From the NCBI RefSeq assembly GCF_011758805.1, contig NZ_JAANOW010000001.1:1240001-1304000 (forward strand): 64,000 bases of DNA. Direction: 5' to 3'. Position 1 is the first letter of the stretch, and each line of letters starts with the position of its first letter. The notes below the pieces were generated by a model. It was not told where the DNA came from. It saw only the letters and a list, made by a program, of their open reading frames with translations, and did no database searches. Below are positions 1-64,000 of the stretch, one piece after another. Source of the stretch: Mycolicibacterium fluoranthenivorans (GTDB taxonomy: Bacteria > Actinomycetota > Actinomycetes > Mycobacteriales > Mycobacteriaceae). Both the position numbers and the translations under genes were made by a program.

Positions 1-101
1 GGCGACTGGGCGGGCCGGCTGGCCAGCCCGCCGATCACAGCGGTGGCGGCCACTGCGGCCGCGGACGGAAGCAAAGTACGAAAGGCCATACCGACCAACA
101 T
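1..101 (-). CDS. N-terminus of a small membrane protein, possibly TspO/MBR family (partial)
   Basis: Only the first 33 codons are inside the window; the gene runs off the left edge. The residues are hydrophobic and alanine-rich and end in ASRPAQS followed by a codon starting CC (Pro). This resembles the first membrane helix of TspO/MBR tryptophan-rich sensory proteins, which continue with a Pro-Trp-Tyr stretch. It starts 10 bp after the stop of the flippase-like gene on the same strand, so the two are probably cotranscribed. An internal ATG at position 89 is a second possible start. The family call is a guess from a short segment. Confidence 0.45.
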   Translation of the reverse strand, partial: MLVGMAFRTLLPSAAAVAATAVIGGLASRPAQS

Positions 102-111
102 ACGTGCGCGG

Positions 112-2475
112 TCAGATCATGTCGTTACGCGTCAGCCAGCGCATCACCGGCCAGCCGACGAACACCGGCAGCCAGCAGGTCAGCACGCGATAGAGCAGCA
201 CCGAGGGCACCGCGATCGCGGTCGGGACACCGAACGCGGCAAGACCACCGATCAGCGCCGCCTCGACCGCGCCGACACCACCGGGCGTCGGCGCCGCCGA
301 CGCGAGCGTCCCACCGACCATCGTCACCACGGTGACCGTGACGAAAGACGTGTCCCCGCCGAATGCTTCGACACTGGCCCACAGCGCCAGTGCCGCGCCC
401 AGCGTGGTGCCCGCCGCGCCCAGCACGATCAGCCCGAGCCGTTTGGGCTCCCGCGAGAGCTCGACAAGATCTTCGGTGACCTCCTTGAGCTTCGGTCGCA
501 GGGACGAGGACAGCCAGCGGCGCAGTTTGGGCACGGCCAGGAAGAATCCGACCAGGCCCAGCGCCACACCAGCAGCCAGGTACAGCACCGTCGTGCTCGG
601 GACGAAATGCGACAGGTTCGCCGACGCACCCGCCAACGTCGTGAACATGATCAGCAGCAGCACATGCACGATCACCTGAACCGTCTGCTGCAGGGCCACC
701 GCGGCCGTGGCCCGCAGCGAGCTCAGCCCCGCCTTCTGCAGAAATCGTGCCGACAGGGCGAGCCCGCCGACGCCGGCCGGGGTGGTGGTGGCCGCAAAGG
801 TGTTGGCCACCTGCATGATCGACAGATTGCGGAAGCTGACCAGCCCGTCGGCGCAGGCCCACAATGCCGCGGCTGCGCCCACATAGGTCAGTGCGGACAC
901 GGTCAGGCCCAGCAGCGCCCACCACCAGTTGGCCGAGCCCAGTTCGGAGAAGAAGGTCGGCACCGTGCTGATGAACGGATAGGCGACGTACACCAGCGCC
1001 ACCAGCAGCACCAGCTGGATCACCTGAACGCGGGTGAAGCGGGTGATCGCCTCGGGTCGGATCTGGTCGGCGCCGGTCTGCTTCTGCACCTCTTCGCGTG
1101 CGGCCTTGATGACGTCCGGTGCGTCCGGCACGTCCCCCCGGATCCGTTTCGGTACCGCCGATTTGGTGAGCCGGCGCGATGCGGTCAACACGGCGTCGCG
1201 GCCGAAGGCGCCGATGGCCGCGGCGACGGCCGTCGGCGCGTCGTAGAGCGCGCTGGTGGTCACCAGCAGCTGCGCGATATCGGACTGCAGCTGCGGGTCG
1301 GTGGCGCCGTATTCGGCGTGGGCGAACCCACCGAACCGCACCGTGTGGTCATCGACGGTGATCTCCTTGGCGCGCGGATCGCCGTGCGCGATGCCGTGTT
1401 CGTGCAGCAGGTGCAGTGCGGACCACACGGCGTCGGCAGGGGTGGACTCGGCGCTCAGCGGTGCGCCTGAGGCGGGTTTGCGCGCGTACAGCGTCCACCC
1501 GCGATCCAGCGCGGCCATCGCCACGGTCGACGTGTTCGCCAGTGCCAGATCGCCGATCGCGATGGCCATCAGCGCCCGGTGCTCCACGGCGCGGCGCATC
1601 GAGGTCTGCAGGGGAGCGGTCTCGTCGTCGCGCAGCCGGAACTTGCCCCACAGCTGACGCATGGCGCCGCCGCTGCGCTGATTCGGTCCGTACAGCTCCA
1701 CCACCACGGTGGCGTCGGCGCTGGTGGCCGCCAGCACCAGAGGTCCGGGGCCGGGCGGGCGGACGACCGCCAGCGTGGTGGCGACGAACCCGCGCCGGTC
1801 CAGGGCCCGGATCGCGCCGTCGAGTGGCACCTCCAGGGCCGGTGTGCCCACCACCCAGACGACCAGCGCGCCGACGAACCAGCCGACGGCCAGTCCGAGC
1901 AGGGTGCGGGCCGGCACCACGGCGCTGACCACCAGATGGATGGGCACGAATGCCAGCAGCAGCGTCCACCACCACCGGCGCAGCCGCCGGGACAACCACG
2001 GTCCCGACACCGTGAGAACCGCCGCCAGCAGTGCGATCCACCGGGGATCGTCGAGGAACTGGGACAGCTGGGTGTCGAGCCGGTCGGATAGGTTGAAATG
2101 CCATTGTGGGGCGGCGATGCCATTTCCGGAGATGGAAAGGGAAAGCACAGCCAGCAGCCCCGCCGCCGCATACGCCCCGAGCAGTTTCCACTGCCGCGAC
2201 AGCACCAGGCTGACCAGGATGACGAACGGTAACGCCAGGATCGCCACGCCGTAGGCGAGGTAGACCAGGTTGGACTGGGTCGGGGTGAGCACCCCGATGA
2301 TCTCCGATACGGACCGTTCCAGGCTCACCCAGTCGTTGCGGGTGATCAGTGAGCTGGTGATCACCGTGGCCAGGAACAGTGCGGCGAGCAGCAGTCGCAG
2401 GATGTCGTTGGTGCGACGGGTCAACGGTTGAAGCAAGCTCCCGGTGACGCTGATATCCCGGCCGTCGACACGCAC
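112..2475 (-). CDS. Flippase-like (LPG synthase TM domain) membrane protein with a kinase-like central region
   Basis: About 787 residues. The N-terminal third holds several hydrophobic helices. The C-terminal 320 residues match the UPF0104/lysylphosphatidylglycerol synthase transmembrane fold (MprF flippase-like), with the typical ASAAPTPGGVGAVEAAL signature. The middle carries HGIAHGDPRAKEITVDD followed by VRFGGF, which looks like a degenerate kinase catalytic loop and DFG region. The family suggests lipid or polyprenyl-glycan flipping; substrate unknown. The reading frame stays open upstream through a triple repeat, giving a repetitive tail unlike a real protein. I therefore chose GTG at 2475: a TACGTT hexamer ends 7 nt before it, which would give a leaderless mRNA. 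The start is uncertain. Confidence 0.75.
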   Translation of the reverse strand: MRVDGRDISVTGSLLQPLTRRTNDILRLLLAALFLATVITSSLITRNDWVSLERSVSEIIGVLTPTQSNLVYLAYGVAILALPFVILVSLVLSRQWKLLGAYAAAGLLAVLSLSISGNGIAAPQWHFNLSDRLDTQLSQFLDDPRWIALLAAVLTVSGPWLSRRLRRWWWTLLLAFVPIHLVVSAVVPARTLLGLAVGWFVGALVVWVVGTPALEVPLDGAIRALDRRGFVATTLAVVRPPGPGPLVLAATSADATVVVELYGPNQRSGGAMRQLWGKFRLRDDETAPLQTSMRRAVEHRALMAIAIGDLALANTSTVAMAALDRGWTLYARKPASGAPLSAESTPADAVWSALHLLHEHGIAHGDPRAKEITVDDHTVRFGGFAHAEYGATDPQLQSDIAQLLVTTSALYDAPTAVAAAIGAFGRDAVLTASRRLTKSAVPKRIRGDVPDAPDVIKAAREEVQKQTGADQIRPEAITRFTRVQVIQLVLLVALVYVAYPFISTVPTFFSELGSANWWWALLGLTVSALTYVGAAAALWACADGLVSFRNLSIMQVANTFAATTTPAGVGGLALSARFLQKAGLSSLRATAAVALQQTVQVIVHVLLLIMFTTLAGASANLSHFVPSTTVLYLAAGVALGLVGFFLAVPKLRRWLSSSLRPKLKEVTEDLVELSREPKRLGLIVLGAAGTTLGAALALWASVEAFGGDTSFVTVTVVTMVGGTLASAAPTPGGVGAVEAALIGGLAAFGVPTAIAVPSVLLYRVLTCWLPVFVGWPVMRWLTRNDMI

Positions 2476-2586
2476 GTGGACAAACGTAACCGCTCGTCGT
2501 GCGAAGCACGGGTACCGGCGCTGTGGGAGAATCCGGGGTATTCGCGGCCGGCGTGAGGGATTCCGTTCGGCATGCAGCTCGGCCAG

Positions 2587-2668
2587 GGCGAGCGAAGCGA
2601 CGGGGAATCGCTGCAGGGCGAGCGAAGCGACGGGGAACATCGCCCGGGGGCGAGCGAAGCGACGGGGA
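2587..2668. repeat. Three tandem-spaced copies of a 20-bp repeat
   Basis: The core GGCGAGCGAAGCGACGGGGA occurs at 2587-2606, 2617-2636 and 2649-2668, that is with periods of 30 and 32 bp. Copies two and three also share the next bases (ACAT). It lies in the gap between the divergent flippase-like and DUF4407 genes. In one minus-strand frame it encodes repeated FPVASLAL, which artificially extends the flippase reading frame. Similar CGAGCGAAGCGAC words are scattered in actinobacterial intergenic DNA; the function is unknown. Confidence 0.85.
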
Positions 2669-2700
2669 ACATCATCGAATTCGGACAGTTTGGAGCCTCA

Positions 2701-4209
2701 ATGCGTGCGAAGCGACTACCGGAACCGTTGTCTGCGGCGGTGCTGTTGCTGTCGAGCGCTCTTGCGGCGCTGGTGTCCGCGCTGGCACTGGCTGGCGCGA
2801 CCCAGTGGCCGGCGGTCGCTTCGGCGGCTGGGGGAGTGGCGGCCGGAGTCTTGTTCGGCGCGGTGAGTTGGGCGTGTGCCGGCGGCCGGTCGGCGCTGGC
2901 GGGCCGGGTCGCCGTCGCGGCGGCGTTCGGGGTCGTCGTCGGTGAGCTGGCGGCGACGGTGATCTTCGCCGGACCGATCGACCGGGTGCTTGCGGCGCAG
3001 GTCGATTCGGCGCCCGCGGTGGTGCGCGCCTCTGCCGAGCTGGATCAGGCACGCCGAGCCAGAGCCGGCCTCGACGATGCCGTCGCGACAGCCAACACCC
3101 AACGCGACGAGGCCCTCGTGGTGGCCAGGTGCGAGTTCAACCCGTCTCCGCAGTGCCCGCAGGTCCGCATCACGGGTGTACCCGGTGCCGGACCCGAGAC
3201 CCGCACCGCGAACGAGATCCTCGCCGACGCGCAACGCCAGGTCGACGCGGCCGTCGCCGACCGCAGCGGCCGGGCCGCCGGGCTGGAGGCCGATATCGCA
3301 GGTCGAGAACAAGCGCTGGAGGCCGCCCGCCGAAGCGGCGAGGTGACCGGTCTGGGCGTCCGCTGGTCGGCGATGAACGGATATACCGGCACCCATCCGG
3401 GTCCGCTGGTACTGCGGGTCCTGATGGACATGTTCTTCGTGCTGCTCAGCGTGCTGCCGTTGATCCTCCGGCGGTGGCGGGGCGCCACGGCCGCCGAGCG
3501 GGGTGCCCAGGCCGCCGCCGAACGGCACCGCGCCGAACTGGCGGCCGATACGGCGATCGCGGTCAAGCGGGCCGAGGTCCGCTCGACCATCGAGGAGATG
3601 TGGGCCGAACAGGAGCTGGAGAGCGCCCGGCTGGCCGTCGCGGCGCAGAACGAGATCGACCGTGAGCAGCAGCGTCGCCGCGTCGAGCAGGCATTGCAGG
3701 CCCGGGAGCAGGTGCGGGTGGTGCGGCCTGAACCGGTGTTCCGTGAGATCGAGCCACCGGTCGATGTGCATCTGCCGGTCGCCGCCCAGGACGCCGCCGG
3801 CATCCGGGCGCTGGACGGGCCGGAGTCCGGGAACCTGCCTGCCGTCGCCGAGCCGCAGCGCAGTGGTGGGCTGGCGGCCATCCCCGTCATTCCCGACGTC
3901 ACGAAGGCCGCGGTGCGCTGGATCCGGCCCTTCGTGCCGCCCATCGTCGCCGGTGCCATCGACAACGCCACCAAGCCGCTGCGGCAGGTCTTCGAGGAGA
4001 CCGAGGAAATCCACTTCACCCTGCGACGCACGCACAAGGTGACCGTCCAGACCGAGGGCGCAGCCGAGGGGCCGGCCGAATCCGTCGAGTCCGGTTGGAC
4101 GGACGTCCCGGGCATCGGCCGGGTCAGGTCCCGGCGGGGTCCGGAGCTGACTGACGCGGAGCACCATCCGGAGCTGCCCGGCCGACGTCAGCTGCCGCCG
4201 GCCCGTTAG
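2701..4209 (+). CDS. DUF4407 domain membrane protein
   Basis: About 502 residues. Three hydrophobic segments lie in the first 90 residues. An Ala/Arg/Glu-rich, probably coiled-coil stretch follows at about 100-215, then a further membrane helix near 241-256 (MFFVLLSVLPLILRRW) and a second charged coiled coil at 260-345. The tail is disordered. This order is typical of DUF4407 proteins, whose function is unknown. ATG 2701 was chosen because the in-frame extension upstream runs through the triple repeat and encodes repetitive sequence. The kinase/solute-binding gene follows 97 bp later on the same strand, so the two might act together at the membrane, but nothing shows this directly. Confidence 0.75.
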   Translation: MRAKRLPEPLSAAVLLLSSALAALVSALALAGATQWPAVASAAGGVAAGVLFGAVSWACAGGRSALAGRVAVAAAFGVVVGELAATVIFAGPIDRVLAAQVDSAPAVVRASAELDQARRARAGLDDAVATANTQRDEALVVARCEFNPSPQCPQVRITGVPGAGPETRTANEILADAQRQVDAAVADRSGRAAGLEADIAGREQALEAARRSGEVTGLGVRWSAMNGYTGTHPGPLVLRVLMDMFFVLLSVLPLILRRWRGATAAERGAQAAAERHRAELAADTAIAVKRAEVRSTIEEMWAEQELESARLAVAAQNEIDREQQRRRVEQALQAREQVRVVRPEPVFREIEPPVDVHLPVAAQDAAGIRALDGPESGNLPAVAEPQRSGGLAAIPVIPDVTKAAVRWIRPFVPPIVAGAIDNATKPLRQVFEETEEIHFTLRRTHKVTVQTEGAAEGPAESVESGWTDVPGIGRVRSRRGPELTDAEHHPELPGRRQLPPAR

Positions 4210-4306
4210 CCATGTGACGACAATTTTGCCACTGTGATGTAGCTTCGATCGACACTGCGACGCAGCTGACAACGCGACACAGAGGCCGGCGCCGAGAGGG
4301 AACACG

Positions 4307-6070
4307 GTGGACTCGACACCTTTCGGGCACTATCAGCTCCAGGAGCTGATCGGCCGCGGCGGGATGGGCGAGGTCTACCAGGCTTACGACACCAGGACCA
4401 AACGCGTCGTCGCACTCAAGGTGCTGCCACCCAACCTCGCGCTGGACGCCACCTTCCAGGCGCGCTTCCGGCAGGAATCTCAGGCGGCTGCGGGGGTCAA
4501 CGACCCACATGTCGTGCCGATCCACGGGTTCGGCGAGATCGACGGCCGGCTCTACCTTGACATGCGACTGATCGAAGGGCGCACCCTCGGCGCGATCCTG
4601 GCCGATACCGACAAGCCGCTGGAGCCCGAGTTCGCGGTCAAGGTGGTCGAACAGGTCGGCTCGGCACTGGACGCCGCGCACAAGCAGGGTCTGATTCACC
4701 GGGACGTCAAACCGTCCAACATCCTGATCACCAAGCAGGACTTCGCGTACCTGATCGACTTCGGACTGGCGCGCGTCGCCGGTGAGGTCGGGATGACGAC
4801 GGCGGGCAGCACCCTGGGCACGCTGGCGTACATGGCACCCGAGCGGTTCGACGGCGGGCAGGCCGATCCGCGCGCCGACATCTACGCCCTGACGTGTGTG
4901 CTCTACGAATGTCTCACCGGGACTCGGCCTTATCCGGCCGACAGTCTCGAACAGCAGATCGCGGGGCACATGGTGACCCCGCCACCCAAGCCGTCGGTGC
5001 TCAACCCCCGGCTGGAGCCCTTCGACGAGGTGATCGCCAAGGGGATGGCGAAGAAACCGGCCAAGCGGTACCAGACCGGGGCCGAGCTGGCGGCGGCCGC
5101 CCGGCGTGCGGTGACCATCCCCGTTCGGGTGACCCGCTCGGGCCGGCATTCCGCGCAGCGCGCACAGTCCGGCGCGGGTCGCCGGGTACCGCAGCGGGCG
5201 CTCGTGGTGGCCGGGGTGCTGGTGCTGGTGGGGGCGTGCGCGGTGGCGGCGTGGAAATGGTGGGAACCGCACGATGCCGCCGGCGGTGGGCTGCCCGGGT
5301 CGGTGCCGGCGATCGCCGCGACCGTGCCCGGGGACATCCGCGATACCGGCAAGTTGGTGATCGGGGTGAACGTGCCCTACGCACCGAACGAGTTCAAGAA
5401 CTCCGCGGGCGATATCGTCGGCTTCGATGTCGACCTGATGAATGCCGTGGCCCGCACCTTGGGGCTGACCCCGGAGTACCGCGAGACCGAATTCGATCAG
5501 ATCATCCCCTCCGTGCAGAGCGGTGCCTACAACATCGGGATGTCATCGGTGACCGACACGGCGGAACGTCAGAAAGCGGTCGACTTCGTCACCTACTTCG
5601 AGGCCGGCACGCTCTGGGCGCAACGGGCCGGGCAGACAGTCCACCCGGATGCGGCGTGCGGACTACGCGTGGGAGTGGCGGCCAGCGTCCTGCAGGAGAC
5701 CGTGGAGATTCCCGCGAAGAGCGACGAGTGCGTGGCGGCGGGTCTGGCGCCCATCGAGAAGGTGGTCTACCACCGCCAGGACGATGTGACGGCAGCGTTG
5801 ATCGCCGGTGACATCGCGGCGATGTCCGCGGATTCGCCGGTGACCGGATTCGCCATCAAACTCAGCGGCGGGTCGTTGGTGCCCGCCGGTGAGGTGTTCG
5901 ACGCGGCACCCTACGGTTGGCCGGTGGCCAAGGGGTCGGCGCTGGCTCAGTCGCTGATGCAGGCGCTGCAGCACCTGATCTCCACCGGCGAGTACAAGAC
6001 CATCGCCACGATGTGGGGTGTGGAGAAGGGGATGATCCCCGAACCCGCGCTCAACGGCGCGGTGTCCTAG
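4307..6070 (+). CDS. Transmembrane Ser/Thr protein kinase fused to an extracellular solute-binding domain
   Basis: 587 residues from GTG 4307, preceded by a GAGAGGGA ribosome site. Residues 8-270 are a Hanks-type kinase: Gly loop GRGGMGEV at 16-23, Lys38, HRDVKPSN from 131, DFG near 150 and an APERF activation-loop end, so it should be active. A basic juxtamembrane segment and one helix (VVAGVLVLVGACAVAAW, about 299-316) follow. Residues about 340-575 are a type 3 periplasmic binding domain of the polar amino-acid family (LVIGVNVPYAPNEF, VGFDVDLMNAVA). I infer a one-protein receptor in which binding of an amino-acid-like ligand outside controls phosphorylation inside. M. tuberculosis instead uses separate GlnH, GlnX and PknG proteins for Asp/Glu sensing. 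The ligand is unknown. Confidence 0.9.
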   Translation: MDSTPFGHYQLQELIGRGGMGEVYQAYDTRTKRVVALKVLPPNLALDATFQARFRQESQAAAGVNDPHVVPIHGFGEIDGRLYLDMRLIEGRTLGAILADTDKPLEPEFAVKVVEQVGSALDAAHKQGLIHRDVKPSNILITKQDFAYLIDFGLARVAGEVGMTTAGSTLGTLAYMAPERFDGGQADPRADIYALTCVLYECLTGTRPYPADSLEQQIAGHMVTPPPKPSVLNPRLEPFDEVIAKGMAKKPAKRYQTGAELAAAARRAVTIPVRVTRSGRHSAQRAQSGAGRRVPQRALVVAGVLVLVGACAVAAWKWWEPHDAAGGGLPGSVPAIAATVPGDIRDTGKLVIGVNVPYAPNEFKNSAGDIVGFDVDLMNAVARTLGLTPEYRETEFDQIIPSVQSGAYNIGMSSVTDTAERQKAVDFVTYFEAGTLWAQRAGQTVHPDAACGLRVGVAASVLQETVEIPAKSDECVAAGLAPIEKVVYHRQDDVTAALIAGDIAAMSADSPVTGFAIKLSGGSLVPAGEVFDAAPYGWPVAKGSALAQSLMQALQHLISTGEYKTIATMWGVEKGMIPEPALNGAVS

Positions 6071-6205
6071 TTATCGCTTCTTGGGGTGCAGGACATTCTC
6101 GGTCGTCTGCTGCCCGGTCTCGCCGGCGCGCTTGGTCGCGCGTTTCTCTTTGAGTGACTTACCGGACTTCTTCGTCATGCTCTGCCGCGGTGATTTGTCG
6201 GCCAT
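6071..6205 (-). CDS. Small Lys-rich protein, 44 residues
   Basis: ATG at 6205 follows an AAAGGGG ribosome site at good spacing. The product starts MADKSPRQSMTKKSGKSLKEK and is strongly basic, with no membrane segment and no cysteine. It ends exactly where the convergent kinase gene ends, with no gap. The pattern looks like the short basic proteins commonly conserved in actinobacteria, but I do not recognise a function. A longer in-frame extension upstream lacks a ribosome site and has different composition, so it was left out. Confidence 0.7.
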   Translation of the reverse strand: MADKSPRQSMTKKSGKSLKEKRATKRAGETGQQTTENVLHPKKR

Positions 6206-6357
6206 GGAGACCCCTTTGATATGGGGGCCTGCGATGGTCCCTGTTCCCCGACCATACACGTCGACACGACGGTTCCGGCGACCTTGACCGTGAGACGCGA
6301 CCACGTGAATTTTATTGTGATTCCGTCATTTTCGACGCGGCATTCACCACAAGACTG

Positions 6358-7224
6358 CTAGTCCGATCGGTCGCCGCGCAGTTTCACCAACCGGGTCGTC
6401 GAGCTCTCATCCAATTCGACGGTGTCCGAGCGCGACCGCAGAAAGTCGCTGAAAGATCGGAATCCCAAAGACTTTTCGCTGAACGACGGATCCATCCGCT
6501 TCATCTGCGCCTTCACCGCGGAGTTGTGCAGCCACTCCGCATCTTCCTTCTCCAGGCCGATCTGGAGAGCTCGACTGAGCAGCGCGGTGGCGGCCGCCTG
6601 GGGGTCGGGCTCGTCCTCCTCGGACTTCTTCGACCGTCCGGCGGCCTTCTTCGGTTCGGAAGCCGGTACGGGCTCGAACACCGGAACACCGGGCAGGGCG
6701 TCGTACACCACGAATTCGTCGCAGGCCGCGGCCAGCGCACGGCTCGACGATCCCGCCACCCCGATACCAACCACGTAGCGGCCCAGCCGCTTACAGCGTT
6801 GCGCCAGTGGGATGTAGTCGGAATCGCCGGCCACGATCACCACATGGGTCAGGTCGGGCAGTCGGAACATGTCCTCGACCGCATCGACCGCCAACCGGAT
6901 ATCGGCGCCGTTCTTGCCGTACGCGGCCGCGGGAAACAGCTGCACGAGGTCGACGGCACGGCCGACCAGCTGTTGGCGGTACCCCGCGTTCACATCGGCC
7001 GACCAGTCGGCATATGCCCGGGTGAGCACCAGGGTGCCGAACGACGAGGCGAAGTCCAGCACGGCGCCGACGTCGACGGTGGCGCGGGCCAGGTGAGCGG
7101 GGTCCAGTCCCTTGGCCTTATCGCGCTGAAACGAATTGCGCCCGTTCACCTGGTCATACCTCGAGATCACGATGTTGTCGAAGTCGAGGTATACCGCGAC
7201 ACGGGCGGCAGAGGTCTCGGTCAT
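6358..7224 (-). CDS. NYN domain (PIN-like) protein with C-terminal OST-HTH/LOTUS-like domain
   Basis: About 288 residues. Residues 5-165 form a NYN nuclease-like domain of the LabA/DUF88 type, with acidic motifs VYLDFDN, ADIRLAVDAVE and IVAGDSDYIPL that would form a metal site. A charged linker (KKAAGRSKKSEEDEP) leads to a C-terminal 70-residue helical domain like OST-HTH/LOTUS, an RNA-binding module often paired with NYN. The likely role is RNA cleavage or processing; the target is unknown. An alternative ATG lies 18 bp upstream at 7242; neither has a strong ribosome site. The gene is divergent from the desaturase. Confidence 0.82.
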   Translation of the reverse strand: MTETSAARVAVYLDFDNIVISRYDQVNGRNSFQRDKAKGLDPAHLARATVDVGAVLDFASSFGTLVLTRAYADWSADVNAGYRQQLVGRAVDLVQLFPAAAYGKNGADIRLAVDAVEDMFRLPDLTHVVIVAGDSDYIPLAQRCKRLGRYVVGIGVAGSSSRALAAACDEFVVYDALPGVPVFEPVPASEPKKAAGRSKKSEEDEPDPQAAATALLSRALQIGLEKEDAEWLHNSAVKAQMKRMDPSFSEKSLGFRSFSDFLRSRSDTVELDESSTTRLVKLRGDRSD

Positions 7225-7346
7225 GGGTCCAGTCTTGCTCATCGGGTCGCGGCGTGGCGCGGATCGGTTCCGAGGCCTAGGGTGGAGGTGTTGCATTTGA
7301 GGTGGCCCGGACTTTGCCGCCGTACCAACACGGACCGGGAATTCAG

Positions 7347-8450
7347 GTGGCAATCAGCGATATCGCGGAGTACGCGAACTTGAGTCCGGCGGACGTCGAG
7401 GCGATCGGCGCCGAGTTGGACGCGATCCGGTCGGACATCGAAGCTTCCCTGGGTGGCCCGGACGCCACCTACCTGCACCGGGTGATCGCGTTTCAACGGG
7501 TACTGGATCTGACGGCCCGGCTGGTGATCGCCGGCAGCACGTCGCGGACGGGCTGGGTGGTCGGCGCGGTCCTGCTGGCGTACGCGAAATCCGTTGAGAA
7601 CATGGAGATCGGGCACAACGTCAGTCACGGTCAGTGGGACTGGATGAACGACCCGGAGATCCATTCGACCACGTGGGAATGGGACATGGCGGGCACCTCC
7701 GCACAGTGGCGCTATTCGCACAACTACCGGCATCACGTGTTCAGCAATGTGCTCGGAGTGGACGACGACCTCGGCTTCGGTGTGCTGCGGGTGACCCGGG
7801 ATCAGCCCTGGAAGCGCGAGTATCTGCTGCAGCCGCTGCGGAACCTGCTGCTCGCCCTCATCTTCGAATGGGGTATCGCGCGGCACGGAATGCACTCCGA
7901 GCACGAGCGGGCCACCACCGAAGCCGGCCGGCGTGCGGTGACGCAGTCGCTGCTCCGCAAGATCGGGCGGCAGGTGGCCAAGGACTACGTCCTGCTGCCG
8001 GCTCTGAGCCTGCGCAGATGGCGACGGACCCTGGCCGCGAACGTCACGGCGAACCTGCTCCGCAATCTGTGGGCGTATGTGGTGATCTTCTGCGGGCATT
8101 TCCCCGACGGTGTGCAGCAGTTCGCGCCGGAGATCCTGCAGCAGGAGACCCGGGGGGAGTGGTACCTGCGCCAACTCCTCGGCGCGGCCAACTTCAACGC
8201 AGGCCCTGTGATGGCTTTCTCCAGCGGTCACCTGTGTTACCAGATCGAGCACCACCTGTTTCCCGACCTGCCCTGCAACCGGTACGCCGAGATCAGCGTG
8301 CGGGTCCGGGAACTGTGCGACAAATACGACCTCGCCTACACCACCGGGTCGCTGGCCCGCCAGTATCTGCAGACGCTGCGGACCAACTTCCGGCTCGCGT
8401 TGCCCGACGAAGGACTTCGGGGCCGTTGGGGTCTGAAGCAGGTCAACTAA
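7347..8450 (+). CDS. Fatty acid (acyl-CoA) desaturase, DesA3-like
   Basis: 367 residues from GTG 7347; the product begins VAISDIAEYANLS, matching the MAITDVDVFAHLT start of mycobacterial DesA3. The three histidine boxes of membrane di-iron desaturases are present: GHNVSHGQWDW, HNYRHH and QIEHHLFPD. DesA3 is a stearoyl-CoA delta-9 desaturase that makes oleate with an NADPH oxidoreductase partner. This copy ends about 60 residues earlier than M. tuberculosis DesA3, lacking its basic C-terminal tail that is linked to turnover. It stands alone, divergent from the NYN gene, and no oxidoreductase gene is adjacent. Confidence 0.88.
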   Translation: MAISDIAEYANLSPADVEAIGAELDAIRSDIEASLGGPDATYLHRVIAFQRVLDLTARLVIAGSTSRTGWVVGAVLLAYAKSVENMEIGHNVSHGQWDWMNDPEIHSTTWEWDMAGTSAQWRYSHNYRHHVFSNVLGVDDDLGFGVLRVTRDQPWKREYLLQPLRNLLLALIFEWGIARHGMHSEHERATTEAGRRAVTQSLLRKIGRQVAKDYVLLPALSLRRWRRTLAANVTANLLRNLWAYVVIFCGHFPDGVQQFAPEILQQETRGEWYLRQLLGAANFNAGPVMAFSSGHLCYQIEHHLFPDLPCNRYAEISVRVRELCDKYDLAYTTGSLARQYLQTLRTNFRLALPDEGLRGRWGLKQVN

Positions 8451-8506
8451 TATGAACCGGGTATCCGGCACGCGTGCGTTGCCGGCCGAACGTATGGGCA
8501 CGGGCG

Positions 8507-9334
8507 ATGACGGAGCACTCCGTAGATGATCACGGTGTGACTGCGGTCGCCGACCTGCAGGCCGGGCTCACCAGCCTCGCCGGGTTGGTGGCAGACAGCC
8601 TCGACCTGGACCAGGTGCTCGCCGAGGTGGCCGCCTCGGCCGTGCGTGCCGTCCCCGGCGCCGACGGTGCCGGCGTGACGTTGCTGCAGCCGGAACGCCA
8701 GGACGACCCCGTCCTGGCGTCGGCTGCGAGTGCGCCGTTCGTCGCTGAGATCGACACCATCCAATACGTCACGGTGCACGAGGGGCCGAGCATCACCGCC
8801 GCGCTGCAACGGCGCACGGTGCGATCAGGTTCGCTCGGGGGGACCAAGCTGTGGCCGCGATTCGGTCCGCGGGTGGGCCGGCTCGGCGTGCACAGTGCGA
8901 TGGCGGTGCCCCTGTTGCTGGGTGACCGGGTCGTCGGTGCGGTCAGCGTCTACAGCCGCGAGAAGGACGCCTTCGACGAGCATTCGGCGCAGTTCGCGGA
9001 ATTGTTCGCCAAGCCGGCGGCCGTCGCGGTGCACAACGCCCGGATCCTGGCCGACGCGCTCGCGCTCACCGGTCAGCTGCAGGTGGCCCTGTCGACGCGT
9101 CCGGTGATCGATCAGGCGATCGGGATCATCCGCGCGCGTACCGGGCGCAGCGCCGCGGAGGCGTTCGGCCAGCTACGGGCGATGAGTCAGGCCGAGCAAC
9201 GCAAACTGGCCGAGGTGGCCGAACAGATCGTCGCCGAAGCCGTGCGCCGGGCCCGTGCTCGCCGTGCTGACCAGGCCGGGCCGAACCCGGGGTGTAACGT
9301 GGACAGTGTTGGGACCCCAGCCAGTCCGGGATGA
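8507..9334 (+). CDS. GAF and ANTAR domain regulator
   Basis: 275 residues from ATG 8507. Residues about 15-180 form a GAF sensory domain (MAVPLLLGDRVVGAVSVYS). Residues about 190-250 match ANTAR, an RNA-binding antiterminator module (VIDQAIGIIRARTGRSAAEAF). Proteins of this type bind paired hexaloop hairpins in mRNA leaders and prevent termination; mycobacteria carry several. There is no linked histidine kinase, so the input is probably a ligand or redox state sensed by the GAF domain. It lies between the desaturase and the glycosyltransferase, all on the plus strand with gaps over 50 bp. Confidence 0.9.
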   Translation: MTEHSVDDHGVTAVADLQAGLTSLAGLVADSLDLDQVLAEVAASAVRAVPGADGAGVTLLQPERQDDPVLASAASAPFVAEIDTIQYVTVHEGPSITAALQRRTVRSGSLGGTKLWPRFGPRVGRLGVHSAMAVPLLLGDRVVGAVSVYSREKDAFDEHSAQFAELFAKPAAVAVHNARILADALALTGQLQVALSTRPVIDQAIGIIRARTGRSAAEAFGQLRAMSQAEQRKLAEVAEQIVAEAVRRARARRADQAGPNPGCNVDSVGTPASPG

Positions 9335-9467
9335 GTCAGCTGTCCGCCGTTGATCTCACGAGCAGCAGCTCGCGCCGGGCACGTCGGTGACATCCGACTG
9401 TCTGGATCACACCTTGAAACCTTTTCTTAATTCTCAATTCTCGAATAGCCCGTTGTTGGAGCGTCCG

Positions 9468-10601
9468 GTGTCGGCAACGCCGAGCTTCGGAATTCTCAGC
9501 ACGTATCCGCCCACTCCGTGCGGCCTTGCCACGTTCAGCGCCGCATTGGCGGACGGATTGTCCGCCAATGGTGCCGACGTGAATGTGGTGCGAGTGGCCG
9601 ACGGCACCCCCAGCCGTAGCAATCGCGTTGTCGGCGAACTGATCAACGGGTCTCCGTCCTCGGTCGACGCGTGCTCGGATCTGCTCAACAACAGCGATGT
9701 CGCGGTCATCCAGCACGAATACGGTATCTACGGCGGTGCCGATGGCGATGAGGTCATCAGTATCCTTGGCGGGCTGCAGATTCCGTCGATCGTCGTGCTG
9801 CACACCGTCCCCAAGGATCCGACGCGGCATCAGCGTTCGGTGTTGGAGGCGGTGGCGGCCTTGGCGGATCAGGTGGTGGTGATGTCGGATTCGGCCGCGC
9901 TGCGGCTGTGTGCAGGGTTCGACGTCGAACGCCGAAAGGTCAGCACCATTCCGCACGGTGCGGCCGTCACGACGTTCGGCCATACCAAGCGAAGCGGTCG
10001 CCCCACCCTGCTGACGTGGGGACTGCTCGGCCCTGGCAAGGGCATTGAGCGCGTGATCGACGCGATGGGTTCCCTGCACACGCTCAGGGGCAACCCGCGA
10101 TACCTGATCGCCGGTCGCACCCATCCGAAGGTTCTTGCCGCAGAAGGTGAGGCCTATCGTGAGGCTCGTGCCGAGCAGGCACGACGCGCCGGCATCTCGG
10201 CAGCGGTCCATTTCGACGCCGGCTACCGCGATGTGGCGTCGTTGTCCGCTCTCGCGCAGTCCGCGTCGGTGGTGGTGCTGCCCTACGACTCCACCGACCA
10301 AGTCACTTCCGGTGTCCTGGTGGACGCGATCGCCAGTGGCCGCCCGGTGGTCGCGACCGCTTTCCCGCACGCCGTCGAGCTGCTGGCGACCGGAGCCGGC
10401 ATCGTGGTACCCCACGATGACCCGGACGCGATGACGGCCGCCTTGGAGGCCGTCCTGACCCAGCCCCGGCTTGCCGGGGGGATGGCCGCGGAGGCCCGCA
10501 GGCTCGCGCCGGCAATGGCCTGGCCGGTGGTGGCCACCTCGTATCAAGCTGTGGCACAACGAATTCTGGCGAAGCGGTCGAAGCAGACATGGCTGTCATA
10601 A
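9468..10601 (+). CDS. GT4-type glycosyltransferase, first gene of a three-gene sugar cluster
   Basis: About 377 residues. The fold is GT-B: an N-terminal domain opening with GILSTYPPTPCGLATF, and a C-terminal domain with LLTWGLLGPGKGIERVI and a donor-site region around FPHAVELLATGAGIVVP. This is typical of retaining GT4 enzymes using GDP- or UDP-sugars. GTG 9468 was chosen because GGAG ends 6 nt before it; a GTG at 9387 would add 27 residues and lacks a ribosome site. The stop overlaps the next gene by 13 bp, so the two are translationally coupled. Acceptor and product are unknown, but the downstream GH130 enzyme suggests a mannose-containing glycan. Confidence 0.85.
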   Translation: MSATPSFGILSTYPPTPCGLATFSAALADGLSANGADVNVVRVADGTPSRSNRVVGELINGSPSSVDACSDLLNNSDVAVIQHEYGIYGGADGDEVISILGGLQIPSIVVLHTVPKDPTRHQRSVLEAVAALADQVVVMSDSAALRLCAGFDVERRKVSTIPHGAAVTTFGHTKRSGRPTLLTWGLLGPGKGIERVIDAMGSLHTLRGNPRYLIAGRTHPKVLAAEGEAYREARAEQARRAGISAAVHFDAGYRDVASLSALAQSASVVVLPYDSTDQVTSGVLVDAIASGRPVVATAFPHAVELLATGAGIVVPHDDPDAMTAALEAVLTQPRLAGGMAAEARRLAPAMAWPVVATSYQAVAQRILAKRSKQTWLS

Positions 10602-11605
10602 CGACGGAGTTCGGTCATCTGCTGAGACTCTCGGACCGGCGTGGCACCTTTGAACACGCCGACGGGACGTCGCCTCGCCAGAACCACGGGTACTGCACCG
10701 ACGATATGGCCAGAGTGCTGGTGGTGGCCAGCCGCGAGCCCGAGGCGGGCGACGCGGTCCACGGGCTGTCCCGGCTGGCGGTGCGATTCCTGGACGAGGC
10801 GCAGGCGTACTCCGGGGGATGCCGCAATCGAATGGACCACAGCGGCAAGTGGACCGACAGCTACGCACTGGAGGACTGCTGGGGCAGGTGTCTGTGGGGA
10901 CTGGGCACGGCCGCCGCGCACAACGACCTGGGTCTGGTGCGCAGGCTGGCGGTGGTGCAGTTCGAGCGCGCCGCCCATGGTCGCTCCGCATGGCCGCGAG
11001 CGATGGCCTTCGCCGCCGTCGGGGCCGCTGAACTGCTCAGTGTCGAGCCCGGCAACACCGCGGCCCGGCGCCTGATCGACGATTACGTCGCGGGTCTCCC
11101 GGCGCCGAATGACGACCCGAGCTGGCCCTGGCCGGAGGCGCGCCTCACCTACGCCAATGCCGTACTCGCCGAGGCGATGATCGCCGCGGCCGCCGTTGTC
11201 GGCGACCCCGCCCTCGGGCAGCGCGGCCTGGATCTGCTGGGCTGGCTGATCGAACGCGAGACACACGGCGAGCACCTGTCGCCCACACCGGTCGGAGGTT
11301 GGTCGGCCGGCGAGCACAGGCCCGGGTTCGACCAGCAGCCGATCGAGATATCCACCCTGGCCGATGCGTGTGCCCGGGCAGCCTCCGTCGATGCGCAGTC
11401 GATCTGGCCCGACACCGTGCGTGCGGCGGCAGCGTGGTTCCAGGGTGCCAACGACGCGGGATTGCTCATGTGGGACCCCGAGACCGGCGGCGGATACGAC
11501 GGTCTGCACGAGAACGGCGTGAACATCAATCAGGGGGCGGAGTCGACACTGGCGGCGATGTCCACACTTCAGCTGGCCAGGCGCTTCGCCGGTATTCCGC
11601 AGTGA
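10589..11605 (+). CDS. (alpha/alpha)6-toroid glycosidase-like protein
   Basis: 338 residues from ATG 10589, overlapping the glycosyltransferase end by 13 bp. Repeated helical hairpins with motifs such as NHGYCTDDMARVLVVA, SYALEDCWGRCLWGLG and the C-terminal GGGYDGLHENGVNINQGAE point to a six-hairpin glycosidase-like barrel. I do not recognise an assigned CAZy family. No signal peptide is visible, so it acts in the cytoplasm. Wedged between a GT4 and a GH130 gene, it probably trims, binds or transfers the same oligosaccharide. Function not established. Confidence 0.75.
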   Translation: MAVITTEFGHLLRLSDRRGTFEHADGTSPRQNHGYCTDDMARVLVVASREPEAGDAVHGLSRLAVRFLDEAQAYSGGCRNRMDHSGKWTDSYALEDCWGRCLWGLGTAAAHNDLGLVRRLAVVQFERAAHGRSAWPRAMAFAAVGAAELLSVEPGNTAARRLIDDYVAGLPAPNDDPSWPWPEARLTYANAVLAEAMIAAAAVVGDPALGQRGLDLLGWLIERETHGEHLSPTPVGGWSAGEHRPGFDQQPIEISTLADACARAASVDAQSIWPDTVRAAAAWFQGANDAGLLMWDPETGGGYDGLHENGVNINQGAESTLAAMSTLQLARRFAGIPQ

Positions 11606-11618
11606 CCGGTGCTCCCCA

Positions 11619-13097
11619 GTGACGCGGACGGACCAGGAACTGGTCACCCGGAGCCCGCTTCGGATGGCGGCCGATCCGACACGTGTCATCACCCGGTTGT
11701 TCGTGCCCGGTCAAGAGGGATTCGAAGTCCACGAGTCCCGGGCGGGAGCGGTATTGCGGCGGATACTGGCGCTGGATGAGGACGGTGTGCGGGCGGCCCT
11801 GGACGATATCGTCATCCGGTTCGATCGGCGGCACCGCGATCTCGTCGGCACGTTCCGCCGGCACGCACGCGAGCTGTCCGACCGGCTGGACCCGGGGCGG
11901 GATCTTTCCGATGCCCGAATCTTGTTGCTGGGCGCAGCTTTCACCAGCGAGTACACCATCGAGGGGGCCGCGCTGTGCAATCCCAGCATCGTCGAGCACC
12001 CCGATCAATCGGGGGTGGCGCCGGGCAGTCTGCGCTTTGTGATGAGCGTGCGGGGTATCGGTGAAGGGCATCGGTCGTCCATCGGATTCCGCACCGGCAC
12101 CGTGGACGGCGCAGGGACGGTCCACTTCGACGATGCCGTGCCGTTCGCGACGGTCGGGACCATCACCTCGACCCTGCTCGACGCCGCGGTGTTTCGCAAT
12201 GAGCTGGTCAAAGTGTGGGGTTCCGAAGAGACTGCCGGCTATGTGCTCGACGGGCTCGGCGAACGGTTCAGCCGGGGCGATCTGGACGACCGACTGGAGC
12301 GGTTACATCGGCACAGTCGCACCAGAGCTCACACTCCGCAGCTGATCGAGTTGATCACTGATATTGCGGACCGCTCCTACGGTGTCGAGTTCCGCGGCGA
12401 GATACCCCTTGCCGAGCGGGTGTTGTGGCCGGCGACGGATGCCGAGGAAGCGGGGATGGAGGACGCGCGATTCGTCCGCTTCGTCGAGGACGACGGGCAA
12501 GCCACCTACTACGCCACCTATACGGCTTACGATGGAGTCGAGATCAGTCAACAGATGTTGACCACCAAGGACTTTCGGACGTTCGACTCGACACCGATGG
12601 TCGGTGCGGCGGCGGCGAACAAGGGATTGGCGCTGTTTCCGCGCCGGATCCACGGGCGATTCGCCGCGATGTCGCGGTCCGACCGGGAATCGAACACCGT
12701 CGCCTTCAGTGACCACCTGTCGGTGTGGACGACGACGCAGGAATGTCAGAAGCCCAGCGCCGTGTGGGAAACGCTGCAGTTGGGTAACTGTGGTTCTCCG
12801 CTGGAGACCGGCGCCGGTTGGCTGGTCCTCACCCATGGGGTGGGGCCGATGCGCACCTACTCGATCGGGGCGATACTCCTCGACCTCGACGATCCCACCC
12901 GGATCATCGGGCGGCTGCCGTTTGCCCTGCTGCATCCCGCGGCCGACGAGCGGGACGGCTATGTACCGAACGTGGTGTATTCGTGCGGGGCGCTGGTACA
13001 CGCCGACACCCTGGTCCTGCCCTACGGCATCGGCGACTGCGCGATCGGAATCGCCACCGTCGCGCTTCCCGAGCTGCTCGCGGCGATGCAGCCGTAG
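11619..13097 (+). CDS. GH130-family glycosidase or phosphorylase
   Basis: 492 residues from GTG 11619, 13 bp after the preceding stop. The C-terminal 300 residues are a five-bladed beta-propeller of family GH130. The signature acid loop reads AGMEDARFVRF, corresponding to the conserved Asp of this family. Further hallmarks are NKGLALFPRRIHGRFAAMSR and HGVGPMRTYSIGAILLDL. GH130 enzymes are beta-mannoside phosphorylases or beta-1,2-mannosidases. The 160-residue N-terminal extension is helical and unlike the short phosphorylases. No signal peptide, so the substrate is intracellular. With the GT4 and the toroid protein it may form a make-and-break pathway for a small mannose glycan. Confidence 0.85.
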   Translation: MTRTDQELVTRSPLRMAADPTRVITRLFVPGQEGFEVHESRAGAVLRRILALDEDGVRAALDDIVIRFDRRHRDLVGTFRRHARELSDRLDPGRDLSDARILLLGAAFTSEYTIEGAALCNPSIVEHPDQSGVAPGSLRFVMSVRGIGEGHRSSIGFRTGTVDGAGTVHFDDAVPFATVGTITSTLLDAAVFRNELVKVWGSEETAGYVLDGLGERFSRGDLDDRLERLHRHSRTRAHTPQLIELITDIADRSYGVEFRGEIPLAERVLWPATDAEEAGMEDARFVRFVEDDGQATYYATYTAYDGVEISQQMLTTKDFRTFDSTPMVGAAAANKGLALFPRRIHGRFAAMSRSDRESNTVAFSDHLSVWTTTQECQKPSAVWETLQLGNCGSPLETGAGWLVLTHGVGPMRTYSIGAILLDLDDPTRIIGRLPFALLHPAADERDGYVPNVVYSCGALVHADTLVLPYGIGDCAIGIATVALPELLAAMQP

Positions 13098-13115
13098 TCA
13101 CCGGCCCGGGTGTGT

Positions 13116-13129
13116 CCCCCGATCGGGGG
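13116..13129. repeat. Perfect palindrome CCCCCGATCGGGGG
   Basis: A 14-bp perfect palindrome 19 bp after the GH130 stop. A second CCCCCGAT lies at about 13140. It could be a weak terminator hairpin for the sugar operon or a regulator site ahead of the His-rich peptide gene. The rest of the 175-bp gap shows no other clear feature. Confidence 0.5.
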
Positions 13130-13272
13130 AACGTGGATTCCCCCGATGCGTGGTCCGGTCGCCCGACATACCGCGGCGCCCGGACCCGGCATTGTGGTGA
13201 CAACGCCGGAACAATGCGGGCTTGAACCACCCGGGTTGAACGGCGAAAAGCCCAGCCGCACAAGGAGATGAC

Positions 13273-13443
13273 ATGACCACCATCGCCCGCCGTATCGCCG
13301 CAGGAATCGTCCTTACCGCCGCCCCGACCATGATCGCGTTGGGCGTCGCCGGCAGCGCCGACGCGCAGACCGGCTTCCCGTACCAGGGGAACGCGCCGCA
13401 GCCGGGGACCTCCGTGCATCATCACCACCAGAACCACCGCTAG
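13273..13443 (+). CDS. Secreted His-rich peptide, 56 residues
   Basis: ATG 13273 follows a strong AAGGAG site. Residues 1-32 are a Sec signal peptide: two Arg, a hydrophobic core (GIVLTAAPTMIALGVAG) and an ADA-type cleavage site before QTG. The mature part is only about 24 residues, Pro/Gly-rich, and ends VHHHHQNHR, with five histidines in the last eight residues. That suggests metal binding (Zn, Cu or Ni) in the periplasm or outside the cell, but this is inference. A 14-bp terminator hairpin begins 9 bp after the stop, so the gene is its own transcription unit. I recognise no family. Confidence 0.75.
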   Translation: MTTIARRIAAGIVLTAAPTMIALGVAGSADAQTGFPYQGNAPQPGTSVHHHHQNHR

Positions 13444-13452
13444 TCGCATTCC

Positions 13453-13484
13453 CGAAGGGCCCGGACGCCTGTCCGGGCCCTTCG
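13453..13484 (+). terminator. Strong hairpin after the His-rich peptide gene
   Basis: Perfect 14-bp stem (CGAAGGGCCCGGAC and its complement) with a 4-nt loop. It has no U-run, as is usual for mycobacterial terminators. Confidence 0.8.
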
Positions 13485-13513
13485 GCATCCGCGAGACACG
13501 GAGCTACTTAGTC

Positions 13514-13550
13514 GGCCGATCGGCAAGGCAATACCGGCCGATAGGCAAGC
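13514..13550. repeat. Two direct copies of GGCCGATNGGCAAG, 22 bp apart
   Basis: GGCCGATCGGCAAG at 13514 and GGCCGATAGGCAAG at 13536 are spaced by two helical turns, as for a dimeric regulator. They lie about 130-165 bp upstream of the 49-residue membrane peptide. No further feature was recognised in the rest of the gap. Confidence 0.5.
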
Positions 13551-13677
13551 TCAAATTAGCCTCTTGAACTGTACAAATGCGCGTAAGTAAGTCTCCACCG
13601 AATCGTGTCCGTGGGTTGGTGTGATTGAGCCCACCACATGCGCTACATTGTGACGGCAGTCATAGGAAAGGGTGGAC

Positions 13678-13827
13678 ATGGGCGGAGCATTGTTAGCAGG
13701 CCTGTTGGTCGTTCTGGGTCTCGGATCGATCGCCGCCGTCGTCGCAGCCGCCGTTCTGGGTTACGGGACGCTGGCGTTGGCGATCGGCATCCTCTCCAGC
13801 GCCGCATTCGCAGCGCGGACCGTCTGA
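13678..13827 (+). CDS. Tiny hydrophobic membrane peptide, 49 residues
   Basis: ATG 13678 follows AGGAAAG at 8-nt spacing. The product is almost entirely Ala, Leu, Val, Gly and Ile, with two possible membrane spans separated by the turn GYGTLA, and ends AARTV. It has no Cys or His and only one charged residue. The stop lies 1 bp from the convergent recD stop. No homolog is recognised. Good codon use and a ribosome site support it; the size makes function unclear (membrane stress peptide or toxin-like are possibilities). Confidence 0.6.
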   Translation: MGGALLAGLLVVLGLGSIAAVVAAAVLGYGTLALAIGILSSAAFAARTV

Positions 13828-13828
13828 C

Positions 13829-15439
13829 CTACCGGCGCAGGCGCGGGCCGAGTCCGGTCGCGCGCACGGCTTGGCGGTCGATAGCCGCGCGGACTTCGGC
13901 GGCCGACCCCACCACGCGCACCGCTCTCTTGGCGCGCGTCACCGCGGTGTAGAACAGCTCCCGCGTCAACAGCCGTGAATCCTCCGACGGCAACAGCACG
14001 GTCACCTCGTCGGCCTGGCTGCCCTGGGATTTGTGGATCGTCATCGCGTGCATGGTGTCGACCTCGGTGAGGCGACCGGTCGAGAACGACGCGGCACCGA
14101 TCGCCACCCGCAGGCCCTCCGGTGTCGCCACGGTGACGCCGGTGTCCCCGTTGTACAACTTGAGTCCGTAGTCGTTGGCAGTGACCAGCACCGGCCGCCC
14201 CGCGTACCACACCGACCACATCGGGTCGCCGGTTGCCTCGGTAAGCCAGCGCTGCACCTGACGGTTCCAGTGCGTCACCCCGAACGGGCCGTGCCGGTGC
14301 GCACACAGCAGCCGATGCTCATCCAGTACCGACGTGGCCCCCGGGGCATCGCCCAGCAGCGCGGCTTCACGCAACCGCAGCGCATGCGGCAGCAGGACGT
14401 CCCGCAGGGCGTCGCAGCTCGGTGTCCACGCGATGTGCGGTCCACCGGCGGCGAGGACCTCCAGAGCGCCGTCGGCGTCACCGTCCCGGATCGCCGTGGC
14501 CAGCGCGCCGATCGATTCGCCGAAGCGGTGCGAGGTGTGCAGCGCGGCGACACGGTCGGCACCCAGGCCGTCCACCAGGTCGGCCAGCACCGCGCCGGCT
14601 TCCACCGAGGCCAGCTGATCGGGGTCACCGACCAGGAGCAACCGGGTCTGTGGGCGGACGGCTTCCAGCAGTCGGGCCATCATGGTCAACGACACCATCG
14701 AGGCCTCATCGACGACGATGACATCGTGCGGCAGCCGATTGCCCCGATGATGACGGAAGCGCGACGACGTATTCGGCAGTGCCCCGAGAAGCCGATGCAA
14801 CGTGGTCGCCGGCAGCCCGGTCAACCGCGCGCGATCCACCGGGTCGAGGCGGTCCACCTCGGCGCGGACCGCCTCTTGCAGCCGCGCGGCCGCCTTACCC
14901 GTCGGCGCCGCCAACGCGATCCGCGGCGACGCCCGGCCGGCCAGGGCCGCCTGCTCCGCGAGCAGCGCGAGCAGCCGGGCCACCGTGGTCGTCTTACCCG
15001 TTCCGGGACCGCCGGTCAGGACGGTGAGGCCCTGGGCCAGGGCCAGTTTCGCGGCCGCCCGCTGCTCGTCGAACCCGTCCGGGAACAGCCGCGCCACCTC
15101 CGGTGTGGGGCCCGGCGGCTGCGCGGCCAGCAGGGCCAGTGCGTCATCGCACACCTGCTGCTCCTCGCGCCAATACCGGTCCAGGTAGAGCAGATCGCCG
15201 AACAGGTGCAGCACCGCCGGGGGACCGATCAGCGGGCTGGCCCGCACGGCGGCCAGCCAGGTGTCGGCGTCCGTGCCGAACTCGCCAGCCGCGGCGCGCA
15301 GGTCCACGCACACCGACCCTGCGCGCAGGGCGCGGACCGCCAGGGCCACCGCCAGGATCACCGACTCGTCGGTCTCGCCGGTCAGTGCCGCCAATCGTTG
15401 TGCCACATGGGTATCGGCCGGTTCGAAATCGGGGGTCAC
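13829..15439 (-). CDS. recD: Exodeoxyribonuclease V alpha subunit RecD
   Basis: 536 residues from GTG 15439. A superfamily 1B helicase: Walker A GGPGTGKTTT, Walker B VIVVDEASM, LLLVGDPDQL, and the C-terminal TIHKSQGSQ and YTAVTRAK motifs. RecD is the 5'-to-3' motor of RecBCD. The start overlaps the recB stop by 4 bp (GTGA), so translation is coupled. Longer in-frame starts would sit deep inside recB and were rejected. In mycobacteria RecBCD is reported to serve single-strand annealing rather than recombination, where AdnAB takes over. Confidence 0.97.
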   Translation of the reverse strand: MTPDFEPADTHVAQRLAALTGETDESVILAVALAVRALRAGSVCVDLRAAAGEFGTDADTWLAAVRASPLIGPPAVLHLFGDLLYLDRYWREEQQVCDDALALLAAQPPGPTPEVARLFPDGFDEQRAAAKLALAQGLTVLTGGPGTGKTTTVARLLALLAEQAALAGRASPRIALAAPTGKAAARLQEAVRAEVDRLDPVDRARLTGLPATTLHRLLGALPNTSSRFRHHRGNRLPHDVIVVDEASMVSLTMMARLLEAVRPQTRLLLVGDPDQLASVEAGAVLADLVDGLGADRVAALHTSHRFGESIGALATAIRDGDADGALEVLAAGGPHIAWTPSCDALRDVLLPHALRLREAALLGDAPGATSVLDEHRLLCAHRHGPFGVTHWNRQVQRWLTEATGDPMWSVWYAGRPVLVTANDYGLKLYNGDTGVTVATPEGLRVAIGAASFSTGRLTEVDTMHAMTIHKSQGSQADEVTVLLPSEDSRLLTRELFYTAVTRAKRAVRVVGSAAEVRAAIDRQAVRATGLGPRLRR

Positions 15440-18400
15440 GCGCCCTCCAGCAGTGCCGACAGTTCGGTCACCAAAACCGGTGGCGGAGCCCAGCTGAACA
15501 CCCCACAGGGGTGGCCGTCGGTCACCGGTGTGGCGGGGCCGCACATTCCCCGCACGAACAGGTAGATCACCCCGCCCAGGTGGGTTTCGGGTGCATACCC
15601 GGGAAGCCGCCACCTCAGATAGCGGTGCAGCACCACGCTGTACAACAGCGCCTGCAGGGGATAGTCGGAATGCAGCATCGCCTCGACCATGCGCTGCCTG
15701 GTGTAGTCGGCGGCGGTCAGCGGCGCGTCGGCGGTGCCCAGCCAGTTCGTCTTGTAGTCGACCACAACATATTTCGTATGCCCGCCGGCGGGCACCCGCA
15801 GCACCACGTCGATGGATCCGGAGAGGTACCCGCGCAAGGATTGCCGGCCCAACGTCCCCGTCGACAACCGTTCGGCGTAACAGGCCAGTGGGTCAGCGGC
15901 AGGCAGGTGGCGGCCCACCAGGGCGCCGACGTCGGCCAGCGTGTGATCCGCACCCGCCAGCGGGAACTCGAAATCCAGCTCGCACAGCCGATCTGGCAAA
16001 CCGATCTGCCGCAACGTCTTTCCCGGCGCGAGCGGACCCAGCGGGGTGTCGTGCAGCGGCACCAGGGCGGTCGCGATCTCACCGGCGGTGGCGGGCACCG
16101 GCCACCGGGACGCATGGACCGCCACCTGGGCCTGCAACTCCGCCGCGAGGTCCGCGGCGAAGGGGTCCGCGGTCTCCAGGACGGCGTGTACCAGCGAACC
16201 GAAGGTGGCGCCGGTGGGCAGATCGGCCATCGGAGACGGCGTATCGGCGCCCGCCGGAGGGGAGGTCAATGCGATGTCGGGGATCTCGTCGTCCAGTTCG
16301 ACCACCTCGGGCTCACTGGAGACACCCGCGGTCCGGGAATCCTCGGCGGCCCGCAACAGTCCCGAATACGATGTGCGCCGCCACGTCGTATCGATGATCC
16401 GGTGGAAGTGGCGCACCGACAGGTCCGTGGCCGGTGCCGTCACCGGGGCGGGGGTGAACGGCGCGATCTCCGACTCCTCCAGTACCGGCCCGCCCGCGTC
16501 CGCCCATGCCCGGAGGCGGGCCAACGCGTCGGTATCGGAGATCTTGGCCGGCACACACACGTCCGGCACCTCGGCCGTCCCTGGTGCCCGCCCGCGCAAC
16601 AACCGCGACAGGCCACCGTTGGGCTCGTAGTACGACGGTGCCCACCAGGCCACCACCTGTGACTGGGCCCGGGTCAGCGCCACATACGTCAACCGGCTGT
16701 CGTTGGCGGCCGCCTCGGCCTTACCCGCCGCTACCACCGCGGGCGCCGCCCCGCCCAGGTGGAGGCAGCGCACCGAATCTTCGTGGTAGAGGACGGGATC
16801 CGGGTCGGGTGTGTAGCGGTTGAAGGCGAAGGGCAGATACACGATCGGGTACTGCAGTCCCTTGGACACCCACACCGTCATGATCTGCACCGCGGCCGAA
16901 TCGCTGTCGAGGCGCCGATTACGTTCGGCCGTGCCGCCGCCGCCGGAACTCTGGGTGCGCAACCAGTCGCGCAGTGCGGGCAGCCCGAATCCCTCGTTGT
17001 GCGCGGTGTCCTGGAGCAGTTGCGTCATATGCGCGAGGTCGGTCATCAGCCGCTCGCCCCCTTGACGGGACAACACCCGGCTGCCCATCCCCGCCAACTG
17101 TGCGGCCTCGAGCACCGCGGCGACCCCGCGTTCCCGCGCGTGTCCGGCCCAGGCGCGCAGGGTCTCGGCCACCCGGTCGGTCAACGCGTCCCCGCGCGCG
17201 GCAAGGGTTTCCGCGGTCTCACCGAAGAACGCGGTGGTCGCCGCGGCGCGCACCAGACCCGGGCGGTGCGGCTGGTCGAAGGCCTCCAGCAGGCACAGCC
17301 AGTCCGCTGCGGCCTCGGAACCGAACACGTCGGTGTCACCGGTGTAGACCGCGGGGATCCCGGCCTCGGACAAGGCGTCGAAGCATGCCCTGGCGTCCTT
17401 GTGGGTTTCGACGATCACCGCGATGTGACGGGCTTGCACGGCGGCTCCGTCGAAGGTGGCCGCACTGGCCAGCAGGGCGCCGATATCGGCGGCGAGATCC
17501 TTGCCGATATGGCTGCGTAGACGGTCGATCTGCATGGTGCGGGTATGGGAATTGCCGCGCGTGACGACCCGCAGCCGGAACGGATCATTGCGGGGTGCGC
17601 CGGCCAGTCGGTGTCCCTGATGGTGGGCGTGTACCGGGTGCACGACGATTCCCGGGCCACCCAATTGCGCGCCGCCGAGCACCACCTGCAGCCGATCCAC
17701 CAGAGCGGCGTCGCTGCGCCAGTTGGTGCCCAGTGTCTGCTTGTCACCCGCGGTGTCGGCCGCCCGCAGATAGGTGTCGATATCGCCGCCGCGGAACGCG
17801 TAGATCGCCTGCTTGGGATCGCCGATCAGTACGAGCGTCGAGCGCCCGGTGAAGGCCCGCTCGATCACCTGCCATTGGACGGGATCGGTGTCCTGGAATT
17901 CGTCGACCATGACGATCGGCCAGCGCTGCGGCATCCGCACCCGCGCGGCGGAATCGGGTTGGTCGAGTGCGGCAGCCAGCCGGGTCAGCAGATCGTCATA
18001 GCCCAGAATTCCGCTGCGCCGCTTACGGATCTCCAATTCGGCCAGCACATCCCGCGCAAAGGCCAGGCACACCGCCGCGTACGAATCAGGCTCCGGATCG
18101 ACCGGTCGCAGCTCTGTCGCGGGGTGGTTGACCACTTCCCGGGCCAGCTTCAGCGCTGCGCGGTACCCGAGCACCGGGTCGTCGCGCTGCATGCCGAAAT
18201 GCGCCAGATACAGGTCGTCGACGATCTCGACCACCAGCTCGTCGAGGCTCTCCACCAGCGTCACACCGCTGTCGCTGTCCCCGGCCACCCCGAGGGATTT
18301 CAGCACGATATGGCAGAACTGGTGGGTGGTGGCGATGGTCGCGGCGTCGAAACCGGCCAGCGCGTCGTGCAGGCGCAGGCGCCGCGCCTGCCGATCGGTG

Positions 18401-18678
18401 GCGCAGATGTGCCGTTCCAACTCGTTGGCGGCCCGCTCCGGATCGTCGATGGCCGCCAGCGCGCTGACGATCTGGGCGCGCACCCGCTCGCGCAACTCCT
18501 GGCTGGCCGACCGACTGAACGTGATCAGCAGCATCTGATCGAGTGCGGCCACGCCTTCGGCGACCATCCTGGTGACCAGACCGGCCAGTGCGAACGTCTT
18601 GCCGGTGCCCGCGCTGGCTTCCAGCACCGTCGTCGATTGCGGTACCGGCAGCGGACCGAGCAGGTCGAAGGCCTTCAC
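15436..18678 (-). CDS. recB: Exodeoxyribonuclease V beta subunit RecB
   Basis: 1080 residues from GTG 18678, overlapping the recC stop by 4 bp (GTGA). The N-terminal UvrD-like helicase has Walker A EASAGTGKTFALA, IVMVDEFQDTDPVQW and LIGDPKQAIYAFRGGD. The C-terminal nuclease domain keeps GSIDVVLRV and the catalytic VVVDYKTNWLG. It is the 3'-to-5' helicase and the only nuclease of the complex. Upstream in-frame sequence is Arg-rich shadow of recC and was excluded. Confidence 0.97.
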   Translation of the reverse strand: MKAFDLLGPLPVPQSTTVLEASAGTGKTFALAGLVTRMVAEGVAALDQMLLITFSRSASQELRERVRAQIVSALAAIDDPERAANELERHICATDRQARRLRLHDALAGFDAATIATTHQFCHIVLKSLGVAGDSDSGVTLVESLDELVVEIVDDLYLAHFGMQRDDPVLGYRAALKLAREVVNHPATELRPVDPEPDSYAAVCLAFARDVLAELEIRKRRSGILGYDDLLTRLAAALDQPDSAARVRMPQRWPIVMVDEFQDTDPVQWQVIERAFTGRSTLVLIGDPKQAIYAFRGGDIDTYLRAADTAGDKQTLGTNWRSDAALVDRLQVVLGGAQLGGPGIVVHPVHAHHQGHRLAGAPRNDPFRLRVVTRGNSHTRTMQIDRLRSHIGKDLAADIGALLASAATFDGAAVQARHIAVIVETHKDARACFDALSEAGIPAVYTGDTDVFGSEAAADWLCLLEAFDQPHRPGLVRAAATTAFFGETAETLAARGDALTDRVAETLRAWAGHARERGVAAVLEAAQLAGMGSRVLSRQGGERLMTDLAHMTQLLQDTAHNEGFGLPALRDWLRTQSSGGGGTAERNRRLDSDSAAVQIMTVWVSKGLQYPIVYLPFAFNRYTPDPDPVLYHEDSVRCLHLGGAAPAVVAAGKAEAAANDSRLTYVALTRAQSQVVAWWAPSYYEPNGGLSRLLRGRAPGTAEVPDVCVPAKISDTDALARLRAWADAGGPVLEESEIAPFTPAPVTAPATDLSVRHFHRIIDTTWRRTSYSGLLRAAEDSRTAGVSSEPEVVELDDEIPDIALTSPPAGADTPSPMADLPTGATFGSLVHAVLETADPFAADLAAELQAQVAVHASRWPVPATAGEIATALVPLHDTPLGPLAPGKTLRQIGLPDRLCELDFEFPLAGADHTLADVGALVGRHLPAADPLACYAERLSTGTLGRQSLRGYLSGSIDVVLRVPAGGHTKYVVVDYKTNWLGTADAPLTAADYTRQRMVEAMLHSDYPLQALLYSVVLHRYLRWRLPGYAPETHLGGVIYLFVRGMCGPATPVTDGHPCGVFSWAPPPVLVTELSALLEGA

Positions 18679-21600
18679 CGCCAGCCTCTTTCGGCACGCA
18701 GCAGCGGAATCCACAGGCGTTGCGCGTACTCGTCGAGGCCGGCCAGGTCGGTGAGCCGGGCGCCGCGGCCCCACACCCGCTCGATGGCCTTGTCCTCGCA
18801 TTCGTTCTTCCAGCGGTAGTTGGCGGCCTGCTCCGGGTCGTCGCCGGCGTCGCGTGCGGCAGCCCACGCGTACGACGTCTTGATCGGCAGCGGCAACGGG
18901 GTTCGGCGGCCCTCGTCGTAGAGCCCGACGAGGTCGCGCAATACCGACAGGGCCGAGTCGGGGGCCTCCAGAGTCTGCACCCGCGGGGTGGTGCCCCGCC
19001 TGGGCCGCCCGACACAGGTCGCCGACCAGGCCCGCTTCGGGTCATGAGCGGCCAACGCCAGCAAGGGGATCCAGGCCTTGAGTAGATGCTTGCCGTCGAG
19101 CTTGGAGTACGTCACCGCCGAGAGCAGATTGCCGAAGACCGGGGTCACCGTTCCCGTCAGGTGCCGGCCCGGTTCCAGTTCGATGTCGACGTCGAAGGCG
19201 TCGCCGTCGACACTGCGGTGCCGCAATGCCTCCGCGGCCAATTGCGCTGCCTGGTCTCGAATCTCGATGGCCCGACGCCAGCCGAGCCGGCCCGGGGGCA
19301 GGGTGCCCCGGCGCCACTCGGCCTGCTGCGCGTCCTGAGGTGTCAGCCCGGCGGTGATGTCGGCGAGCATCCGGTCGCCGACCGTCCACTCCTGCAGGGC
19401 GTCGATCGACACCGGCATCTCGTCGGATACACCCTCGACATCCCACGGCAGTGTGTAATCCAGGGCCCGGAAAAAGCCTTTCACCGGGTCGTTGAAGAAC
19501 CGGACCAGGTCGGCCAGTTCGACATCGGTGCGGGGTGGGGCCGGCAGTGGACCTGAGACGAAGACCGGCCGCGGTTCGCGGTGCCCCGACATCGCCCTGG
19601 CCGCCGTCAGGGCGGTGGGGTCGAAGGTGAACGGGCGGCCGGACCCGTCCGGTTCCACATTGCGGATGTCGAAGGGCTGCAACGGATGCTGGGTGAGTAC
19701 CGACACCTCTCCTTCGCAGCTCAGGTCCAGGGTGTCGAGCAGTTCGGCGATCGGCACCGCGGGCGGTCGGCTCTGCCCGGTGTATTCGTTGGCGCCGGTG
19801 TAGGTGATGACGAGTGTCTCGGTGGCCGCGCCGATGGCGTCCAGCAGCAGCTGTCGGTCCTCGGAACGGATATCGCGTTCACCGGTCATCGGGTCGCGGG
19901 CCAGGATGTCGTCACCGTCGATGGCGCCCAGCCGTGGGAACATCCCGTCGTCCAGGCCCACCAGGCACACCACCCGGTGCGGGACCGACCGCATCGGGAC
20001 CATGGTGCACACCGTCAGGGTGCCGGTGCGGAAGTTGGCGCGGGTCGGCCGGCCGGCCAGTCGCCGGTCCAACAGCGCGCGAATATCGCTCAGCCGCAGC
20101 ACGGTCGAGGTGGCGGTGGCCGTCCCGTCGAGGAGGGCGGCGAACTCCTGCTGGACCTGGGCGCGGGGCCAGTCCTCGTCATCGTGTGCCAGCGCGTCGA
20201 GGCCCGTCGACAGTGCCTGCAGCCACTCGGCCAGTGGGCGGGTGCCACTGAGCGCGACGACGGTCCGGTGTAGCTGGTCGACGAACTCCGCGAACCGCCC
20301 GGCCAGCTCGACGCGATTGCTGCTCACATCGTCGAGCGGCAGTGTGGTGTCCAGCCAGGTCCGTGAGTCATCCGACAGCGCGACACCCGCCAGCACCCGG
20401 TCCACGCCGAAACGCCACGTGTTGTGCAGGAACTCGACGCCGTAGGGGGCACGGTGCTCCGTGTCGAAACCCCAGCGGATATTGGCCTCCCGAACCCAGG
20501 CGGTCACGGCGTCGAGATCGTCGTCGGTGAAGGCGAACCGGGCGCGCACCGGGGCGGATGCGGCCAGGTTCAGTACCTCACTGGCGGTGGCCCGCCCGCC
20601 GGCCAGCGTCAGTAGCTGCGCGACCACCGACAGCAACGGATTGGTCTGCACCAGCGCGCGGTCGGCCAGCCGAACCCGCAGCCGGTGCGCCGGATGAGCT
20701 CCGTGCACCACCTCGCCCAACCCGAAACCGGCCGAGATCAGCGGGGCGAACGTCTCGATATCGGGGCACATCACCAGGACGTCGCGCGGCTCCAGGGTGG
20801 GGTCGTCGGCGAGCAGGCCGAGCAGGACCTCACGCAACACATCGACCTGCCGGGCCGGGCCGTGGCAGGCGTGCACCTGTACGGAGCGGTCCGCGATCCG
20901 GTGCCGGCGGCCGGCCGGACGCAGCCGGTCGGCGGCGATATCGGATTGCAGCCAGCCCAGCAGAGTATCCGGATATGTTGCCGTGGAAAGGTATTCGTCC
21001 GTCGCGGCGGTGGGCAGGGCCCGTTGCAGTTCGCGCAGGTCACGGCCGAGCGTGGCCAGCAGCGGATGCCCGAGCGCGCGGTGACCGGTGTCGTCACGGC
21101 GCGGGATCCGTCCCTTGTGAGTGGACAGCGCCTGCCACATGCGGTCACTGGGGTGGGGCAGCCACAGGTGCAGGTCGTGATGGGTGGACAGGGCGTCGAG
21201 CAGTTCGATCTCGGTGCGGGGCAACCGGGTGTGGCCGAACAGCGACAGCCTCGGCGGGAGTCCGTCCGCAGGCGCTTCCCGCAGCCGCGACACGGTGTGC
21301 GCGTGCCGGATGTGCGGAGGGTCGATGCCCATTCTGGACAGCAGGGCCCGCCACAGCGGCGGCTGCCAGGACAGGTCCGCCTCGACGCCCGTCCAGTCGA
21401 TGAGCAGTTCGGGGCGCTGGCGTGCGTAGGAGGCGAAGAGTCCGGCCAATCTGCGTGCCACCGCGTACCGCCGGCCGTGGCGAAGTTCGTGCTCGTCTCC
21501 GGTGTCGAAGTGGCCCAGGTGGGTGGCCAGGGTGGTGCACCACGGCTGGTCGAGGTTCGCGTCGATGGTGGCCAGCAATGGCCACACCAGGGCGTCGGGG

Positions 21601-21845
21601 GACCAGGGATCGTCGCGGGACGTGCCGGACAGCGTCGCCATCAGCGTGCGCGGGCTGGCGAATTCCACACCGGCGCAGACGCCCAACCGGTCCGACAGTC
21701 GCTGGCTGAGCCAGCGTTCGACACCCTTGGCGGGCACCAGCACCAACTCCCGCGCGAACGGGTCGGGCAGGGGTTCGGACAGCAGCGCTCCCAGTCCGTC
21801 GGCGAGCAGATCCGTCCGCTCGGCGCGGTGTAGGTGCAGAGCCAT
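18675..21845 (-). CDS. recC: Exodeoxyribonuclease V gamma subunit RecC
   Basis: 1056 residues from ATG 21845, a normal RecC length. It has the inactive helicase-like fold that in E. coli RecC recognises Chi, with typical blocks LVLVPAKGVERWLSQRLS, DVLVMCPDIETFAPLI and VVCLVGLDDGMFPR. It is the first gene of the recCBD operon; the downstream genes overlap by 4 bp each. The C-terminus (YAQRLWIPLLRAERGW) leads directly into recB. Confidence 0.97.
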   Translation of the reverse strand: MALHLHRAERTDLLADGLGALLSEPLPDPFARELVLVPAKGVERWLSQRLSDRLGVCAGVEFASPRTLMATLSGTSRDDPWSPDALVWPLLATIDANLDQPWCTTLATHLGHFDTGDEHELRHGRRYAVARRLAGLFASYARQRPELLIDWTGVEADLSWQPPLWRALLSRMGIDPPHIRHAHTVSRLREAPADGLPPRLSLFGHTRLPRTEIELLDALSTHHDLHLWLPHPSDRMWQALSTHKGRIPRRDDTGHRALGHPLLATLGRDLRELQRALPTAATDEYLSTATYPDTLLGWLQSDIAADRLRPAGRRHRIADRSVQVHACHGPARQVDVLREVLLGLLADDPTLEPRDVLVMCPDIETFAPLISAGFGLGEVVHGAHPAHRLRVRLADRALVQTNPLLSVVAQLLTLAGGRATASEVLNLAASAPVRARFAFTDDDLDAVTAWVREANIRWGFDTEHRAPYGVEFLHNTWRFGVDRVLAGVALSDDSRTWLDTTLPLDDVSSNRVELAGRFAEFVDQLHRTVVALSGTRPLAEWLQALSTGLDALAHDDEDWPRAQVQQEFAALLDGTATATSTVLRLSDIRALLDRRLAGRPTRANFRTGTLTVCTMVPMRSVPHRVVCLVGLDDGMFPRLGAIDGDDILARDPMTGERDIRSEDRQLLLDAIGAATETLVITYTGANEYTGQSRPPAVPIAELLDTLDLSCEGEVSVLTQHPLQPFDIRNVEPDGSGRPFTFDPTALTAARAMSGHREPRPVFVSGPLPAPPRTDVELADLVRFFNDPVKGFFRALDYTLPWDVEGVSDEMPVSIDALQEWTVGDRMLADITAGLTPQDAQQAEWRRGTLPPGRLGWRRAIEIRDQAAQLAAEALRHRSVDGDAFDVDIELEPGRHLTGTVTPVFGNLLSAVTYSKLDGKHLLKAWIPLLALAAHDPKRAWSATCVGRPRRGTTPRVQTLEAPDSALSVLRDLVGLYDEGRRTPLPLPIKTSYAWAAARDAGDDPEQAANYRWKNECEDKAIERVWGRGARLTDLAGLDEYAQRLWIPLLRAERGWR

Positions 21846-21911
21846 CGCTGCTCACCCTAGCCAGTCGGTGGCCCGGTCAGGAGCAGGTGTTCAGGGCCGG
21901 CCTTCCGAGCC

Positions 21912-22631
21912 TCACTTCGTGGTGAGAGCGAATTCCTCGGCCAGCCCGTCGATTCCCGCTCGGATCGCCTCGATGGCCGATGCGCGTGCCTTGAGCTTGC
22001 TCGCCACATGGGCCTTCAGGTGCAGGGTCGCGGCATATTCGGTTGCCACCGCCTGGGCGCGGGCCAGCACGTCGTCGTGTTCGACGATCTCGTCGAGCCA
22101 GCCACCCGCGATCGCGGCGTCCCCGGTGAACGTCGCCGCCACCGACACCGCGCGGAAGAACGCGGCACGGGTCAGCCGCATCCGCATGATCTCGATGGCC
22201 GCGATCGGCAACGTCATCCCGATGGCCACCTCGTTGGCCTGGCACCGGCCCTTCGCCGAACCCACCCGATGATCGCCACTGAGAAGCAGGAAGGAGCCCA
22301 TCGCGATGGCGTGCCCGGTGGCCGCGATCACGATCGGGGCCGGGAAACTCAAGACGCGCACCGACAATTCGAATCCGGCGGTCAGCATGCCCAGCCCGGC
22401 AGCGGGATCGCCGGAGGCGAACACACTCAGCTCGAATCCCGCGCTGAGCACTCGCGAATTACCGGCCAGGACGACGGCTTTCACGGTACCGGCGGCGATA
22501 TCCGACTCGGCCTGGTCCAGTCCGGCGTTGATGGCCGCCAGCATGTCGGGGGACAGGGCATTGACCTTGCCGTCGTCGAGAGCGATCGTCGCGACGGATT
22601 CGTTCACCGAGTAACTCACCGGGCTCGTCAT
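21912..22631 (-). CDS. echA3: Enoyl-CoA hydratase/isomerase family protein (EchA3-like)
   Basis: 239 residues from ATG 22631. A crotonase fold with oxyanion-hole segments AGNSRVLSAGFELS and AATGHAIAMGSFLLLSGD. The first catalytic Glu position of classical hydratases is not obvious (GFELSVFA, GMTLPIAA), so the chemistry may be non-hydratase. Its position after recC matches Rv0632c (echA3) of M. tuberculosis. It is downstream of, and 11 bp from, the membrane hypothetical gene, suggesting cotranscription. Confidence 0.85.
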   Translation of the reverse strand: MTSPVSYSVNESVATIALDDGKVNALSPDMLAAINAGLDQAESDIAAGTVKAVVLAGNSRVLSAGFELSVFASGDPAAGLGMLTAGFELSVRVLSFPAPIVIAATGHAIAMGSFLLLSGDHRVGSAKGRCQANEVAIGMTLPIAAIEIMRMRLTRAAFFRAVSVAATFTGDAAIAGGWLDEIVEHDDVLARAQAVATEYAATLHLKAHVASKLKARASAIEAIRAGIDGLAEEFALTTK

Positions 22632-22642
22632 AGTTGCGGATG

Positions 22643-23485
22643 TTACGGAGCGTGGTTGCGAATTTTGATGGCGGGGCTCGAGTGATGCCTGCCCGCGGGC
22701 CGGGCCTCCTCGATCCACGGGAAGTCGAGCTCGGTGGTCTCGTCGACCTGGCGGGTCCGCCAGCGGTCCTGGGTCTCGCGCACCGCGCGGTTCATCCGGT
22801 CGATCTCGGCCCGGTACACCTCGGGACGCGTCTCCTTGGATGCGTAATGGAAGTAGGTGAGCGTGCTGCGCAGCAGCTCCAACTTCTGCTTCTCCCGTCT
22901 GGCCAGGTCGTGGTTGAGCATCAGGTCCAGTCGCTGCACCGGCGGCAAGGTCGCCCAGTCGAGCACCACCTCGGTGTGGAACTCCTGCCGCCTGCCCTTC
23001 TCGTTCTTGGTGCGATCGCGGTAGGTGAGGGCGCCCTCGAACCGGGACTGGATCTCCCCGCCGAGTTCCTCGCGGTTGATGGCCGAATCCCAAATAGTTC
23101 GCCACTCCTGCCCGGGTGCGAGTTGAGTGAGTTCGCTGGGAAGAGTGAGTTCGGCGATCTCGGGTGGCCCGTCGGCATAGGCTTCCGCGTAGCGGCCCAC
23201 GGTGAGCGCGGTGGGGAATTCGAACTGCACCTCATGTGCGGCCGTCTTGCCGAAATTGCGTACCACGAGTTCGATGACGTGCCAGTCGGTGGCGTTGGGC
23301 TCCATGTACATCACCACGTGCGGCCGCAGTTCAGCGCTTCTGAGCTGCCGGTTCCGGGTGATCACCCGCGCCACGAAGATCAGTGCGAGAACCGCGAGCA
23401 ACAGCCCGGCCCACGCCGCGATCGTGAGCCAGGTGGCAGACCCCAGGCCGACGAGGTCGGTCCACCGATCATGAAACCACTGCAC
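22643..23485 (-). CDS. Conserved hypothetical membrane-anchored protein (Rv0633c-like)
   Basis: 280 residues. One N-terminal membrane helix (WLTIAAWAGLLLAVLALIFV, about 19-38) is followed by a basic stop-transfer. A beta-rich domain comes next (HVIELVVRNFGKTAAHEVQF) and then a charged helical C-terminus. The beta part resembles domains described for archaeal or viral adaptor-like hypotheticals, but I cannot assign a function. By position it corresponds to Rv0633c between echA3 and the metallo-hydrolase. Confidence 0.75.
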   Translation of the reverse strand: MQWFHDRWTDLVGLGSATWLTIAAWAGLLLAVLALIFVARVITRNRQLRSAELRPHVVMYMEPNATDWHVIELVVRNFGKTAAHEVQFEFPTALTVGRYAEAYADGPPEIAELTLPSELTQLAPGQEWRTIWDSAINREELGGEIQSRFEGALTYRDRTKNEKGRRQEFHTEVVLDWATLPPVQRLDLMLNHDLARREKQKLELLRSTLTYFHYASKETRPEVYRAEIDRMNRAVRETQDRWRTRQVDETTELDFPWIEEARPAGRHHSSPAIKIRNHAP

Positions 23486-23567
23486 AGCGCCCCCACCCGT
23501 TCGTCCGATTGCGCTCTGGACAGTAGCGCTTCGCTAAGTGTCGCGTAAACCGCGACTCCCGGCATTG

Positions 23568-24452
23568 CTAGCTGGCGGTGGCGAGTGCCGGGGCGGTCAG
23601 GGGGCGCAGCGTGTCGGCCCGGATCAGGCGTTCGGTGCGGGCCGGCCAGTCGGTGTCGGCCCACACGACTTCGGCGGGCAGTCGGCGCCAGTACCTCGGA
23701 TGGGCGCGCAGGTGCATCTCGACGCTGGCGTGCACCGCCGCGGCGTGCGGCACCCGCCGTACGCCGCGGGCGCGCGGTTCACGCCGGGGGACCGGGAGGG
23801 CCGCCGGTTCGGTGCGGATCCGCAATCCGGCGCGGGTGGCTCCGTCGAGGATCCAGTCCAGGACGACGGCGTCACCGACGATGCTGCGGTGCGTTCCGCG
23901 AAACCAGACTTCCTCGACACCGTCGACGTGCTGCAGCGGTGGTCCGCCGTCGATGGCCATGGCGTGCCGGCCCTCGACCACCTCGACCGGTCCGGCGGTG
24001 CCCGGTGTCCGGGTGGTATCCCACAGGCCGAGGAACCGCACGGGTATGCCGACATCGGGGTGGGAGGTCAGCCCGGCGGCAACGGCGGCGAGGTCCCGCC
24101 AGTCCTGGTCGGTGCGCGGTGTACGCGGGACCGCATAGGTGGCGAGCACGTAGTCGATGAGTTCGCCGTCGAGCACGCCGATGGTGCCGAGCAGTCTGCT
24201 CAAGGCCTGGGCGCAGGCCGCGCCGCGGCCGGCCCCGAAGGCGAAGATCTGGTCGCCCGGGTGCCAGTGCGTCAGTAGATGCCGATAGCCCTCGGTGATG
24301 GCGGCGCGCGCTTCATCGGCGGCGTTGCGGCGGCGCAGCGGGAGGTCGTGAGACCAGATCAGCTGGGTGTCGTCGAGTTGTGCGAGCAGGCCGGTGAGGT
24401 CGGTACGACCGGAATGTGCCCCTTGGCCGAAGCACAGCACGATATTTGTCAC
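23568..24452 (-). CDS. DUF2235 (Tle1-like hydrolase fold) protein lacking the catalytic Ser
   Basis: About 294 residues from GTG 24452, preceded by a GGGGG-rich ribosome site. The fold matches DUF2235, the alpha/beta hydrolase domain of type VI phospholipase effectors: opening VTNIVLCFGQG, VRFLGLWDT and VWFRGTHRSIVG. The nucleophile elbow, normally GFSRG, reads GAGRG. The HSDVGG motif has become HRSIVG. I infer a non-catalytic or altered protein. An ATG 24 bp upstream is an alternative start. No secretion-system genes are near. Confidence 0.75.
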   Translation of the reverse strand: MTNIVLCFGQGAHSGRTDLTGLLAQLDDTQLIWSHDLPLRRRNAADEARAAITEGYRHLLTHWHPGDQIFAFGAGRGAACAQALSRLLGTIGVLDGELIDYVLATYAVPRTPRTDQDWRDLAAVAAGLTSHPDVGIPVRFLGLWDTTRTPGTAGPVEVVEGRHAMAIDGGPPLQHVDGVEEVWFRGTHRSIVGDAVVLDWILDGATRAGLRIRTEPAALPVPRREPRARGVRRVPHAAAVHASVEMHLRAHPRYWRRLPAEVVWADTDWPARTERLIRADTLRPLTAPALATAS

Positions 24453-24671
24453 AGCAACCCCCGACGGATGCAGCACGAGCGAATCCAGCGAATAATCCTG
24501 CCCACGCGGCCCGGCTGGCGCCGGTCCGTGGATTCGCCGAAGAATCCAGTCATCTCGACGAAATCCAGCTGAATAAAGCTATCGTGCTACGAAATCAGTC
24601 GTCTGTCCATCGTTTGACGGACATGGAAATTCTTGCGGTAAACCTGAACCGCAGCAGCGGGGAATGTTCGG

Positions 24672-25793
24672 CTAACTCAGCGGCAGTACGGCGCCGGCGC
24701 TGGACACGTCGCCGTGCACCTGCAGGGAGCCGGGCACGCTGCCAGGCGGGACATCGAACGCGATGGCGACATCGACGGGTTCGTTGGGGTACACCACGGT
24801 CGACGCACCGCCGAGGTAGAAGGTGGCCTCGGTGTCCGGGGTATAGGTCTGGCCGTCCGCGGTGAGCACCTGTTGGTCGGCGACGAACGTCGCCGGCGCC
24901 TGACCGGTGTTGGCCAAGGTCAGATGCACCACGATGAATTCACCCGTGGCGGTCTTGGTCAGCTGGTCGTTGTCCGGTGCGACGACGGTCGGGCCGATAT
25001 CGATGCCGTTCTGGGTGAACGTGACATCACCGTCGACCGCGCTACCCGCCGCGGGTGCCGCGGGCGCGGATTCGGTCGCCGACGGACTTGAGGCCTCGGT
25101 GGACGTCTCGGCCGAGGACGAAGTGGTCGGGGTGGACGTCGCCCCCGGCAGGCTCAGCTGGCTGGGCTCGGGCTTGTGGATGACCAGGGCGAACACGAGC
25201 ACCGCGATCAGCGCGATGAGCAGGACGCCGACGCCGCCGACGTAGCTCTTGAGCAGGTTCGCGTTTCCTGCGGCCGGCGCGGTGGGCCCCGGTGCTGCGG
25301 CTGCCGGCTCGGCGAACTGGGCCGCCGCCGGCTCGTCGTAGAACGACGCCGGGGTGTAGGTGGGGACCACCGTGGTAGGCGGTTCGGGCAGCTTCACCAC
25401 GGTGGTATCCGGCTCGAGCGCGGTGGGCGGCTCAGGGTTCTCGGGTGCTTCCTCGGCCGACTCCGGGGTGTCCGCATCGGATTCCGGCTCAGACGGTGAC
25501 CCGTCGGGTGTCGGCTGCTCGGGCTGCGGGATGTTCACGACGGCGGTGGGCTGCTCGCTGGCCGCCTGCTCCCAGGACGGCATCTCGACATCGGGCCACG
25601 GCGGCAACTCGGACGGCCAGGATGTCGGCTCCTGCGGCGCGGAAGGTTCTGCGGGAGCCGGGGGAACGGGAGGCGCCGGTGGCGCCTGAGCGGGGGTCAG
25701 ATGCTCGGTCCACGCCGTGCCATCCCAATACCGTTGACCACCCGTGCCGTCAGGGTCGGGATACCAGCCGGCCGGGGTCGGCGGTGTCGTCAT
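24672..25793 (-). CDS. DUF2510 and DUF4352 domain membrane protein
   Basis: 373 residues. Residues 5-40 form a DUF2510 module (AGWYPDPDGTGGQRYWDG). A long Pro/Glu-rich, acidic cytoplasmic linker follows. One membrane helix lies near 193-212 (GVGVLLIALIAVLVFALVI). The extracellular part has a Ser/Thr-rich stalk and a C-terminal immunoglobulin-like DUF4352 domain (TATGEFIVVHLTLANTG). DUF4352 proteins are surface or secreted antigens of unknown role. The gene is monocistronic; the 220-bp gap to the DUF2235 gene is relatively AT-rich and probably carries the promoter of the latter. Confidence 0.85.
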   Translation of the reverse strand: MTTPPTPAGWYPDPDGTGGQRYWDGTAWTEHLTPAQAPPAPPVPPAPAEPSAPQEPTSWPSELPPWPDVEMPSWEQAASEQPTAVVNIPQPEQPTPDGSPSEPESDADTPESAEEAPENPEPPTALEPDTTVVKLPEPPTTVVPTYTPASFYDEPAAAQFAEPAAAAPGPTAPAAGNANLLKSYVGGVGVLLIALIAVLVFALVIHKPEPSQLSLPGATSTPTTSSSAETSTEASSPSATESAPAAPAAGSAVDGDVTFTQNGIDIGPTVVAPDNDQLTKTATGEFIVVHLTLANTGQAPATFVADQQVLTADGQTYTPDTEATFYLGGASTVVYPNEPVDVAIAFDVPPGSVPGSLQVHGDVSSAGAVLPLS

Positions 25794-25897
25794 CGTAGGA
25801 CTTCCTCCCCATCATGCGCCGGATGGGCGCTGTGACCCCGCAGGATAGCCGAGCCCGGAATACGCCGCGAGACTTTTGCCTGCGCCCTCGACCTCGT

Positions 25898-26611
25898 TCA
25901 GCCGCCCATCAGCATGCGCCACTGGTCGAGATTGCTCGCCCGGTAGACGTAGTTCGACTGCTTGACCGAAGACAACGATGCATTCGGCTCAGCCGAATAC
26001 CAGTGTCCGGGAAACACGGTCGGGTCGCCGGGCAACTGGGCAAGTGCCTGCAGGCTGCGGAACATCGCATCGACGTCCCCGCCCGGGAAATCGGTGCGCC
26101 CGCACCCCTCCAGGAACAAGGTATCCCCGGCCACCAGTCGCCCGTCGAGCAGGAAGCACTGACTGCCCGGGGTGTGCCCTGGCGTGTGTAGCAGTTCGAT
26201 CTCGATATCGCCGATCGCCACCTTGTCACCGTGCTGGTGCGGGGTCAGTTCGCTGGGCGCGATACCGGTGACGCGCGAAACCCATTCCGCCTCATGGGCA
26301 TTGACGTGCACCGGCACGCTGACCCGCTCCAGGAGTTCGGCCACTCCCTTCAGCGTGAACCCCATCATCGTGCCGCCGACGTGGTCGGGGTGGTGATGGG
26401 ACACCAGCACGCCCGACAGGTGCATGCCGTCCGCTTCCAGGGTGTCCACCAGGTCGCCTGCGGCGTACGCGGGGTCGACGACCACGGTGTCGCCGGTCTC
26501 GCGGTCGCCGATCAGGTAGGCGAAGTTGCGCATCTGTTCGGCGATCGGATCGCCTGCGGCGAAATCGCGGCCGGACAACAGCTGACGGAAGTACAGGCGG
26601 TCTTCGGACAT
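25898..26611 (-). CDS. Metallo-beta-lactamase fold hydrolase (glyoxalase II-like)
   Basis: 237 residues from ATG 26611. It has the zinc motif SHHHPDHVGG, a further His in HTPGHTPGSQ, Asp in LVAGDTLFLEGCGRTDFPGG and a final His in FPGHWY. The GRTDF and EGCGR signature is characteristic of persulfide dioxygenase/glyoxalase II-like enzymes. By synteny it matches Rv0634c. It is divergent from nsrR-hmp. The substrate is not settled: S-lactoyl-mycothiol or a thiol persulfide are possible. Confidence 0.88.
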   Translation of the reverse strand: MSEDRLYFRQLLSGRDFAAGDPIAEQMRNFAYLIGDRETGDTVVVDPAYAAGDLVDTLEADGMHLSGVLVSHHHPDHVGGTMMGFTLKGVAELLERVSVPVHVNAHEAEWVSRVTGIAPSELTPHQHGDKVAIGDIEIELLHTPGHTPGSQCFLLDGRLVAGDTLFLEGCGRTDFPGGDVDAMFRSLQALAQLPGDPTVFPGHWYSAEPNASLSSVKQSNYVYRASNLDQWRMLMGG

Positions 26612-26703
26612 GGGGACAGAGTAGGACGGCGCCCCGTGACAGAGATAACCGCAGGTCCAAAAACCGCATGTCATGGGGTGTTTAACCGCACAAGCGGAAA
26701 TGT

Positions 26704-26718
26704 CGCATCTCAGATGCG
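26704..26718. promoter_or_regulatory. Palindromic operator, probable NsrR site
   Basis: CGCATCT-C-AGATGCG is a perfect 7-bp inverted repeat around one base, with A/T-rich flanks. The AGATGC half-site matches the core of known NsrR operators. A possible -10 (TAATTA) begins 2 bp after it, so binding would block the nsrR-hmp promoter. Confidence 0.7.
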
Positions 26719-26738
26719 TAATTACTAGCGTCGGACGC

Positions 26739-27197
26739 ATGCACCTCACCCGGTTCACCGACCTCGGACTGCGGACGATGATGCTGCTCGCCGCCGCGGA
26801 GACCGACGGCCGGCGAATCACCACCCGCACCATCGCGAACGGCGCCGACGCGTCGGAGAACCACATCGCCAAAGCCGTCTCGCGGCTCGTCGAGCTCGGC
26901 ATGGTCAACGCCCGGCGCGGCCGCGTTGGTGGACTCGAACTCGCCGAGGCCGGCCGACACGCATCGCTGGGCTGGCTGGTCCGCCGCCTGGAGGGCGACG
27001 CCGAGGTGATCGACTGCGCCGGCGGCGCCCACCCCTGCCCGCTGATCCCCGCGTGCCGGCTGCGTCGAGTGCTCGCGGAGGCCAAAGAAGCCTTCTACCG
27101 CCAGCTCGACGGCTACACCATCGACGACCTGTCGGGCAGCACCCTGCTGCCCCTCGTTTCCCTTCCCTTGACCCACCCAGAAAGGACACCACGATGA
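26739..27197 (+). CDS. nsrR: Rrf2-family NO-responsive repressor NsrR
   Basis: 152 residues from ATG 26739. The N-terminal winged helix (MHLTRFTDLGLRTMMLLA, and RTIANGADASENHIAKAVSRL) is typical Rrf2/NsrR. Three cysteines in CAGGAHPCPLIPAC (spacing 6 and 5) would bind a [4Fe-4S] cluster that reacts with nitric oxide. The stop overlaps the hmp start by 4 bp (ATGA), and a palindrome sits in its promoter, giving an autoregulated NO-defence operon. Longer upstream starts would run through the operator and were rejected. Confidence 0.92.
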   Translation: MHLTRFTDLGLRTMMLLAAAETDGRRITTRTIANGADASENHIAKAVSRLVELGMVNARRGRVGGLELAEAGRHASLGWLVRRLEGDAEVIDCAGGAHPCPLIPACRLRRVLAEAKEAFYRQLDGYTIDDLSGSTLLPLVSLPLTHPERTPR

Positions 27198-28363
27198 CCA
27201 TCACCACCGAGAGCACTGAACTGGACCCGGTTCACGCCGAGATCGTGACCGCCACGTTGCCGTTGATCGGCGCCAATATCGACACCATCACCCAGGCGTT
27301 CTACCGCCGGTTGTTCGACAACCACCCGCAGCTGCTGCGCAACCTGTTCAACCGCGGTAACCAAGCCCAGGGCGCGCAGCAGCGCGCGCTGGCGGCGTCG
27401 ATCGCGACCTTCGCCACGCACCTTGTCGACCCTGCGCTGCCGCATCCAGTGGAGCTGCTGTCGCGGATCGGGCACAAGCACGCCTCGCTGGGCATCGTCG
27501 CCGAGCAGTACCCGGTGGTGCACGACAACCTGTTCGCGGCGATCGTGGAGGTGCTCGGCGCGGACACCGTCACCGCCGAGGTCGCGGCCGCCTGGGACCA
27601 GGTCTTCTGGATCATGGCCAACGCGCTGATCGACCTGGAGCGCTCGCTGTACGCCCAAGCCGGTGTGCGCGACGGAGACGTGTACCGGCGGGCTCAGGTG
27701 CTGGCCCGGGTGGACGATCCGTCCGGCGCGGTCCAGGTGACCGTCGCCCCGCTGACGGCCGGTGCGCTGCCGAGCACGGCGGGCCAGTACGTGTCCGTCG
27801 GTGTGACCCTTCCCGACGGCGCGCGCCAGCTGCGCCAGTACAGCCTGATCGACGCGGGCGAGCACGGGGAGCTCACGTTCGCGGTCAAGCCCACCGGTGA
27901 GGTGTCGACATGGATCCGGGACAACCTGCGCGTGGGCGACCTGCTCGACGTCACCGTGCCGTTCGGCGACCTGCCGCGCCCCGCTCCCGGTGCGCCGCTG
28001 GTGTTGATCTCGGCGGGCATCGGCATCACTCCGATGATCAGCATCCTGGAAGCGCTGGACCCGGCCACGCGTGTGGTCGTCCTGCACGCCGACCGCAGCG
28101 CCCAGACCCACCCGCTGCGGGAACGGCAACGTGAGCTGGTGGCCGCGTTGCCCGATGTCACCCTGGACATCTGGTACGAGGACGCCACCGAAGGCGCGCA
28201 TCAGGGCTTCCTGAACCTCGACGAGGTGGAGCTGCCCGCCGGCGCCGAGGTCTACCTGTGTGGCGCCGACGGCTTCGTCCGGGCGGTGCGCGACCAGCTG
28301 GCCGCGCGCGGCGTCGAACGGGTGCACTGCGAGCTGTTCAGCCCCAACGACTGGCTGCTGTAA
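27194..28363 (+). CDS. hmp: Flavohemoglobin, nitric oxide dioxygenase
   Basis: 389 residues from ATG 27194 with an AGAAAGGA ribosome site. The globin domain (about 10-140) has FYRRLF for the distal Tyr region and RIGHKHASLGI containing the proximal His. The FAD domain shows GQYVSVGV and RQYSLID, and the NAD domain shows GIGITPMISIL and YLCGADGFV. It converts NO and O2 to nitrate with NAD(P)H. It is coupled to nsrR. M. tuberculosis lacks this arrangement here, so the pair is an insertion relative to that genome. Confidence 0.96.
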   Translation: MTITTESTELDPVHAEIVTATLPLIGANIDTITQAFYRRLFDNHPQLLRNLFNRGNQAQGAQQRALAASIATFATHLVDPALPHPVELLSRIGHKHASLGIVAEQYPVVHDNLFAAIVEVLGADTVTAEVAAAWDQVFWIMANALIDLERSLYAQAGVRDGDVYRRAQVLARVDDPSGAVQVTVAPLTAGALPSTAGQYVSVGVTLPDGARQLRQYSLIDAGEHGELTFAVKPTGEVSTWIRDNLRVGDLLDVTVPFGDLPRPAPGAPLVLISAGIGITPMISILEALDPATRVVVLHADRSAQTHPLRERQRELVAALPDVTLDIWYEDATEGAHQGFLNLDEVELPAGAEVYLCGADGFVRAVRDQLAARGVERVHCELFSPNDWLL

Positions 28364-28478
28364 CCGCGCCGGCTGGTCAACGCCGATTTCTGCACCGGGG
28401 TCGCTGCGCCCGTACACTCGCGACCCTGGTGTGGAAAACAGCGTCGAACGGGCCAGTCGACCCCGATACGCTGCCGTT

Positions 28479-28508
28479 TTGGCAGGAGAAACGCCGGGAA
28501 TGTACCCT
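28479..28508 (+). promoter_or_regulatory. Promoter of the tRNA-rpmG-had operon
   Basis: TTGGCA (-35) at 28479-28484, an 18-bp spacer, then TACCCT (-10) at 28503-28508. It resembles SigA promoters and places the start about 35 nt before tRNA-Thr. Confidence 0.65.
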
Positions 28509-28550
28509 CTTTAAGGCCCTCGGGCTGATGTAGTGCCAAAGAAGTGCAAG

Positions 28551-28623
28551 GCCCCCTTAGCTCAGTCGGTAGAGCGTTTCCATGGTAAGGAAAAGGTCAA
28601 CGGTTCGATTCCGTTAGGGGGCT
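28551..28623 (+). tRNA. tRNA-Thr (GGT)
   Basis: A full cloverleaf: acceptor GCCCCCT pairs with AGGGGGC, D stem GCTC/GAGC, anticodon stem TTTCC/GGAAA around loop ATGGTAA, and T arm AACGG-TTCGATT-CCGTT. Anticodon GGT reads ACC and ACU. CCA is not encoded. Confidence 0.97.
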
Positions 28624-28662
28624 CGGTGGACGCCAGGCGGATCGCCGCCTTCGTCTATTCGG

Positions 28663-28736
28663 GGCGGTGTAGCTCAGCTGGTTAGAGCGCACGACTCATA
28701 ATCGTGAGGTCGGGAGATCGAGCCTCCCCACCGCTA
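28663..28736 (+). tRNA. tRNA-Met (CAT), elongator
   Basis: Acceptor GGCGGTG pairs with CACCGCT (one G-U). The anticodon stem CACGA/TCGTG encloses loop CTCATAA, and the T arm is GGGAG-ATCGAGC-CTCCC. The first acceptor pair is G-U rather than the mismatch of an initiator, so this is an elongator. CCA is not encoded. Confidence 0.96.
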
Positions 28737-28761
28737 CAGGGAAACAACGAGAGGCAATGAC

Positions 28762-28929
28762 GTGGCGTCGAGTACCGACGTACGGCCCAAGATCACCTTG
28801 GCCTGCGAGGTGTGCAAGCACCGTAACTACATCACGAAGAAGAACCGGCGCAACGACCCGGACCGGCTGGAGCTGAAGAAGTTCTGCCCCAACTGTGGCG
28901 CGCACCAGCCGCATAAAGAGTCGCGCTAA
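28762..28929 (+). CDS. rpmG: 50S ribosomal protein L33, zinc-binding form
   Basis: 55 residues from GTG 28762, beginning [20 protein letters not shown]. Two CxxC pairs (CEVC and CPNC) mark the zinc-binding version (RpmG2-like, Rv0634B) rather than the zinc-free paralog induced on Zn starvation. The ribosome site is GAGAGG. It lies 10 bp upstream of hadA and 26 bp after tRNA-Met, probably in one transcript. Confidence 0.95.
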
Positions 28930-28938
28930 CTCTTCGTC

Positions 28939-29415
28939 GTGGCTCTGTCGTCGAACATCGTCGGGATGCACTATCGGTACCCCGACGTGTACGAGGTTGG
29001 CCGGGAGAAGATCCGCGAGCACGCCGTCGCCGTCAAGAACGACGATGCGTACTTCCACGATGAAGCTGTCGCCGCCGACCTCGGGCATGACTCACTGCCG
29101 GCGCCGCTGACCTTCATCTGCATCTTCGGCTACCAGGCGCAGTATGCGTTTTTCGATCATGCGAACATCAGCGTCAAAGATGCACAGATCGTGCAGGTCG
29201 ACCAGCAATTGAAGTTCATGGCGCCGATCCGGGCGGGCGACAGGCTGTACTGCGATGTCTACGTAGATTCGGTTCGACAGGCACACGGCACGGACATCAT
29301 CGTCACCAAGAACGTGATCAGTAATGACAAGGGTGACGTTGTCCAGGAGGCCTACACGACCCTTGCCGGTCGTGCAGGAGACGGAGAAGAGGGTTTTTCT
29401 GATGGCGCTGCGTGA
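28939..29415 (+). CDS. hadA: (3R)-hydroxyacyl-ACP dehydratase subunit HadA
   Basis: 158 residues from GTG 28939. A single hot-dog domain starting VALSSNIVGMHYRYPDVYEV. It lacks the hydratase Asp-His pair and forms the substrate-binding partner of HadB in the FAS-II cycle that elongates meromycolic acids. The complex is a target of isoxyl and thiacetazone. The stop overlaps the hadB start by 14 bp. Confidence 0.97.
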   Translation: MALSSNIVGMHYRYPDVYEVGREKIREHAVAVKNDDAYFHDEAVAADLGHDSLPAPLTFICIFGYQAQYAFFDHANISVKDAQIVQVDQQLKFMAPIRAGDRLYCDVYVDSVRQAHGTDIIVTKNVISNDKGDVVQEAYTTLAGRAGDGEEGFSDGAA

Positions 29416-29830
29416 GTTCAGTTCGGTCAACGTGGGTGACACCCTTCCGGAGAAGGTCATCCCGCTGACCCGACAGGACCTGGTGAACTACGCCGGTGTG
29501 TCCGGCGACCTGAACCCCATCCACTGGGACGATGAGATCGCCAAGCAGGTCGGCCTCGACACCGCGATTGCGCACGGCATGCTGACCATGGGCCTCGGCG
29601 GCGGTTATGTCACGTCCTGGGTCGGCGACCCGGCCGCCGTGACCGAGTACAACGTCCGGTTCACCGCGGTCGTCCCCGTGCCCAACGACGGTGTGGGCGC
29701 CGAGATCGTCTTCAACGGCCGGGTGAAATCGGTGGAACCCGAATCGAAGTCGGTGACGATCGCCCTCTCGGCGACCACCGGGGGAAAGAAGATCTTCGGC
29801 CGCGCCATCGCCATCGCGAAGCTGGCCTGA
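29402..29830 (+). CDS. hadB: (3R)-hydroxyacyl-ACP dehydratase catalytic subunit HadB
   Basis: 142 residues from ATG 29402, beginning MALREFSSVNVGDTLPEK. The hydratase-2 motif GDLNPIHWDDEIAKQVGL contains the catalytic Asp and His, and AHGML follows. It pairs with HadA and with HadC to dehydrate early and late meromycolate chains. It lies between the two partner genes with overlap or a 3-bp gap. Confidence 0.98.
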   Translation: MALREFSSVNVGDTLPEKVIPLTRQDLVNYAGVSGDLNPIHWDDEIAKQVGLDTAIAHGMLTMGLGGGYVTSWVGDPAAVTEYNVRFTAVVPVPNDGVGAEIVFNGRVKSVEPESKSVTIALSATTGGKKIFGRAIAIAKLA

Positions 29831-29833
29831 GCC

Positions 29834-30346
29834 ATGGCCATCAAGGCTGACATCCTGGGGATGGTCTACAAGTACCCCGAGGTCTTCGTGGTGGGCCGTG
29901 AGCAGGTCAAGCAGTTCGCGCGGGCGGTGAAATCCGACGATCCGGCTTCGCAGGACGAGGCGGCCGCCGCCGAGCTGGGCCACGACACGCTGGTCGCAGG
30001 CCCGACGTTCCCGTCGATTCTCGCGCTGCTGGTGCAGCAGGACTTCTTCCGTAACGTGGATGTCGGCATGGAAACCATGCAGATCATCCAGGTGGATCAG
30101 CGGTTCGTGTATCACCGGCCGATCAAGGTGGGCGACCGGTTGCACGCTCATCTGGAGATCAAGTCGGTCGATGAGCGGTTCGGCGCCGATATCGTCGTGA
30201 CCCGCAACATCCTCGCCGACGACGACGGCGTGATCATCATGGAGGCGTTCACCACCCTGATGGGCCACGAAGGCGACAATTCGGTGTCGGTGCAGTACGA
30301 CCGCGAAACCGGTCAGGTGCGGCGCTCGGCGGTCATCGAGAGCTAG
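29834..30346 (+). CDS. hadC: (3R)-hydroxyacyl-ACP dehydratase subunit HadC
   Basis: 170 residues. A hot-dog protein paralogous to HadA (MAIKADILGMVYKYPEVFVV; compare HadA NIVGMHYRYPDVYEV), again without the catalytic pair. HadBC acts on longer meromycolate intermediates. It begins 3 bp after hadB and ends the had operon; tRNA-Trp follows after 155 bp. That gap shows only a possible -10 and no other gene. Confidence 0.96.
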   Translation: MAIKADILGMVYKYPEVFVVGREQVKQFARAVKSDDPASQDEAAAAELGHDTLVAGPTFPSILALLVQQDFFRNVDVGMETMQIIQVDQRFVYHRPIKVGDRLHAHLEIKSVDERFGADIVVTRNILADDDGVIIMEAFTTLMGHEGDNSVSVQYDRETGQVRRSAVIES

Positions 30347-30402
30347 TCTCGGTGATGAGGGAGCAGCGACAAGGCGATTAGTAACTGAGACTTGGGCCGA
30401 TG

Positions 30403-30408
30403 TACACT
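30403..30408 (+). promoter_or_regulatory. Possible -10 box upstream of tRNA-Trp
   Basis: TACACT fits the mycobacterial -10 pattern TANNNT. No convincing -35 is at the standard distance (TTAGTA lies 19 bp upstream). It would drive tRNA-Trp and probably secE-nusG. Confidence 0.4.
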
Positions 30409-30501
30409 CGGTCCTCGGGGTTTTCCCACATCAGCGCGCTGTCCGTCGGTTCGGAAATCGGCCGGTCGGGGAGCGCGCGAGTTGTGTGAGGGCCGCCACG
30501 A

Positions 30502-30574
<73 letters not shown>

Positions 30575-30642
30575 CTCAACTGAATACTCGACGAGTGTGG
30601 ACACTGCGAAGGTGACCACCCGAACCAGATGAAAGGCGTGCG

Positions 30643-31940
<1,298 letters not shown>

Positions 31941-32011
31941 TGGCTCAGTTTTCAACAACACAGGGCAACCCACGCCCTTCCAGGAAGAAACAGTAAGGAA
32001 CACCGAACAAC

Positions 32012-32440
32012 ATGGCCCCGAAGAAAAAGGTCGCCGGGCTCATCAAGCTCCAGATCCAGGCCGGGCAGGCCAACCCTGCTCCGCCGGTCGGTCCGGCGCT
32101 CGGTCAGCATGGCGTCAACATCATGGAGTTCTGCAAGGCGTACAACGCCGCGACCGAGTCGCAGCGCGGCAACGTCATCCCCGTGGAGATCACCGTCTAC
32201 GAGGATCGCAGCTTCACCTTCGCCCTGAAGACCCCGCCCGCCGCTCGGCTGCTGCTCAAGGCTGCCGGTGTGCCGAAGGGTTCCGGCGAACCGCACAAGA
32301 CCAAGGTCGCCAAGGTCACTTGGGATCAGGTGCGTGAGATCGCCGAGACCAAGAAGGAAGATCTCAACGCCAACGACATCGACGCTGCCGCGAAGATCAT
32401 CGCCGGCACTGCCCGCTCCATGGGTATCACTGTCGAATAA
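32012..32440 (+). CDS. rplK: 50S ribosomal protein L11
   Basis: 142 residues, starting [19 protein letters not shown], with AAGGA upstream. Full-length L11: N-terminal domain with the [18 protein letters not shown] thiostrepton-site helix and C-terminal rRNA-binding domain. The stop codon lies inside a 19-bp tandem duplication. Confidence 0.98.
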
Positions 32441-32470
32441 GCACGAAAGTCTCGAATAAGCACGGAAGTC
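32433..32470 (+). repeat. 19-bp tandem duplication at the rplK stop
   Basis: TCGAATAAGCACGAAAGTC is followed directly by TCGAATAAGCACGGAAGTC (18 of 19 identical). The first copy contains the rplK stop codon and the second duplicates it. The duplication lies in the rplK-rplA spacer. Confidence 0.85.
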
Positions 32471-32528
32471 GTGGGAGGGCCCGCTCCGGCCCGACAACCA
32501 CAACTCCAACAACACGATTGGAATCACA

Positions 32529-33242
32529 ATGAGCAAGAACAGCAAGGCATATCGCGAAGCCGCCGAGAAGGTGGATCGCACCAACCTCTACACCCCGCTG
32601 CAGGCCGCGCGTCTGGCCAAGGAGACCTCGTCCAAGAAGCAGGATGCGACCGTCGAGGTCGCCATCCGCCTGGGTGTCGATCCCCGCAAGGCCGACCAGA
32701 TGGTCCGTGGCACCGTGAACCTTCCGCACGGCACCGGTAAGACCGCCCGTGTCGCGGTGTTCGCCGTGGGTGAGAAGGCCGAGCAGGCCCTGGCCGCCGG
32801 CGCGGACGTGGTGGGTAGCGATGACCTGATCGAGAAGATCCAGGGTGGGTTCCTGGATTTCGACGCCGCGATCGCCACGCCCGATCAGATGGCCAAGGTC
32901 GGTCGGATCGCCCGCGTGCTGGGCCCGCGCGGCCTGATGCCGAACCCCAAGACCGGCACCGTGACCGCTGATGTCACCAAGGCCGTCAACGACATCAAGG
33001 GCGGCAAGATCAACTTCCGTGTCGACAAGCAGGCCAACCTGCACTTCGTGATCGGCAAGGCGTCCTTCGACGAGACCAAGCTGGCGGAGAACTACGGTGC
33101 GGCGCTCGACGAGGTGCTGCGCGCCAAGCCGTCGTCCTCCAAGGGTCGCTACCTGAAGAAGATCACCGTCTCCACCACGACCGGCCCCGGCATCCCGGTG
33201 GACCCGGCCGTGACCCGGAACTTCACGGAGGAGCAGGTCTAA
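32529..33242 (+). CDS. rplA: 50S ribosomal protein L1
   Basis: 237 residues from ATG 32529. Typical L1 segments are [34 protein letters not shown] and [17 protein letters not shown]1 forms the L1 stalk that guides E-site tRNA and often represses its own operon by binding mRNA. The 88-bp spacer after rplK holds the 19-bp duplication and a GC-rich hairpin (GGGCCCGCTCCGGCCCG) that might be such a site. Confidence 0.98.
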
Positions 33243-33263
33243 AAGCCTGTCCTTACACGTCAC

Positions 33264-33301
33264 CGAGTGGCCGGTCATCGCGAGATGACCGGCCACTCGG
33301 C
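33264..33301. terminator. Bidirectional terminator hairpin between rplA and the ECF gene
   Basis: A perfect 17-bp stem (CCGAGTGGCCGGTCATC and its complement) closed by GCGA. It separates convergent rplA and the ECF42 sigma gene and can serve both. Confidence 0.9.
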
Positions 33302-33310
33302 ATTTCGGCG

Positions 33311-34513
33311 TCAGCCCCCACACTCGGCGAGGCGCCGGCGCAGGAAATCCTGCGCCGGATCGGATGCACTGCGGTCCAAGGCGATTCGGTACCAGTGGGC
33401 TGCCTCGGTCAGCCGGTCGGACCGCCGGAGCAGGTCGGCCCGGATGGAGGCGACGACACTCGAGCGCGCCAGTCGCGGATCATCGGCCACCCGGTCCAGC
33501 GCCGCCAGCCCGACGGCGAAACCGTCCCGAAAGCCCAGTGCCAGCGCGTGATTGGCCCGGGCCATCGGTGAATCGGCGACAGCGATGAGCCGATCGTAGG
33601 CTGCGCAGATCGTCGGCCAGTCGGTGGCCGCCCAGTTCGGGGCCGTGGCATGGACGGCCGCGATCACCGCTTGCGGCAGGTAAGGTCCCTGCGCGCCGCT
33701 CGCCCGGGTCAGCCGGTCCAGGCCGCGCGCCATCCGGGTTCGGTCCCAGCGGCTGCGGTCCTGCTCCTCGAGCGGCAATAGGGCGCCGCCGGCATCGACC
33801 CGGGTGGCCCGCCGCGAGTCGTGCAGCAGGGTCAGGGCCGCCAGGGCATGGGCATCCGCGACCGTGGGCATCAAGGCGCACAGTTCGCCGGCCAGTCGGA
33901 CCCCCTCGTCGCAGAGGTCGTCGCGGATGGCCGAGGGGCCGCCGGTCGACCAGTAGCCCTCGGTGAACACCGAGTACACGCAGGCCAGCACGTGCGGTGT
34001 CCGTTCGCCGAGTAACTCGGCCGGCGGGACCCGCAGCGGGATGTTGGCGTGCCGGATCTTGTTCTTGGCACGGGTGATCCGTTGCCCGACGGCGGCTTCG
34101 GACTGCATGAGTGCTCGGGCGATCTCTGGCACCGTCAGCCCGGAGATCAGGCGCAAGGTCAGCGCCAGCTGTGACGGCCGGTCCAGGGCGGGGTGTGCGC
34201 AGGTGAACATCATCCGCAGCTCGTCATCGCGCACCGGGTGCACCGGCCGGTCATCGGTTGGGATTGGCATCGCCGCGAGTTCCTTTCCGGGGCGCGATGA
34301 TTCGCGCCGTATCCGGTCCAGCGCGCGATTGCGTGCGACCGTCATGAGCCAGCCGCCCGGGTTGTCCGGGGGTCCGTCGGCCCAGGCGCGCAGCGCTTCG
34401 GTGAAGGCCTCCTGGACGGCGTCCTCTGCCAGGGTGAGGTCACCGCACCAGCGCGCCAGTGTCGCGACCGCCGGACCCCATTCGCGACGGAAGACGCCGT
34501 CCAGGTTGGTCAT
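33311..34513 (-). CDS. ECF42-type RNA polymerase sigma factor
   Basis: 400 residues. Sigma region 2 (LARWCGDLTLAEDAVQEAF, then WLMTVARNRALDRIRRE) and region 4 (LTLRLISGLTVPEIARALM) are followed by a 210-residue helical, TPR-like C-terminal domain. That layout and the partner gene define the ECF42 group, which has no anti-sigma factor; the C-terminal domain controls activity and the partner is a DGPF/YCII protein. The YCII gene lies 11 bp upstream on the same strand. Targets are unknown. In M. tuberculosis this spot is taken by mmaA genes. Confidence 0.93.
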   Translation of the reverse strand: MTNLDGVFRREWGPAVATLARWCGDLTLAEDAVQEAFTEALRAWADGPPDNPGGWLMTVARNRALDRIRRESSRPGKELAAMPIPTDDRPVHPVRDDELRMMFTCAHPALDRPSQLALTLRLISGLTVPEIARALMQSEAAVGQRITRAKNKIRHANIPLRVPPAELLGERTPHVLACVYSVFTEGYWSTGGPSAIRDDLCDEGVRLAGELCALMPTVADAHALAALTLLHDSRRATRVDAGGALLPLEEQDRSRWDRTRMARGLDRLTRASGAQGPYLPQAVIAAVHATAPNWAATDWPTICAAYDRLIAVADSPMARANHALALGFRDGFAVGLAALDRVADDPRLARSSVVASIRADLLRRSDRLTEAAHWYRIALDRSASDPAQDFLRRRLAECGG

Positions 34514-34524
34514 TGCGCGGCTCT

Positions 34525-35220
34525 TTACAGGCCGGCGATCCCGGCGAGCTGGCGCACCGCGACGGAGCCGGCGGGAATCATCGAGGCGAGCTTGACCGCC
34601 TCGTCCCGGTCGGCGGCGCGAAGCAGGTAGAAGCCGTTGGCCACCTCCGCGCCCTCGACGTAGGGCCCGTCGGTCAACACCGTCTGGCCGTCCCGAACCC
34701 GTACCGTCGTGGCGGTGGCCGGCGGGTGCAACGGTGCTCCGCCCAGGATGTGGTCACCGATGCTCTGATGGACCTCGACGTGCTGGGCCACCCTGGCTTC
34801 GAACTCGGGTGAACCGGGGACGTTCACCTCGTCGGGTGACTCCAGCAGCAGCGCAAGCCAATCCGCGCCGACAGGCTGGCTGGGGGCATTCCAGTGCACC
34901 ATCGGCCACACCTCGATGGCACCGTACTGCGCCGCGGGGATCTGGCGCGCCAGCTCCAGCGCGTCATCGAGATTATCGGCCTCGAACACGTAGTAGCCGC
35001 CGGCCACCTCGGCGCCTTCGGCGAACGGGCCGTCGGTCACCACCGGCTCACCCGGCCAGCCGGTGATCAGCTTGCCGTCGCCCGCAGCGGCCAGCGCGTC
35101 GCCGCCCCGGATCGCCGACGCGGCCTTGGCATGGAATTCGTGATAGGCCGCCATCTCGGCGGCGCCCTCGGCGGGGTTCAGATCGCGCTCGGGGGTCAGC
35201 AGCAGTGCGAAATAGAACAT
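34525..35220 (-). CDS. YCII (DGPF) protein with two domains in tandem
   Basis: 231 residues. Two YCII ferredoxin-like domains: the first with VVTDGPFAEGAEVAGGYYVF, the second with LTDGPYVEGAEVANGFYLL. Single-domain DGPF proteins are the usual partners of ECF42 sigma factors; here two have been fused. The family includes the chloromuconolactone dehalogenase fold, but the role of DGPF proteins is unclear. It is first in the pair; GGAGGAAC precedes ATG 35220. Confidence 0.88.
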   Translation of the reverse strand: MFYFALLLTPERDLNPAEGAAEMAAYHEFHAKAASAIRGGDALAAAGDGKLITGWPGEPVVTDGPFAEGAEVAGGYYVFEADNLDDALELARQIPAAQYGAIEVWPMVHWNAPSQPVGADWLALLLESPDEVNVPGSPEFEARVAQHVEVHQSIGDHILGGAPLHPPATATTVRVRDGQTVLTDGPYVEGAEVANGFYLLRAADRDEAVKLASMIPAGSVAVRQLAGIAGL

Positions 35221-35302
35221 GGTCGTTCCTCCGGTAGGGGCGGGACCCTAGCGTCCCACTCTCTACCTGTACGACGAACGACTACGACCCGATCCGACAG
35301 GA

Positions 35303-36199
35303 TCAGCCGGCGAAATTCGATTTGAGTTCGCCGACGATGTCATCCCACAGGGCTTCCGGCAGATCGTGGGCCATTCCGTCGAACAGGACCAGTCGTGCAC
35401 CCGGGATGGCACGGGCGATCGCCCGGCCGCCCGACGGGCGCATGAGTTTGTCGGCTTTGCCGTGGATGACCACGGTCGGCACGGTGACCTGCCGGTTGTA
35501 GTGGCGCAGGCTGCCGCTGCCCATGATGGCGGCGAACTGCCTGCCCACCCCGGCCGGATAGTAGGACCGGTCGTAACTCTCGATGGCGTCGGCGCGGGCC
35601 TTGTCCCTCGGCGTCGGGAAGCCGGGGCTGCCGATGATCTCGGTCAGCCGGATCGTGTTCTCGATGACGGCTTCCCGGGAGGAGTCCGTGGGCTTCTGCA
35701 GCAGCGCCAGCAGCTGTTTCGGCCCGGGCGGCGGGAGCAGGGCTTGGTTGTTGCTGGAGAAGATGACCCCGAGGCTGCGCGTGCGGTGGCTGTGCCGGGC
35801 GGCGAAGACCTGGGCGATCATGCCGCCCATCGAGGCACCCACGATATGGGCACGCTCGATGCCGAGATGATCCAGCAGCGCGTTCGCGTCATCGGCCATA
35901 TCCTCCAGGACGTAGCCGGCCGGGCTCTTCAGGCCGAGGAGCGACCGCGCCATCCGGGTCGGCAGCGGCGCGCCGCTGCGGGCGTGGGGCAGCTTGGTGG
36001 ACAGTCCGATATCGCGGTTGTCGAATCGGATCACCCGTAGTCCCTGGTCGACGAGCTTCTCGCAGAATCCCTTGCGCCACAACAGGAGCTGTGCGCCCAG
36101 GCCCATGATCAGCAGGACTGCCGGATCATCGGGATTGCCCATGTCCTCGTAGACGATCTCGATGTCGCCGTGGGTCGCGGTCCCGGTGCGGACGCTCAT
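35303..36199 (-). CDS. lipG: Alpha/beta hydrolase, LipG-like
   Basis: 298 residues from ATG 36199, overlapping the ABC1 kinase stop by 4 bp (ATGA). It has the nucleophile elbow IVGASMGGMIAQV, an HG-like oxyanion loop (LLIMGLGAQLLLW), Asp in VIHGKADKLM and the final His in FDGMAHDLPE. LipG of M. tuberculosis (Rv0646c) is described as an esterase with phospholipase or thioesterase activity. Gene order (lipG with the Rv0647c-like kinase) is conserved. Confidence 0.9.
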   Translation of the reverse strand: MSVRTGTATHGDIEIVYEDMGNPDDPAVLLIMGLGAQLLLWRKGFCEKLVDQGLRVIRFDNRDIGLSTKLPHARSGAPLPTRMARSLLGLKSPAGYVLEDMADDANALLDHLGIERAHIVGASMGGMIAQVFAARHSHRTRSLGVIFSSNNQALLPPPGPKQLLALLQKPTDSSREAVIENTIRLTEIIGSPGFPTPRDKARADAIESYDRSYYPAGVGRQFAAIMGSGSLRHYNRQVTVPTVVIHGKADKLMRPSGGRAIARAIPGARLVLFDGMAHDLPEALWDDIVGELKSNFAG

Positions 36200-37566
36200 T
36201 CGTTGCCCTCTTCTTTGTCGCCTTCTTTGTGTTCCCGGCTGATCTCCACCATGAAGTTCGCGAAGTAGCCGGTGAACTGCGGATCGCTCATCATCTGCCA
36301 CTTCGGCGCCAGCAGCTTCATGTACCGCTCGACGTAGAGGAACTGCTTGCCGATCAAGACCAGCTCGCGCGGCAGCTTGACGTCGTACGCGTCGGCGAGG
36401 GTGGAGAGTTGTTTCCCGATATCGGCGTAACTCATCTCGCCGAGTGAGGACATGGTCAACGGCGTGGCGAACTTCTCCAGATCCTTGGCCGCCTGGGCCT
36501 CGGGTTTGACGGTGCCCACCGCACCCATCAGCACGACGATCTTTCCGGCCGCGGCATGGTCCTTCTTCACCACCAGGGCGTAGACCAGTTCGCGCAACAG
36601 CCAGCGGGTGCGGGGGTCGATGCGGCCCATGATGCCGAAGTCGAAGAAGACGATCTTGCCGTCGTCGTCGACGTAGAGATTGCCCGCGTGCAGATCACCG
36701 TGGAACAGGCCGTGGCGCAGCCCGCCCTCGAACACGCTGAACAACAGGGCCTTCACCAGCGTCTCGCCGTCGAACCCTTTTTTGCGGATGGTCGCCACGT
36801 CATCGATGCGGGTGCCCTGGATGCGTTCCATGGTGAGCACACGTTCGCTGGTCAGGTCCCAGTAGACCTGCGCCACCCGGATGTTCTCACCGAGCGGGGA
36901 GGCGTGCATATGCGCCACCCACGCGTCCATGGACTGCGCCTCCAGGCGGAAATCCAGCTCCTCGGCCAGATTGTCGGAGAAGTCGGCGACCACATCCTGG
37001 GCGGACAGCCGCCGGCCCAGCTTGGCGAGCTCGACGACCTGCGCGCCGCGCTTGAGGATCTGCAGATCGGCGGCCACCCGGCGGCGGATGCCCGGGCGTT
37101 GGATCTTGACCACGACCTCCTCGCCGGTGTGCAGTGTGGCGTAGTGCACCTGCGCGATCGAGGCGGATGCGAAGGGGACCTCATCGAAGGACTTGAACAG
37201 GTTCTGCGGGGTGTCGCCCAGGTCTTCGACGAACAGCTTGTGCACCTGGTCCTTGTCGGCCGGCGGCACCCGGTCCAGCAGTCCGCGGAACTCCCGGGAC
37301 AGCGGCTCGCCGAACGCGCCGGGGCTGGACGCGATGATCTGGCCGAATTTGACGTAGGTGGGTCCCAGGTCGGCGAACGTCTGGGGAATCTGCTTGAGGA
37401 CCTTCTGCTGCAGACTGCCCTTGGTGAGGAGGTTGGCGACGACGCGGGCGCCGGTGCGGGTGACCTGCCAGCCGGTGGCCCCGATCCGGGCGGCCTCAAC
37501 CGGCAGGGGCACCCGATCGAGCCTGGCGACCTCGCGGTGCTTGGGTCTCGTTGGCTGAGTGCTCAT
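36196..37566 (-). CDS. ABC1/UbiB-family atypical kinase (Rv0647c-like)
   Basis: 456 residues. It contains the Ala-rich P-loop equivalent (VPFASASIAQVHYA), the invariant Lys in VVVKIQRPGIR, the HGDLHAGN catalytic loop and VFFDFGIMGR. UbiB/ADCK proteins are ATPases tied to lipid or quinone handling; the mycobacterial substrate is unknown. It is the first gene of a pair with lipG (4-bp overlap), suggesting a shared role in lipid metabolism. Confidence 0.9.
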   Translation of the reverse strand: MSTQPTRPKHREVARLDRVPLPVEAARIGATGWQVTRTGARVVANLLTKGSLQQKVLKQIPQTFADLGPTYVKFGQIIASSPGAFGEPLSREFRGLLDRVPPADKDQVHKLFVEDLGDTPQNLFKSFDEVPFASASIAQVHYATLHTGEEVVVKIQRPGIRRRVAADLQILKRGAQVVELAKLGRRLSAQDVVADFSDNLAEELDFRLEAQSMDAWVAHMHASPLGENIRVAQVYWDLTSERVLTMERIQGTRIDDVATIRKKGFDGETLVKALLFSVFEGGLRHGLFHGDLHAGNLYVDDDGKIVFFDFGIMGRIDPRTRWLLRELVYALVVKKDHAAAGKIVVLMGAVGTVKPEAQAAKDLEKFATPLTMSSLGEMSYADIGKQLSTLADAYDVKLPRELVLIGKQFLYVERYMKLLAPKWQMMSDPQFTGYFANFMVEISREHKEGDKEEGNE

Positions 37567-37618
37567 CCCTGCAGTGTCTCAAAACCGCCGGTAACGCCAA
37601 AAACTTGAGTGGTGTGCG

Positions 37619-38620
37619 TCACAGAGAGCTGGCGGCGAAACTGCGCTCGATATCGGCGCGGCTGACCTGCGGATCGGTCCCCGGGACATAGCTGGGCTCG
37701 GTGTGCGGCACGGTGGTGCCGTTCTTGACGCGCTGCTGCGCCTCCCTGAATTCGCGTGCCGGGCCGGCGGCGGTGTGCAGGCCGTTGATCGCAGACCACA
37801 CGATGGCCCGCCGGGCGGCCCGCTCGATCGGGTTGGGGTCGGTGTGACCGATCAGCTGCTTGGCCCATCTGGGCATGGTGTCGCGGATCGCCCAGTCGAT
37901 GGCGCTCTGCGGCATCGGCAGGTTGGGGCCGGTGGCCATGGCTGCGCCGTGGGTCAGCGCCAGGCGGGGCAGGTAGGAGTGCAGACAGTCCAGCGTCTCG
38001 GCCTTGGTGGTGGGCAGGTCGGTGCCGCCCAGCGCGTGGCCGACCCGGATGAACTCGCCGTAGTAGCGGTCGAGTTTCTTGCCGCGCAACGGATTCGGGT
38101 GGTACAGCTCATGGGCCGTGGCGATGCCCCACACGACGGTGGCGTAGTTCCAGCGCAGCCACTGCGGGTCGTCGGCGTCATAGGCGGCGCCGTCGGGCCG
38201 GGTGCCCTTGATGGTGTGGTGCATGGCGCGCACGGTGCGGGCCACCCGTTCGGCGGACTCGGTGTTGCCGTAGGCCGTCCCGATGAAGAAGGCGATCGAG
38301 TGCCCGAGCCGGACCGCGGCGCCCTTGGGGTCCACCGCGGGGATGGCATTGCCCTGGTCGTCCCGCTTGACCAGTCGTGAGTGGTGCATGCCCATCCAGT
38401 AGATCGACGGGTCCAGGCGTTCGATGTAGGCCGCGCACTGCAGGCCGAAGATCAGGGCCTCGGTGTGCGAGTGCACGTGCCACACCGCGCTGCCCGGGCC
38501 GAACCAGCCCGGATCGCCCGCGGGTTCGGCGAACTCCAGGCCGCGGAAGTAGTGCTTGCGGATGTCCTGATCGAACTTGCGTTGCAACAACCGCTCGACG
38601 TGCTGGTGCGGCAGATCCAT
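37619..38620 (-). CDS. DUF2236 (Lcp/MpaB-type) oxygenase-like protein
   Basis: 333 residues from ATG 38620. It matches the DUF2236 family, which includes the haem b rubber oxygenase Lcp and MpaB. Typical features are VWHVHSHTEALIFGLQ, the HHTIKG His pair and RWNYATVVWGIATAHELYH. I infer an oxidative enzyme, possibly acting on isoprenoid lipids. It is divergent from a TetR gene across a gap with two palindromic operators, so it is almost certainly TetR-controlled. Confidence 0.85.
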   Translation of the reverse strand: MDLPHQHVERLLQRKFDQDIRKHYFRGLEFAEPAGDPGWFGPGSAVWHVHSHTEALIFGLQCAAYIERLDPSIYWMGMHHSRLVKRDDQGNAIPAVDPKGAAVRLGHSIAFFIGTAYGNTESAERVARTVRAMHHTIKGTRPDGAAYDADDPQWLRWNYATVVWGIATAHELYHPNPLRGKKLDRYYGEFIRVGHALGGTDLPTTKAETLDCLHSYLPRLALTHGAAMATGPNLPMPQSAIDWAIRDTMPRWAKQLIGHTDPNPIERAARRAIVWSAINGLHTAAGPAREFREAQQRVKNGTTVPHTEPSYVPGTDPQVSRADIERSFAASSL

Positions 38621-38631
38621 GCCCACATCCC

Positions 38632-38655
38632 TTCTGGTCACGATTGTGACCAGAA
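38632..38655. promoter_or_regulatory. Perfect palindromic operator, TetR divergon
   Basis: TTCTGGTCAC-N4-GTGACCAGAA is a perfect 10-bp inverted repeat starting 12 bp upstream of the DUF2236 start codon. It is a typical TetR dimer site and likely represses DUF2236. Confidence 0.8.
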
Positions 38656-38659
38656 TACA

Positions 38660-38683
38660 TTTTGGTCACAGCCGTAGCCAGAA
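38660..38683. promoter_or_regulatory. Second, degenerate copy of the TetR operator
   Basis: TTTTGGTCAC-N4-GTAGCCAGAA matches the first operator with changes at two positions of the arms. It is centred 28 bp from the first and 13 bp from the tetR start codon. Confidence 0.65.
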
Positions 38684-38696
38684 CTAATCTGGACCG

Positions 38697-39290
38697 ATGT
38701 CGACCCCAACCCGGTGGGCGGGTGTCCCGCTGACCGACCGGCGCGCCGAGCGGCGCGGACTCCTGGTCGACGCCGCCTATGCGTTGTTCGGCGACGGTGG
38801 CGAGGCGGCCCTGTCGGTGCGTTCGGTGTGCCGGGCCGCCGGGCTGAACTCCCGGTACTTCTACGAGAGCTTCGCCGACACCGACGAGCTGCTCGGCGCG
38901 GTGTACGACAAGGTGAGTGCCGAACTCGCCAAGACGGTGGACGCGGCGATGGCATCGGCCGCCGACGCGCTGCGCGCCCGCACCAGGGCGGGTATGGCGG
39001 CGGTGCTGGACTTCGGTTCGGCGGACCCGCGCCGGGGCCGGGTGCTGTTCACCGATGCCCGGTCCAATCCCGTGCTGATCGCGCGCCGGGCCGCCACCCA
39101 GGATCTGCTGCTGGCCGCCGTGCTCGCCGAGGTGCAGCCGGGCGCCGACCCGGTGGTCGCGCGGGTCGGCGCGGCGATGTACACCGGCGCGATGGCGGAG
39201 TTGGCCCAGCAGTGGCTTGCGGGCGCGTTGGGTACGGACCTGGATGCGGTGGTCGACGCGGCGCTCGGGCTCGTGCTCGGCCGAGATTGA
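38697..39290 (+). CDS. TetR family repressor
   Basis: 197 residues from ATG 38697. It has an N-terminal helix-turn-helix (RRGLLVDAAYALFGDGGEAA, SVRSVCRAAGLNSRYFYESF) and an all-helical ligand domain. It probably regulates itself and DUF2236 through the two operators in the shared 76-bp gap. The last codons and the stop lie inside the left hairpin of the DUF559 cassette, so insertion of that element may have replaced the original C-terminus. Confidence 0.9.
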   Translation: MSTPTRWAGVPLTDRRAERRGLLVDAAYALFGDGGEAALSVRSVCRAAGLNSRYFYESFADTDELLGAVYDKVSAELAKTVDAAMASAADALRARTRAGMAAVLDFGSADPRRGRVLFTDARSNPVLIARRAATQDLLLAAVLAEVQPGADPVVARVGAAMYTGAMAELAQQWLAGALGTDLDAVVDAALGLVLGRD

Positions 39291-39339
39291 CGAAAAGGTC
39301 GTTCCCGGTGCGGTGACAGCGACCATGTCGTCGATCTCG
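39282..39339. repeat. Upstream hairpin of DUF559 cassette 1
   Basis: 58-bp element with 20-nt arms: left CGAGATTGACGAAAAGGTCG, right arm at 39320-39339 pairing at 17 of 20 positions, with an 18-nt loop. It shares its ends (GAGATNGACGAAA and TCGANCTCG) with the element at 40225-40280. The DUF559 start codon is 43 bp downstream. Confidence 0.75.
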
Positions 39340-39382
39340 ACGGAGATGGATCCGCCGGGCGGCATGGCGCGTCCAAGAAGGT

Positions 39383-40226
39383 GTGCCGGTTGCATTCGTC
39401 GGGGGTGACGCGGTGACGGCCGGGCGCCTCACCCGTGCCCAGCTTCGTCACCGCTATCGACCGATATTCCGGGGGATCTACATCCCCAAGCACCATCTGC
39501 CCTCGTTGTGGGATCGGATCGAAGGGGCGTTGCTCGTCGCGCCCGGTGCCGTGGTCGCAGGTGTGGCTGCGTCGGCGCTGCACGGGGCGAAATGGGTCGA
39601 CGATGACGTGGACGTCGAGTTGATCGCGGCATGTCGGCCTCAGCCGGGCCTCGTGGTGCGCAGGGAGGCGCTGGGTGAGGGCGAGATCATCACAGTGCGT
39701 GGGATTCGGGTGACGTCACCGGTCCGGACGGCCTTTCGACCTGGGGCGCCACCTGACCCGGGATATGGCGGTGGCCCGTCTCGACGCCCTGATGAATGCG
39801 AAGCCGTTCGCCGTCGAAGATGTCGAGCTGCTCGCAAAGGTCCATCCTGGACGGCGCTGGCTGACCCGGCTGAATTCCGCATTGCCTCTTGTCGATGGTG
39901 GTGCCGAGTCGCCGAAGGAGACGTGGTTGCGCTTGTTGTTCGCCGACGCCGGGTTGCCCACGCCCACCACGCAGTTCGTCGTCCGCACCGAGTCTGGCCG
40001 CTACGTCCGGCGGATCGACATGGCCTGGGAGAAGTTCAAGGTCGGTGCCGAGTACGACGGTCAGCAACATCTGACCGAGCGCGCGCAGTACGCGAAGGAC
40101 GTGTGGGCGAATCGCGAATTGCGCCGGCTGGATTGGCACCTCGTACACGTGATCAAGGAGGACCGCGGACGCGATGTCGTCGCGGACGCCCGCGCCGCTC
40201 TGAAGGCCCGCGGCTGGTCGGGTTGA
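39383..40226 (+). pseudogene. DUF559 (Vsr-like) protein, broken by a +1 frameshift
   Basis: Two overlapping frames form one protein. The first part (from GTG 39383: MPVAFVGGDAVTAGRLTRAQ) is the AbiEi-like winged helix and runs to TSPVRTAF. The second resumes as DLGRHLTRDM. The shift is one extra T in the TTT at 39734-39736: without it GCC-TTC-GAC-CTG reads through. The second part carries the nuclease-fold motifs RRIDMAWEKFKVGAEYDGQQ (Asp, Glu-x-Asp). It is clearly paralogous to the intact gene at 58727-59560, for example ESPKETWLRLL against [12 protein letters not shown] sequencing error cannot be excluded. The stop TGA overlaps the right hairpin. Confidence 0.82.
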
Positions 40227-40280
40227 GATCGACGAAAGGGTTGCTCACACGGTGCTGCGGACAGTCCTTTGGTCGACCTC
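40225..40280. repeat. Downstream hairpin of DUF559 cassette 1
   Basis: 56-bp element: left arm GAGATCGACGAAAGG, right arm CCTTTGGTCGACCTC, pairing at 13 of 15. It is a direct repeat of 39282-39339, with conserved ends and a diverged middle. The stop codon of the DUF559 gene overlaps its first two bases. Confidence 0.75.
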
Positions 40281-40290
40281 GGCGCCGAAG

Positions 40291-40890
40291 CTAGACCGAC
40301 GCCGGCCGCCAGCGCTTGATCCAGTCCGTCTCCGGCCATTCCTCGGCGGCGGCCAGCAACTCGTACATGGTTGCGCCGTCGACTGTTTCGCGGATGATGT
40401 CGGCGTGCCCGGCATGCCGGGACAACTCCTCGACCAGGTGCAGCAGCACCCACCGGACCGACCAGTGGTCGATGTCCTGCGGGAACCACGGCACGTCGTG
40501 GGGCACCGGCACCGGAGTGTCGAAGTCGGCGTCGGCGAACACCTGCAGGGTCGCGGCATTCTGTGCTTTCAGGGCTTCCAGGAGGCCGGGCAGGGTCTCG
40601 TCCTCGCGCATCACGTACTGCTCCTCGTATTCGGCCATGAGCTCTTCCATCGGCCTGGCATCGGGCACCGGGATGGACGGCGCGTGCGCGGCCCGTTCCG
40701 TCCAGCCCTTCTGGCAGTTGGTCACATGCTTGACCAGCCCGCCGATGGACAACGAACTGGCAGCGGGCGCGGAGCGCGCCTGCTCGTCGGTGAGTCCGTA
40801 GGCCACCGCCAGGAACGCGTCCTGCTGGAACGCCAGGAAGTTGATCAGGGTCTGGCGCTCGCCGGCGGCGGGGGCGGGCATTCCGGGCAT
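40291..40890 (-). CDS. DinB family protein
   Basis: 199 residues from ATG 40890. A four-helix DinB/YfiT-like bundle with the three metal-binding histidine regions KHVTNCQKGW, HLVEELSRHAGHADI. DinB-fold enzymes include mycothiol-, bacillithiol- and glutathione-S-transferases. It starts 1 bp after the stop of a second DinB gene, so the two are cotranscribed. The substrate is unknown. Confidence 0.88.
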   Translation of the reverse strand: MPGMPAPAAGERQTLINFLAFQQDAFLAVAYGLTDEQARSAPAASSLSIGGLVKHVTNCQKGWTERAAHAPSIPVPDARPMEELMAEYEEQYVMREDETLPGLLEALKAQNAATLQVFADADFDTPVPVPHDVPWFPQDIDHWSVRWVLLHLVEELSRHAGHADIIRETVDGATMYELLAAAEEWPETDWIKRWRPASV

Positions 40891-40891
40891 A

Positions 40892-41416
40892 TCAGTTCTC
40901 CTTCGAGTGGATGTAAAGGTCACGGATGCAGGCGATTTCCGCACCGTGGTGGATCATTTCGCGGTTGATGTGCAGGACCAGGACGGCCATCGGCTCAGCG
41001 CCGTACGGTCCTTCGGTCGGTCCGCAGGGCTTGGTCAGGTCTGCCTCGGTGAGTGCACGCACCCCCGCGATCCAGCGTGCGTACGCGTCATCGAGCTGGC
41101 GCAGCGCGCCCGCCGCGTCGGCGGCGTACTGCCAGGTCTCGTAGTCGGCGGGCGGTCCGCCGAAATGGGAGTGGCTGCGCATGGCGAGTACGCCGACGAT
41201 GACATGCGCCAGCCGCCACGCGATGGTGGTGAAGGGTTCCGGTCGTGGTGGGGGATAGGCGAAATCGACGGTCGTCCCGTTCGCACCGGGGTGCACATTC
41301 CAGCAGTCGGGCACCGGCTCCCAGAAGTACTCGTCATCGGTCAGGCCCTCGAAGCGCGGACGCAGCTGGTGTGTCCAGTGGAAGTCCAGCTGGTCGGCCA
41401 GCAGTTCGGTGTACAT
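40892..41416 (-). CDS. DinB family protein
   Basis: 174 residues from ATG 41416. It starts MYTELLADQLDFHWTHQL, with AWRLAHVIVGVLAMRSH and LHINREMIHHGAEIA supplying the expected His ligands. This subtype is the one often described as a putative DNA-damage or maleylpyruvate-isomerase-like protein. It is first in a two-gene DinB operon, divergent from a WYL regulator. Confidence 0.88.
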   Translation of the reverse strand: MYTELLADQLDFHWTHQLRPRFEGLTDDEYFWEPVPDCWNVHPGANGTTVDFAYPPPRPEPFTTIAWRLAHVIVGVLAMRSHSHFGGPPADYETWQYAADAAGALRQLDDAYARWIAGVRALTEADLTKPCGPTEGPYGAEPMAVLVLHINREMIHHGAEIACIRDLYIHSKEN

Positions 41417-41436
41417 GAACCCACACTGACATCCAT

Positions 41437-41457
41437 ATAGGACAGTTTCGGTCCTAT
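41437..41457. promoter_or_regulatory. Inverted repeat in the DinB/WYL divergent promoter
   Basis: ATAGGAC-N7-GTCCTAT is a perfect 7-bp inverted repeat (21 bp in all). It lies midway between the two divergent start codons and is the likely operator of the WYL regulator. Confidence 0.75.
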
Positions 41458-41478
41458 GAATGCGTCAGGATGGTGGAC

Positions 41479-42429
41479 ATGAGCACCGCCAGGGTCCTGC
41501 AACTGCTCGGCTTGCTGCAGTCACGCCGGGTCTGGACCTCCGAGGAGCTGGCCCAGCGCCTCGAGGTCACCACGCGCAGCGTGCGCCGCGATGTCGAGCG
41601 TCTGCGCGATCTCGGATATCCCGTGCACGCAAGCAAGGGGCACGGCGGCGGCTACCAACTCGGTGCCGGGGCCGCCCTGCCCCCGCTGCTGCTCGAGTCG
41701 GACGAGGCCGTCGCCATGGCCGTGTGCCTGCGCCTGGCCGCGGGCGGCAGCGTGGCCGGAATCGGCGAATCGGCGCTGCGTGCACTGTCCAAACTCGACC
41801 AGGTGATGCCGTCACGGTTGCGTGCCCAGGTGGCCGCGGTCCACGAAAACACCGTCACCCTGACCGCCGCCTCCGACGACGCCGTCGACCCCGACATCCT
41901 GATGACCCTGGCCCGTGCCAGCCGCGACCACGAACACATCGGTTGCGGATACGTCGACATCCGCGGCAATGCCACCGTGCGCCGCCTCGAGCCCTATCAA
42001 CTGGTCACCACCGGCCGGCGCTGGTATCTGCTGGGCTACGACCGGGACCGCGACGACTGGCGCAGCCTGCGCCTGGACCGGATGTCCGACGTCCGTGCAC
42101 TCGGCAGCACCTTCGTCCCCCGATCTGCCCCCGACGCCGCCGATTACGTGCGCCGCGCCATCAGTTCGTTGCCGTACCGCTACATCGCCCGGGTGCGCTA
42201 TCACGCCGCGCACGATGTTGTCGCCCAGACCTTTTCCGCGACGTCGGTGCAGATCGAACCGGACGGGCCCGACGCGTGCATCGTCACCACCGGCGCCGAC
42301 GATCCCGCGCGGATGGCGTTGTACCTGGCCATGCCCGGGTGTGAGTTCGAAGTCCTGGACCCGCCCGAGGTGGCCGAGGCGGTACGGGCTGCCGCCGAAC
42401 GCCTTCGCAGGGCGGCCGCGCGAACGTAA
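41479..42429 (+). CDS. HTH and WYL domain transcription regulator
   Basis: 316 residues from ATG 41479 (an ATG 9 bp upstream is also possible). It has an N-terminal DeoR-like winged helix (LLGLLQSRRVWTSEELAQRL, TTRSVRRDVERLRDLGYPV) and a WYL domain (LVTTGRRWYLLGYDRDRDDW). WYL proteins sense nucleic acid or small ligands. It probably controls itself and the divergent DinB pair. GH38 mannosidase starts 9 bp downstream, so read-through to that gene is likely. Confidence 0.92.
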   Translation: MSTARVLQLLGLLQSRRVWTSEELAQRLEVTTRSVRRDVERLRDLGYPVHASKGHGGGYQLGAGAALPPLLLESDEAVAMAVCLRLAAGGSVAGIGESALRALSKLDQVMPSRLRAQVAAVHENTVTLTAASDDAVDPDILMTLARASRDHEHIGCGYVDIRGNATVRRLEPYQLVTTGRRWYLLGYDRDRDDWRSLRLDRMSDVRALGSTFVPRSAPDAADYVRRAISSLPYRYIARVRYHAAHDVVAQTFSATSVQIEPDGPDACIVTTGADDPARMALYLAMPGCEFEVLDPPEVAEAVRAAAERLRRAAART

Positions 42430-42438
42430 GGTGCGCTC

Positions 42439-45400
42439 ATGCGTCTGACCGCAGCGGAGTCGACCGAACTGTTCGTCGGGCCGGCGGGCGCGCCGCTGCA
42501 GATCGTGCGGGTCACCTGTCAGGACGCCGCCGGCGAGACGATCCGGATCGAGGGCGAGGGCCTGCGCGGCGAGGGACCGGTCCTCGGCGACACCTGCGAG
42601 ATCCCGGTTCACGTCGACCATCCGGTCCCCGGCCAACTGCGTCAGGCGCGGGCAGGTGATCTGCCGTTCACCTTCGTCGTCGCGGAGCCCGGCTGGACGA
42701 TGCACATGATCAGCCACTTCCACTACGACCCGGTCTGGTGGAACACCCAGGCTGCCTACACCAGCGTCTGGACCGAGGATCCACCCGGCGCGTGCCGGCA
42801 GACCAACGGATTCGAACTGGTGACGGCGCATCTGGAGATGGCCCGCCGGGAGCCCGAGTACAAGTTCGTGCTCGCCGAGGTGGACTACCTCAAGCCGTTC
42901 TGGGACACCCACCCCGAGGAACGGGCCGATCTGCGCCGCTTCATCGCCGACGGCCGGATCGAGATCATGGGCGGCACCTACAACGAACCCAACACCAACC
43001 TCACCAGTCCGGAGACGGCGATCCGGAACTTCGTGGCGGGCATCGGCTTTCAGCGTGATGTGCTCGGCGCCGACCCGGCGACGGCATGGCAGCTCGACGT
43101 GTTCGGCCACGACCCGCAGTTCCCCGGGATGGCCGCCGACGCCGGGCTGACGTCCAGTTCGTGGGCCCGCGGTCCGCACCACCAGTGGGGTCCGATGGCC
43201 GATCACGGCGACCCCGAGCGCATGCAGTTCGCCAGCGAGTTCGAATGGGTGGCACCGTCCGGTCGGGGCCTGCTCACCCACTACATGCCGGCGCACTATG
43301 CGGCCGGTTGGTGGATGGACGCCTCCGCCGGCCTCGCCGAGGCGGAGCAGCAGACGTTCGGACTGTTCTCCAGCCTGAAAAAGGTTGCGCTGACTCGCAA
43401 TGTGCTCCTGCCCGTCGGTACCGACTACACCCCGCCGAACAAGTGGGTCACCCAGATCCACCGCGACTGGAACGCCCGCTACACCTGGCCGCGATTCGTG
43501 TGCGCCCTGCCCAAGGAGTTCTTCGCGGCCGTCCGGGCCGAACTGGCTGACCGGGCCGCGCTGCCTTCGGTGCAGACCCGGGACATGAACCCGATCTACA
43601 CCGGCAAGGACGTCTCCTACATCGACACCAAGCAGGCCAACCGTGCCGCCGAGAACGTGGTGTTGGAAGCCGAACGCTTCGCGGTGTTCGCCGGAACACT
43701 CTGCGGCGCCACCTATCCGCAGGCCGCGCTGGAGAAGGCCTGGGTGCAACTGGCCTACGGAGCCCACCACGACGCGATCACCGGCTCCGAATCCGACCAG
43801 GTCTATCTCGACCTGTTGACTGGCTGGCGTGATGCGTGGGAACTGGGCCGGGCCGCCCGCGACAACGCGCTTGGCCTGCTCAGCGGTGCGGTGGATGCGC
43901 CGATGGTGGTGTGGAATCCGCTGGCGCACCGCAGGTCGGATGTGGTGACCGCGCAGCTCGACCGCCCGTTCGCCGGCGTGGTGCGCGACCAGCACGGCGA
44001 CCCCGTCCCGTCGGTGTCGCACGGACACACGGTGAGCTGGCTGGCCCGCGACGTCGGGTCGCTGGGTTGGCGGGCCTACCGGCTCGATGACGACAGCCCG
44101 GGATCAGGGTGGGAGCCGTTGGACGGCAACGAGATACGCAACGAGTACCATCGAGTCCGCGTCGACCCGGCCCGCGGCGGCGGGGTGAGTTCGGTGCTCG
44201 CCGGCGGACGCGAGCTGATCGCGGGCGCCACGGTGGGCAACGAACTCGCCGTCTACGACGAGTACCCGGCACACCCGAAGGCCGGCGAGGGGCCGTGGCA
44301 CCTGCTGCCCACCGGCCCGGTGGTGTGTTCCTCGGCGTATCCCGCCGAGGTGCGGGCCTCCCGCTGCGCGCTCGGAGAGCGGCTGACCGTCCGTGGACGC
44401 ATCGACGACATCCTTCGCTACACCCAGACGATCACGCTGTGGCACGGCGTCTCGCGTATCGAATGCCGCACCACGGTTGACGAATTCACCGGCGCCGACA
44501 AGTTACTGCGGCTTCGCTGGCCGTGCCCGGTGCCCGGTGCGATGCCGGTCAGCGAGGTCGGCGACGCGGTGATCGGTCGCGGCTTCGGACTCCTGCACCC
44601 GCACGGGGCGGCGCACGCCGTCGACTCCGCGCAGTATCCGTACACACTGGACAACCCGGCATACGGCTGGTTCGGGTTGTCCTCGATGCTGCGGGTGCGC
44701 GTCGGCGCGGGGGTCCGGGCCGTATCGGTGGCCGAAGTCGTGACGCCCGAAGAACAATTCGACGTCCGCGACCTGATGGTTGCCCTCGTGCGCGCCGGCG
44801 TCACCGCCACCTGCAGCGCGGCGGACAAACCCCGCTACGGCGACCTGTCGGTGGACTCCAACCTGCCCGATGCGCGGATCGCGCTCGGATCGCCGGACGA
44901 GAATTCGTTCACCGCAGCGGTTTTGCACACTTCGCCCGAACACCGGCACGAGCTCGATCGTCAGCTCGCCGCGGGCGGCACGGCCCGGGTGTGGGTCCCC
45001 GCGGCCTCGGCGCTCGCCGACACCTGGATACCCGGTGCCGACCTGCGCGGTGTCCGCAGCTTGCCGGTCCTCATCGTCGTCGGCGATATCGGGGCGCTGG
45101 TGCGGGATCTGGCCGACGCAGAGATCGCCGTGCACCAGGACGCAGCCGCCGGGCTGACCCCGTTCGAGTCGGTGACCGTCGCGCTGTGCAACCGGGGCGT
45201 GCCCGGTTTCGCCGTCGAACCCGACGGCACGCTGCACACCTCCCTGATGCGGTCCTGCACCGGCTGGCCCTCGGGAACCTGGATCGACCCGCCACGCCGC
45301 ACCGCCCCCGACGGCTCCAACTTCCAGCTTCAGCACTGGTCGCACACCTTCGACTACGCGCTGGTGGCCAGCGAGGGGGACTGGCGTGACGCCGACATAC

Positions 45401-46545
45401 CGGCCCGCAGCGCGGAGTTCTCGCATCCGCTGATCGCCGTGCCCAACCGGCGGGCGGGTGCCGACGGGCTGCCGGCCCACGGCGCGCTACTCGACGTCGA
45501 CTCGACGGGGGGTCGCGTCACCCTGGGTGCGCTCAAGGCCGCCGGCAACCCGTTCGTGGCGGGTTCGACCGCGCGGGTCGAGCCGTCCTCGATTTCCCTT
45601 CGTCTTGTCGAAACACACGGCCGGAGCGCAGAATTCGTGGTCCGATCGGGTATCTGCAGTGTCTCGGAGCTGACCGAGGCGGACCTGCTGGAGCGGCCGT
45701 CCGGTCCGGCGACCACGGCGCTGCACGGCTATCAGATCGCCACCCTGCGCGGCCGGCTGGACGGGATCCGGATCGCCAACGCCGATCAGCAGACGCTGGC
45801 CCCGGAGGCCGAGTACGCCCAACCGCTCTATGCGCGCTACTGGTTGCACAACCGTGGTCCCGCGCCGTTGGGGGGTTTGCCGTTGGTGGCACATCTGCAT
45901 CCCAGCCATCTCGTGGCTGAGTCGGATACCGTTGTGCGCCTTCGTCTCACCGCGGCCAGTGACTGTACGGATACGGCGCTGCACGGCCGGGTCCGGATGG
46001 TCATGCCGCCCGGCTGGATCGCCGAGCCGGCCGACCTGTCCTTCGTGCTGCCGCCGGGGGAGTACCTGGAGGCCGAGGTGGGGGTGACGGTACCGGCGGG
46101 CATCCCGCGCGGTCTCTATCCCGTTCGCGCCGAACTCGCCGCGGGCGGACGCGGGCTGCCCGCGGCGTGGCATCAGGTCGTCGAGGACGTCTGCATCCTG
46201 TCGATCCAGGCAACAACGGATGACGAGATACTGCGGCTGGTCTCCGGGCCCGAACCGGTGAGCGTGCGGGCCGGCGGCCGCGCGGCGCTGTCGGTCACGG
46301 TCGGTACCGATGCGGGCGCCGACCTGGCCGTCGAAGCTCACCTCATCAGCCCGTGGGGGACCTGGGAATGGTTGGGTCCGCCGGCCGTCGGGGCAGAGGT
46401 ACCCGCGCGCGGGACTCGGCAACTGGACTTCGACGTCGCCCCGCCGCCCTGGCTGGATCCGGGCCGGTGGTGGGCGCTGGTCAGGGTGGCCTGCGCGGGC
46501 CGGCTGGTGTACTCGCCGGCGGTCGAGATACGGGTGCTGCCATGA
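42439..46545 (+). CDS. GH38 alpha-mannosidase (Rv0648-like)
   Basis: 1368 residues. Family GH38 features are the zinc motif MISHFHYDPVWWN, the nucleophile region WQLDVFGHDPQFPGMAA, SYIDTKQANRAAEN and GAHHDAITGSESDQ, followed by the large C-terminal beta domains. A NEW3-like immunoglobulin fold ends the chain (VMPPGWIAEPADLSFVLPPG). It removes alpha-linked mannose; Rv0648 is reported as an alpha-mannosidase. No signal peptide is visible, so it is cytoplasmic and may recycle mannose glycans. The next gene overlaps by 4 bp, and a ROK kinase follows, consistent with sugar salvage. Confidence 0.93.
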   Translation: MRLTAAESTELFVGPAGAPLQIVRVTCQDAAGETIRIEGEGLRGEGPVLGDTCEIPVHVDHPVPGQLRQARAGDLPFTFVVAEPGWTMHMISHFHYDPVWWNTQAAYTSVWTEDPPGACRQTNGFELVTAHLEMARREPEYKFVLAEVDYLKPFWDTHPEERADLRRFIADGRIEIMGGTYNEPNTNLTSPETAIRNFVAGIGFQRDVLGADPATAWQLDVFGHDPQFPGMAADAGLTSSSWARGPHHQWGPMADHGDPERMQFASEFEWVAPSGRGLLTHYMPAHYAAGWWMDASAGLAEAEQQTFGLFSSLKKVALTRNVLLPVGTDYTPPNKWVTQIHRDWNARYTWPRFVCALPKEFFAAVRAELADRAALPSVQTRDMNPIYTGKDVSYIDTKQANRAAENVVLEAERFAVFAGTLCGATYPQAALEKAWVQLAYGAHHDAITGSESDQVYLDLLTGWRDAWELGRAARDNALGLLSGAVDAPMVVWNPLAHRRSDVVTAQLDRPFAGVVRDQHGDPVPSVSHGHTVSWLARDVGSLGWRAYRLDDDSPGSGWEPLDGNEIRNEYHRVRVDPARGGGVSSVLAGGRELIAGATVGNELAVYDEYPAHPKAGEGPWHLLPTGPVVCSSAYPAEVRASRCALGERLTVRGRIDDILRYTQTITLWHGVSRIECRTTVDEFTGADKLLRLRWPCPVPGAMPVSEVGDAVIGRGFGLLHPHGAAHAVDSAQYPYTLDNPAYGWFGLSSMLRVRVGAGVRAVSVAEVVTPEEQFDVRDLMVALVRAGVTATCSAADKPRYGDLSVDSNLPDARIALGSPDENSFTAAVLHTSPEHRHELDRQLAAGGTARVWVPAASALADTWIPGADLRGVRSLPVLIVVGDIGALVRDLADAEIAVHQDAAAGLTPFESVTVALCNRGVPGFAVEPDGTLHTSLMRSCTGWPSGTWIDPPRRTAPDGSNFQLQHWSHTFDYALVASEGDWRDADIPARSAEFSHPLIAVPNRRAGADGLPAHGALLDVDSTGGRVTLGALKAAGNPFVAGSTARVEPSSISLRLVETHGRSAEFVVRSGICSVSELTEADLLERPSGPATTALHGYQIATLRGRLDGIRIANADQQTLAPEAEYAQPLYARYWLHNRGPAPLGGLPLVAHLHPSHLVAESDTVVRLRLTAASDCTDTALHGRVRMVMPPGWIAEPADLSFVLPPGEYLEAEVGVTVPAGIPRGLYPVRAELAAGGRGLPAAWHQVVEDVCILSIQATTDDEILRLVSGPEPVSVRAGGRAALSVTVGTDAGADLAVEAHLISPWGTWEWLGPPAVGAEVPARGTRQLDFDVAPPPWLDPGRWWALVRVACAGRLVYSPAVEIRVLP

Positions 46546-47105
46546 CGGCGGTGGCCTGGGTGGCCGGTACGCCGATCCCGGAAACCGCTGTCGACGAACG
46601 CGAACGTCGGCTGCGGGCGGGATCGCGGGCTGCCGCATTGCCCCGGCCGGGAACCAGCGAGGGCAGACAGCTGCGCCGCTGGCTGACCCAGCTGTTGGTG
46701 GCCGAGGCGGTGGTGGCAGGTGAGCAAGGCGGAGCCGATCCGCCGGCCCTGCACGATGTGCTGCCCGACCCGGCGGCACGACTGGAGATCGGCAGCATCG
46801 GCGCCGCGGTGCTCGAATCACCGCACGCCCGTGCCGTTTTCGCACGGATCACCGCGGCGGTCGAGGTCTCCGAAGCCGATATCGCGGCTTACCACGAACG
46901 TAACCCGACTCGATTCGGCCCGCGCCGCACAGCGATCGCACTGGAGCAGGCGCGGCCCGCGGTCACCGCTCATCTGCGGGCGGCCGCCCGCAGACGGGTG
47001 TTCCGGCACTGGCTGGACACGCGCTGCGCGGAGCTGGTCCGGCTGGCGCCGGGTTACGAGCATCCCGGAGACCCGCGCCAACCCGACAACACCCACCGGC
47101 ATTGA
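46542..47105 (+). CDS. SurA-N-like protein (Rv0649 position, annotated FabD2 elsewhere)
   Basis: 187 residues from ATG 46542, overlapping the mannosidase stop by 4 bp. The N-terminus WVAGTPIPETAVDERERRLR and the helical block LRRWLTQLLVAEAVV, then VSEADIAAYHERNPTRF, resemble the SurA/PrsA N-terminal chaperone domain without a PPIase domain. The tail is APGYEHPGDPRQPDNTHRH. By position it matches Rv0649, which I recall as annotated malonyl-CoA:ACP transacylase FabD2. No GHSxG nucleophile motif is present here, so that name looks wrong. It has no signal peptide. Confidence 0.65.
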   Translation: MTAVAWVAGTPIPETAVDERERRLRAGSRAAALPRPGTSEGRQLRRWLTQLLVAEAVVAGEQGGADPPALHDVLPDPAARLEIGSIGAAVLESPHARAVFARITAAVEVSEADIAAYHERNPTRFGPRRTAIALEQARPAVTAHLRAAARRRVFRHWLDTRCAELVRLAPGYEHPGDPRQPDNTHRH

Positions 47106-47171
47106 CCGCCATGGCAGACAGACCATGCCTCGGCGAGCAGATCGGTGTCACCTGATAGAGATGGGCACCTG

Positions 47172-48077
47172 ATGGCACTCACCCTCGCGCTCGACGTCGG
47201 CGGCACCAAGATCGCCGTCGGGCTGGTCGATGCGGCGGGCACGCTCACGCACCGCGCGCAGCAGCCCACCCCACACGCCGACGCAGACACCGTATGGGAG
47301 GTCGCCGCGCAGCTGATCCGCGATGCACTGGACCGCGCCGGTGGCCCGGTGCGCGGTGTCGGCATCAGCTCCGCCGGCCCCGTCGATCTGCATTCCGGAA
47401 CGGTCAGCCCTATCAATATCACTGGCTGGCAAGCGTTCCCGATCGTCGAGCGGACTCGGCAGCTGACCGGTGCCCCGGTACGTCTCGGTGGTGACGGACT
47501 GTGTATGGCGCTCGGCGAGCAGTGGCGCGGCGCCGGCGCCGGCGCGCAGTTCCTGCTGGGCATGGTGGTCTCGACGGGCATCGGCGGGGGACTGGTGCTC
47601 GACGGCGCCCCGTACGACGGGCGCACCGGCAATGCCGGCCACGTCGGTCACGTCATCGTCGAACCAGAGGGCGAGCCGTGCACGTGCGGGGGCCGGGGTT
47701 GTGTCGAGACCGTGGCGTCGGGCCCGCATCTGGTGCGCTGGGCGCGGGAGAACGGTTGGGCGGCCCCGCCCGGCGCCGACGCGAAAGTGTTGGCCGACGC
47801 CGCCGTCGCAGGTGACGAGATCGCGCTCAAGGCGTTCCGCCGGGGCGCGACCGGGGTGGCGATGATGATCGCCGGGGTCGCGGCGACCTGCGATCTGGAC
47901 CTTGTCGTCATCGGTGGCGGGGTGGCCAAGTCGGGAGCTCTGCTCTTCGATCCGCTGCGGGCGGCGCTGCACACCTACGCCGGACTGTCGTTCCTGCGGG
48001 ATCTCCGCGTGGTCCCCGCTGCACTCGGCGGGGACGCCGGACTGGTGGGGGCCGCCGCGCTGGCCCTGGCCAGGTGA
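47172..48077 (+). CDS. ROK-family sugar kinase (Rv0650-like)
   Basis: 301 residues from ATG 47172. ATP-binding DVGGTKIAVGLVD; the catalytic Asp in VRLGGDGLCMALGEQ, where the usual Asn-Asp is Gly-Asp; the zinc motif GHVIVEPEGEPCTCGGRGCVE. Family members phosphorylate glucose, mannose, N-acetylglucosamine or similar. It follows the GH38 gene, so phosphorylation of released mannose is a sensible guess. It ends a probable four-gene operon that starts with the WYL regulator. Confidence 0.9.
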   Translation: MALTLALDVGGTKIAVGLVDAAGTLTHRAQQPTPHADADTVWEVAAQLIRDALDRAGGPVRGVGISSAGPVDLHSGTVSPINITGWQAFPIVERTRQLTGAPVRLGGDGLCMALGEQWRGAGAGAQFLLGMVVSTGIGGGLVLDGAPYDGRTGNAGHVGHVIVEPEGEPCTCGGRGCVETVASGPHLVRWARENGWAAPPGADAKVLADAAVAGDEIALKAFRRGATGVAMMIAGVAATCDLDLVVIGGGVAKSGALLFDPLRAALHTYAGLSFLRDLRVVPAALGGDAGLVGAAALALAR

Positions 48078-48122
48078 GTGCGTCCCCAATCGCACAGCGC
48101 TGCGGTACCGGTGGCGCTCGTT

Positions 48123-48152
48123 TTGGCTGATCGGCCGTGCGTCCGCTATCCT
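48123..48152 (+). promoter_or_regulatory. rplJL promoter
   Basis: TTGGCT at 48123-48128, an 18-bp spacer, then TATCCT at 48147-48152. It predicts a transcript starting near 48160, at the head of the L10 leader. Confidence 0.65.
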
Positions 48153-48159
48153 TGCCGGG

Positions 48160-48245
48160 TTCCACCGAAGACCGTCGGTCACCGAGCAATCGGTTGAAGG
48201 TCCCGGATTCCCGGGCGGCCCACGCAGGAGGACGAGGTAACAGTA
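48160..48245 (+). ncRNA. Ribosomal protein L10 leader
   Basis: The sequence GACCGTCGGTCACCGAGCAA, the following CGGTTGAAGG and the downstream ACGCAGGAGGACGAGG match the conserved core of the bacterial L10 leader, an RNA to which L10 (with L12) binds to repress rplJL. Boundaries are approximate. The gap 48078-48360 is filled by promoter, leader and attenuator. Confidence 0.8.
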
Positions 48246-48254
48246 TTTCCTGTG

Positions 48255-48281
48255 CGCCCCGACCTGTCCTGTGTCGGGGCG
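48255..48281 (+). terminator. Attenuator hairpin after the L10 leader
   Basis: CGCCCCGAC-N9-GTCGGGGCG, a 9-bp perfect stem followed by TTTGTGATTT. Its place between the leader and rplJ suggests that L10 binding switches readthrough. Confidence 0.65.
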
Positions 48282-48360
48282 TTTGTGATTTCAGGCCCTT
48301 TTGCCGCCCATCCGGGCTCTGGCGGTTGGTGGACATCCCAACCATCACGAGGAGGCAAGC

Positions 48361-48900
48361 ATGGCCAACGCTGACAAGGCCACCGCGGTCGCCGACATCG
48401 CCGAGAAGTTCAAGGAGGCGACGGCCACCGTCGTCACCGAGTACCGCGGCCTGAAGGTGTCCAACCTTGCCGAGCTGCGCAGGTCGCTGGGCGACGGAAC
48501 GACGTACACCGTCGCCAAGAACACCTTGGTGAAGCGTGCGGCGTCCGAGGCCGGGATCGAGGGTCTGGACGACCTCTTCACCGGTCCGACCGCCATCGCG
48601 TTCATCAACGGCGAGCCCGTCGACGCTGCCAAGGCGATCAAGAAGTTCGCCAAGGACAACAAGGCGCTCGTCATCAAGGGCGGCTACATGGACGGCAAGG
48701 CGCTGTCCGTATCCGAGGTCGAGCGGATCGCCGATCTGGAGTCCCGCGAGGTGCTCCTGTCGCGCGTCGCCGGCGCCCTGAAGGCCAAGCAGTCCCAGGC
48801 CGCTGCGCTGTTCGTCGCGCCCGCGTCCCAGGTCGCCCGCCTGGCCGCAGCTCTGCAAGAGAAGAAGGCCTCAGAGGGTTCGGCAGACACTGCCGCCTGA
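48361..48900 (+). CDS. rplJ: 50S ribosomal protein L10
   Basis: 179 residues from ATG 48361, preceded by GAGGAGG. It contains the rRNA-binding N-domain ([20 protein letters not shown]) and a C-terminal helix that anchors L7/L12 dimers ([16 protein letters not shown]). L10 is the base of the ribosomal stalk. The leader upstream provides feedback control. Confidence 0.98.
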
Positions 48901-48942
48901 GACCAACAAAACCACCACCACCCATAGAGATAAGGAATCACC

Positions 48943-49332
48943 ATGGCAAAGCTGTCCACCGAAGAACTCATCGACGCCTTCAAGGAACTGACCCTGCTCG
49001 AGCTCTCTGAGTTCGTGAAGGTGTTCGAGGACACCTTCGACGTCACCGCCGCCGCTCCGGTCGCCGTTGCGGCCGCCCCCGCCGCCGGTGGCGCTGCCGC
49101 CGAGGCCGCCGAGGAGCAGTCCGAGTTCGACGTCATCCTCGAGGGTGCCGGCGACAAGAAGATCGGCGTCATCAAGGTCGTCCGCGAGATCGTTTCCGGT
49201 CTGGGTCTGAAGGAAGCCAAGGACCTGGTCGACGGCGCCCCCAAGCCGCTGCTGGAGAAGGTCACCAAGGAAGCCGCCGAGGACGCCAAGGCCAAGCTCG
49301 AGGCCGCCGGCGCATCGGTCACCGTCAAGTAG
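48943..49332 (+). CDS. rplL: 50S ribosomal protein L7/L12
   Basis: 129 residues: N-terminal dimer helices ([19 protein letters not shown]), an Ala-rich hinge, and a C-terminal factor-binding domain ([20 protein letters not shown]). It recruits translation GTPases. It lies 42 bp after rplJ and is followed by a strong terminator. Confidence 0.98.
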
Positions 49333-49345
49333 TTTCAGCCTCGTT

Positions 49346-49377
49346 GATGGGCCGGGTCGGTAACGACCCGGCCCATC
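49346..49377 (+). terminator. rplJL terminator
   Basis: A perfect 14-bp stem (GATGGGCCGGGTCG and its complement) closed by GTAA, 14 bp after the rplL stop. No U-run. Confidence 0.85.
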
Positions 49378-49500
49378 GTCGTCGACAGGCCTGTTTGCCA
49401 ACTCACTTCTGTGTTGCTGAAATCAGCCGTGCGCTACAGTGACTCAAGCCACAGGCGGGGTAGCACGTGGCGCGGTGGGTCGTAGTCGGAAGGAAACCGT

Positions 49501-50592
49501 ATGGGCGTCGCAATCGACGTAACTGGACTGAGTAAGTCGTTCGGGTCGTCGAAGATTTGGGAAGACGTCACGCTGAAGGTTCCCGAGGGTGAGGTCAGCG
49601 TGTTGCTGGGCCCGTCGGGTACCGGTAAGTCGGTGTTCTTGAAGTCGTTGATCGGTCTGCTGCGCCCGGAGAAGGGTTCGATCGTCATCGATGGGACCAA
49701 TATCTTGGAGTGCTCGGCCAAGGAGCTCTACGAGATCCGCACCCTGTTCGGTGTGCTGTTCCAGGACGGTGCGCTGTTCGGGTCGATGAACATTTATGAC
49801 AACACGGCGTTCCCGTTGCGGGAGCACACCAAGAAGTCCGAGTCCGATATCCGCAAGATCGTGATGGAGAAGCTCGAGCTGGTGGGTATGCCCAATGATG
49901 GGCATAAGTTCCCCGGTGAGATTTCCGGTGGTATGCGCAAGCGTGCGGGTTTGGCGCGGGCGTTGGTGTTGGATCCGCAGATCATCTTGTGTGATGAGCC
50001 GGATTCGGGTTTGGATCCGGTGCGTACGGCGTATCTGTCGCAGTTGTTGATCGATATCAATGCCCAGATCGATGCGACGGTGCTGATCGTGACGCACAAC
50101 ATCAATATTGCGCGGACGGTGCCGGACAACATCGGGATGTTGTTCCGCAAGCATTTGGTGATGTTCGGTCCGCGTGAGGTGTTGTTGACCTCGGAGGAGC
50201 CGGTGGTCAAGCAGTTCCTCAATGGTCGTCGGATTGGTCCGATCGGTATGTCGGAGGAGAAGGACGAGGCGACTGCGGCGGCTGAGCAGGCGATGATGGA
50301 TGCCGGTCAGAGTGATGGTGGTGTGGAGGAGATCGAGGGTGTGCCGCCGCAGCTCATTGCGACGCCGGGGATGCCTGAGCGTAAGGGTGTGGCGCGTCGT
50401 CAGGCCCGGGTGCGCGAGATCCTGCACACCCTGCCGCCGGCCGCCCAGGCCGCAATCCTCGACGATCTGGACGGCACCCATCAGTTCAAGAGCCATGAGT
50501 TCGCCGGCGAGCCACACCGGCACGTCGCTCATCAGGAAAGCCACGACGAGGAGTTCCCGACGGCCTCGATACCCCGGGCCACCGAGCAGTAA
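49501..50592 (+). CDS. mkl: Mce transporter ATPase MceG/Mkl
   Basis: 363 residues from ATG 49501. An ABC ATPase with Walker A GPSGTGKSVFLKSLIG, signature EISGGMRKRAGLARALVL and Walker B IILCDEPDSGLDP, plus the C-terminal MceG-specific extension of about 110 residues. It powers lipid and sterol import by the Mce complexes encoded elsewhere. Between about 49880 and 50400 codons shift to G- and T-ending forms (GGT, TTG, GTG, GAT), unlike the C-ending style of its ends and neighbours. It is monocistronic. Confidence 0.95.
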   Translation: MGVAIDVTGLSKSFGSSKIWEDVTLKVPEGEVSVLLGPSGTGKSVFLKSLIGLLRPEKGSIVIDGTNILECSAKELYEIRTLFGVLFQDGALFGSMNIYDNTAFPLREHTKKSESDIRKIVMEKLELVGMPNDGHKFPGEISGGMRKRAGLARALVLDPQIILCDEPDSGLDPVRTAYLSQLLIDINAQIDATVLIVTHNINIARTVPDNIGMLFRKHLVMFGPREVLLTSEEPVVKQFLNGRRIGPIGMSEEKDEATAAAEQAMMDAGQSDGGVEEIEGVPPQLIATPGMPERKGVARRQARVREILHTLPPAAQAAILDDLDGTHQFKSHEFAGEPHRHVAHQESHDEEFPTASIPRATEQ

Positions 50593-50604
50593 GCAGAACG
50601 GCGC

Positions 50605-50638
50605 CGGCCGGCGGGACCGATCACGGTCCCGCCGGCCG
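50605..50638 (+). terminator. mkl terminator
   Basis: A perfect 15-bp stem (CGGCCGGCGGGACCG and its complement) closed by ATCA and followed by TTGTCGTTTT, 12 bp after the mkl stop. Confidence 0.9.
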
Positions 50639-50873
50639 TTGTCGTTTTCGCACCACGCGGCGCCGAGCACACTGATGTGATCTTCCTCACAGCCCTCTGA
50701 GGCGCGCTCGTGTCGGTGGTGCCCGCTACTATCCAAAAGTGCGCAGCAAACCGCGTGTGAAGTCTTGACGGAAGCGCCCAAACGGGCCAGTCTGTTGGGC
50801 AGCATGTGTGCACGGATTGAGGACGCCAGCCAGCGCCCAACCGATATCACACGCGGTGGTCGAAGGATGTTGT

Positions 50874-50902
50874 TTGAAGAACAGGCGGACGTGCGCTATC
50901 GT
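50874..50902 (+). promoter_or_regulatory. Main rpoBC promoter and leader
   Basis: TTGAAG at 50874-50879, a 17-bp spacer, then TATCGT at 50897-50902, giving a leader of about 205 nt before rpoB. A possible second -10 (TACTAT) is at 50727. Otherwise the 50639-51116 gap shows no gene; a 67-codon open frame there has no ribosome site or recognisable product. Confidence 0.7.
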
Positions 50903-51116
50903 TGGACGTTGCGCTGGCTGCATCCTGCCCACCCCTCACCCGCACTTGACACTGTGGTCTTAGCCTGAGTCCTGCTCAGTGACCTAGACGCGTGCCGTGT
51001 GTCCAGAGGTTTCGGACTGTGAGAACGCCAGCCGAACCGATGCAGATTACAGCGGCCAAAAAGGACCGGCGAACAGCCCTTCCAATAGGTCGCATCAGTT
51101 GCTGGAAGGGTGCATC

Positions 51117-54605
<3,489 letters not shown>

Positions 54606-54651
54606 CGGCGAGCGCTTGCGCGAGCCGTCATTGAACGCAGTGTTTTTCTAG

Positions 54652-58629
<3,978 letters not shown>

Positions 58630-58638
58630 TTCGTACGG

Positions 58639-58674
58639 AAAAGGCCCCCGCGCTCAGCGTGGGGGCCTTTTTCG
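58639..58674 (+). terminator. rpoBC intrinsic terminator
   Basis: AAAAGGCCCCCGCGC-TCAG-CGTGGGGGCCTTTTT: a stem of about 15 bp with a true U-run, 10 bp after the rpoC stop. It is the only textbook U-tract terminator in the window. Confidence 0.95.
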
Positions 58675-58680
58675 TGCGTT

Positions 58681-58734
58681 GAGTGTGAAACGTCTGCGCG
58701 CTGGAAGCGTTTGCGCCGCAGGGGATTCACACTC
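58681..58734. repeat. Downstream hairpin of DUF559 cassette 2
   Basis: 54-bp element with ends GAGTGTGAA and TTCACACTC (9 of 9 paired; 15 of 18 over the full arms). It is a direct repeat of 59606-59659: same length, 41 of 54 identical. The DUF559 stop codon lies inside its right end. Confidence 0.85.
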
Positions 58735-59560
58735 GGCGGGCGAAGGCTCGGTTGAGACGGTTGATGATGCCGCGCTCGGGGTCGCGCTTGGTCACCCGGA
58801 CGATGACCCAGCCGAGGTTCGCCAATGCCTCCAGGCGGTGGATGTCGCGGGCGAAGACCTCCGGGTCGACGCGGTGCTGACCGCCGTCGTACTCGGCCCC
58901 GATCTTGAGGTTCTCCCAGCCCATGTCCACCCGCGCGAACGGATAGCCGTACTCGTCGCGAACGGTGATCTGCGTCTGGGGTCGTGGAAATCCGGCCCGG
59001 ATGATCAGCAACCGCAGCCAGGTTTCGCGTGGAGACTCGGCTCCGGCGTCGACCAGCTCGAGCGCTCTCCTGACGTTCCGCAGTCCGCGCCGGCCCGGGT
59101 ACCGCGCCGCCAGCTTCTCGACCGCGACGAACTCCAGGTGGGTCGCATGGGCCAGGGCGTCGATCGCGGCGACGGCAGCGTCGAGTGGACGCCGGCAGCC
59201 GATGTCGAGCGCGGCGCGGACCGGAGAACACACGGGCATACCGCGGATCTCCACGATCTCGTCCTGCTCGATGTGGTCAGAGAAGGTTCGGATGCCTTGT
59301 GGCGGGTGGCGGTTGTCGTGAATGAGTTCAGCGGGCTCGTGTGCCCCGACCCATGGCGTGCGGTGCAGGGCGGCGGCGGAGTTGCCGGCGATGATGGCGC
59401 GCCGCTTCGACCACAACCATGCGGCCTGGGCCCGGCTGCTCGCCGTGAGAGCGCTGTCGACGTGGACGTTCGGATAGACGGTCGTGAAACGGGTGCGCAG
59501 CTTGTGGGAGTTCAACGCCCCGGATGCCAAGGCTTCGCTGCCGAGGAACGGGTCTCCCAT
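58727..59560 (-). CDS. DUF559 domain protein, Vsr-like nuclease fold with AbiEi-like N-terminus
   Basis: 277 residues from ATG 59560 ([20 protein letters not shown]). Residues 1-100 look like the winged helix of AbiEi-type and DUF559 proteins. Residues 160-277 hold the endonuclease-like domain with [20 protein letters not shown], where Asp and Glu-x-Asp could form a PD-(D/E)XK metal site. It is an intact paralog of the broken gene at 39383. It sits between two 54-bp hairpins, at the place where M. tuberculosis has Rv0669c. Activity and function are unknown; either a mobile-element enzyme or a defence nuclease would fit. Confidence 0.85.
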
Positions 59561-59605
59561 GATTGAAGTCTCAGGCCGCCTCGGTTGTGACAGCTCTGAG
59601 AAATC

Positions 59606-59659
59606 GAGTGTGAAACTTCTGCGGAAAATCGGCGTCTGCGGCGCAGCGGATTCACGCTC
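59606..59659. repeat. Upstream hairpin of DUF559 cassette 2
   Basis: 54-bp element with ends GAGTGTGAA and TTCACGCTC, paired at 14 of 18 arm positions. The DUF559 start codon is 45 bp away. On the other side, the nfo start codon is 40 bp away, so the element lies in the nfo leader. Confidence 0.85.
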
Positions 59660-59699
59660 GACGCGGGCGCTGTCGGGCCACGCACCTAGACTGGACGGC

Positions 59700-60449
59700 G
59701 TGCTCATCGGTTCGCATGTCGACAATGCAGATCCCCTGGCCGCCGCTACCGCAGACGGCGCCGACGTGGTGCAGTTCTTCCTCGGCAACCCGCAGAGCTG
59801 GAAGAAGCCGGCGCCGCGTGAGGATGCCGAAACGCTGCGTGCCTCCGCGGTTCCGCTGTACGTCCACGCGCCCTACCTGATCAACGTCGCGTCGGCGAAC
59901 AACAAGGTGCGCATTCCCTCGCGCAAGATCCTGCAGGACACCTGTGACGCCGCCGCGGCGGTCGGCGCCACCGCCGTCATCGTGCACGGCGGACACGCGG
60001 ACGACAAGGACATCGAGGCCGGATTCGAGCGGTGGGTCAAGGCCCTGGACGCACTCAACACCGACGTGCCGGTGTACCTGGAGAACACCGCCGGCGGTGA
60101 TCACGCCATGGCCCGCCAGTTCGACACCATCGCCCGGTTGTGGGATCACATCGGTGACAAGGGAATCGGCTTCTGTCTGGACACCTGCCACGCGTGGGCG
60201 GCGGGGGAGGCCCTGATCGACGCGGTGGAGCGGATCCAGGCCATCACGGGACGTATCGACCTGGTGCACTGCAACGACTCCAGGGACGCGGCCGGGTCGG
60301 GCGCCGACCGGCATGCCAATTTCGGTCTGGGACAGATCGATCCGCAACTGCTGGCCGCCGTCGTGAAGGCCGCCGCCGCGCCCGTCATCTGCGAGACCTC
60401 CGAAGAGGGCCGCAAGGACGATATCGCCTTCCTCCGCGAGAACGTCTAG
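59700..60449 (+). CDS. nfo: Endonuclease IV (AP endonuclease)
   Basis: 249 residues from GTG 59700 ([16 protein letters not shown]). The AP endonuclease 2 family signature runs through [64 protein letters not shown] and ICETSEEG, providing the tri-zinc ligands. It cleaves abasic sites in base-excision repair. By synteny it is M. tuberculosis end (Rv0670). The lpqP gene starts 4 bp downstream. The 54-bp hairpin in its leader may affect expression. Confidence 0.95.
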
Positions 60450-60453
60450 GCCC

Positions 60454-61266
60454 GTGCGCCTGGCCGCGTTGCTGGCGGTGGCCCTGCTCACCGCGGGCTG
60501 CACCGGACTCAGCGCGGCGGCCGCCGGATCCACCGTGCACCATCTGGGGGACCGCACCTACCTGCTCTACGTCCCGGACGGGCTGCCCGCCCAGGCTCCG
60601 CTGGTGGTCATGTTGCACGGCGGGTTCGGCAGTGCCGCCCAGGCCGAGCGAGCCTATGGCTGGGATCGGTTGGCCGACACCGCGAAATTCGCGGTCGCCT
60701 ACCCCGACGGACTGGGCCGCGCCTGGAACGCGGGCGGCGGCTGTTGCGGACGGTCGGCCGCCGATGGTGTCGACGACGTCGGTTTCATCGCCGCGGCCGT
60801 CAGCGATATCGCCCGTCAGGTCGATGTCGATCCGAAGCGGGTATACGCCACCGGGATCAGCAACGGCGGAATGATGACGTACGCCCTGGCCTGCCACACC
60901 ACACTCTTCGCCGCGATCGGCCCGGACTCCGCGACGCAGTTGGATCCCTGCCCAGCCCCGCGCCCGACATCGGTGCTGCACATCCACGGCACTGCGGACA
61001 CCCGGATCCGTTACGACGGCGGCCGGGGTGAGGGCTTCGCGCATATCGACGGGCCGTCGGTGCCGGCGGTGAACACGTTCTGGCGCAACGTCGATCAGTG
61101 TGCTGCGCCCGCGGTCACCGTCGATGGATCGGTCACCACGTCGGCGGCCGAATGTGCCGACGGACGCGCGGTGACGCTGATGACGGTCGACGGCGGCGGC
61201 CATGAGTGGCCGGGGTTCGCCACCGACCGGCTATGGCAGTTCTTCGCCGCTCACCCGGCCAAGTAG
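60454..61266 (+). CDS. lpqP: Lipoprotein esterase LpqP, PHB depolymerase/feruloyl esterase family
   Basis: 270 residues from GTG 60454. A lipoprotein signal with lipobox LLTAGC leads into an alpha/beta hydrolase: oxyanion region MLHGGFGSAAQAE, nucleophile ATGISNGGMMTYALAC, Asp in HIHGTADTRI and His in GGGHEWPG. It matches Rv0671 LpqP by order and is cotranscribed with nfo. The last 16 bp overlap the convergent cupin gene. The substrate, probably an ester in the envelope, is unknown. Confidence 0.92.
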   Translation: MRLAALLAVALLTAGCTGLSAAAAGSTVHHLGDRTYLLYVPDGLPAQAPLVVMLHGGFGSAAQAERAYGWDRLADTAKFAVAYPDGLGRAWNAGGGCCGRSAADGVDDVGFIAAAVSDIARQVDVDPKRVYATGISNGGMMTYALACHTTLFAAIGPDSATQLDPCPAPRPTSVLHIHGTADTRIRYDGGRGEGFAHIDGPSVPAVNTFWRNVDQCAAPAVTVDGSVTTSAAECADGRAVTLMTVDGGGHEWPGFATDRLWQFFAAHPAK

Positions 61267-61583
61267 ACCTTGCGCAGGGTCTCGGTCACGGTCCACACCG
61301 TCTCGGCTCCCGCTGCCAACCGCACCACGTCACCGGGCCCGAGCGCCAATGGTGCGGTGCCGTCTGCGAATTCGACTGTCGCCGCGCCGGACAGCACGAC
61401 GAACACCTCGTCGGCCTCGACGTCGGTCATCACCCCGGGCGTCATCTCCCAGATGCCGAGCTCCAGACCGCCGAACTCGGTGAGGGTGTGTACGCCGGTG
61501 CGCGCGGAGCTGTCGGGTACCGGCTCCAGGCTTAGTTCCAGATCGGCGGCACGGACGGCGGAGTTGGGCTTCACGAGCGTCAC
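61251..61583 (-). CDS. Small cupin-domain protein
   Basis: 110 residues from GTG 61583 (VTLVKPNSAVRAADL); a GTG at 61574 is also possible. A single cupin fold (VEADEVFVVLSGAATVEFAD, then LGPGDVVRLAAGAETVW), related to the DUF861/ethanolamine-utilisation EutQ-like group. The usual metal histidines are mostly replaced (one His, outside the motif), so it may not bind metal. It is convergent with lpqP (16-bp overlap) and divergent from fadE8. Confidence 0.8.
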   Translation of the reverse strand: MTLVKPNSAVRAADLELSLEPVPDSSARTGVHTLTEFGGLELGIWEMTPGVMTDVEADEVFVVLSGAATVEFADGTAPLALGPGDVVRLAAGAETVWTVTETLRKVYLAG

Positions 61584-61628
61584 ATTACAGATCTTGTGCA
61601 GTTGTCGGCAAAATGTAACAGTGGAGGA

Positions 61629-63251
61629 ATGCCGGATACCCATCTCGTGACCAATCAGGTCCCGCCGCTGGAGAACTACAACGCCGCCACCTTCCCTGCG
61701 CTGGCCGAAGCGCTCATCCGGGAGGGCGGTGAATGGGGCATCGACGAGGTGCACGAGGTCGGCGCGCTCGGGGGCAGCCGGCGCGCTCAGCGCTGGGGTG
61801 ACCTGGCTGATCGCAACGTCCCGATCCTGCACACCCACGACCGCTACGGTCACCGCGTCGACGAGGTCGAATACGACCCCGCCTACCACGAGCTGATGAA
61901 TGCGGCGGTCACCCACGGACTGCACGCCGCACCATGGGCCGATGACCGGCCGGGTGCCCATGTGGTGCGGGCGGCCAAGATGTCGGTCTGGACTCCCGAG
62001 CCGGGCCACGTCTGTCCCATCTCGATGACCTATGCCGTGGTGCCGGCGCTGCGCTGCAATCCCGAGCTCGCGGCGGTGTACGAGCCGCTGCTGACCAGCC
62101 GGGTCTACGACCCGGAACTGAAGGTCCCCGCCACCAAAGCCGGTCTCACCGCGGGTATGTCGATGACCGAGAAGCAGGGCGGTTCCGACGTGCGCGCCGG
62201 TACCACCCAAGCCACCCCCAACGGCGACGGCAGCTACACACTGCGCGGCCACAAGTGGTTCACCTCGGCCCCGATGGGCGACATCTTCCTGGTGCTCGCA
62301 CAGGCCCCAACCGGGCTCAGCTGTTTCTTCCTGCCCCGGGTGCTGCCGGACGGCAGCCGCAACCGGATGTTCATCCAGCGGCTCAAGGACAAGCTGGGCA
62401 ATCACGCCAACGCCTCCAGTGAGATCGAGTACGACGACGCGACCGCCTGGCTGGTGGGCGAGGAAGGTCGCGGCGTCAAGACGATCATCGAGATGGTCAA
62501 CCTGACCCGGCTGGACTGCACCCTGGGCAGCGCCACCAGCATGCGCACCGGCCTGACCCGTGCCGTGCACCATGCCCAGCACCGCAAGGCCTTCGGCGCC
62601 TATCTGATCGACCAGCCGCTGATGCGCAACGTCCTGGCCGACCTGGCCGTCGAGGCCGAAGCCGCCACCATGCTGGCCATGCGGATGGCCGGGGCCACCG
62701 ACGCCGCGGTACGCGGTGACGAACGCGAAACCCTGTTGCGCCGTATCGGTTTGGCCGCGGCGAAGTACTGGGTGTGCAAGCGCGCGACCCCACATGCCGC
62801 CGAAGCCATGGAATGCTTCGGTGGCAACGGCTACGCCGAGGAATCCGGTATGCCCAGGCTGTACCGCGAAGCCCCGCTGATGGGAATCTGGGAGGGATCG
62901 GGCAACGTCAGTGCGCTGGACACGTTGCGTGCCATGGCAACCCGACCGGAATGCGTCGACGTGCTTTTCGACGAGCTGGCCCAGACCTCCGAGCCCAGGC
63001 TGGATGCCCACGTCGCCGGGCTGAAGGCGCAACTCGGCGATTTCGACGGTATCGAGTATCGGGCCCGAAAGATCGCCGAGGACATCAGCCTTGCCCTGCA
63101 GGGCGCGCTGTTGATCCGGCACGGGCATCCCGCGGTCGCGGAGGCGTTCCTGGCCAGCCGGCTCGGCGGGGCGTGGGGCGGAGCCTATGGCACGCTGCCG
63201 GCCGGGCTGGACCTGTCGCCGATCATCGAGCGAGCCCTGGTCAAAGGATGA
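61629..63251 (+). CDS. fadE8: Acyl-CoA dehydrogenase, FadE8/AidB type
   Basis: 540 residues from ATG 61629 with GTGGAGGA upstream. The AidB-like layout is visible: AGMSMTEKQGGSDVRAGTT and GHKWFTSAPMGDIFLVLAQ (FAD site), HHAQHRKAFGAYLIDQPLMR, AMECFGGNGYAEESGMPRLY. It oxidises acyl-CoA, or protects DNA as AidB does, in a flavin-dependent way. By synteny it is Rv0672. The echA4 start overlaps its stop by 4 bp (ATGA), indicating a beta-oxidation operon. Confidence 0.93.
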   Translation: MPDTHLVTNQVPPLENYNAATFPALAEALIREGGEWGIDEVHEVGALGGSRRAQRWGDLADRNVPILHTHDRYGHRVDEVEYDPAYHELMNAAVTHGLHAAPWADDRPGAHVVRAAKMSVWTPEPGHVCPISMTYAVVPALRCNPELAAVYEPLLTSRVYDPELKVPATKAGLTAGMSMTEKQGGSDVRAGTTQATPNGDGSYTLRGHKWFTSAPMGDIFLVLAQAPTGLSCFFLPRVLPDGSRNRMFIQRLKDKLGNHANASSEIEYDDATAWLVGEEGRGVKTIIEMVNLTRLDCTLGSATSMRTGLTRAVHHAQHRKAFGAYLIDQPLMRNVLADLAVEAEAATMLAMRMAGATDAAVRGDERETLLRRIGLAAAKYWVCKRATPHAAEAMECFGGNGYAEESGMPRLYREAPLMGIWEGSGNVSALDTLRAMATRPECVDVLFDELAQTSEPRLDAHVAGLKAQLGDFDGIEYRARKIAEDISLALQGALLIRHGHPAVAEAFLASRLGGAWGGAYGTLPAGLDLSPIIERALVKG

Positions 63252-64000
63252 GCCTGCAGACGATGACCTACGAGGTCACCGATCGCGTCGCCCGCATCAC
63301 CTTCAACCGCCCGGAGAAGGGCAACTCGATCGTCGCCGATACCCCGCTGGAACTCGCGGCGTGCGTGGAACAGGCCGACCTCGACCCGGCGGTGCACGTC
63401 ATCCTCGTCTCCGGTGCGGGGGAGGGGTTCTGTGCGGGATTCGATCTGAGCGCCTACGCCGACGGCACCTCGTCCGCGGGCGGGGCGGGCCGTTACGACG
63501 GGACCGTGCTGGACGGCCGGACCCAGGCCGTCAACCATCTCCCCGACCGGCCCTGGGACCCGATGATCGACTACCAGATGATGAGCCGGTTCGTGCGGGG
63601 GTTCTCCAGCCTGATGCGGGCCGACAAACCGACGGTGGTCAAGATCCACGGCTACTGCGTGGCCGGGGGCACCGATATCGCGCTGCATGCCGACCAGGTG
63701 ATCACCGCCTCCGACGCCAAGATCGGCTACCCGCCGATGCGGGTCTGGGGGGTGCCGGCGGCGGGTCTGTGGGCGCACCGCCTCGGCGACCAGCGCGCGA
63801 AAAGGCTGCTGTTCACCGGGGATTGCATCACCGGGGCGCAGGCGGCCGAATGGGGCCTGGCCGTAGAGGCCCCTGAGCCGGCGGACTTGGATGAGCGCAC
63901 CGAGCGGCTGGTCGGGCGCATTGCCGCGATGCCGGTGAACCAGCTCATCATGGCCAAGCTGGCCTGCAATACCGCGCTGTTGCAGCAGGGGGTAGCCACC
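63248..64000 (+). CDS. echA4: Enoyl-CoA hydratase EchA4 (3' end outside window)
   Basis: Starts at ATG 63248 (MSLQTMTYEVTDRVARITFN), coupled to fadE8 by 4 bp, and stays open to the window edge (251 codons seen). Crotonase hallmarks are GAGEGFCAGFDLSAYA and HGYCVAGGTDIALHAD, with an unusually long insertion between them (PDRPWDPMIDYQMMSRFVRG), as in the Rv0673 type. It hydrates or isomerises acyl-CoA intermediates from fadE8. Confidence 0.92.
   Translation, partial: MSLQTMTYEVTDRVARITFNRPEKGNSIVADTPLELAACVEQADLDPAVHVILVSGAGEGFCAGFDLSAYADGTSSAGGAGRYDGTVLDGRTQAVNHLPDRPWDPMIDYQMMSRFVRGFSSLMRADKPTVVKIHGYCVAGGTDIALHADQVITASDAKIGYPPMRVWGVPAAGLWAHRLGDQRAKRLLFTGDCITGAQAAEWGLAVEAPEPADLDERTERLVGRIAAMPVNQLIMAKLACNTALLQQGVAT

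What the first reader, a model, noticed from the sequence alone, without database searches (positions are those of the whole stretch)
58681..59659. DUF559 gene bracketed by two 54-bp direct-repeat hairpins: possible new mobile or selfish cassette
Two 54-bp elements (41 of 54 identical) flank a single DUF559 nuclease-fold gene. Each is itself an imperfect hairpin with GAGTGTGAA/TTCACNCTC ends and the same mismatched arm positions (10, 12, 13). The gene starts 45 bp from one element and its stop codon is inside the other, for a total of 979 bp. The cassette sits between the rpoBC terminator and nfo, where M. tuberculosis has an unrelated gene. Known REP/RAYT systems pair hairpins with a Y1 transposase; here the enzyme would be a Vsr-like PD-(D/E)XK protein. 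A mobile element, a selfish nuclease whose host sites are hairpins, or a defence cassette all remain possible.
Basis: partly seen in the sequence, partly recalled or inferred. Interest (0 to 1): 0.85.

Follow-up and report, generated by a model that had tools for sequence, protein, structure and literature searches.

The report
Nuclease gene bracketed by matching palindromes
A small mycobacterial gene for a DNA-binding nuclease sits between two copies of its own 60-letter palindromic DNA site, an arrangement that recurs across related bacteria with a different site for each gene and looks like an undescribed kind of slowly moving, self-serving genetic element.

Summary
In detail: two 54-bp elements (41/54 identical) bracket one minus-strand gene, and it generalises. 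In 12 complete genomes of the genus, 72 of 94 near-full-length family copies are bracketed by a matching pair of ~60-bp dyads, usually of a different sequence for each paralogue (mismatched flank pairs 1.7%; flank controls 6 of 184). Outside the genus 23 of 30 copies examined are bracketed. The window unit recurs in another species at 78%, homology ending within 10 bp of both sites, at a non-homologous locus beside qcrB. A sister-species comparison gives site-gene-site versus one solo site. Solo sites are dispersed, up to 104 per genome for one class. The protein joins an AbiEi-type DNA-binding half to a nuclease resembling the homing endonuclease I-Bth0305I and Vsr. Pairing statistics lean towards a two-half-site duplex dyad rather than a hairpin. 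Best model: a nuclease that binds, and probably cuts, its own duplicated site; a homing- or REP-like selfish system with a different enzyme. Architecture is shown; binding, cutting and active mobility are inferred.

The parts
58681..58734 (.). Downstream site (54-bp core of a ~62-bp dyad, about 58677-58738); contains the stop codon of the gene
   Evidence: 41/54 identical to the upstream site; dyad boundaries about +-30 bp from centre in 64 element pairs
58727..59560 (-). Gene of the AbiEi-like + EDxHD/Vsr-type nuclease (277 aa; ATG at 59558-59560, TGA at 58727-58729)
   Evidence: ORF; MTES_1575 E 3e-6 and DUF559 E 0.049, both below cut-off; AbiEi hits; AlphaFold2 pLDDT 96.9 and fold matches. 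The overlapping open frame on the + strand (58514-59566) has no Pfam hit
59561..59605 (-). 45-bp leader between upstream site and start codon
59606..59659 (.). Upstream site (54-bp core of a ~62-bp dyad, about 59602-59663)
58681..59659 (.). Whole unit site-gene-site, 979 bp
   Evidence: window 57501-61000 against the G255 contig L126: homology spans window 58672-59661 only, 78%; the L126 locus follows qcrA-qcrB
58632..58678 (+). rpoC terminator next to the unit (host sequence, not part of it)
   Evidence: inverted repeat I2 followed by a T run; similar structure in gene-less relatives

Best explanation
The unit is a compact selfish or mobile element made of one gene and two copies of the gene product's own binding site. 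The protein joins an AbiEi-type DNA-binding half, of the kind that binds pairs of 23-bp inverted repeats, to a nuclease domain of the I-Bth0305I/Vsr (EDxHD) type. A dimer most likely binds the two ~21-bp half-sites of each ~60-bp dyad, which places the nuclease over the less conserved ~18-bp centre where it would cut. In the window and its close homologues the upstream copy, about 40 bp from the start codon, probably also serves as an autoregulatory operator. Breaks at solo sites repaired from a site-gene-site template would spread the gene (homing-like), and recombination or repair between the two copies would delete it and leave one solo site. Solo sites persist and multiply as REP-like intergenic repeats. 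Shown: matched dyads on both sides of most copies, different sites for different paralogues, the same unit with the same ends at two unrelated loci, filled versus solo states at one orthologous locus, dispersed solo sites, the domain make-up and conserved catalytic residues. Inferred: binding, the place and fact of cutting, repair-driven spread, autoregulation.
Confidence: 0.58

Rival explanations
1. The dyads are regulatory sites only. The protein is a stable, vertically inherited regulator or nuclease that represses its own promoter through the upstream dyad; the downstream copy arose by duplication or gene conversion, and solo sites are a regulon or relics. There is no nuclease-driven mobility.
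For: AbiEi-type proteins autoregulate through inverted repeats (PMC7319586, abstract and section 14); the upstream dyad lies about 40 bp from the start codon in the window and close homologues; many orthologues are syntenic.
Against: Does not explain a conserved matching dyad at the stop codon, the same unit at unrelated loci with ends at the dyads, relative orientation direct in 38 and inverted in 26 of 64 pairs, up to 104 copies of one class in a genome, or retained catalytic residues.
Confidence: 0.2
2. The elements act as single-stranded hairpins processed in an IS200/IS605- or RAYT-like peel-and-paste cycle, with a PD-(D/E)XK-type enzyme in place of the Y1 transposase.
For: RAYT genes are flanked by REPs that coevolve with them and keep position (PMC2817692, abstract and passages), closely matching the layout here; solo sites are dispersed and mostly outside coding-like sequence. 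Some free positions do pair above chance (6, 9, 15, 16, 20, 23 of the 46-mer), and the GAGCAGAC class is more fully palindromic.
Against: Other free positions pair at or below chance (7, 8, 17-19); palindromy falls to 0.30-0.40 within 9 bp of the centre; no HUH/Y1 family among the Pfam hits.
Confidence: 0.1
3. The elements are transcription terminators or RNA hairpins that insulate a monocistronic gene; solo copies are ordinary terminators or small RNAs.
For: Rfam RF02470 Ms_IGR-8 ('Mycobacterium sRNA') matches window-class sites of L110 and L127 at or above its gathering score; in L159 the site seems to replace the usual rpoC terminator.
Against: No strand asymmetry of wobble mismatches: G.T 122 versus A.C 124 over 99 palindromes; the rpoC terminator and a terminator-like palindrome after qcrB are separate, adjacent structures; generic terminators would not match each other gene by gene.
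Confidence: 0.07
4. A solitary phage-defence nuclease: the bracketing dyads mark or regulate the gene, and the nuclease attacks foreign DNA.
For: PADLOC AbiEi models hit the N-terminal half (E 2e-6 for the window protein, 2.4e-15 for a paralogue).
Against: The AbiEi hit is to an antitoxin half, and no separate toxin gene was recognised inside the bracket; no explanation for matched dyads or dispersed sites. Phage resistance was not tested.
Confidence: 0.05

Closest known systems
REP sequences and RAYT (TnpA-REP) genes
   Same: Gene flanked by two copies of a palindromic repeat; dispersed solo copies; repeat and enzyme vary together; orthologues often keep position (PMC2817692, abstract and passages)
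   Different: No Y1/HUH family hit; AbiEi + EDxHD-type nuclease instead; ~60-bp two-half-site dyads instead of short GT(A/G)G-headed REPs; relative orientation direct in 38 and inverted in 26 of 64 pairs
EDxHD homing endonucleases (I-Bth0305I)
   Different: Phage group I intron enzyme with other DNA-binding parts; its target is not duplicated on both sides of the gene (recalled)
AbiEi/Rv2827c-type antitoxins (type IV toxin-antitoxin)
   Different: No toxin gene recognised inside the bracket; a nuclease domain is fused on; the site also occurs downstream and solo
Vsr and DUF559/MTES_1575 nucleases
   Different: Vsr is a mismatch-repair nickase (recalled); no bracketing sites are described for it in what I saw
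Rfam RF02470 Ms_IGR-8
   Same: 63-nt model covers window-class sites in L110 and L127
   Different: Filed as a Mycobacterium sRNA; scores 17.7 bits against a cut-off of 44 on the window site; in 20 other loci no Rfam family reached its gathering score

Membership tests
REP/RAYT system | Gene flanked by two palindromic repeats | tested here: met
   window; 72 of 94 copies have a matching pair
REP/RAYT system | Flanking repeats in inverted orientation | tested here: not met
   direct in 38, inverted in 26 of 64 centre-aligned pairs; direct in the window (41/54 direct, 36/54 inverted)
REP/RAYT system | Enzyme of the Y1/HUH transposase family (Pfam Transposase_17) | tested here: not met
   no such hit for the window protein or 15 aligned members; C-terminal fold is Vsr/I-Bth0305I-like
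REP/RAYT system | Many dispersed intergenic solo copies | tested here: met
   one class in 94 of 118 genomes, up to 104 copies, solo and bracketing not separated; the window class is low-copy, 1-8 in 32 of 297 genomes; 15 of 16 solo sites outside coding-like sequence by a crude measure
EDxHD homing endonuclease | EDxHD/Vsr-type catalytic fold and residues | tested here: met
   H229 in 67 of 90
EDxHD homing endonuclease | Gene (or its intron) interrupts its own target, which is intact only in empty alleles | tested here: not met
   both flanking dyads are intact in filled loci
EDxHD homing endonuclease | Site-specific cleavage of the empty target | not testable with these tools
   needs an enzyme assay
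AbiEi type IV toxin-antitoxin system | AbiEi-like DNA-binding antitoxin half | tested here: met
AbiEi type IV toxin-antitoxin system | Cotranscribed separate nucleotidyltransferase toxin gene | tested here: not met
DNA transposon or insertion sequence | Terminal inverted repeats of fixed orientation | tested here: not met
   mixed orientation
DNA transposon or insertion sequence | Same unit with the same ends at unrelated loci | tested here: met
   window and G255, ends within 10 bp of the sites; one such pair examined
DNA transposon or insertion sequence | Target-site duplication | tested here: inconclusive
   no close empty allele of the window locus was found; the nearest seen (G021, L131) differs too much in the intergenic stretch

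The most novel reading that the evidence does not exclude
A previously unrecognised class of selfish element in actinobacteria: AbiEi-EDxHD nucleases that each recognise a private ~60-bp dyad, carry two copies of it as their ends, and by cutting solo copies and driving their repair maintain and homogenise a genome-specific population of intergenic dyads. It would be a REP-like system that evolved independently of HUH transposases, and a natural series of nucleases with orthogonal 60-bp specificities.
Probability: 0.38. Interest if true: 0.93.

Novelty: categorically new. Interest (0 to 1): 0.86.

Why it matters
If right, a sizeable part of the unexplained intergenic palindromes of mycobacteria and their relatives is the footprint of one enzyme family that the libraries used here know only through weak domain hits (DUF559, MTES_1575, AbiEi), and at least one site class is filed as a small RNA. 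It would be a second, independent solution to the REP/RAYT problem (a single-copy enzyme with a population of palindromes), and it makes long-standing questions testable: what maintains extragenic palindromes, and how nuclease specificity and site coevolve. The 12 genomes looked at hold 4-16 family matches each, mostly with different sites: a ready set of natural long-site DNA-binding nucleases.

Tried and rejected
RNA or DNA hairpin reading: tested by pairing at positions left free by the search pattern (50 of 58 sites; left out were 3 of other length, 4 near-duplicates and 1 that the output did not list) and by wobble asymmetry (which speaks only against RNA). Result mixed but against a continuous stem: free positions 6, 9, 15, 16, 20 and 23 pair above expectation, 21 and 22 slightly above, 7, 8 and 17 at about expectation, 18 and 19 below. 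Terminator-only reading: rejected because the repeats match gene by gene. Plasmid or phage origin: 7 plasmid records, none mycobacterial, identities 28-35%, and 2 phage records with weak matches; not supported. Recent copying within a genome: looked for in 12 genomes and not found. Dialect match of solo sites to the resident element: two of three genomes only. A covariance model of the site and the large protein database search were not run.

Rows dropped before counts: 21 of 115 family matches in 12 genomes (fragments, split copies) before the count of 94; 44 of 74 matches outside the genus were not examined, and one of the 23 bracketed ones (L287) rests on a G-rich low-complexity stretch. 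The 64 pairs are those of the 72 whose centre-aligned arms were over 50% identical, so arm identity and palindromy there are raised by the choice; centre and outside values are not. The 26 of 30 close homologues with dyads on both sides are counted by eye (not L084, L086, L088, L090; the two dyads of L104 differ); these 30 are the best hits, not a random sample. My notes give about 27 and too low identities for the own-genome paralogues; one search shows 36-47% for six and 21-24% for three.

Literature: no paper joining these genes to palindromes was seen in the listings (several listings show only the first 15-20 of more papers); the library lacks most subscription journals and preprints. PMC2267715 and PMC6083498 were seen in passages. 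PMC3828370 (a mycobacterial sRNA paper) was searched for IGR-8 with no passage found. Taxonomy was not looked up; the genus is inferred from the window content and from L049 (Mycobacterium sp. IS-1742).

Full report
Observation. The window lies in a 6.4-Mb genome of a group inferred to be Mycobacterium. At 58681-58734 and 59606-59659 there are two 54-bp elements, 41/54 identical, each an imperfect palindrome with the same arm mismatches at positions 10, 12 and 13; arms are 33/36 identical and the 18-bp centre 8/18. They bracket one minus-strand gene (start 59560, stop 58727-58729 inside the downstream element), between rpoC with its terminator and an AP endonuclease gene. The next best match in the window is 29/54 on the same strand.

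A site family. A strict pattern for this element hits 32 of 297 genomes of the genus, 58 sites by the table, with no hit of the reversed control pattern. 54 of the 57 listed sites have exactly the same length. Pairs of sites 921-925 bp apart in G213, G109, G214 and G255 bracket a homologue of the gene. Of 20 regions fetched around strict sites in seven genomes, 4 hold such pairs and 16, one of them in the window's own genome, hold a solo site with no family gene in the 1.9-3 kb fetched on each side. By a crude coding measure 15 of these 16 do not overlap coding-like sequence.

Paralogues have their own sites. Among the 30 closest homologues, 26 have a ~60-bp dyad on both sides by inspection. 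More tellingly, distant paralogues in the window's own genome are bracketed too, by dyads of quite different sequence (7 of 8 by the later measure). I therefore took the near-full-length copies in 12 complete genomes (94 of 115 matches, fragments and split copies left out) and compared upstream with downstream flanks. 72 of 94 have a matching pair (score 18 or more, either orientation) against 1.7% of mismatched flank pairs, 6 of 184 neighbouring flank controls and 0 of 94 in-gene controls. At a threshold of 14 the figures are 77 of 94 and 45 of 184, so the higher threshold matters. The copy's own downstream flank is the best of all 94 for 52 copies and in the top five for 66; 0 of 2000 permutations reach the observed mean (direct orientation). 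In 24 genomes of other families of the order, 19 have members, and 23 of the 30 copies examined (of 74) are bracketed against 1.8% of mismatched pairs; the 23 come from 16 genomes, and one rests on a low-complexity stretch.

What the site is. Aligning 64 clear pairs on their centres shows a unit with edges about 30 bp either side (identity 0.75-0.91 in the arms, 0.52-0.58 in the centre, 0.29-0.31 outside). Palindromy is high in the arms (0.58-0.87) and low in the central 18 bp (0.30-0.40) (the arms were used to pick the pairs). In 50 strict window-class sites the positions left free by the pattern behave unevenly: six pair above expectation, others at or below it. Mismatches show no G.T over A.C excess on the sense strand (122 versus 124), which speaks against RNA pairing. 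On balance this fits two inverted half-sites in double-stranded DNA, read by a dimer, better than a continuous hairpin, but does not settle it. The GAGCAGAC class is more completely palindromic, so a structural role there is not excluded. The two copies are in direct orientation in 38 and inverted in 26 pairs.

Mobility. With about 1 kb of flank on each side of the query, the window and the G255 contig are homologous (78%) only from window 58672 to 59661, that is from 9 bp outside one site to 2 bp outside the other; beyond that identity is near background. The G255 unit follows qcrA-qcrB, the window unit rpoC. Around the G213 unit, G109 (89%) and G063 (84%) are filled (gap 1049-1103 bp), and G087 (91%) has a single dyad in a 163-bp gap. 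Flank identities to G213 (G109 95%, G087 91-93%, G063 89%) make loss in G087, leaving one site, the simplest history. In 6 of 26 further relatives looked at, the same spot holds a solo palindrome that resembles dyads of other classes. Upstream of the AP endonuclease gene, 8 of 30 relatives have a short gap after rpoC without a gene, and 7 including the window have a family gene of various subfamilies within 1.5 kb; the other 15 hold something else or were not resolved. G002 and G029 are site-gene-site there with GAGCAGAC-class dyads while G017 and G036 have one such site. Against active movement: in the 12 genomes no two copies within a genome exceed 68% identity, and of 88 between-genome pairs at 60% identity or more, 32 share both flanks, 16 one and 40 neither. 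So the element moves slowly, or is moved passively, and much of it is inherited.

Dispersed sites. One site class (CGAGCAGAC...GTCTGCTCG) occurs in 94 of 118 genomes, up to 104 copies in one, in the listed places nearly always 58 bp long, with none for the reversed control. Genomes differ in the inner half-site sequence. In G002 and G006 solo half-sites are nearest to the resident element's half-sites (4/4; 42/50 with 2 ties, from 25 of 69 sites); in G280 they are not (5/14 with 3 ties). Window-class solo sites also exist as 81-92-bp repeats of 93-97% identity whose fetched flanks are not otherwise homologous.

Mechanism. I propose that a dimer binds the dyad through the AbiEi-like halves and places the nuclease over the centre; that the upstream dyad doubles as operator; that breaks at solo dyads repaired from a filled copy spread the gene; and that recombination between the two dyads removes it. 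Binding, cutting and repair are inferred. What stands without them is the architecture: a single gene bracketed by two copies of a private ~60-bp dyad, seen in many genomes of the genus and in several other families of its order.

Comparison with the known. The logic is closest to REP/RAYT (PMC2817692, abstract and passages), but the Y1/HUH enzyme and the fixed inverted orientation are not met. It shares the nuclease fold with EDxHD homing enzymes but does not interrupt its target. It shares the DNA-binding half with AbiEi antitoxins, but no separate toxin gene was recognised inside the window's bracket. One site class is filed in Rfam as the sRNA Ms_IGR-8; no family reached its gathering score in 20 other loci. 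My literature searches showed no description of the system; they cover open-licence papers only and capped listings, so novelty is provisional.

Noticed in passing
window 39283-40246: A second family copy in the same window, split over two reading frames (39380-39736 and 39735-40217, + strand), with its own different bracketing site (matching arms at 39283 and 40225).
   Followed up: partly
L110:2911-2973 and 3832-3894; L127:3036-3096: Rfam RF02470 Ms_IGR-8, filed as a Mycobacterium sRNA, matches these bracketing and solo sites, so the sRNA label may describe a DNA site.
   Followed up: partly
rpoC to AP endonuclease gap (window 58630-59699) and L130-L159: This gap holds family genes of several subfamilies in 7 of 30 relatives and is short and gene-less in 8, an apparent hotspot behind a strong terminator.
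   Followed up: partly
L293: In a genome of another family of the order, the gene has tandem arrays of two or three ~32-bp repeats on each side, in opposite orientation.
   Followed up: no
L111, L112, L119, L124: Solo sites with 80-130 bp of shared surrounding sequence at otherwise different places, like a small dispersed element larger than the dyad itself.
   Followed up: no
L049:2901-3891: A 51% identical homologue in Mycobacterium sp. IS-1742 is bracketed by an inverted repeat of about 27 bp with little internal palindromy seen by eye, possibly a half-site version of the bracket.
   Followed up: no
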